A stretch of DNA of 22,201 bases, from the IMG/VR virus record IMGVR_UViG_3300017741_001638, positions 1 to 22,201 of that record, one strand, 5' to 3'. This document shows, piece after piece, positions 1-22,201 of the stretch (position 1 is the stretch's first letter; each line of letters starts with the position of its first letter). The position numbers were made by a program, and so were the translations under genes. The notes under the pieces are model-generated. The model searched no databases. It saw only the letters and a program-made list of their open reading frames with translations, and was not told the origin of the DNA. The stretch is from a virus.

Positions 1-364
1 GACTAAAAATATTGGTGTTAATCCAATGCAAGGTACTGCATATCCAAAAGTAAATGTCTACGAGTATGATGATAAAGTTGGTGTTGTTGCAGAGATACCT
101 GGCTTAGATAAGGCGGACTTACAAATAGATGTAGAAGATGGTGTCCTAACTATCGCTGGAGATAAACACGGATTGTTTGATGACCAAGGAGCTAAAGTAA
201 TTCGCAGAGAATTAAAACACTCCTCATTCAAAAGACAATTTGAGTTGGGAGAACTATTAGATGGTGGAAGTATAAAGGCATCATTCAAGGATGGATTACT
301 ATCCATCGAGATTCCAAAGATAGAGCCAGCTAAACCGAAAAAGCACTCTGTAAAAATCTCTTAA
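1..364 (+). CDS. hsp20: Small heat shock protein Hsp20 (5' partial)
   Basis: ATP-independent holdase chaperone of the alpha-crystallin/Hsp20 family, which binds unfolding proteins in the cytoplasm. The protein shows the alpha-crystallin core: an early YPKVNVYEYDD strand, the VVAEIPGLDKADLQIDVEDG stretch, an RRELKHSSFKRQFEL strand, and the diagnostic late block ASFKDGLLSIEIPK. A short C-terminal SVKIS tail resembles the I/V-x-I/V tail motif. An ATG lies at 26, but the frame stays open to the window edge (from base 2) with no stop, so the true start is probably upstream and the N-terminus is missing here. Its stop overlaps the next ATG (TAATG). Hsp20 genes are a recurrent feature of T4-like marine phages. 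Confidence 0.9.
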   Translation, partial: TKNIGVNPMQGTAYPKVNVYEYDDKVGVVAEIPGLDKADLQIDVEDGVLTIAGDKHGLFDDQGAKVIRRELKHSSFKRQFELGELLDGGSIKASFKDGLLSIEIPKIEPAKPKKHSVKIS

Positions 365-561
365 TGAAAATCATATCTGCTAATAATGACAGATATGTTG
401 TTCTTGGAACGGTGTCGGCTAATAAGGTTACAACCCTAGTAAATACTCCATCAGAGCTTAAAAAACTCTATACCCTAGCGGACGCCGTTCTCTTGAACGG
501 AGATACTTATTATATATGTAATAAAATATTGGAAGCAGATTGGAAAGAAGTAAAAACCTAA
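364..561 (+). CDS. Hypothetical protein, 65 aa
   Basis: I do not recognise this protein. It starts at an ATG that shares bases with the Hsp20 stop codon, so translation is probably coupled. It is short, has no membrane segment or metal motif, and mixes polar and beta-prone stretches (NDRYVVLGTVSANKVTTLV). The downstream membrane-protein gene begins inside its last codons (TTG at 540). Its place in a tight + strand operon supports a real gene. Confidence 0.65.
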   Translation: MKIISANNDRYVVLGTVSANKVTTLVNTPSELKKLYTLADAVLLNGDTYYICNKILEADWKEVKT

Positions 562-1406
562 AAACTTATGTCGGATTATCAGCAGCTCTTGTTGCAGGTA
601 GCGCCGCATTTTTTAGTGTATTCGGATTATCAAGTTTATTCGCAGGAGCTAGACTATCAGTAATTGTAATGGCAGGTTCATTAGAATTTGGTAAGTTAGT
701 TGCCGCATCTTTCTTATATAGATTTTGGAATGATGTGAATAAAATATTAAGAACCTATATGACAATCGGTGTTATTGTTTTGGTTCTTATAACATCCGCA
801 GGTATCTTCGGATATCTATCTAACGCTTATCAAGGAGCGACAATAGGCTTTGAAAAACAATCTACCGAACTTCTAGCACTAGAAGATAGGTTAGAGCAAT
901 TAGAAGAAGATAAGGTTTTCTTAAAAGAAGAACTTGATGAACAGGTAAACGATTTACCTGAGAACTATAGAACTGCTAGAAGACAACTTCGAGAAAGTTA
1001 TAATCCACAAATACAAAAAGTAAATCAAAATATACTTGACATAAAATCAAACATATCTGACTTAGAACTAAGTTTAATTGAAACAGGTGTTGATGTTGGG
1101 CCAGCAATTTATCTCGCACGAGCATTCGAAACTGACATAGATACAGTTGTTAAATTTTTTATATTTGTATTAATATTCGTGTTCGACCCATTAGCATTAT
1201 CTTTAGTCTTAGCATTTAATCATATGATTGAAAGAGAGGATAGGGACAAAGATTCTATCGGAAGAATGTATGATATGTATGCAAAGAATAAAACTCTAAA
1301 GAGAGATAAAAAAGATAAGATAGTAAAGTTAGATAAAGAAATAAAAAAAGAAATAGTTGTAGACGACACAGACCCCCCAAGCCGCGGAGGCATAAAAATA
1401 AAATAA
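540..1406 (+). CDS. Membrane protein with long coiled coil, 288 aa
   Basis: Unrecognised integral membrane protein. Hydrophobic segments lie near residues 10-32, 38-60 and 74-95, followed by a charged, heptad-like coiled coil (about 103-180, rich in Leu/Glu/Lys), then a fourth membrane segment near 204-227 and a very lysine-rich tail (about 230-288). The TM-coil-TM plan loosely resembles the DUF4407 type, but I cannot confirm membership. The start is a TTG inside the end of the preceding gene; the next in-frame ATG is well inside the second membrane segment, so the TTG is favoured. The tail would be cytoplasmic if the N-terminus is too. A role at the host membrane is an inference only. Confidence 0.75.
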   Translation: MERSKNLKTYVGLSAALVAGSAAFFSVFGLSSLFAGARLSVIVMAGSLEFGKLVAASFLYRFWNDVNKILRTYMTIGVIVLVLITSAGIFGYLSNAYQGATIGFEKQSTELLALEDRLEQLEEDKVFLKEELDEQVNDLPENYRTARRQLRESYNPQIQKVNQNILDIKSNISDLELSLIETGVDVGPAIYLARAFETDIDTVVKFFIFVLIFVFDPLALSLVLAFNHMIEREDRDKDSIGRMYDMYAKNKTLKRDKKDKIVKLDKEIKKEIVVDDTDPPSRGGIKIK

Positions 1407-1475
1407 AAAAAAGCTTGACAAGTATAGTATTTCTTTCGTATATTAAGGTATGAAAAGTAAAGGAAATATAATATA
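1405..1475 (+). promoter_or_regulatory. Sigma70-type promoter P1
   Basis: An eight-A run and GC precede TTGACA (1415-1420). An 18-nt spacer leads to TATATT (1439-1444), followed by AAGGTATG. The same arrangement recurs at 1917-1964 and 5207-5243, with 16 identical bases (A8-GCTTGACA) shared with P2. This fits a host-type -35/-10 promoter. It is followed by an AAAGGAA ribosome binding site and the ATG at 1476. Confidence 0.8.
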
Positions 1476-1913
1476 ATGAGTTTTAATTTTATCAATGGAA
1501 TCGCTCCTGACCCGATAAGCTTATCAAAACCAAAGAAAAAAGAAAAGGTTGTAGAAAATTTAATAGACCCTAACAATCCAAATGAAGATATGAACATAGC
1601 TCTTGAAAATCTAAAAAAGAATATAATTCAAAAGTATAAAGAATGGGGTGGTTTTAATAAAGAATTCAATATCAACTTTAAGAATGGTAAGAAATTTATC
1701 AAGGTCTTAGAACAGACGATTGCTGGAAAACAATCAGGAAGAGTTTGGGGATTTGTTGCTATGACCGATGGTGTTCATAAAAATATTCCTTACACAAGAG
1801 GTGATACCTTCAAACCAGCTTCTTGGGCTTCACCAGCTAAGTGGTCAAGAGGTAATATTTTTTACGAGAAAACTGATTGGTATTGTTGGACAGGCCCAAA
1901 TTATTTAAAATAA
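1476..1913 (+). CDS. Hypothetical protein, 145 aa
   Basis: Unrecognised. The N-terminal third is lysine-rich and probably flexible (KPKKKEKVVENLIDPNNPNE, about residues 18-37). The C-terminal half is rich in Trp and aromatic residues (RVWGFVAMTDG, PASWASPAKWSRG, DWYCWTGPNY) and looks like a compact globular domain. It has its own promoter (P1) and an AAAGGAA Shine-Dalgarno about 9 nt before the ATG. It is followed directly by promoter P2. An early-expressed host-takeover factor is plausible from the promoter type, but the sequence gives no direct evidence of function. Confidence 0.75.
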   Translation: MSFNFINGIAPDPISLSKPKKKEKVVENLIDPNNPNEDMNIALENLKKNIIQKYKEWGGFNKEFNINFKNGKKFIKVLEQTIAGKQSGRVWGFVAMTDGVHKNIPYTRGDTFKPASWASPAKWSRGNIFYEKTDWYCWTGPNYLK

Positions 1914-1916
1914 ATG

Positions 1917-1981
1917 AAAAAAAAGCTTGACACGTATAGGTTTTATGTTGTATATTAAGGTGTTAAATAAAGGAATAAAAT
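1917..1981 (+). promoter_or_regulatory. Sigma70-type promoter P2
   Basis: A8-GCTTGACA (1917-1932; TTGACA at 1927-1932), an 18-nt spacer, TATATT (1951-1956), then AAGGTGTT. It shares the -35 block, spacer length and post-(-10) AAGGT with P1. An AAAGGAA ribosome binding site lies just before the ATG at 1982. Confidence 0.8.
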
Positions 1982-2188
1982 ATGACTTATGTATTTGAAA
2001 AAGAAATGAAACTAGCTCCACTAAAAGTGGAATATGTTATGAGTTCTATTACTAATGAGATTAAGATTGTAGATATGTATTATGCTGGTAAACCTACTAA
2101 ATCATCTTATATGTCTGATGAAAATCGATTAAATCTAATGGATGAATTAGAACGTGATTATCTTGATAAACATAAGGAGTTAGTATGA
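1982..2188 (+). CDS. Hypothetical protein, 68 aa
   Basis: Small, mostly polar protein with no motif that I recognise. The N-terminal half could form beta strands (KLAPLKVEYVMSSI) and the C-terminal part an acidic/basic helix (DELERDYLDKHKELV). It is the first gene after promoter P2 and has an AGGAAT ribosome binding site. Its stop overlaps the start of the next small gene (ATGA), which suggests translational coupling. Confidence 0.65.
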   Translation: MTYVFEKEMKLAPLKVEYVMSSITNEIKIVDMYYAGKPTKSSYMSDENRLNLMDELERDYLDKHKELV

Positions 2189-2283
2189 CTTGGAAATTAT
2201 TTTGGTATCGTGTTGCAGAATTTTTAACGATGTTGTGGATATTTTTTGTGTTCGGACTACTTATGGTAATAGGTAATATATAA
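2185..2283 (+). CDS. Tiny single-span membrane protein, 32 aa
   Basis: A 33-codon frame starting at an ATG that overlaps the previous stop (ATGA). The product starts MTWKLFWYRVAEF and then consists almost entirely of hydrophobic residues up to the stop, giving one probable membrane helix near residues 9-30. An AAGGAG ribosome binding site (in CATAAGGAGTTAGTATG) precedes it, which argues that it is translated. No function can be assigned. Confidence 0.5.
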   Translation: MTWKLFWYRVAEFLTMLWIFFVFGLLMVIGNI

Positions 2284-2284
2284 A

Positions 2285-2536
2285 TTGCATAAACTTTTGC
2301 AAAAGATTATCGATGAATTTGATGGTGTTCTTATTGACGAATATGGTTGGGAACACTATCAGATAAAAGGTAAGAAGTACGATATACGTTTTGACCGAAG
2401 TAGGTTAGAATGGGCTTGTGATTGTCCAGCTTTTACGTATCGTCGTAAATTTCGTAAAACATATTGTAAACATATTCTTGAAATACAAGACAAGAATTGG
2501 AAAAGGAAGAGAGATGAAGTTGCTAGATTGTCATAA
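2285..2536 (+). CDS. Small SWIM-type zinc-finger protein, 83 aa
   Basis: The core reads CDCPAFTYRRKFRKTYCKHI (residues 46-65), which fits the SWIM zinc-finger pattern C-x-C-x(n)-C-x-H, a fold linked to DNA or protein binding. An aromatic, charged N-terminal half (YGWEHYQIKGKKYDIRFDR) precedes it and a basic tail follows. The start is a TTG two bases after the previous stop; no ATG is available before the finger. It is followed, with a short overlap, by a gene with a zinc-ribbon-like motif, so this cluster makes several small metal-binding proteins. The SWIM call rests on the motif only. Confidence 0.65.
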   Translation: MHKLLQKIIDEFDGVLIDEYGWEHYQIKGKKYDIRFDRSRLEWACDCPAFTYRRKFRKTYCKHILEIQDKNWKRKRDEVARLS

Positions 2537-2894
2537 GTGTGGTCGCTGGGTCGAGGTTGATACCGAAGCTCATAAGGTTACTTGTGCATATTGTGTTCAA
2601 CTAGCAGTAGGATTTCCTGACGATGCACCACAAAAGAAATCATCAGGCCGTCCAGCTGGTTGGCATTTTATGAATGAGTTTGTGGATAAAGATGGAACCG
2701 TGTTTCATAGAGGTAAAGAACAACCTGAATTAAAAGGAACTTTACCACCCACTAAAGTAACTAAAGCTAAGGTAAAAACCAAACGTAGAACTCAAGAACA
2801 GATACTATTAGACCGACACGATGAGAAGAAACAAGCTTTAAAAAAAGCTATCAAAAAACAAAAAGATTTTTTAAATCATAATTTTGGAGGCTAG
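2514..2894 (+). CDS. Zinc-ribbon-like small basic protein, 126 aa
   Basis: The chosen ATG at 2514 is preceded by AAGGAAGAGAG and overlaps the end of the SWIM gene; the frame is open further upstream but lies wholly inside that gene. The N-terminus carries two CxxC knuckles (CHKC at residues 6-9 and CAYC at 25-28 or so), typical of a zinc ribbon. A GRPAGWHFMNEFVD...GTVFHRGKEQPELKGTLPPT block follows in the middle, and the tail is lysine-rich and helical. Nucleic-acid binding is a reasonable inference from the ribbon and basic tail. The middle block looks like one found in small T4-like marine phage proteins, but I cannot name the family. Confidence 0.7.
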   Translation: MKLLDCHKCGRWVEVDTEAHKVTCAYCVQLAVGFPDDAPQKKSSGRPAGWHFMNEFVDKDGTVFHRGKEQPELKGTLPPTKVTKAKVKTKRRTQEQILLDRHDEKKQALKKAIKKQKDFLNHNFGG

Positions 2895-3119
2895 GTGTTT
2901 GAGCGAGAACGTATACAATTAAAAAAAGATTTTCAAGATTTAAGTGCTAACATATTAGAAGCAGTGCACGCTATGGATAACTTGTGGTACAATCAGAAAC
3001 TTGAAGAGGAGTATAGTGAAGCTTTTACCGACGTGTGTGTAGCACTTGATAAACTACAACTCGTTAGAAAAAATTTTGATGATTTAACAGATAAGGTTAT
3101 GAAAAATAATGTTATTTGA
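2895..3119 (+). CDS. Hypothetical helical protein, 74 aa
   Basis: Starts at a GTG directly after the previous TAG, with a GGAGG ribosome binding site in TTTTGGAGGCTAG. The product is predicted to be almost wholly helical and charged (RERIQLKKDFQDLSANILEA, later VALDKLQLVRKNFDDLTDKV), compatible with a helical hairpin or coiled coil. I recognise no family. A tiny membrane-protein frame overlaps its end. Confidence 0.65.
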   Translation: MFERERIQLKKDFQDLSANILEAVHAMDNLWYNQKLEEEYSEAFTDVCVALDKLQLVRKNFDDLTDKVMKNNVI

Positions 3120-3192
3120 ATTTATGGTAATATGTTTACTAAGTTATATTGCTTATAAAATGACAGATGAAAATAACACACCGAGGTTTTAA
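3109..3192 (+). CDS. Possible tiny membrane protein, 27 aa
   Basis: Short frame starting with ATG inside the end of the previous gene and ending immediately before the TTG start of the deformylase gene. The product has one hydrophobic stretch (FEFMVICLLSYIAY) followed by a polar tail. The perfect butt-joint to the next start supports it, but there is no clear ribosome binding site and the length is marginal. Confidence 0.35.
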   Translation: MLFEFMVICLLSYIAYKMTDENNTPRF

Positions 3193-3783
3193 TTGAAACA
3201 AGTAATTAATTGTTTAAAAGAAAATAATCCATATATAAATAAAAAATTAAAAGAGGTTACAGTAGATGAAGGACTTAAAATTGCGGAAGAGTTATTCAGG
3301 ATTCTTAATAAAAGAAAAGACGGAATTGGTCTTGCGGCTAATCAAGTGGGTATCGATGCTAGTGTTGCTGTGGTTAATGTTCGTGAACCTATAATTTTAA
3401 TTAATCCAAAAATAATTCAACAGTGGGGAGACGTTCCATATTACGAGGGTTGTTTATCGTTTCCAAAAAAATCAGTACAAACTAAAAGATTTAAAAATGT
3501 AATTATGACCACCGAACAAGAAGATGGTAAATTATATTTTAGTGGCGAGAGTAATCCAATTGACGGCAAAGGTAGTTGGGAAAAACAAGAGCAGAATGAG
3601 AATGATGCTGAAATAAGATTACTTGAAAGCATTTGTGTTCAGCATGAAATAGACCATCTTAATGGTATTGTTTGTATGGATAGAAGAATTGATTTAACTG
3701 TAATAAGAGAAGAAGTTAAAATTGGACGTAACGACCCATGTCATTGTGGTAGTGGTAAAAAATATAAAAAGTGTTGTATGTAA
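3193..3783 (+). CDS. def: Peptide deformylase with C-terminal SEC-C zinc motif
   Basis: Metalloenzyme that removes the N-formyl group from nascent proteins at the ribosome exit. All three deformylase motifs are present: [10 protein letters not shown] (residues 44-53), EGCLSFP (85-91; Cys is a metal ligand) and QHEIDHLNG (150-158; two His ligands and the catalytic Glu). An extra polar loop (about 116-138) lies between motifs 2 and 3. Residues 179-195 ([17 protein letters not shown]) are a SEC-C zinc motif of the type found at the C-terminus of SecA, where it binds zinc and the ribosome or SecB. The start is a TTG after GAGG; no upstream alternative exists. Many marine phages carry deformylase genes; the SEC-C fusion is the unusual part and may help ribosome docking (inference). 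Confidence 0.92.
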
Positions 3784-4121
3784 TGAAAAGAGTAATATCA
3801 AAGAAAACAATAAAAGTCGGAAAAAAATATTATACGGAAGAAAAGTATTGGGCTCTGTTCCCATCGGATAGAATCATTACAACTAGAACAAGAAGAATTA
3901 TGATGCCACTATGGAAAAAAATACAAAAAATGTTGTCTATGATACTTAAGGTTATGGGAAAGTTTTTATACGTAATAAGAGAATTAATCACAGCTGTGTT
4001 AATAACAGCTATGACTTTAATCTTATTGTCGATATTGTTATGTATGTTTACATTAACAATTTTATTAGAATATTTACAAGGAAGTATTTCATGGATTTAC
4101 AAGAAGTTCTCGATAAATTAG
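3783..4121 (+). CDS. Basic membrane protein, 112 aa
   Basis: The start is the ATG overlapping the deformylase stop (TAATG); an in-frame ATG 12 nt upstream lies inside the deformylase gene and is less likely. The N-terminal 55 residues are strongly basic (KRVISKKTIKVGKKYY), with a possible amphipathic helix, followed by a long hydrophobic region near residues 65-100 (ELITAVLITAMTLILLSILL) that could be one long or two short membrane spans. I recognise no family. The next small gene starts inside its end. Confidence 0.6.
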   Translation: MKRVISKKTIKVGKKYYTEEKYWALFPSDRIITTRTRRIMMPLWKKIQKMLSMILKVMGKFLYVIRELITAVLITAMTLILLSILLCMFTLTILLEYLQGSISWIYKKFSIN

Positions 4122-4234
4122 ACGAGGCGATAGAAGAAAAGAATTGGGATTTAGTTCACGAAGTTAAAGAACAATTAATAGAACTGAACCTTGATAATCC
4201 CTTTGATGGTTATGTTGGAGAAGATTGGGGCTGA
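4091..4234 (+). CDS. Small acidic helical protein, 47 aa, running into the tmRNA gene
   Basis: ATG at 4091 is preceded by a good AAGGAAG ribosome binding site; a more upstream ATG in frame (4040) lies deep inside the previous gene. The product is acidic and helical (two similar helices around residues 4-32, DKLDEAIEEKNWDLVHEVKE) ending in DGYVGEDWG. Its last codons (GGGGC TGA) use the first eight bases of the tmRNA, so the stop codon sits inside the tmRNA acceptor/5' sequence. Function unknown. Confidence 0.55.
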   Translation: MDLQEVLDKLDEAIEEKNWDLVHEVKEQLIELNLDNPFDGYVGEDWG

Positions 4235-4636
4235 CACGGTTTCGACATATGCTATTTGAAAATAAAGTGCAACAGAGATTGAGTATATCTCGTAACAAAA
4301 GACTCACAATTGAAAATGGCGATAAATCGCTACAAGGGTTGAAGGTGGATTGGCACCTAGCTAATTCAGAGATGATGTTTGACACTTTTGTTGAACCAGC
4401 TCGTACCTCTCAACAATCTTACGCTTACGCTTAAGATACTGAGTTAGTCCACGCTCGGTTATAAAATAAGATGGACAGGATCGTCATCGTAGGAAGACAA
4501 TAAACCCTACCAGTCGTCAATCTGTAAACTGGCCATGGTGGGTTGTAGGTAACTACCGCATTTGGAACCTAACTAAGTTGTGAATGACTTTATTTTTGGA
4601 GGTATTTGGACGTGGGTTCGATTCCCACCAGCTCCA
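4227..4636 (+). ncRNA. ssrA: Phage-encoded one-piece tmRNA
   Basis: tmRNA rescues stalled ribosomes by acting as both tRNA-Ala and mRNA for a degradation tag. The 5' end GGGGCTGACACGGTTTCGAC is the classical tmRNA start. The 3' end carries a T arm (GTGGG-TTCGATT-CCCAC) and CAGCTCC, which pairs with GGGGCTG and includes the G3:U70 pair recognised by AlaRS. CCA is not fully encoded. Pseudoknot PK1 is visible: GAGAT 4275-4279/ATCTC 4287-4291 and TGAGT 4280-4284/ACTCA 4302-4306. Eleven bases later comes an in-frame GGC (4318), the likely resume codon; the tag frame ends with QQSYAYA-stop (4432-4434). Helix H5 flanks the stop: CTCA 4409-4412/TGAG 4440-4443 and TCTTA 4417-4421/TAAGA 4432-4436. The rest holds further pseudoknots I did not resolve fully. 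Confidence 0.95.
4318..4434 (+). other. tmRNA tag reading frame (38 codons plus stop)
   Basis: Reading from the GGC placed 11 nt after PK1, the mRNA-like part codes for a 38-residue tag starting GDKSLQG and ending QQSYAYA before TAA. E. coli uses about 10 residues ending YALAA. The SYAYA end is a plausible protease degron (small/hydrophobic C-terminus). A shorter variant starting at an internal Ala-Asn (GCTAAT at 4360-4365, tag ANSEMMF...) would be 24 residues, so the exact resume codon is uncertain; the stop is well supported by H5. Confidence 0.6.
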
Positions 4637-4698
4637 CAAATTTTGGTTATTTTTAATTTTTAACGAATACTTATAATAGAACAAGGAATGGTAAAAAT

Positions 4699-5217
4699 AT
4701 GAATAAATACAGTATGATGTTTATGACCTTAATTTTGGTCACCTACGCAAATGGTATTGTTTCAACAAAATTCTTAAGTGATAAAAATATTGAGATTAAA
4801 AGTCTGCTAGATGAAAATAAAAGACTGGCAGAAAATCTCAACAAGTACGAAACAGAGGGTATGAAAGTGACAGTAACAATGTACGAACCCGTACCTCGTC
4901 AGACAGATTCTACACCGAACATTCTCGCGGATGGAACGCGCATAAAAACTCACAACGCATCTGAGTACAAATTCATAGCGGTTAGTAGAAATCTTTTGAA
5001 AAGGTGGGGCGGTTGGCTGGATTATGGTGACTTTATACTCTTAAAAGGTACTGATGGTAAAGATGGTATTTATCAAGTTAGGGATACGATGGCTGCACGA
5101 TGGGTAAATCGTATCGATATATTAGAATCACCTAACACTAAGCCTTATAAATTTACAGAGGCTGAGATTGTCAAAACAGATTTAGTCGCAGACAGGAAAA
5201 TAATACTTGACAATTGA
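4699..5217 (+). CDS. Membrane-anchored 3D-domain (double-psi beta-barrel) protein, 172 aa
   Basis: An N-terminal hydrophobic segment (residues 5-22) acts as a signal anchor, followed by a short coil (28-50). From about residue 56 it matches the 3D domain found in MltA-like lytic transglycosylases, RlpA-type and YabE-type proteins: MYEPVPRQTD, ILADGTRIK, FIAVSRNLL, GDFILL and the terminal VRDTMAARWVNRIDIL with its conserved aspartates (D129, D140). Such domains act on or bind peptidoglycan. A phage copy exported to the periplasm would suit cell-wall work at lysis or entry. The ATG has an AAGGAA ribosome binding site, and a TATAAT at 4672-4677 may be a weak promoter. The end overlaps the -35 box of promoter P3. 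Catalytic activity is not proven by sequence. Confidence 0.8.
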   Translation: MNKYSMMFMTLILVTYANGIVSTKFLSDKNIEIKSLLDENKRLAENLNKYETEGMKVTVTMYEPVPRQTDSTPNILADGTRIKTHNASEYKFIAVSRNLLKRWGGWLDYGDFILLKGTDGKDGIYQVRDTMAARWVNRIDILESPNTKPYKFTEAEIVKTDLVADRKIILDN

Positions 5218-5243
5218 TAAATAATTTCGTATATTTAGGTATG
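5207..5243 (+). promoter_or_regulatory. Sigma70-type promoter P3
   Basis: TTGACA (5207-5212), a 17-nt spacer, TATATT (5230-5235), then TAGGTATG. It matches P1 and P2 in both boxes and in the WAGGTRT that follows. The -35 box lies over the stop codon of the 3D-domain gene. The spacer contains GATAAATA, a T4-late-like string, so the site could in principle also be read late; the -35/-10 reading is better supported. Confidence 0.75.
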
Positions 5244-5262
5244 ATAAAAAGGTTATATATTT

Positions 5263-6453
5263 ATGTTTGATAAATTCTTTGATGTAGAAGAGTTTGATTA
5301 CGAGCTTGAAAAAAAGAAATTCGTAGATAATATGAATTTTCTTAAATCAATGTCGGTTCAAGAAATCACCCTATACAAAAAGTGGGAAGAGTTCAATAAG
5401 GACTCTTACGCTATGTTACAAAAAGCTTCCAAGTTTGATATATTAGAAAACACAATATGGATGCCATCCGACATCTATAATAAAGAACAAACCATAAAAG
5501 AGATAGAAGCGATTAGTCCTATCATACAAGTTGTAGAGCAGGGTAATCCTAAAGATAGTGACAATTGGACTATACTAAGAAGATTAATTCATACAATGGA
5601 GTTTACTGCTAATCCTGGCAGAAACGTAAAGTTCTATGTCAAAGATAAAAATACAGATAAAGTTTTAGGTCTTATATGTTTAGGTTCTGATGTTACATCA
5701 TTAGGCGCTCGTGACAAGTATATCGGTTGGACTAAGGATAATAAATTTAAGGATGGTAAATTAAATCATACATCAATCGGTACAACCATATGTTGTGTTC
5801 AACCATTAGGATTTAATTTCTTAGGTGGTAAGTTAGTAGCAGCTATGGTTACATCAAAGGTTGTTCGTGATACTTGGAAAAAATTATATAATCAAACGCT
5901 GGTCGGATTATCCACCACATCACTATATGGTATACACTCTATGTATAATGGTATTCCACATTGGAAAACATTAGGAGAATCATCAGGTAGAATAAGTTTG
6001 AAGCCAGATGACTCGGCTTACGATGTTTGGCATGAATGGATTAAAAAGAATAAGTCAGAAGAATATAAAAAGGCTACTACATCTAAAGAGGGTGTATCAG
6101 GTCCAGCTACAGGTGTGAAACAAAAAATTATAAAATTAATCTACGATGAGTTAGGTTTAAAACTTAAAACCTTTGAACATGGATTTCAACGTGGAATTTA
6201 CTTCGCTGACATCTACGAGAATGGTAGACCATTCCTTAGAGGTGAGATAGAAGAAAAAGATTTGGTTATGAAAAAGAAGTACGATGAAAATATAGAGTAC
6301 ATCGAAAGATGGTGGAAACCAAAAGCAATAAGAAGATACACCAAGTTGTTAGAGCAAAATAAGATAAAGCCAGAGAAGTTATTCTACGGCGATATTTTAA
6401 ATACAAGTTGGGAAGAAACTAAGAAAAAATATTTAGGAGAAGTGGGTCGGTAA
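5263..6453 (+). CDS. DUF4338/DruA-like protein, 396 aa
   Basis: Residues about 88-222 look like the DUF4338 (DruA) family: IIQVVEQGNPKD, then KVLGLICLGSDVTSLGARDKYIGW (133-156) with the family's hallmark LGSD and RDxYIGW blocks, then a FLGGKLVAAMVTSKVV block (186-201) and a C-terminal LVGLSTTSLYG. DruA is a component of the Druantia defence system; its biochemical activity is not known to me. The C-terminal 170 residues are basic and unassigned (RWWKPKAIRRYTKLL). The gene has its own promoter (P3) and starts with ATG at 5263. It neighbours a DUF262-like gene, so a defence, counter-defence or host-control role is plausible but inferred. Family call is from memory of the motif pattern. Confidence 0.6.
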   Translation: MFDKFFDVEEFDYELEKKKFVDNMNFLKSMSVQEITLYKKWEEFNKDSYAMLQKASKFDILENTIWMPSDIYNKEQTIKEIEAISPIIQVVEQGNPKDSDNWTILRRLIHTMEFTANPGRNVKFYVKDKNTDKVLGLICLGSDVTSLGARDKYIGWTKDNKFKDGKLNHTSIGTTICCVQPLGFNFLGGKLVAAMVTSKVVRDTWKKLYNQTLVGLSTTSLYGIHSMYNGIPHWKTLGESSGRISLKPDDSAYDVWHEWIKKNKSEEYKKATTSKEGVSGPATGVKQKIIKLIYDELGLKLKTFEHGFQRGIYFADIYENGRPFLRGEIEEKDLVMKKKYDENIEYIERWWKPKAIRRYTKLLEQNKIKPEKLFYGDILNTSWEETKKKYLGEVGR

Positions 6454-6555
6454 TTTTTTTTATGTTTTTAGAAAATAATATTATATTTAATATAGATATG
6501 GTTTTACGAAATCGCCATAAGTATTTCGCACACAAACTAATAAAAGAGGTTCATA
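6454..6555 (+). promoter_or_regulatory. AT-rich leader with short inverted repeat
   Basis: This 102-nt gap before the gene at 6556 starts with an eight-T run that might help stop transcription, but no convincing hairpin precedes it. A 6-bp inverted repeat CGAAAT (6507-6512)/ATTTCG (6523-6528) with a 10-nt loop lies 28 nt before the ATG and could be a hairpin or an operator. An AGAGG ribosome binding site follows. I see no -35/-10 pair like P1-P3 here. Confidence 0.35.
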
Positions 6556-8343
6556 ATGAACAAACAACAACGAACGGTTAAGCTCGACCGTCTAATAAAA
6601 CAAGAAGCGCCAGATTGGTTAACTGATGAAGAATATCAAATATATAACGAGAGGCGTTCAACGTTAAGAGCTAATTTCGAAGTAGAAAAACATATAGAAA
6701 AAATATTTGGTGTATCTCTAAACGGTATATCAGCTCATCCAACTTGGAAGTCATATTCTTTTAGTATAAGTCCAAAATTATTATTGGAACAATACAATAA
6801 GGAGTGCCTCTTTTCTGAACCAGGAAGTGGTCAAGACCCTAAAGAGTATTCAAGCACTAACCTTAAAACTACCGCGCATCATGGTGGTAGACATTGGGGT
6901 TGGGATGTAAACGTAGATGAGAATGGAAAACGCTTACCCAGCAATTCTCAATGGATTGAGAGTGGTACTTTTAATCTCGTTCAGTATCCTAATGGTAAGG
7001 TTGTATTAGAACCATGTAATGTTGAACACAGGTTATGGGGTTTGATAGGATTTCCACTTGATATCGCTCCTATTGATTCTAAACAAGACTTATGGTTTTA
7101 TGATGATAGATTGCCAGAGATTCACGATGAGAAGAATGACGTAATGGTTCGTGGATTTAAAGTCAATAAAATGTATCTATCAGATATAATCAAAAAGTGT
7201 GATGGATATGGTATTAGCGTTACTGAATCTGATATCCTCGATACACACTTTTACAAAAATAATTTTAACTTTACGATACTTCCTTTTTATTCTAAGGAAG
7301 AATGTGAACACTATTTTAGAGAGGTTAATACTTCTTCAGCCAAAACAAGACTCCAGCTTCATCACGCAGAGTCAAGTGAGATTATGGATTGGTGGAAGTC
7401 TTACTCTTCTCCTAAATGTGTAAACTTTAAACCAATGGGATGTAACTATCATCCATTAATTGAACTTGTACCTGATAAGGAGAAAGTAAAGTTAGAGGGA
7501 TTAGCATACATGATGTTAGTCTCTGATTTTATGTCTACAGATAAAACACCAGTTGATTCTACGGATGCCAAGTTAATTGAAAGATATCATCACACTAACG
7601 CATACGCTAATATGTTTGATGAAGATTTCAAAGAAAATGTAATCGATGGATTAGATTATGTTTATGATTTGGTTTCATCCTCAAGTGCACCAATCAAACT
7701 TTCAAGACAGATGATTCAACAACTTCTTACAATGAGAAAGTTTTTGGACTTCAATGGATACGTAATCCAAGACTCCATCTCGTTTATGGAAGAATACGTA
7801 AAGTATTATAAAGAAGCACAAGAGGATGATGATGATAACTTGACACCATTCGGTCGTAATGTCCGTTCAGGTTCTAAAGTTAATTCTAAAAACGCATTCT
7901 TGACTACAAGAAAAGACTTTCTTAAGAGTATAACAGATATTGATTATCTTGAATCAATTGGTATAGTACCACAGGCTGAAAGTTTAAAGAGAGTTTTCAG
8001 TAGAGATGTCATTTCAGAAAATCTTGAAATTAACAATGGTGAGGACATAGATGGTAAAGAGTTGTTAACCTCGCCAGTTGGTGGACACATCATATCAGAT
8101 ATGGAATTGATAAGGATGACCGATAAAGAGAGAGATGAGGCTTTTAAAGCAGAGGGTCTTGGTGATGAATTTGATTTCGATAAAAACTGCAGAGCTATGA
8201 GTTCTTATCATAATCAAAGAATGGGTGTCCTCAGATTGAGTGAATATCTTTTGGTTATTAACGAAACAGATAGTGTTGTTAGAGCACGTAGAATGATAAA
8301 GTACAATGAAGTAAAAGCTAAAGTGGTAACTGAGGCGGCTTAA
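6556..8343 (+). CDS. Large DUF262/DGQHR-like protein, 595 aa
   Basis: The N-terminal 280 residues look like a divergent member of the ParB-like DUF262/DGQHR superfamily. A strand ending in VVLEPCNVEHRLWGLIGF (149-166) sits where relatives have DGQHR followed by RLWAL, and YSKEECEHYFREVNTSSAKT (245-264) matches the F-x-x-x-N block that precedes a Leu...Glu helix. DUF262 proteins include GmrSD-type restriction enzymes, and DGQHR proteins include DndB. The canonical Asp-Gly-Gln is replaced by Asn-Val-Glu, so the usual nuclease/NTP site may be altered. The middle (420-450) has an acidic DDDDN stretch and the C-terminus is helical. ATG has an AGAGG ribosome binding site; the following gene starts directly at its stop. 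Assignment is tentative. Confidence 0.55.
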   Translation: MNKQQRTVKLDRLIKQEAPDWLTDEEYQIYNERRSTLRANFEVEKHIEKIFGVSLNGISAHPTWKSYSFSISPKLLLEQYNKECLFSEPGSGQDPKEYSSTNLKTTAHHGGRHWGWDVNVDENGKRLPSNSQWIESGTFNLVQYPNGKVVLEPCNVEHRLWGLIGFPLDIAPIDSKQDLWFYDDRLPEIHDEKNDVMVRGFKVNKMYLSDIIKKCDGYGISVTESDILDTHFYKNNFNFTILPFYSKEECEHYFREVNTSSAKTRLQLHHAESSEIMDWWKSYSSPKCVNFKPMGCNYHPLIELVPDKEKVKLEGLAYMMLVSDFMSTDKTPVDSTDAKLIERYHHTNAYANMFDEDFKENVIDGLDYVYDLVSSSSAPIKLSRQMIQQLLTMRKFLDFNGYVIQDSISFMEEYVKYYKEAQEDDDDNLTPFGRNVRSGSKVNSKNAFLTTRKDFLKSITDIDYLESIGIVPQAESLKRVFSRDVISENLEINNGEDIDGKELLTSPVGGHIISDMELIRMTDKERDEAFKAEGLGDEFDFDKNCRAMSSYHNQRMGVLRLSEYLLVINETDSVVRARRMIKYNEVKAKVVTEAA

Positions 8344-9693
8344 TTGAATATATTTCAATTCACAGATGTAACGGACAACGACAAAGAATATAAGTACAAG
8401 ATACTTGTATATCCAAATATCACATACCTAAAAGATTTGGAAAAAGATTCTTTCGTCGTTGTCCTTGGCAACATCATTCGAGAGTTAAATAAAATTAGAA
8501 ATGATTTACATTTCACGATAATTGTGCCTGAGTTTGTAAATAGTTTAAAATTTTCTAACACCGAACAATTACCATTAAAGAATGCTTTCTTAGGATATCC
8601 AAATTCGATGAGAATGGATTTTCCATTTCAAGATGTTTTCAAGGCTATAGATTGGAAAAGTTCTGATTATGATATTGTGTATTCTCATTTACCAGAGCAT
8701 ACGGGTAATCTAAAATGTTTATTAGAAAATACTACAAATATCAGACCATCTTTTATGGGTTATACTCATTGGACAGAATTAAAAGAGATTACAAATTATC
8801 ATTATAAAACTGGCTTGTCATATAACATTACTGGTCTTTTGGAAATGGAAAAATGTGGTGTGAATACACAAGCACAAAAAGATTTAATAATTAAAAATGC
8901 AAAAGAATATTTTAATGATGATGTGATTTCTAAATTAGATAATATTCTTGAACCACATTATCTTGGATGGGAAACTCCAAAGTATAAAAAACAAACCACG
9001 GATAAAAAGATTATTGTTTATAATCACAGACCACATACCTATAAAAACTATCCTTGGTTTTTAGAACAGATGGATAAGTTGTGGGAGCAAAGACAAGATT
9101 TTGAGGTATGGGTTCCGTTGGCTGAGAAGAAACAAAAAGATTATATGACAGTTGAAAAGTTTGATAGGGTTGGTTACTTTTCAAAACTTTCAAGTTGTGT
9201 GGTTGGTGTTTGTTGTAAACAGAAGTATGAGGGTTGGGCAGTATCAGCTACGGATGGTATGAGTGTGGGTGTTCCTTATATGTTTTCGGATGATGATAGT
9301 TACCATGAGTTAGCAGATTATGCTGGAATATATTATACGGACTCAGATAGTTTTCTTAATTTGATGAATACAGTATTGGATGATAATGATTTCAGAAATC
9401 AATATTCAAAAATGTCATTACTAAGATTTGAAAACTCAAAATGGGAAAACGCTATACATAAATTTAATCATTCTTTTAATGAGGTCATTAATAATTTACC
9501 AATTTTAAAAGATAAAACAGATTCTTATAAAAAGATTTTAAACTATATTCATAGTCGAGGTGGAGCAACAAAAAAAGAAATATTAGACTATATGGGATGG
9601 GGTGTAAGAATAGGGTTTAATGGATATAGAAACAAATTAAGAACCGAGCCTACAATTAGGTTCACTAAAAATAGATACGAGGTTATAAAATGA
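8344..9693 (+). CDS. GT-B glycosyltransferase with extra C-terminal domain, 449 aa
   Basis: The central and C-terminal parts look like a GT4-type GT-B glycosyltransferase that moves a sugar from a nucleotide donor. IIVYNHRPHTYKNYPWFLEQ (223-242) is the start of the second Rossmann domain, and YEGWAVSATDGMSVGVPYMFSDDDSYHEL (295-322) is the donor-binding E-x(7)-E-like region, here with GVP and an acidic patch. The N-terminal Rossmann half contains VYSHLPEHTG and GYTHWTEL. Residues about 395-449 (IHSRGGATKKEILDYMGWGV then a basic segment) form a winged-helix-like add-on. TTG start directly follows the previous stop; the 3' end overlaps the HD gene by 4 nt. Possible targets are phage DNA or host surface glycan; neither is shown. 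Confidence 0.8.
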   Translation: MNIFQFTDVTDNDKEYKYKILVYPNITYLKDLEKDSFVVVLGNIIRELNKIRNDLHFTIIVPEFVNSLKFSNTEQLPLKNAFLGYPNSMRMDFPFQDVFKAIDWKSSDYDIVYSHLPEHTGNLKCLLENTTNIRPSFMGYTHWTELKEITNYHYKTGLSYNITGLLEMEKCGVNTQAQKDLIIKNAKEYFNDDVISKLDNILEPHYLGWETPKYKKQTTDKKIIVYNHRPHTYKNYPWFLEQMDKLWEQRQDFEVWVPLAEKKQKDYMTVEKFDRVGYFSKLSSCVVGVCCKQKYEGWAVSATDGMSVGVPYMFSDDDSYHELADYAGIYYTDSDSFLNLMNTVLDDNDFRNQYSKMSLLRFENSKWENAIHKFNHSFNEVINNLPILKDKTDSYKKILNYIHSRGGATKKEILDYMGWGVRIGFNGYRNKLRTEPTIRFTKNRYEVIK

Positions 9694-10463
9694 AAGAATT
9701 AACACCTGAACAGATTCAAAAGAATTGGGAGCAATTAAGAAATCTTGTTTCCAATACCTTTGAGGGTGAACGTTTAGAAAAACTAAACAAGATGTATGAC
9801 TACTTTGAGGATAGGATGTGTATAGCTCCAGCGAGTGCTAAAGAACATTTTCACTATGCTCACGTTGGTGGTTATGTTGAACACGTCTTACACGTTGTTG
9901 ATTGTGCTCTCAAAGTCATGAACCTTTGGAGTGCAGAGGGAGCTACGATAAACTTTGATGTCGAAGAAGTTATCTTTGCAGCTCTACATCACGACTTAGG
10001 TAAGGTTGGTGATATGGATAAAGATTATTATGTACCACAAGAATCAGAGTGGCATAGAAAGAATCGTGGTGAGATATTCACACACAATGGTGCTTTACAA
10101 TACATGACTGTTACGGATAGAGCAGTATACATTCTTAATCAGTTTCAGATTCCAATGTCAGAGAATGAATACATAGGTTTACGATTAGCAGATGGTATGT
10201 ACGAGGATGCAAATAAGTCTTACTATATGTCTTATAATCCTGATTGGGCTTTGAAGTCAAACATCGCATATGTTTTACATCAAGCAGATATGATGGCTAC
10301 TAAGATTGAGTATGACGAATTCAAACGTGGTGAGGTTGAAGAAGAAGTTAAGGTACAAGAAAAAGTTGAAAACATTAAGAAAGCAGTAACGATGGAAGAA
10401 ACGTCAGACCAATTATCTAAAAAATCAAAAGACCTTTTTGATGAATTGTTTGGAGAGAAATAA
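9690..10463 (+). CDS. HD-domain metal-dependent phosphohydrolase, 257 aa
   Basis: HD-superfamily enzymes hydrolyse phosphate esters, often of nucleotides, with a divalent metal. The metal ligands are visible: His65 in GGYVEHVLHVV (a typical first-helix histidine), the HHDLGK motif (His100, His101, Asp102) and Asp200 in VLHQADMMATK. The C-terminal 50 residues are charged and coiled (EEEVKVQEKVENIKKAVTME). The substrate is unknown; phage HD proteins have been linked to nucleotide pools or signalling nucleotides. The start ATG overlaps the glycosyltransferase stop (ATGA), and its own stop overlaps the next ATG (TAATG), so the block is co-translated. Confidence 0.88.
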   Translation: MKELTPEQIQKNWEQLRNLVSNTFEGERLEKLNKMYDYFEDRMCIAPASAKEHFHYAHVGGYVEHVLHVVDCALKVMNLWSAEGATINFDVEEVIFAALHHDLGKVGDMDKDYYVPQESEWHRKNRGEIFTHNGALQYMTVTDRAVYILNQFQIPMSENEYIGLRLADGMYEDANKSYYMSYNPDWALKSNIAYVLHQADMMATKIEYDEFKRGEVEEEVKVQEKVENIKKAVTMEETSDQLSKKSKDLFDELFGEK

Positions 10464-10726
10464 TGATACTTGAAATAATAATGAGTTGTATAGCTGTAAC
10501 ATTTGCTTACACAACTTTTAACTTAACAAGAAAAGTTGAGACTTTAGAAACTTGGATAGTAAATATAGAAAACGAAATGACTCAGGTGCAGATAGAAATG
10601 AAAGAGATAGATGATAAAGGTTATTTTGAATCCGATGATGAAGTTGGTGAAAAATTTTCACAAATAAATAAAGTAATTCAGAACATAGAAACCCTAAGAG
10701 GAGAAAATGCTAGCAATGCCAAGTAA
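10463..10726 (+). CDS. Small N-terminally anchored coiled-coil protein, 87 aa
   Basis: A hydrophobic N-terminal segment (ILEIIMSCIAVTFAYTTF, residues 2-19) is followed by acidic heptad-like sequence (VETLETWIVNIENEMTQVQI). This is the shape of a small spanin-like or other envelope-facing protein, but no lipoprotein box or partner frame supports a spanin call. The start is TAATG-coupled to the HD gene, and the sigma factor gene begins inside its end. Confidence 0.6.
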   Translation: MILEIIMSCIAVTFAYTTFNLTRKVETLETWIVNIENEMTQVQIEMKEIDDKGYFESDDEVGEKFSQINKVIQNIETLRGENASNAK

Positions 10727-11486
10727 ACAACAAGCAAAAATAAACGCAATGAAGAAACCTGTTAAAGTTGTTAAGAAGAAGAGACGTAAAAAAAGTAAAG
10801 TATATTTTGGAACGCCAGTGCAAGAGGCAATCATTAGATACAATGAATCATCGAATCCTGCAGAAAAAAATAAAATTTATGCAGAAGAGGTTCACGCAGC
10901 ATTTTGCAAGATGGCAGAAAACTTAATCCACACGTTTAAGTTTTATTATTTTGATTATCCTTTTGAAGAGGTAAAGAATGAGGTTGTTTCATTTTTGGTT
11001 ATGCAGATGCCAAAGTATGAACCAAGTAAAGGTAGAGCTTTTTCTTATTTTTCCGTTGTTGGGAAAAATTATCTGATTCTTAATAACAATAATAATTATA
11101 AGAAGATGAAGATACATGATGACATTGTAAAATTAGATTACAAACGGAATGTATTTTCAGAATCAGCAGATGTAGAAAATAGTGAGTTCAATAGTGAATT
11201 CGTTGTACAGATGTTAGATTATTGGGATAACAATCTTACAAATATCTTTCATAGACAAAAAGATATTTTAGTTGCAGATTCTGTATTAGAGTTGTTTAGG
11301 AAGAGAGCACATATTGAAAACTTTAATAAAAAAGCGTTATACATTATGATACGTGAGATGACTGGCAGTAACACTCAACATATAACTCGTGTCATTAATT
11401 CAATGAAAAAATTCTACGCTAATATGTTAGAGGAGTTTTCAAAAGATGGTGAGATTGATACATCGAATACAGGTAGTATATTCTAG
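10707..11486 (+). CDS. 55: Late-transcription sigma factor, gp55 family, 259 aa
   Basis: T4 gp55 is a small, divergent sigma factor that directs host RNA polymerase to late promoters (TATAAATA). Here residues 35-130 carry the family's region-2-like signature: TPVQEAIIRYN at the front, an AAFCKMAENLIHTFKFYYFD helix, FEEVKNEVVSFLVMQMPKYEP and KGRAFSYFSVVGKNYLI. The lysine-rich N-terminus (KKPVKVVKKKRRKKSK) and a longer tail make it larger than T4 gp55 (185 aa), as in other marine relatives. The start is an ATG 4 nt after AGAGGAG, overlapping the preceding gene. The presence of T4-late-type boxes at 14268-14330 agrees with it. The gene for its partner gp33 was not found in this window. Confidence 0.82.
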   Translation: MLAMPSKQQAKINAMKKPVKVVKKKRRKKSKVYFGTPVQEAIIRYNESSNPAEKNKIYAEEVHAAFCKMAENLIHTFKFYYFDYPFEEVKNEVVSFLVMQMPKYEPSKGRAFSYFSVVGKNYLILNNNNNYKKMKIHDDIVKLDYKRNVFSESADVENSEFNSEFVVQMLDYWDNNLTNIFHRQKDILVADSVLELFRKRAHIENFNKKALYIMIREMTGSNTQHITRVINSMKKFYANMLEEFSKDGEIDTSNTGSIF

Positions 11487-11743
11487 TGGGTTGGTTTTAT
11501 TTCCATTGTGTTTTAGCGTTAGTTATACTCGTAAAAAATTACAATGGCACATTAGAAGATTCTTTAAATAATTTCGAAGAACGAATTGGTATTAGAACAG
11601 AGTTACCACCTAAAGAGACTGGCGATACTGTTCCATATTACATACCACCTGTAGAGGAAAAGGTAGATTCTACTTGGATACTACCTGAGAGGTTACAGAT
11701 AAAAGAGGGGAAAGATAGTGGCAAAAAAAACAAGGGTTTATAA
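11486..11743 (+). CDS. Small membrane-anchored protein, 85 aa
   Basis: Starts at a GTG overlapping the sigma-factor stop. A short hydrophobic N-terminus (WFYFHCVLALVILV, residues 3-16) suggests a membrane anchor, followed by a proline-rich linker (PPKETGDTVPYYIPPVEE) and a charged tail. The PhoH gene begins 26 nt before its stop in another frame. I recognise no family. Confidence 0.5.
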   Translation: MGWFYFHCVLALVILVKNYNGTLEDSLNNFEERIGIRTELPPKETGDTVPYYIPPVEEKVDSTWILPERLQIKEGKDSGKKNKGL

Positions 11744-12470
11744 GTCACCGATTGGGGCGATTCCCAAAATTGTGAACAACATTAGTTTTAAGACACGGAA
11801 TCAAAAAATATTTTATGACATAATAAGTGAAGACCAAACGCAATTAGTTTTATGTCATGGTATAGCTGGTACAGGTAAAACCTACATCTCTGTTTATAAA
11901 GCGTTACAAGATGTGTTAAGACGTGGGACAGGCTATGATAAATTAATCATAATCAATCCTACTGTGGATGTTGGTAACGAGGATAAGTTAGGATACCTAC
12001 CTGGTGAGTTAGATAAAAAGATTCAACAATATAACGAATCAACTTTCACCATATTAGATAAGATTGTTGGTAAGGATAAAGCTACAAAATTATTATCCGA
12101 TGGTAAGGTTGAGATTAGTGTATTGAATTTTTTACGTGGAGTAAATTTAGAGAATTGTTATGTCATACTCGATGAGGCACAAAATGTTTCACCGATGCAG
12201 ATAAAGACCTTGATGACTCGTATATCAGAAAAGTGTAAGATGATTATACAAGGTGATATGAGTCAATGTGATAAGTACAAGACCAATGGTGTGACGAACT
12301 ACGAGAAGAGTGGATTCTATGATGCGTGGTTCAGACTCAAGGGTACAAAAGGTGTAAATCACATGGAGTTTGATAGAGAAGACTCTGTAAGACATGAATT
12401 AGTTAAAAGGATTTTAAAAACATATGAGGATGAACATCTAATAGATTTAGAAAAAAATATGGCGACGTAA
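11718..12470 (+). CDS. phoH: PhoH-like ATPase, 250 aa
   Basis: P-loop NTPase of the PhoH family, widespread in marine phages and often used as a phage marker gene. Walker A is HGIAGTGKT (47-55), and Walker B with following residues is VILDEAQN (149-156), matching PhoH. NPTVDVG (80-86) after the first strand and GYLPGELDKK (92-101) are family hallmarks, as is IIQGDMSQCD. The exact function is unsettled; proposed roles include RNA helicase/nuclease work and phosphate stress, and this sequence does not choose between them. GTG at 11718 follows a strong GAGGGGAA ribosome binding site and is the likely start. The tRNA-Ala gene begins 13 nt after the stop. Confidence 0.92.
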   Translation: MAKKTRVYKSPIGAIPKIVNNISFKTRNQKIFYDIISEDQTQLVLCHGIAGTGKTYISVYKALQDVLRRGTGYDKLIIINPTVDVGNEDKLGYLPGELDKKIQQYNESTFTILDKIVGKDKATKLLSDGKVEISVLNFLRGVNLENCYVILDEAQNVSPMQIKTLMTRISEKCKMIIQGDMSQCDKYKTNGVTNYEKSGFYDAWFRLKGTKGVNHMEFDREDSVRHELVKRILKTYEDEHLIDLEKNMAT

Positions 12471-12483
12471 GGTTAGCCGCTAT

Positions 12484-12556
12484 GGGGCTGTAGCTCAGTT
12501 GGGAGAGCGCCGCACTTGCACTGCGGAGGTCGCAGGTTCGATTCCTGTCAGCTCCA
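12484..12556 (+). tRNA. tRNA-Ala (anticodon UGC)
   Basis: A full 73-nt cloverleaf: acceptor GGGGCTG/CAGCTCC with the G3:U70 alanine pair, D arm GCTC/GAGC, anticodon stem CCGCA/TGCGG with loop CTTGCAC (anticodon TGC), and T arm GCAGG/CCTGT around TTCGATT. Discriminator A; CCA is not encoded. The acceptor arm is identical to that of the tmRNA at 4227, so the two RNAs share the AlaRS identity elements. Confidence 0.97.
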
Positions 12557-12566
12557 CAAGATTGTT

Positions 12567-13241
12567 ATGATAGAAATAAATAAATATAAAAATTACGATG
12601 AGATGTCTAAGTGGGTAGTAGAACAAATCAGAGATGCTATCAACTTTAATTCTGTAACAAAACATTTTACATTAGGATTAGCAACTGGTTCTACACCACT
12701 TGGTATATATAAATACATGCGTGATGAGACTTGGGATTCTAAAAAGGTATATACATTTAATCTTGATGAGTATGCCGACTTACCATACAACCATCCACAA
12801 TCATATGAACACTTCATGGAAGAAAACTTATTTGCATATAAACAATTTAGATATAGTTATTTCCCTGAGAATGAAAGGTATGATGACATCATTAAGAACA
12901 ATGGTGGTATAGATATACAAATACTTGGTATTGGTACTAACGGACATATAGCATTTAATGAACCAGGCTCACCAAGAGATTCTCTTACAAGGAAAGTGGA
13001 GTTAACAGAAAATACACGTAAGGATAACAGTAGGTTCTTTGATATTATTGATGATGTCCCAACTCATGCTTGGACTATGGGGATAGAAAGTATTATGAGA
13101 GCTAAACAAATTTATCTGTTAGCTAATGGTAAACACAAGAAAGATATTTTAGAGAAAGCATGTTATGGTGATATCACTTCAGACATACCGGCTTCCTATT
13201 TACAAGAACACAATAATATAGAGGTATTGTACTGTGATTGA
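12567..13241 (+). CDS. nagB: NagB-like glucosamine-6-phosphate deaminase, 224 aa
   Basis: Converts glucosamine-6-phosphate to fructose-6-phosphate and ammonia. Matches the NagB/6-phosphogluconolactonase family: LGLATGSTP (36-44, phosphate loop), FNLDEY (64-69, with the catalytic Asp67), GIGTNGHIAFNEPG (121-134, with the catalytic His127 and Glu132), then a RKDNSRFF block and TMGIESIMRAK (170-180). NagB of some bacteria also has Asn at the position of E. coli Asp141 (here Asn125), so this is not by itself a sign of inactivation. The C-terminus ends soon after the core. ATG at 12567 is chosen; the frame continues upstream into the tRNA gene, which cannot be coding. The next gene overlaps by 8 nt, giving a two-gene amino-sugar unit. 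Confidence 0.88.
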   Translation: MIEINKYKNYDEMSKWVVEQIRDAINFNSVTKHFTLGLATGSTPLGIYKYMRDETWDSKKVYTFNLDEYADLPYNHPQSYEHFMEENLFAYKQFRYSYFPENERYDDIIKNNGGIDIQILGIGTNGHIAFNEPGSPRDSLTRKVELTENTRKDNSRFFDIIDDVPTHAWTMGIESIMRAKQIYLLANGKHKKDILEKACYGDITSDIPASYLQEHNNIEVLYCD

Positions 13242-13731
13242 CAAAATAATGATTGTTGCTCATCCTGATGATGAGGCGTTATTTGGTGGGGCTGAATTAC
13301 TATCCCATCCAGATGAATATAAAGTTGTAGTATTAGATGAGTATCAGAATGATATAAGAAGAAGAGAGTTCTTAGATAGTATGAGGTTTATCGGTATTCA
13401 CGAATACGAACATTGGACTGGCTTCAAAGGTGCTGAGGATTATTATAGGGAAAAACTTATATATGAACTACTGAGAGTTTTAAGGGAAAGAAAATATACC
13501 AAGATAGTAACACACAATACCGATGGAGAATATGGACACCCGCGACATAGAGCTTGTCACGATGTATTGTCACACCTTAGACCTGAGAAACTATGGGTGT
13601 TTGGTAGGGGTGAAAAATTAGATGACGATATGATAAAAAGAAAAAGTGAATTGTTAAAGGTATATAAATCACAAGTAGAAGTTTTAGATTGGTTTAATTG
13701 GGAATATGAAACGATAAGAAAATTTCAATAA
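13234..13731 (+). CDS. PIG-L/LmbE-family deacetylase-like protein, 165 aa
   Basis: Zinc-dependent deacetylases of the PIG-L (LmbE) family remove acetyl groups from N-acetylglucosamine compounds. The hallmark AHPDDE (residues 9-14) opens the protein, with a likely second metal-ligand cluster in THNTDGEYGHPRHRACHD (93-110), whose GHPRH fits the family's HPDH-type block. At 165 aa it is shorter than many members (over 200 aa), so it may be a minimal core. GTG at 13234 overlaps the nagB stop, implying coupling. Paired with NagB it could deacetylate GlcNAc-type substrates and feed the deaminase; the actual substrate (free sugar, glycan, conjugate) cannot be read from sequence. Confidence 0.78.
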   Translation: MIDKIMIVAHPDDEALFGGAELLSHPDEYKVVVLDEYQNDIRRREFLDSMRFIGIHEYEHWTGFKGAEDYYREKLIYELLRVLRERKYTKIVTHNTDGEYGHPRHRACHDVLSHLRPEKLWVFGRGEKLDDDMIKRKSELLKVYKSQVEVLDWFNWEYETIRKFQ

Positions 13732-13736
13732 TAAAT

Positions 13737-13808
13737 GGCCCGTTCGTCTAGTGGTTAGGACTCAGGATTTTCATTCCTGCAACAGGGGTTCGATTCCCCT
13801 ACGGGCTA
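13737..13808 (+). tRNA. tRNA-Glu (anticodon UUC)
   Basis: A 72-nt cloverleaf: acceptor GGCCCGT/ACGGGCT (G1:U72 wobble), D arm GTCT/GGAC, anticodon stem CAGGA/TCCTG with loop TTTTCAT (anticodon TTC), and T arm AGGGG/CCCCT around TTCGATT. Discriminator A. CCA is not encoded. It is immediately followed by tRNA-Thr. Confidence 0.95.
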
Positions 13809-13812
13809 CATC

Positions 13813-13885
13813 GCCATCTTAGCTCAGTTGGTAGAGCAGTTCATTAGTAATGAACAGGTCGTCAGTTCGAATCTGACAGATGGCT
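13813..13885 (+). tRNA. tRNA-Thr (anticodon AGU)
   Basis: A 73-nt cloverleaf: acceptor GCCATCT/AGATGGC, D arm GCTC/GAGC, anticodon stem GTTCA/TGAAC with loop TTAGTAA (anticodon AGT), and T arm GTCAG/CTGAC around TTCGAAT. Discriminator U. G1:C72 and C2:G71 match threonine identity elements. An A at position 34 is rare in bacterial tRNA-Thr, which usually has G, U or C there. Confidence 0.93.
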
Positions 13886-13893
13886 CAGAAAAC

Positions 13894-13923
13894 AAAAAAG
13901 GGAAGCTTTCACTTCCCTTTTTT
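13894..13923. terminator. Bidirectional rho-independent terminator
   Basis: GGGAAG (13900-13905), six-base loop, CTTCCC (13912-13917), flanked by six A before and six T after, so either strand ends in a U run. It closes the + strand tRNA transcript and the - strand gene 13965-14186, which converge here. Confidence 0.9.
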
Positions 13924-13928
13924 ATTGC

Positions 13929-13945
13929 CCTACATTGATTGTAGG
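13929..13945. repeat. Small perfect hairpin
   Basis: CCTACA (13929-13934), five-base loop, TGTAGG (13940-13945). It lies between the bidirectional terminator and the stop of the - strand gene. No U run follows on either side, so it is not itself a terminator; it may protect the - strand mRNA's 3' end. Confidence 0.45.
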
Positions 13946-13964
13946 AATGTAGAGCTATTCCGTC

Positions 13965-14186
13965 CTACTTGCGAAATAAACCCACCAACACCAATAAGGC
14001 GACAAGCCCAGCGAAGCCTGACTCGCCGAACTTATTAATGATGGATGTGAGGTTACCTATAACGTTGACGCCAAAGATACCAGACCCAAATATTACTTCA
14101 GATACAGCACCTATAGCCACAAAAGACATTAATAGATGAGCTAAGTCATCTACATATCCTTTGACCATTGTTACGACTTCCTTCAT
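13965..14186 (-). CDS. Small two-span membrane protein (holin-like), 73 aa
   Basis: This is the only gene read on the - strand. The product has two hydrophobic spans, near residues 15-34 and 56-71, separated by a glycine-rich middle (FGSGIFGVNVIGNLTSIINK). A short charged C-terminus follows (GLFRK). Size and topology resemble phage holins or related small membrane proteins, but no specific family is recognised. The start ATG has a strong upstream GGGAG ribosome binding site. Its leader holds a terminator-like hairpin and two TATAAATA late motifs. Codon use looks like that of the neighbours. Confidence 0.7.
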   Translation of the reverse strand: MKEVVTMVKGYVDDLAHLLMSFVAIGAVSEVIFGSGIFGVNVIGNLTSIINKFGESGFAGLVALLVLVGLFRK

Positions 14187-14207
14187 GGTTTTCTCCCGTT
14201 AGTTAAC

Positions 14208-14248
14208 AAAAAAAAAGGTCACACGATTTTTTAAGAACCGAGTAACCT
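14208..14248 (-). terminator. Terminator-like hairpin in the leader of the - strand gene
   Basis: Read on the - strand: AGGTTAC (14248-14242), 19-nt loop, GTGACCT (14222-14216, one G:U pair), then a run of nine T. That is a rho-independent terminator layout placed before, not after, the 14186 gene. Possible attenuation is an inference. Confidence 0.55.
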
Positions 14249-14267
14249 CTATAATAACTATATGGTT

Positions 14268-14275
14268 GATAAATA
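14268..14275 (+). promoter_or_regulatory. T4-late-type promoter motif for the structural operon
   Basis: GATAAATA on the + strand, 78 nt before the ATG at 14353 and the first virion gene. It fits the NATAAATA late motif used by T4-like phages through gp55. One short motif in AT-rich DNA can arise by chance. Confidence 0.5.
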
Positions 14276-14290
14276 AAAATTCACGATATA

Positions 14291-14298
14291 TATTTATA
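14291..14298 (-). promoter_or_regulatory. TATAAATA late motif for the - strand gene
   Basis: Exact TATAAATA on the - strand (TATTTATA on +), 93 nt before the start of the - strand gene. It matches the T4 late promoter consensus. A second copy lies 25 nt further upstream. Confidence 0.5.
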
Positions 14299-14322
14299 TA
14301 TTAGTATTTTTTTTGATTTATA

Positions 14323-14330
14323 TATTTATA
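14323..14330 (-). promoter_or_regulatory. Second TATAAATA late motif for the - strand gene
   Basis: Exact TATAAATA on the - strand, 32 nt upstream of the first copy. The region is extremely AT-rich, so one copy may be fortuitous. Confidence 0.4.
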
Positions 14331-14352
14331 ATTGACAACACATAGGTAAATC

Positions 14353-14757
14353 ATGGCTATAGATTACGAAATCTTTGATGGAAAATCTCTTTCCTCACTA
14401 TTCAAAGATATATACGATAATACAGAATTTAACAGAAAACAGTTAGAAGTTCTAACTAAAGAGCTCGTGCAATTTATTAAAGATGGTGACACGGCTGTTC
14501 AGATAGTTCCTATGATAAAGGAGTATCTTGAAATTAATGTTAAGAATGATGACCAACTTGTTAAGATGGCTGGAATCGTTCAGAGGTTAATTTCTACTGA
14601 ACAAAAGGCTGGTAGTGAGGATGAGTTTGGTTTATCTGAAGAAGAAAAGAAACAACTCTTATCAAACATAGAGGACACTGTTTTAGATATTCAACAAGAA
14701 TCAGATAAAATTCACACGAGGATTGATGATATGAAAGCACCAGATGGCATATCATAA
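14353..14757 (+). CDS. Putative structural-cluster protein, 134 aa
   Basis: First gene of the late cluster. Mostly helical and acidic, with a likely coiled N-terminal half (YDNTEFNRKQLEVLTKELVQ) and an acidic C-terminal helix (LSEEEKKQLLSNIEDTVLDI). I do not recognise the family. Its position just before a gp5-like gene in the baseplate block suggests a virion or assembly role. The next gene starts 14 nt before its stop in another frame. Confidence 0.65.
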   Translation: MAIDYEIFDGKSLSSLFKDIYDNTEFNRKQLEVLTKELVQFIKDGDTAVQIVPMIKEYLEINVKNDDQLVKMAGIVQRLISTEQKAGSEDEFGLSEEEKKQLLSNIEDTVLDIQQESDKIHTRIDDMKAPDGIS

Positions 14758-15895
14758 GCAATTATTTCCAGATAAGAGAACAAAGCGTGATGGTAATTTA
14801 GCGAAATATAACGCTGATTTAGATAAATATGTAAGTGATAGAATACAATCTGCACAAACAGAGTTTCATGAAATTGAAGCATTTGAAGTAACCGAAATAT
14901 CAAAGGAAGTTTATGGTGGTGTCAAGGGTGTCTTTATTGATGAGGATTCACAGACTGTCAAAGGATTTGGTCAAAATGAAGATATCGTTTTATGTCTAAA
15001 ACCTAATTTTACACAAATACCTTTAGTAGGTGAACACGTTGCTGTTATTGAGTTCAACAATAAACACTATTACACAGATATAATAAATAGACAAAATTCA
15101 CCGAATGAAAACGCTCTAGCTGGCACGTCGGGTTATGACGAATTAAAAAAATATGGTGATACATTTCAACGTGATAAAAGCATAAAGCATATTGATATAA
15201 ATGAGGGTGATATAGTTTTTAACAGTAGATTTAATGGTGGAATTGTTTTAGGTTCAGATGATAATAAAGCAGTAACAAAAATTGTTGTAGGTCATAAAAA
15301 AGTTAAGAATAATCTATATTCTCAAAATATTGATTTCGATGATAGTTCAATATATCTGATGTCTGAAGGAACCGCCACAAACTTAAATGGTCAACGAGTT
15401 GAGGGAAAAAAAGTCTTAATTAAAAGTGATGATATATTTATTACTGGTAGAAAAAATATATTCTTAGAAGCAGATGAAGTTTTTATAAATGCAAAAAAAG
15501 TAGGTACAATTAAAATGGGTGACCCAAGAGCACCAATGGTTCCAACCATAAGAGGTGATGTGATGTTAAAATTTCAAAGTGATATTTTGACACTATTTTC
15601 TGACATTCAACAAGTATTAGTCTTATTAATTGCAAATCCAGCGGTGTTTGTAGCGAAAGCTAAAGCACTAGTTGATAAAATAGTAAGACTGACTGAGGTA
15701 ATTACGAAACAAACTTTTCTTAATAAACAAGTGATGACGGCTAATCCAGATTTTAAATTACCTAAATTAGAAATACCAGATTTAGATTTACCAGATGTAC
15801 CAAATATAAAAGTACCAAATTTAGATTTACCAGATTTAGATTTACCAGATGTAGATTTAGGGATATCAAAAGAAGACTTGGAAGACATTACATAG
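14744..15895 (+). CDS. Baseplate hub/spike OB-fold protein (gp5-like), 383 aa
   Basis: Residues about 45-110 look like the OB-fold domain of baseplate hub/spike proteins: EVYGGVKGVFIDEDSQTVKG, a LKPNFTQIPLVGEHVAVIEF core, and HYYTDIINRQ. A second all-beta part (150-250) includes GDIVFNSRFNGGIVLGSD and EADEVFINAKKVGTIKMGDP, typical of phage beta-helix or spike segments. No lysozyme domain is seen, unlike T4 gp5. The last 35 residues are a degenerate LDLPD repeat (see repeat entry). The ATG overlaps the previous gene and an AGGAG site precedes the next gene. Role: membrane-facing part of the tail baseplate. The gp5 link is by order and motifs, not by alignment. Confidence 0.6.
   Translation: MAYHKQLFPDKRTKRDGNLAKYNADLDKYVSDRIQSAQTEFHEIEAFEVTEISKEVYGGVKGVFIDEDSQTVKGFGQNEDIVLCLKPNFTQIPLVGEHVAVIEFNNKHYYTDIINRQNSPNENALAGTSGYDELKKYGDTFQRDKSIKHIDINEGDIVFNSRFNGGIVLGSDDNKAVTKIVVGHKKVKNNLYSQNIDFDDSSIYLMSEGTATNLNGQRVEGKKVLIKSDDIFITGRKNIFLEADEVFINAKKVGTIKMGDPRAPMVPTIRGDVMLKFQSDILTLFSDIQQVLVLLIANPAVFVAKAKALVDKIVRLTEVITKQTFLNKQVMTANPDFKLPKLEIPDLDLPDVPNIKVPNLDLPDLDLPDVDLGISKEDLEDIT
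15767..15850 (+). repeat. LDLPD-coding direct repeats
   Basis: TTAGATTTACCAGAT occurs at 15782-15796, 15821-15835 and 15836-15850; the last two are in perfect tandem. They encode the low-complexity LDLPD tail of the gp5-like protein, with variants (LEIPD, IKVPN) between the copies. Confidence 0.85.
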
Positions 15896-15904
15896 GAGAA
15901 AATC

Positions 15905-16399
15905 ATGGCAAAAAAATTAGATACTCGTGAGTATGAAGCAGAATTAATTAAAGTTGTTGATGGTGATACCATTGATTGTTATATAGATTTAGGTTTTGAT
16001 ATTAAAATTAAAAAAAGAGTTCGTTACATGGGTATCGATACTTGGGAATCTCGTACAAGAGATTTAAAAGAAAAAGAAAAAGGTTTAGCTGCAAAAGCAA
16101 GAAATAAAGAATTATTAGAAGCTGGTATTTTCAAATTAAAATCATTTGGTACAGGTAAGTTTGGTAGAGTTTTGGGTGAAATATTTGTATCACCAGACTA
16201 CGTAGGTGAGCACATTACTGAATGTATAAATAGTGTTGAAAGTTCTATAGACTTATCAGTAGATGGTTGGGTTAGCGTTAACGATATTCTTATCGAAGAG
16301 GGACACGCTTACGATTATCATGGTGGTAAGAAAAAAGATTTTAAAAAAGAGATTACCGAAGAAAAACAAAAACAAGAAGAATCTATTAAAGAAGTCTAA
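15905..16399 (+). CDS. Staphylococcal-nuclease (TNase)-like protein, 164 aa
   Basis: SNase-fold nucleases cleave DNA and RNA with calcium. All key residues are in place: VVDGDTI (17-23, Asp21), RYMGIDTWE (40-48; Arg40, Asp45, Thr46, Glu48) and GKFGRVLG (84-91; Arg88), matching Arg35/Asp40/Thr41/Glu43/Arg87 of the S. aureus enzyme. NDILIEEGHAYDYHGGKK (126-143) is the usual final helix/strand block. No signal peptide is seen. It sits inside the baseplate cluster, which suggests a virion-linked or assembly-linked nuclease rather than an early DNA-degrading enzyme; this is inference from position. The start ATG follows AGGAG at about 15895. Confidence 0.88.
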   Translation: MAKKLDTREYEAELIKVVDGDTIDCYIDLGFDIKIKKRVRYMGIDTWESRTRDLKEKEKGLAAKARNKELLEAGIFKLKSFGTGKFGRVLGEIFVSPDYVGEHITECINSVESSIDLSVDGWVSVNDILIEEGHAYDYHGGKKKDFKKEITEEKQKQEESIKEV

Positions 16400-16421
16400 A
16401 TAAGAAAGAGGGCGTTTTAAA

Positions 16422-16853
16422 ATGACAAAAAAAGACCTGATAAAAATAATCAGAGAAGCAGTTCGTAAAGAAGTCAAAAAAGAAGTTCAAAAGATATTTA
16501 TGAATGAAACAAAGACTAAAACTATCGAACAACCAAAACAAATTAAAACTTCACAAAAAAAATTCACAGATAACAAAGCACTAAATGACGTGTTAAACGA
16601 AACTGTTGGATTGAGAACATCAGAAAAACAAACTGAAGAATATCCAACATTGGGTGGTGGAACATTTGATTCATCAAAAATGGCTGAGTTAATGGGTTAT
16701 GGAAAATCAGACGAAGTCAAAAGAGATATGGTTGCGATAGATACTTTGAAAAAAGCAGGTAAGTCTGTTGATGACGTACCAGAAGCAGTGACTCAAGCAT
16801 TAACTCGTGACTATAGTGATTTAATGAAAGCTATCAATAAGAAAGGTAAGTAA
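16422..16853 (+). CDS. Hypothetical structural-cluster protein, 143 aa
   Basis: Strongly basic helical N-terminus (KKDLIKIIREAVRKEVKKEV) followed by a disordered, lysine- and threonine-rich linker. A more ordered part, from about residue 55, ends near LGGGTFDSSKMAELMGYG. No family recognised. A GAGGG ribosome binding site precedes the ATG; the stop overlaps the gp25 start (TAATG). Position between the nuclease and gp25 suggests a virion or assembly role. Confidence 0.6.
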   Translation: MTKKDLIKIIREAVRKEVKKEVQKIFMNETKTKTIEQPKQIKTSQKKFTDNKALNDVLNETVGLRTSEKQTEEYPTLGGGTFDSSKMAELMGYGKSDEVKRDMVAIDTLKKAGKSVDDVPEAVTQALTRDYSDLMKAINKKGK

Positions 16854-17251
16854 TGTCTGCAAGACAAAATGACCTTAACGCAAATACATTTGTGGGATTA
16901 TCATTTCCACTTAAAGGTGATTCATTCAATGACTTTGCTTTAACAAAAACTTCTATTGAACAATCAGTTCATAATTTAAGAAATTTATTGTTGACGCAAG
17001 TTGGTGAAAGAGTATCACAGCCTGAATTTGGTAGTCGAGTAAGAGAAATTTGTTTTGAACAGATTGATGATGAGTTACCTATAAAAATTGAAACTGAAAT
17101 TAAAAGAGCAGTAGCACAATGGTTGTCTTATATAACAATTAACAGCGTTGAAACTTTAACAGAAGATGGTGATAGGAGTAAAGTATTTGTAAAAATAAAA
17201 TTCGTACCTGCTCTTAGTTCAGAGGAACGAGAACTTTTACTAAACGTTTAA
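16853..17251 (+). CDS. 25: Baseplate wedge protein gp25, 132 aa
   Basis: The GPW/gp25 family forms part of the inner baseplate wedge in contractile tails and is also found in type VI secretion systems. The family core is clear: NLRNLLLTQVGERVSQPEFG (41-60) followed by SRVREICFEQIDDELP, matching the usual LLLTpxGERxxxPEFGs pattern. Its length equals that of T4 gp25 (132 aa). It is TAATG-coupled to the previous gene and followed 11 nt later by gp6, the same order as in other T4-like structural blocks. No odd features. Confidence 0.93.
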   Translation: MSARQNDLNANTFVGLSFPLKGDSFNDFALTKTSIEQSVHNLRNLLLTQVGERVSQPEFGSRVREICFEQIDDELPIKIETEIKRAVAQWLSYITINSVETLTEDGDRSKVFVKIKFVPALSSEERELLLNV

Positions 17252-17262
17252 CGGATAATAGA

Positions 17263-19251
17263 ATGGCAAGAACAACAACTAAAAAAAATAAAGTTAGAAG
17301 TATAAATTATCTAAACAAAGATTTTGATGATTTCAGAAATAGTTTAGTGGAATACGCTAAAACATACTTTCCAAACACCTATAATGATTTTAACGAAGCT
17401 TCTCCTGGTATGATGTTTATTGAGATGGCATCATATGTCGGTGATGTTTTATCTTACTATTTAGATAGTCAATTTAGAGAATCACTATTACCCTTTGCTG
17501 AAGAGAAAAGAAATGTTTACAATATAGCACAATCGTTAGGATATAAACCTCGTATAACTTCACCATCTAACGTGGTTCTTGATGTATTTCAAACCGTACC
17601 CGCCTTAAATGGTAAACCTGATTACAGATATGCCCTAACAATCAAAGCGGGAGCTAGGGTAAATTCATCAACTAATGGAACAACGTTTAGAACCTTAGAT
17701 GATGTTAATTTTAAATTTGATACCTTATCAGACCAAAGGATAACAACAATATTTGAAAATGATGGTGATACACCTACTAAGTTTTTATTAAAGAAAAGAG
17801 TTAAAGCAGAGAGTGGTGAGATTTCTAAAGAATTCTTTTCATTCGGTTCTGCACAAAAATACACACAAATTAAATTAGAAAATCCTGATGTGATACAAAT
17901 ATTATCATGCACAGATAGTGATGGTAATAAATGGTATGAGGTTGATTCATTAGCTCGTGATACTATATTTGAAGATATTGAAAATAATTCTACTAATGAC
18001 CCAACATCGGTTCTTAATAGAGATACGTCACCACATATTTTAAAATTAAAAAAGACATCTCGTAGATTTACAACTTTTATTAATGAAAATGATGAAACAA
18101 TTTTAAGATTTGGTGCAGGGGTGTCTGATAATCCTGATGAAGAGATTATACCTAATCCTGATAGTGTTGGTTCTAATTTACCTGGTAGTCCAAGTTTCTT
18201 AACACAAGCGTTTGACCCAAGTAATTTCTTAAAGACAAAGACTTTTGGTTTAGCACCAGCGAACACAACGCTAACTATTGAATACGCTTTCGGTGGTGGA
18301 GTTGATGATAACGTTAATAGTGGAGACATTACATTTAAAGGTGGTCAAACTTTTGAAATAGATAACCAAAATTTATCGTCAACTTTAGTTCAGGCATCTA
18401 AAGACTCTCTTGCATTTACTAATCCAAAACCAGCTACAGGTGGAGGTGGTGGTGAAACTGTTCGTGACGTTAGAGAAAACGCATTAGCATATTATCAAGC
18501 ACAACAAAGAGCGGTTACAAAAGAGGACTATATTGTTAGAGCATATTCTTTACCAGCCAAATTTGGTAACATAGCTAAAGTTCACTTAGTACAAGATGAC
18601 CAATTAAACAAACCAACAGATGAGCTGGATAGAAAGGTAACTACTGACGATGTTAATAATGGGTTGACAATTAAACAATTGACTGCAAGAGTTCCTAACC
18701 CATTAGCTATGAATATGTATACTCTTGGATATAATTCTAATAATAATTTAGTACCACTATCCACTACAGTTAAAGAAAATTTAAAAACTTACTTGTCACA
18801 ATATAGGTTAGTTACCGATGCAATCAATATAAAAGACGCTTACATAATTGATGTGGCTATAGATTTTGCAATATTGACAAAAGTCGGATTCAATAAAAAT
18901 GATATTCTCTTAAGATGTATCGATAGAGTAAAAGATTACTTTGATGTCACGAAATGGCAGATAGGTCAACCTATAATACTTTCAGATATAGTTTATGAAT
19001 TATCTTTGGTTGATGGAGTTTCTAGTGTTGTTAATCCATTGGTTGATGGTCAACGAGGTAAACAACAAATAGTAATAACAAATAAATTCAAACCATCCGA
19101 TGGTTATTCTGGCAATGCTTTTGATGTTGAGTCAGCGACTATAAATGGTGTAATTTACACAGCGTTAGACCCAAGTATTTTTCAAGTTCGTTTTCCCGAC
19201 ACAGACATAAAAGGAACTGTAGTTGGAGACACATTAGGTATTACGGAGTAA
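17263..19251 (+). CDS. 6: Baseplate wedge protein gp6 (baseplate J-like), 662 aa
   Basis: Major wedge protein of contractile tail baseplates, which joins neighbouring wedges. The N-terminus (YLNKDFDDFRNSLVEYAKTY, then NDFNEASPGMMFIEMASYVGDVLSYYLD) is the characteristic gp6 start. A central domain with VTKEDYIVRAYSLPAKFGNI (about 420-440) matches the baseplate J-like core. Length is close to T4 gp6 (660 aa). A large antisense frame lies over 17622-18329 but is a shadow. The stop is followed, 4 nt later, by the next virion gene. Confident call from motifs and synteny with gp25. Confidence 0.92.
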   Translation: MARTTTKKNKVRSINYLNKDFDDFRNSLVEYAKTYFPNTYNDFNEASPGMMFIEMASYVGDVLSYYLDSQFRESLLPFAEEKRNVYNIAQSLGYKPRITSPSNVVLDVFQTVPALNGKPDYRYALTIKAGARVNSSTNGTTFRTLDDVNFKFDTLSDQRITTIFENDGDTPTKFLLKKRVKAESGEISKEFFSFGSAQKYTQIKLENPDVIQILSCTDSDGNKWYEVDSLARDTIFEDIENNSTNDPTSVLNRDTSPHILKLKKTSRRFTTFINENDETILRFGAGVSDNPDEEIIPNPDSVGSNLPGSPSFLTQAFDPSNFLKTKTFGLAPANTTLTIEYAFGGGVDDNVNSGDITFKGGQTFEIDNQNLSSTLVQASKDSLAFTNPKPATGGGGGETVRDVRENALAYYQAQQRAVTKEDYIVRAYSLPAKFGNIAKVHLVQDDQLNKPTDELDRKVTTDDVNNGLTIKQLTARVPNPLAMNMYTLGYNSNNNLVPLSTTVKENLKTYLSQYRLVTDAINIKDAYIIDVAIDFAILTKVGFNKNDILLRCIDRVKDYFDVTKWQIGQPIILSDIVYELSLVDGVSSVVNPLVDGQRGKQQIVITNKFKPSDGYSGNAFDVESATINGVIYTALDPSIFQVRFPDTDIKGTVVGDTLGITE

Positions 19252-19255
19252 CATA

Positions 19256-20374
19256 ATGCACTTTTTTATTTTTCCAACAAAAGACGCAACATTATATCAA
19301 GATAGTGGAAGTCAGAACACAGGTCTTGATGAAATTTTAGAGATAAGAAAAGATGTCAGTATAGCTGGCACAACAATAGATGTATCTCGTGCTTTAGTAG
19401 AATTTGACATGACAAAGCCTGCCCGTCTGGCAGCACAAAACCCAACTAAAGTTTTTCGTTATTATTTAAATTTATTTGATGCGAGACCATCAGCGTTATC
19501 TGTATCACAGAGTTTGTACGCTCATCCAATAAGTGGTTCTTGGGATATGGGACAAGGAAAACTCAACGACAATCCAACGACTACTGAGGGTTGTAGTTTT
19601 AATTTTAGAGATGGTGCGACAGTCGGAACTAATTGGATTACAAACGTTAGTGGTTCTGGTGGAGCTTGGTTCGAAGGTAGTGGCTTTGAAGCTTCTCAAT
19701 CACTCACCCATAAAACAGAAGATATCAGAATGGATGTAACTGATATCGTTAATAATTGGATAGATAACGTTATACCAAACAATGGTTTTATTGTAAAACG
19801 AAGTGGAAGTTTAGGTACGATACAATCTACGGATGATGAGGGTAGCACAGATAGATTGGGTAATTTATCATTCTTCTCATCTGATACTCATACAAAATAT
19901 CCACCAACACTTGAAATAGAATATGATGATTCGGTTTGGAATACAGGCTCATTGTCACCATTGAGTAGCACAGAGATTGAGGACTTAGTAGTTTATATGA
20001 GAGGCTTAAGACCTGAGTACAAGGAGAAAACAAGAGCTAAGTTTAGAGTGATAGGTAGAGAAAGATTTCCTACAAAAACATTTGATTCAACACCAAGTAA
20101 TTTATCCGTAAAGTATTTACCAAGTGGTAGTGCTAGTGGAGATGGAGCATTTTATTCAATCACAGATGCTGAGACAGAAGATGTAATTGTTCCCTTCGGT
20201 AGTGGTTCAAGAATTAGTTGTGACTCAACTGGTAACTTTTTTAATCTTGATTTAGATGGTTATCAACCAGAAAGATTTTATAATCTGTTATTTCAGGTCG
20301 TGAGTGGTAGTGGAACTAATGACGAACAAAAATTAATACTTGATGAGGGATTTTCATTTAAGGTATCAATCTAA
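19256..20374 (+). CDS. DNRLRE-like virion protein, 372 aa
   Basis: The N-terminal 240 residues resemble the DNRLRE/adhesin-type beta-sandwich: FPTKDATLYQDS and a repeat-like EILEIRKDVS, then SRALVEFDM, RYYLNLFDA, and the block DIRMDVTDIVNNWIDNVIPN with NGFIVKRSGS and KYPPTLEIEYDD. Such domains occur in carbohydrate-binding and surface proteins. The rest (about 250-372) is a further beta-rich part (EKTRAKFRVIGRERFPTKT). Between gp6 and further putative virion genes it could be a baseplate-attached receptor-binding or fibre-like protein; that is inferred. Start 4 nt after the gp6 stop; stop overlaps the next start (TAATG). Confidence 0.65.
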   Translation: MHFFIFPTKDATLYQDSGSQNTGLDEILEIRKDVSIAGTTIDVSRALVEFDMTKPARLAAQNPTKVFRYYLNLFDARPSALSVSQSLYAHPISGSWDMGQGKLNDNPTTTEGCSFNFRDGATVGTNWITNVSGSGGAWFEGSGFEASQSLTHKTEDIRMDVTDIVNNWIDNVIPNNGFIVKRSGSLGTIQSTDDEGSTDRLGNLSFFSSDTHTKYPPTLEIEYDDSVWNTGSLSPLSSTEIEDLVVYMRGLRPEYKEKTRAKFRVIGRERFPTKTFDSTPSNLSVKYLPSGSASGDGAFYSITDAETEDVIVPFGSGSRISCDSTGNFFNLDLDGYQPERFYNLLFQVVSGSGTNDEQKLILDEGFSFKVSI

Positions 20375-20934
20375 TGCCATACACAAAAGACCAACTTGAA
20401 AAAGGTAAAAGTTTATTCTATAATAACTTTAGAGAAAAGATTAGAGCAGAATATTTGAATAGATTATCTGGCTCTGCAGAAAATGATTTTCGTACTACAG
20501 AAAATGTCTTGTTATCATATGAAAGAATTGGTGAACCATTAGAGGGTATTGAAACAATAAATTTTGATGAAGAACAAGCTGTATCAATATATGAAAACTT
20601 TTTACAATCTGAGCAATTAGAATTAAGCAAATCAAAACAAGATAATAATTTACCTATTTATTTTCGAGGTAACTTATTAAACAATATAATTAATAGGGAC
20701 ATAAGCGAACTACTAACTTTTGTTGTATCGACAGACTTGCCAGATGGTATAGAGGAAAGCGATGTCGTTACTAATGATGACCCATTTGATAAAACAAGAT
20801 TTTTAATAGAGGATGGACTAAAAAGAAAATTTAGAAATTTAGGTGAGTTTTATGGTAGAGGATTTAAATTATCAGATTTAAAAACAATTACAAAACCAGA
20901 GTTAAATTCTATAGTAGATGGTGAGGACTTATAA
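20374..20934 (+). CDS. Putative virion protein, 186 aa
   Basis: Unrecognised. Mixed helical protein with an acidic, low-complexity character (NFDEEQAVSIYENFLQSEQL; DLPDGIEESDVVTNDDPFDK) and a C-terminal KRKFRNLGEFYGRGFKLSDL. It is coupled to its neighbours by TAATG on both sides, within the run of baseplate genes, so a structural or assembly role is likely. Confidence 0.65.
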   Translation: MPYTKDQLEKGKSLFYNNFREKIRAEYLNRLSGSAENDFRTTENVLLSYERIGEPLEGIETINFDEEQAVSIYENFLQSEQLELSKSKQDNNLPIYFRGNLLNNIINRDISELLTFVVSTDLPDGIEESDVVTNDDPFDKTRFLIEDGLKRKFRNLGEFYGRGFKLSDLKTITKPELNSIVDGEDL

Positions 20935-22201
20935 TGGAACAGCGTTTAGAAGAAAAAGATTTTGATATATTATATTCGGGTAAAACTGTTGACACGGATG
21001 ATATTGATTATAAATATATTTCAAGCTTTGCTATAGATAGCGAGGATGATTATGTGGAAGCTCTTATCCATGATTCAGAACAAAATTTTATACAGAGTGT
21101 GATAGTTGATAAAAATGATTATACTTACAATGAAGTTTTAGGAAAGCCAGATGTAAAATTAAATACAGGCACAATACTACGTAAGTTAGGTTATGATAGA
21201 GGTAGATATGTTGTTAAGTATAATTTTCTAAGAAAAAAGGCTGGTTCATATGAAAACATATTAGTCGATGAAAATAGTGAAAGATATGTTGGTGACTTTC
21301 ATGTCATGCCTGATGGAATTATTATGGATGGCGCATCACATGAAGAAACAACTGGTAAGGTTTTACAAGTTAAAGAATTAAAATATTTTATACAAGAAAT
21401 ATCACCAAGTCGAAATGAGATAAGAATAGTACCACAAAAAATAAAAGATACTAAATACATAAACTCATTTGTTAATTTACAACAAAGAAATAACCAATAT
21501 ACTTTCAAGGAGAGTGTAAGTTTACATGAACCCCCTCAATCATCAATAGCTGGCGATTCAAAAAAAGTATATATTTCAGATAAAGAAGCTCTAAGAACAT
21601 ATATGGAGGGTGGTACTTTTTTTATAAACAATTCTTTCATAGAACAAGTAATCCCACCAACACCTCCAACTGGTGAGGGTAACTTGTTTGAAGAGTCTGA
21701 TACAGCTGGTACAGACCCAATCGTCGTAACATCACGCTTCGTGGTATTAGAAGAGACAACTACATTTTATGCAAGTGGGGATAAATCTTTAGATTTTATC
21801 TACAAACAAATTACTAACAATGGTACAAATAAAAATGTGACTGTAGATGATATTTTACCAGTTGAAGATAATTTTAATTTTCAAAATGACAAAATAATTA
21901 AAAATGTTATTGGTGCAAAAACAGATGGTGATAATATTTTTGATAAGATTACTAAGTTTAGAAGACCAATAGAAGGTCAGCCTATTATACTAACATTGGG
22001 TAGTATTTCAAATAAACCACAAAATGTAGCTTTCGAATATGAGTGGACTATATTTGGGTATGATAGAAATAGATATGGTAAGGGTAAAGATGAACAACAT
22101 AGATATGACCCAATATCAGGTAGAAATGGTGGTGTAGGTACTGTGATTATACAAGGTGAGACACCAGGTTCGTTAACAGCGATAGGTACTGATAAAAAGC
22201 A
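20934..22201 (+). CDS. Large putative virion structural protein (3' partial)
   Basis: Starts at an ATG overlapping the previous stop (TAATG) and stays open to the window end, giving at least 422 residues. I recognise no named family. It contains LGKPDVKLNTGTILRKLGYDRGRYVVKYNFL (about 73-103) and IQEISPSRNEIRIVPQK (about 153-169), which look like repeated beta-structured virion segments, then a proline-rich linker (VIPPTPPTGEGN, about 237-248) and a C-terminal region with GDKSLDFIYKQITNNGTNKN. A tail or baseplate/fibre-base protein is inferred from position and composition. The 3' part lies outside the window. Confidence 0.7.
   Translation, partial: MEQRLEEKDFDILYSGKTVDTDDIDYKYISSFAIDSEDDYVEALIHDSEQNFIQSVIVDKNDYTYNEVLGKPDVKLNTGTILRKLGYDRGRYVVKYNFLRKKAGSYENILVDENSERYVGDFHVMPDGIIMDGASHEETTGKVLQVKELKYFIQEISPSRNEIRIVPQKIKDTKYINSFVNLQQRNNQYTFKESVSLHEPPQSSIAGDSKKVYISDKEALRTYMEGGTFFINNSFIEQVIPPTPPTGEGNLFEESDTAGTDPIVVTSRFVVLEETTTFYASGDKSLDFIYKQITNNGTNKNVTVDDILPVEDNFNFQNDKIIKNVIGAKTDGDNIFDKITKFRRPIEGQPIILTLGSISNKPQNVAFEYEWTIFGYDRNRYGKGKDEQHRYDPISGRNGGVGTVIIQGETPGSLTAIGTDKK

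Follow-up and report, generated by a model that had tools for sequence, protein, structure and literature searches.

Two consecutive genes of a phage, each resembling a bacterial defence gene, raise the question of whether they work together or merely stand side by side. The original prediction for this DNA called the first DruA-like and the second DUF262-like, and suggested for them counter-defence, superinfection exclusion or targeting of the host genome. The window, that is, the whole stretch of DNA analysed, spans 22,201 bases and is one virus record of IMG/VR. Its predicted origin, a marine T4-like phage, was confirmed by its relatives, nearly all of which are metagenomic contigs, many of them incomplete. 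Both open reading frames were confirmed on the + strand, one directly after the other. The features of the region are as follows.

5207..5235, + strand: sigma-70-like promoter TTGACA-17-TATATT ahead of the druA-like gene; 11 of 12 consensus bases
5263..6453, + strand: gene 1, druA-like gene of the PF14236 family, 396 aa; GNAT-like fold probable; resident gene that flanks the slot on the left
6454..8343, no strand: variable cargo slot, from the druA stop to the glycosyltransferase start
6556..8343, + strand: gene 2, the cargo gene, 595 aa; N-terminal part divergent DUF262/GmrS-like (ParB/Srx-type), helical middle, C-terminal part HNH-like
7018..7032, + strand: NVEHR, residues 155–159 of gene 2; aligns to the DGQQR motif of GmrS; DVEHR in L099
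7315..7329, + strand: FxxxN, F254–N258 of gene 2; aligns to the FxxxN motif of GmrS/DGQHR domains
8080..8214, + strand: HNH-like GGH(511)...N(544)-x8-N(553) of gene 2, a motif reading only
8344..9693, + strand: Glycos_transf_1-like glycosyltransferase bearing an extra C-terminal domain of 57 aa; flanks the slot on the right; Pfam E 4.3e-5
9690..10463, + strand: HD-domain protein, the conserved gene after the glycosyltransferase

An early-type promoter had been predicted for gene 1. The site itself is present, as one of four + strand sites of such quality in the window. It is identical in L024 and absent from L007, the nearest relative. The total of promoter-like sites between 4400 and 10500 shows no excess over shuffled sequence (27 observed against 27.7). 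Two further near-consensus promoter-like sites, TTGACA-18-TATATT, lie at 1415–1444 and 1927–1956, and the phage may have in them a class of early promoters. Close upstream of the druA region, at 4227–4639 on the + strand, there is a phage tmRNA (Rfam RF00023, 102 bits, E 3e-39), which ARAGORN did not detect. This block shows 67–81% identity in L007, L008, L011, L013, L015, and L052, and its candidate tag reading frame has the terminus ...ANSEMMFDTFVEPARTSQQSYAYA.

Gene 1 and the DruA family

The sequence of gene 1 makes its membership in the DruA family clear, exactly as predicted. It matches Pfam PF14236 with an E value of 2.1e-28 (99.8 bits, cut-off 27) and the PADLOC model DruA1 with 4.6e-25. 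The AlphaFold2 model of the protein has a pLDDT of 83. In a Foldseek search with this model, the highest-ranking PDB structures were GNAT acetyltransferases (prob no higher than 0.98, lowest E 0.02, TM not above 0.49), and GNAT enzymes made up the majority of the top 50. Judged from the model, a GNAT-like fold is probable. The DUF4338 domain has been named a GNAT domain (PMC10853773). DruA-like proteins of Synechococcus phages were reported before in the Phold paper (PMC12774648), so their presence in such phages is already known and is not new here.

Relatives of gene 1 were found by tblastn in 31 isolate phage records, among them 25 of Synechococcus phages and 3 of Pelagibacter phages. They sit in the replication regions of these phages. 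The relative in S-SSM7 lies between the clamp-loader genes gp44 and gp62, those in Mosig and HTVC008M lie within the uvsW-gp55-CobS region, and the druA gene of L059 adjoins a clamp-loader ATPase. The druA-like gene is thus a resident of the replication region in many marine T4-like phages.

Gene 1 belongs to PF14236/DUF4338, as do the published Synechococcus phage proteins. It differs from the DruA of Druantia in its residence in a phage replication region and in the company it keeps. A YprA/DruE-type helicase, recognised by its MZB/DUF1998 domain, occurred in none of ten DruA-bearing phage records, three of which are complete genomes; the same search was positive in 8 of 14 control genomes. 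The window holds no open reading frame longer than 662 aa. Because the DruE-type domain is missing from these ten records, gene 1 is assigned to the DruA family but not to a Druantia system, and Druantia on the phage was rejected as an identification. That the two genes form a reduced Druantia-like defence system carried by the phage could be argued from the family of gene 1, but the absence of the MZB domain, together with a gene pair that is not conserved, makes this extremely unlikely. Very improbable, too, is a counter-defence role in which the DruA-like protein poisons a Druantia complex of the host and the DUF262-like protein antagonises a DUF262 system of the host. Homology to bacterial defence proteins favours such a role, but in many marine T4-like phages the druA-like gene is a resident of the replication region near clamp-loader genes, and ordinary restriction-modification genes can take the place of gene 2 (below). 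We found no support for the predicted counter-defence against Druantia.

The phage DNA-modifying enzyme Mom (PF25680) is likewise a GNAT. Its profile is dissimilar to that of DruA (hhalign E 0.14), and DruA as a Mom relative was rejected.

The slot between druA and the glycosyltransferase

The gene order in the clade of the window is druA, slot, glycosyltransferase, HD protein. In blastn comparisons of the window with its relatives, similarity ends at about 6447–6455, at the druA stop, and returns at about 8341–8345, at the glycosyltransferase start. In L007, whose DruA is 84% identical to that of the window, the glycosyltransferase follows druA directly and the slot is empty. Among 32 DruA loci, 18 slots were filled and 14 empty; no glycosyltransferase was seen at five of the empty loci (L020, L022, L024, L031, and L038), where the HD gene comes directly after druA. 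In a 32-leaf DruA tree, which like the glycosyltransferase tree was a quick one with no bootstrap, the content of the slot changed at least 17 times. The DruA proteins of L011, L023, and L047 lie on very short branches of this tree, and their cargo is wholly different. Genes of restriction or modification type occupy half of the filled slots (9 of 18) and comprise methyltransferases, EcoRI-like and HNH genes, Mom with endonuclease VII, and one recognisable DUF262 gene. The contents are listed by locus.

L008: Mom and endonuclease VII
L012: N6 methyltransferase and ResIII helicase
L013, at L013:9329-12780: 518-aa protein, EcoRI-like nuclease (PF02963, E 5e-11), and D12 adenine methyltransferase
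L014: methyltransferase, called by likeness to the L012 gene and not by its own scan
L047: methyltransferase
L019: D12 methyltransferase
L015 and L028: HNH genes
L018: 588-aa DUF262 protein (Pfam GmrSD_N, E 5e-4), with DUF262 relatives on plasmids
L010 and L050: glycosyltransferases
L011:11215-13065, L023:11298-13247, L009:1186-2283, L041:1141-2685, L016:4414-4992, and L036:1306-2511: genes with no significant Pfam match

The set in L013 has the look of a complete restriction-modification set in a phage. By their position, the six unmatched genes are candidates for new restriction or modification functions.

As read from these sequences, the slot is a site where marine T4-like phages of this clade swap genes, and the recognisable ones are mostly for restriction or DNA modification. 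T4-like phages are known to have intergenic exchange hotspots, in which non-essential genes are swapped between conserved ones. The slot resembles such hotspots in that it also exchanges genes between conserved neighbours, and differs from them in being rich in restriction and modification genes and in being bracketed by druA and a glycosyltransferase. Close relatives have different genes for cutting or marking DNA at precisely this site, which points to an exchange, among these phages, of weapons against the DNA of rivals.

A reading of the two neighbouring genes as a functional pair is not supported by this comparison: druA is resident, and the gene 2 that follows it is a cargo for which many others can stand. 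Conservation of the pair was examined in other T4-like marine phages, and gene 2 stood next to druA at no other sampled DruA locus whose downstream side is visible. DruA with gene 2 as a conserved unit was therefore rejected, since the two do not occur side by side at these loci.

Homing-type endonucleases are common between the genes of T4-like phages, and the slot could be an insertion site for selfish elements of this kind, with gene 2 mobile and of no benefit to the phage. Seamless insertion between conserved genes, high turnover, and several cargoes of HNH or endonuclease VII type are what one would see in that case. But much of the cargo is something other than a nuclease, or consists of whole restriction-modification pairs or of glycosyltransferases, and the cargo follows the glycosyltransferase allele (below). 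A DUF262-type architecture is not known from homing enzymes. We consider this explanation unlikely.

Gene 2 and its distant kin

Gene 2 had been called DUF262-like. Nothing in Pfam, PHROGs, NCBIfam, PADLOC or the PDB sequences matches it, GmrSD_N (PF03235), the family model of DUF262, included. A tblastn search of isolate phages gave no match either. Two single-sequence scans of viral contigs returned as their sole match a contig that encodes the identical protein. We recruited a family with the degenerate pattern N-x-E-H-R-L-W-G (NVEHRLWG in gene 2) and then with alignment-based scans, which yielded nine sequences of 39–50% identity to gene 2. No member was found when genome contigs were scanned with this family.

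The family was compared by hhalign with a reference set made up of DUF262 proteins of plasmids and the L018 slot protein. The E values were 0.005–0.01, and the HH probability was low (4–7%). The score of 30.05 exceeded the maximum of 29.0 among 200 block shuffles, and all 200 shuffles were beaten in each of two trials; unrelated profiles scored 14–22. The widest alignment covers 283 columns and places NVEHR over DGQQR and F254xxxN258 over FxxxN in collinear order. The positions of these two motifs in GmrS have been described (PMC4619093). DGQQR itself is missing from gene 2, and the FxxxN motif is in the expected place. Structure prediction for gene 2 gave a poor model (pLDDT 45), for which no matching fold was found. 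On this sequence evidence the link to DUF262 is weak, at the edge of significance, and gene 2 is probably a distant relative of DUF262/GmrS and not a member of the family. Taken as distant homology, the predicted likeness to DUF262 thus probably stands; taken as membership, it does not.

In its length of about 600 aa and in its collinear motifs, gene 2 is like the GmrS/DUF262 proteins (GmrSD Type IV restriction, BrxU, and SspE); it differs from them in lacking a Pfam match, in having NVEHR or DVEHR in place of DGQQR, and in being borne by a phage. The ParB-superfamily proteins of DGQHR/DndB type are similar at the level of motifs, namely the H-R end (DVEHR compared with DGQHR) and FxxxN, and gene 2 differs from these by its additional C-terminal HNH-like part.

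The C-terminal 60 residues, which contain GGH...N-x8-N, are the best conserved part of the gene 2 family. GH511, N544, and N553 are conserved, and the HNH reading comes from the motif; this part has no Pfam match. The N-x8-N spacing is identical to that in the HNH motif of GmrD (PMC4619093), and gene 2 has GH where GmrD has DH. The sequence is compatible with a possible HNH-like nuclease part at the C-terminus.

Glycosyltransferase linkage and proposed function

The recurrent partner of gene 2 is the downstream glycosyltransferase and not DruA. The match of the window glycosyltransferase to Pfam Glycos_transf_1 falls slightly short of the cut-off. A homologous glycosyltransferase follows the gene 2 homologs at five loci (L065, L067, L107, L098, and L101). 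In the glycosyltransferase tree, the window groups with L015 (HNH cargo), L018 (DUF262 cargo), and L098 and L101 (gene 2 family), and L007, nearest by DruA and with an empty slot, lies apart from this group. In the DruA tree, unlike in the glycosyltransferase tree, the window joins L007 and L008. Because the partners of the window differ between the two trees, cargo and glycosyltransferase seem to move together, with DruA outside the moving unit.

At L065, L067, and L107 the gene 2 homolog is immediately preceded by a Mom gene, and DruA is further downstream, kilobases away. The order in this second lineage is Mom, gene 2, glycosyltransferase, DNA polymerase. Mom genes occur in many related contigs, up to four per contig; the window has none. 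This neighbourhood bears on the possibility that gene 2 is not a nuclease at all and serves as a partner or regulator in DNA hypermodification with Mom and the glycosyltransferase, in a role like that of DndB or a ParB/Srx NTPase. The position of the gene 2 homologs at these three loci, immediately between the two enzymes, favours such a role, as does the example of DndB, which belongs to the ParB superfamily and is part of a system that modifies DNA (PMC10853773). But the slot of L018 is filled by a protein that is recognisably DUF262 and equally long, conservation in the gene 2 family is highest at the HNH-like C-terminus, and no gene for the synthesis of a hydroxymethyl base was found (no thymidylate-synthase-family hydroxymethylase in 25 related records). 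We regard a hypermodification role as rather unlikely. Glycosylation of the DNA is unproven because of the same missing gene.

Our preferred reading, held with moderate confidence, is that gene 1 borders an exchange slot on its left and gene 2 is the cargo in it, and that this cargo would be a solitary nuclease-like protein for DNA discrimination. The slot, its turnover, the types of cargo, the cargo–glycosyltransferase linkage, and the DruA membership of gene 1 are read from the DNA itself. We infer the nuclease activity of gene 2, its target and the self-protection of the phage. The N-terminal ParB/Srx-type part, with its distant GmrS/DUF262 kin, would bind NTP or sense DNA, and the C-terminal HNH-like part would cleave. 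The protein would most likely attack DNA unlike that of the phage, either the host chromosome or that of co-infecting phages. The DNA of the phage would be spared through its own modification state, to which the linked glycosyltransferase may contribute. A role in conflict between genomes, whether by excluding superinfecting phages or by attacking foreign DNA, would fit the cargo types of the slot. Counting against our reading are the lack of any curated model that recognises gene 2, the low HH probability and modest E values of the DUF262 alignment, the altered DGQQR, the G in place of the D of the GmrD-type DH pair, the poor structure model, the absence of a hydroxymethylase gene that would point to DNA as the substrate of the glycosyltransferase, and the six filled slots without genes of recognised function.

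A more specific form of this proposal, quite unlikely in our estimate, is that the cargo and its glycosyltransferase allele, with Mom or DruA acyl-type enzymes nearby, constitute a self-protecting system. Its nuclease, GmrS-like but from a new family, would spare DNA with the phage's sugar or acyl mark and cut unmarked or rival-marked DNA, and the system would be exchanged as a module at the druA–glycosyltransferase slot. GmrSD and other Type IV enzymes are known as weapons of bacteria against T4-like phages. If the preferred reading is true, abundant T4-like viruses of the ocean trade DNA-discrimination weapons among themselves; this meaning is based on divergent GmrSD relatives linked to glycosyltransferases, in a slot shared with pairs of EcoRI-like and methylase genes. 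The interval between druA and the glycosyltransferase would then be a simple address for collecting new nucleases and modification enzymes.

Three further observations concern the neighbouring genes. The 57-aa C-terminal domain of the glycosyltransferase (9517–9690, + strand; consensus end ...LRTEPTIxFTKNRYEV) is highly conserved in the clade of the window, missing in L065 and L067, without a Pfam match, and possibly DNA-binding. Several Mom genes can occur in one phage contig, with four in tandem in that of L044 (G020:C1:22737-25762) and three in that of L023 (G013). The window also has, at 12516–13731 (+ strand), adjacent genes for a NagB-like glucosamine-6-phosphate isomerase (PF01182) and a PIG-L type de-N-acetylase (PF02585), and among the related loci examined this duo is present only in the contig with the identical gene 2.

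What the first reader, a model, noticed from the sequence alone, without database searches (positions are those of the whole stretch)
12567..13731. Two-gene NagB plus PIG-L amino-sugar unit in a phage
A deaminase-like gene overlaps a deacetylase-like gene by 8 nt, flanked by tRNAs. Together they could turn N-acetyl amino sugar into a glycolytic intermediate and ammonia, or edit an amino-sugar precursor for surface or DNA glycosylation. A glycosyltransferase lies 3 kb upstream. Catalytic residues of both look intact.
Basis: partly seen in the sequence, partly recalled or inferred. Interest (0 to 1): 0.62.

Follow-up and report, generated by a model that had tools for sequence, protein, structure and literature searches.

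The report
Phage amino-sugar deacetylase-deaminase gene pair
A phage carries two overlapping genes that look like an enzyme pair for stripping the acetyl group and then the nitrogen off an amino sugar, and many other viruses carry the same pair, which suggests it helps them feed on the host's own sugar building blocks.

Summary
NagB-like (12567-13241) and PIG-L-like (13234-13731) genes overlap by 8 nt between a tRNA-Ala and a tRNA-Glu, with catalytic residues kept. It is not a one-off: of 41 viral contigs with a relative of this NagB, 37 show what lies downstream; 32 have the PIG-L gene directly behind, one has it 2.7 kb on, four have none. The overlap is exactly 8 nt in 26 of 35 pairs. Trees put all viral NagBs in one clade inside glucosamine-6-phosphate deaminases, far from 6-phosphogluconolactonases; the PIG-L model matches sugar N-deacetylases (Z 16-17), although one hydratase scores equally. 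Nineteen sibling phages that share the backbone, including the upstream glycosyltransferase, lack the pair, so it is accessory cargo and the glycosyltransferase is no evidence for its role. Bacteroidota carry an independent NagB+PIG-L fusion, often without NagA, sometimes beside a hexosaminidase. Most likely the pair salvages N-acetylglucosamine to fructose-6-phosphate, acetate and ammonia; substrate and direction are inferred. Surface or DNA glycan editing stays possible, because close PIG-L relatives are fused to glycosyltransferases in other viruses. My literature searches found no description of the pair.

The parts
12567..13241 (+). NagB-like glucosamine-6-phosphate deaminase, 224 aa, without the C-terminal part that E. 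coli NagB has
   Evidence: PF01182 1.3e-17; TIGR00502 206 bits vs 6-phosphogluconolactonase TIGR01198 45 bits, both under their equivalog cut-offs; tree; alignment with E. coli NagB
13234..13731 (+). short PIG-L/LmbE-family deacetylase, 165 aa, GTG start
   Evidence: PF02585 1.9e-11; AlphaFold2 model pLDDT 91; Foldseek and VIA-align to sugar deacetylases
13234..13241 (+). 8-nt overlap GTGATTGA of NagB stop and PIG-L start, AGAGG upstream of the GTG
   Evidence: same 8-nt overlap in 26 of 35 pairs
12484..12557 (+). tRNA-Ala (TGC) directly upstream of the pair
   Evidence: ARAGORN
13737..13809 (+). tRNA-Glu (TTC) directly downstream of the pair
   Evidence: ARAGORN
13813..13886 (+). tRNA-Thr (AGT)
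   Evidence: ARAGORN
11486..14352 (.). accessory block (85-aa ORF, PhoH, tRNAs, NagB, PIG-L, small minus-strand ORF) missing in 19 sibling phages, where 94-406 nt lie between the flanking backbone genes

Best explanation
An accessory two-enzyme amino-sugar salvage unit of phages. Inferred steps: the PIG-L protein, a Zn-dependent N-deacetylase, removes the acetyl group from GlcNAc or its 6-phosphate, doing the job that NagA does elsewhere; the NagB protein then converts glucosamine-6-phosphate to fructose-6-phosphate and ammonia. During infection this would turn the host's amino-sugar pool (cell-wall and UDP-GlcNAc turnover, inferred) into carbon for glycolysis or ribose phosphate and into nitrogen. 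Shown here: the two families, intact active sites, conserved overlapping pairing, purifying selection, one viral clade of deaminases, no NagA match in the viral records searched, and the accessory nature of the block. Not shown: substrate of the deacetylase, direction, and benefit to the phage. The host is probably a Bacteroidota bacterium (inferred from the nearest isolate phages).
For: Pairing: of 41 contigs with this NagB 4 are cut before the next gene; of the other 37, 32 have PIG-L directly downstream, 1 has it 2.7 kb on, 4 have none. Overlap of 8 nt in 26 of 35 pairs, 11 nt in 4, 89-nt gap in 4, 2.7 kb in 1. Median dN/dS 0.15 (PIG-L) and 0.33 (NagB) over 126 of 171 locus pairs. The genes trade partners yet stay together: L011/L012 share NagB (dS 0.37) but not PIG-L (dS 3.2); window/L014 share PIG-L (dS 0.60) but not NagB (dS 2.1). 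The flanking genes differ between virus groups, the pair does not. NagB tree: 22 of 22 viral rows plus one Poribacteria MAG row form one clade (100/99) inside the deaminases. Bacteroidota carry NagB fused to a different PIG-L lineage; frames of 600 aa or more in 56 of 148 genomes; NagA passes its cut-off in 10 of those 56 but in 8 of 12 genomes with stand-alone NagB only, Fisher p 0.0015; a gene whose representative is a GH20 hexosaminidase lies near the fusion in 5 of 18 loci. NagA model: 0 of 12 viral records. Fold: diacetylchitobiose deacetylase, BshB, MshB, teicoplanin deacetylases at Z 16-17.
Against: No substrate evidence. No equivalog cut-off of NCBIfam is reached by either protein. PIG-L enzymes of known specificity act on glycoconjugates or free sugars, not on GlcNAc-6-phosphate as far as I recall. 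PIG-L relatives in other viruses are the C-terminal part of glycosyltransferase proteins, which points to glycan making. Four of 37 informative contigs (two lineages) keep NagB without PIG-L, and L085 keeps PIG-L without a NagB match in a 213-kb record. The hydratase GalB also scores Z 16.0, so the fold alone does not prove deacetylation. The Bacteroidota PIG-L domain is not a close relative of the phage one, so that parallel is an analogy.
Confidence: 0.55

Rival explanations
1. Glycan or DNA-sugar editing: PIG-L deacetylates a GlcNAc residue or nucleotide sugar for a phage-made surface or DNA glycan, and NagB adjusts the amino-sugar pool.
For: Window-type PIG-L is the C-terminal domain of about 1240-aa GT4-GT9-(GT-A-like by eye) proteins in L094 and L105, beside a sugar C-methyltransferase-like gene in L105; closest viral fold matches are short mimivirus PIG-L proteins.
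Against: Those PIG-L fusions form another branch and have no NagB in their loci; the window's glycosyltransferase is backbone, present in 19 siblings without the pair; a deaminase that destroys the amino sugar fits poorly with making one.
Confidence: 0.2
2. Nitrogen and ribose supply for phage nucleotide synthesis: NagB is the key gene, its ammonia and fructose-6-phosphate feed glutamine, PRPP and base synthesis; PIG-L only supplies substrate.
For: NagB lies beside a glutamine-synthetase-like gene, with a glutamine-amidotransferase/phosphoribosyltransferase and IMPDH nearby, in L021; after ThyX in the L009-type cassette; after a QueD-like and before a radical-SAM-like gene in L033.
Against: These are three virus lineages among neighbours that differ everywhere; the window has no such neighbour. 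Nucleotide genes are common in large phages, so linkage may be chance.
Confidence: 0.13
3. NagB runs backwards, making GlcN-6-P from fructose-6-phosphate and ammonia, and PIG-L acts elsewhere in amino-sugar synthesis.
For: The reaction is reversible (established knowledge); large viruses can encode amino-sugar synthesis (recalled for mimivirus).
Against: Bacteria already have GlmS; equilibrium favours deamination at low ammonia (both established knowledge); the cellular fusion sits in some genomes near hexosaminidase and SusD genes, that is, in catabolic loci.
Confidence: 0.06
4. Hitch-hiking cargo without joint function, kept together only by its position among tRNAs.
For: The window pair lies inside a tRNA group in an accessory block; L036 too is flanked by tRNAs.
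Against: Same 8-nt overlap in lineages without tRNAs nearby, purifying selection on both genes, partner exchange with the pairing kept.
Confidence: 0.04

Closest known systems
NagA-NagB pathway of E. coli
   Same: Deacetylation followed by deamination to fructose-6-phosphate; NagB is homologous (36% identity)
   Different: The deacetylase is of another superfamily (PIG-L, not amidohydrolase NagA); phage NagB lacks the C-terminal part
Bacteroidota NagB-PIG-L fusion (NCBIfam NF002557/PRK02122, 'glucosamine-6-phosphate deaminase-like protein')
   Same: Same two families joined; phage NagB scores 189 bits to its N-terminal part; weakly supported sister of the viral clade (90/76)
   Different: One protein instead of two; its PIG-L domain is a distant lineage that the phage PIG-L model does not hit at 1e-2
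Archaeal diacetylchitobiose deacetylase (Dac), with the Thermococcus chitin pathway (pathway recalled)
   Same: PIG-L fold, top Foldseek hits; a PIG-L deacetylase feeding a GlcN-6-P deaminase
   Different: Dac is about 260-270 aa, acts on chitobiose, 15-18% identity; the archaeal deaminase is of another family (recalled)
MshB / BshB deacetylases of mycothiol and bacillithiol synthesis
   Same: Fold and metal-site motifs
   Different: 14-27 bits against cut-offs of 182-224; the thiol pathway was not looked for
Mimivirus short PIG-L proteins
   Same: Short viral PIG-L, 29-30% identity, TM 0.80-0.84
   Different: Giant viruses of amoebae; pairing with NagB not looked at

Membership tests
Glucosamine-6-phosphate deaminase (NagB) | Groups with NagB, not with 6-phosphogluconolactonase | tested here: met
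   Tree; TIGR00502 206 bits vs TIGR01198 45 bits
Glucosamine-6-phosphate deaminase (NagB) | Reaches the NCBIfam equivalog cut-off | tested here: not met
   206.1 bits, cut-off 236.9; the match stops at position 238 of 259, so shortness may explain it
Glucosamine-6-phosphate deaminase (NagB) | Active-site D72, H143, E148, K208 (E. coli numbering, recalled) | tested here: met
   D67, H127, E132, K191; D141 is N as in the solved enzymes aligned
Glucosamine-6-phosphate deaminase (NagB) | Deaminates GlcN-6-P | not testable with these tools
   needs an assay
PIG-L/LmbE deacetylase superfamily | Profile match and fold | tested here: met
   PF02585 45 bits, cut-off 28.2; Z 16-17
PIG-L/LmbE deacetylase superfamily | Metal and base motifs HPDD and HxxH | tested here: met
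   invariant in 17 of 17 rows, aligned with MshB
PIG-L/LmbE deacetylase superfamily | Acts on an N-acetyl sugar | not testable with these tools
   GalB hydratase shares the fold
MshB, Mca, BshB1, BshB2 | Reaches the equivalog cut-off | tested here: not met
   14-27 bits vs 182-277
NagB-PIG-L fusion NF002557 | Both domains in one chain, PIG-L of the same lineage | tested here: not met
   two genes; separate PIG-L branch
Phage auxiliary metabolic gene | Host-like metabolic gene, optional in the phage group | tested here: met
   19 of 20 loci with both flanking genes lack it

The most novel reading that the evidence does not exclude
A widespread viral strategy of eating the host's amino sugars: unrelated large phages share and trade a two-gene cassette, in which a PIG-L enzyme replaces NagA, so that cell-wall and UDP-GlcNAc stocks are burnt to fructose-6-phosphate and ammonia to pay for phage nucleotides. 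Bacteroidota evolved the same pairing independently as a fusion protein.
Probability: 0.35. Interest if true: 0.7.

Novelty: new variant of a known kind. Interest (0 to 1): 0.5.

Why it matters
Phage metabolic genes are known mainly for photosynthesis, nucleotides and phosphate (general knowledge). A recurring, exchangeable amino-sugar unit would add carbon and nitrogen salvage from the amino-sugar pool to that list. It also predicts, testably, that a PIG-L enzyme stands in for NagA both in phages and in many Bacteroidota.

Tried and rejected
Rejected: (1) 6-phosphogluconolactonase. (2) Direct descent of the whole pair from the Bacteroidota fusion: the PIG-L halves are on far branches and the phage model does not hit the fusion's C-terminal part; the NagB half may share an ancestor (90/76, weak). 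(3) The upstream glycosyltransferase as a partner: backbone gene. (4) Presence in isolate phages: PIG-L none in 50,697 records at 1e-3; NagB hits in 32 records, all under 60% identity and without annotation, whose phage nature I did not check. (5) Close cellular source of PIG-L: 80 loci kept of 274 in genome contigs, one with NagB within 6 kb (L145, Poribacteria MAG); only 2 of 84 genomes of its phylum hit the PIG-L model, one of them weakly (24 bits). (6) DNA comparison of the block with phages: 277 records match, five rows read, all at the tRNAs. (7) Plasmids: one Paenibacillus hit.

Weak points: dS values are near saturation for most pairs. Fused genomes were counted by open frame of 600 aa or more; a PIG-L motif was seen in 20 of 22 fetched fused-length frames and Pfam was run on one. 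Four NagA-like hits of 181-218 bits, just under the cut-off, were not counted as NagA; three of them (G122, G154, G158) are in the fused group, which would make 13 of 56. Viral contigs are not independent: several are near-identical. The second structure job and a third Foldseek job were not used.

Full report
What is there. The window is a 22,201-base IMG/VR virus record. A 224-aa NagB-like ORF (12567-13241) and a 165-aa PIG-L-like ORF with a GTG start (13234-13731) overlap by 8 nt and fill the space between a tRNA-Ala and a tRNA-Glu. Pfam places both above its cut-offs. NCBIfam scores the first far better as NagB (206 bits) than as 6-phosphogluconolactonase (45 bits), though under the NagB equivalog cut-off of 236.9; the second reaches no named deacetylase. 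Active-site residues are kept in both.

How common the pair is. Scans of viral contigs found 34 loci with the protein and 41 with an alignment of relatives. Four of the 41 end before the next gene could be seen. Of 37, 32 have the PIG-L gene directly behind NagB, one (L021) 2.7 kb on, and four (L026, L031, L032, L033; two lineages) have none. Of 35 pairs, counting the window and one bacterial MAG, the overlap is exactly 8 nt in 26, 11 nt in 4, there is an 89-nt gap in 4, and one is the L021 case. Several contigs are near-copies of each other, so the number of independent cases is smaller.

The pair as the unit. In one large virus group it follows a kinase-like and a ThyX gene and precedes, in part of the group, a RimK-like gene; in others it lies among tRNAs, near a glutamine-synthetase-like gene or among unknown genes. 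Both genes are under purifying selection, and their distances correlate over 19 loci (Mantel r 0.43, p 0.0001), but partner exchange is visible: L011 and L012 share NagB but not PIG-L, the window and L014 the reverse.

Accessory nature. A scan with the window's glycosyltransferase gave 23 loci. Twenty of them hold both genes that flank the block; L306, a near-identical phage, has the pair and the other 19 do not, with only 94-406 nt at that place. The glycosyltransferase itself is in all of them, so its nearness says nothing about the pair.

Family trees. NagB tree, 59 rows: the 22 viral rows and the Poribacteria MAG row form one clade (100/99) within deaminases; seven 6-phosphogluconolactonase-like rows, classed by their low NagB score, stand apart (100/100); the Bacteroidota fusion is a weak sister (90/76). 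Two rows of a second fusion type were dropped before that tree was built. PIG-L tree, 55 rows: viral pair members, L085 and the MAG form a clade (93/88) next to Firmicutes and to glycosyltransferase-fused viral rows; the Bacteroidota fusion domain is very distant. Thus the NagB/PIG-L link appears to have arisen at least twice.

What the cellular parallel says. In 148 Bacteroidota genomes the NagB model hits 79. Fused-length frames occur in 56, of which 10 have NagA over its cut-off; of 12 with stand-alone NagB only, 8 have NagA, and the other four have a second, about 790-aa NagB-bearing frame; two such frames read hold a PIG-L-like motif by eye. A GH20-type gene cluster (Pfam on one representative) is near the fusion in 5 of 18 loci and a SusD-type cluster in 3. 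This fits GlcNAc use with PIG-L in the place of NagA. None of 12 viral records hit the NagA model; they may be fragments.

Fold. The PIG-L model (pLDDT 91) finds diacetylchitobiose deacetylase, BC1534/BshB and MshB first; VIA-align gives Z 15.6-17.1 for these and their kin and also 16.0 for the hydratase GalB, so the fold supports but does not prove N-deacetylation. The best viral models are short mimivirus PIG-L proteins.

Host. The nearest isolates for a baseplate protein are Microcystis phage Mel-JY01 (47%) and Flavobacterium phage immuto (41.5%); for another protein of the same phage lineage, immuto, Mel-JY01 and Rhodothermus phage RM378. A Bacteroidota host is likely, not shown.

Literature. 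Ten searches were made in the open-access library. Only listings and abstract starts were seen (20 of 39 papers listed); no paper was opened. None of the listed titles or abstract starts describes a phage NagB-PIG-L pair.

Verdict. The best reading is an accessory amino-sugar salvage unit of phages, with substrate and direction inferred.

Noticed in passing
L105:5839-9594, L094:5848-9570, L095:6667-9570: Window-type PIG-L is the C-terminal domain of viral proteins of up to 1251 aa with GT4-like and GT9-like domains; a sugar C-methyltransferase-like gene lies nearby in L105.
   Followed up: partly
L096-L102: A PIG-L domain whose frame is open only if TGA is read through; by eye TGA stands where relatives have aromatic residues, which suggests a recoded phage (sequence read for L096 only).
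   Followed up: no
L033:7433-12126: NagB without PIG-L between a QueD-like (PTPS) gene and a radical-SAM-like gene, followed by a weak glycosyltransferase match and an epimerase: perhaps a 7-deazaguanine or sugar-modification cluster.
   Followed up: no
L021:3229-12923: Two related ORFs, one matched as glutamine synthetase, then NagB, a DUF6071 gene, a glutamine-amidotransferase/phosphoribosyltransferase, PIG-L and IMPDH in a row.
   Followed up: no
window 5263-6453: DruA-like protein (PF14236, 2.1e-28), part of the backbone of this phage group; function in a phage unknown.
   Followed up: no
window 8344-9693: Glycosyltransferase with a C-terminal stretch that looks by eye like a winged-helix DNA-binding domain; backbone gene, no match in 50,697 phage records.
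   Followed up: partly
window 13813-13886: Phage tRNA-Thr with anticodon AGT, unusual for bacteria (recalled).
   Followed up: no
window 3193-3783: Peptide deformylase with a C-terminal SEC-C motif.
   Followed up: no
L009:12836-13672: Glycosyl hydrolase family 6 (cellulase family) gene near the pair in the ThyX-type phage group.
   Followed up: no
L145:5343-6537: The same pair in a 316-kb contig of a Poribacteria MAG beside a TIM-barrel sugar-isomerase-like gene; strong PIG-L match in only that one of 84 genomes of the phylum, so a transfer or a misbinned viral contig.
   Followed up: partly
L036:3365-3737 and L310:1101-1503: tmRNA genes called in viral contigs.
   Followed up: no
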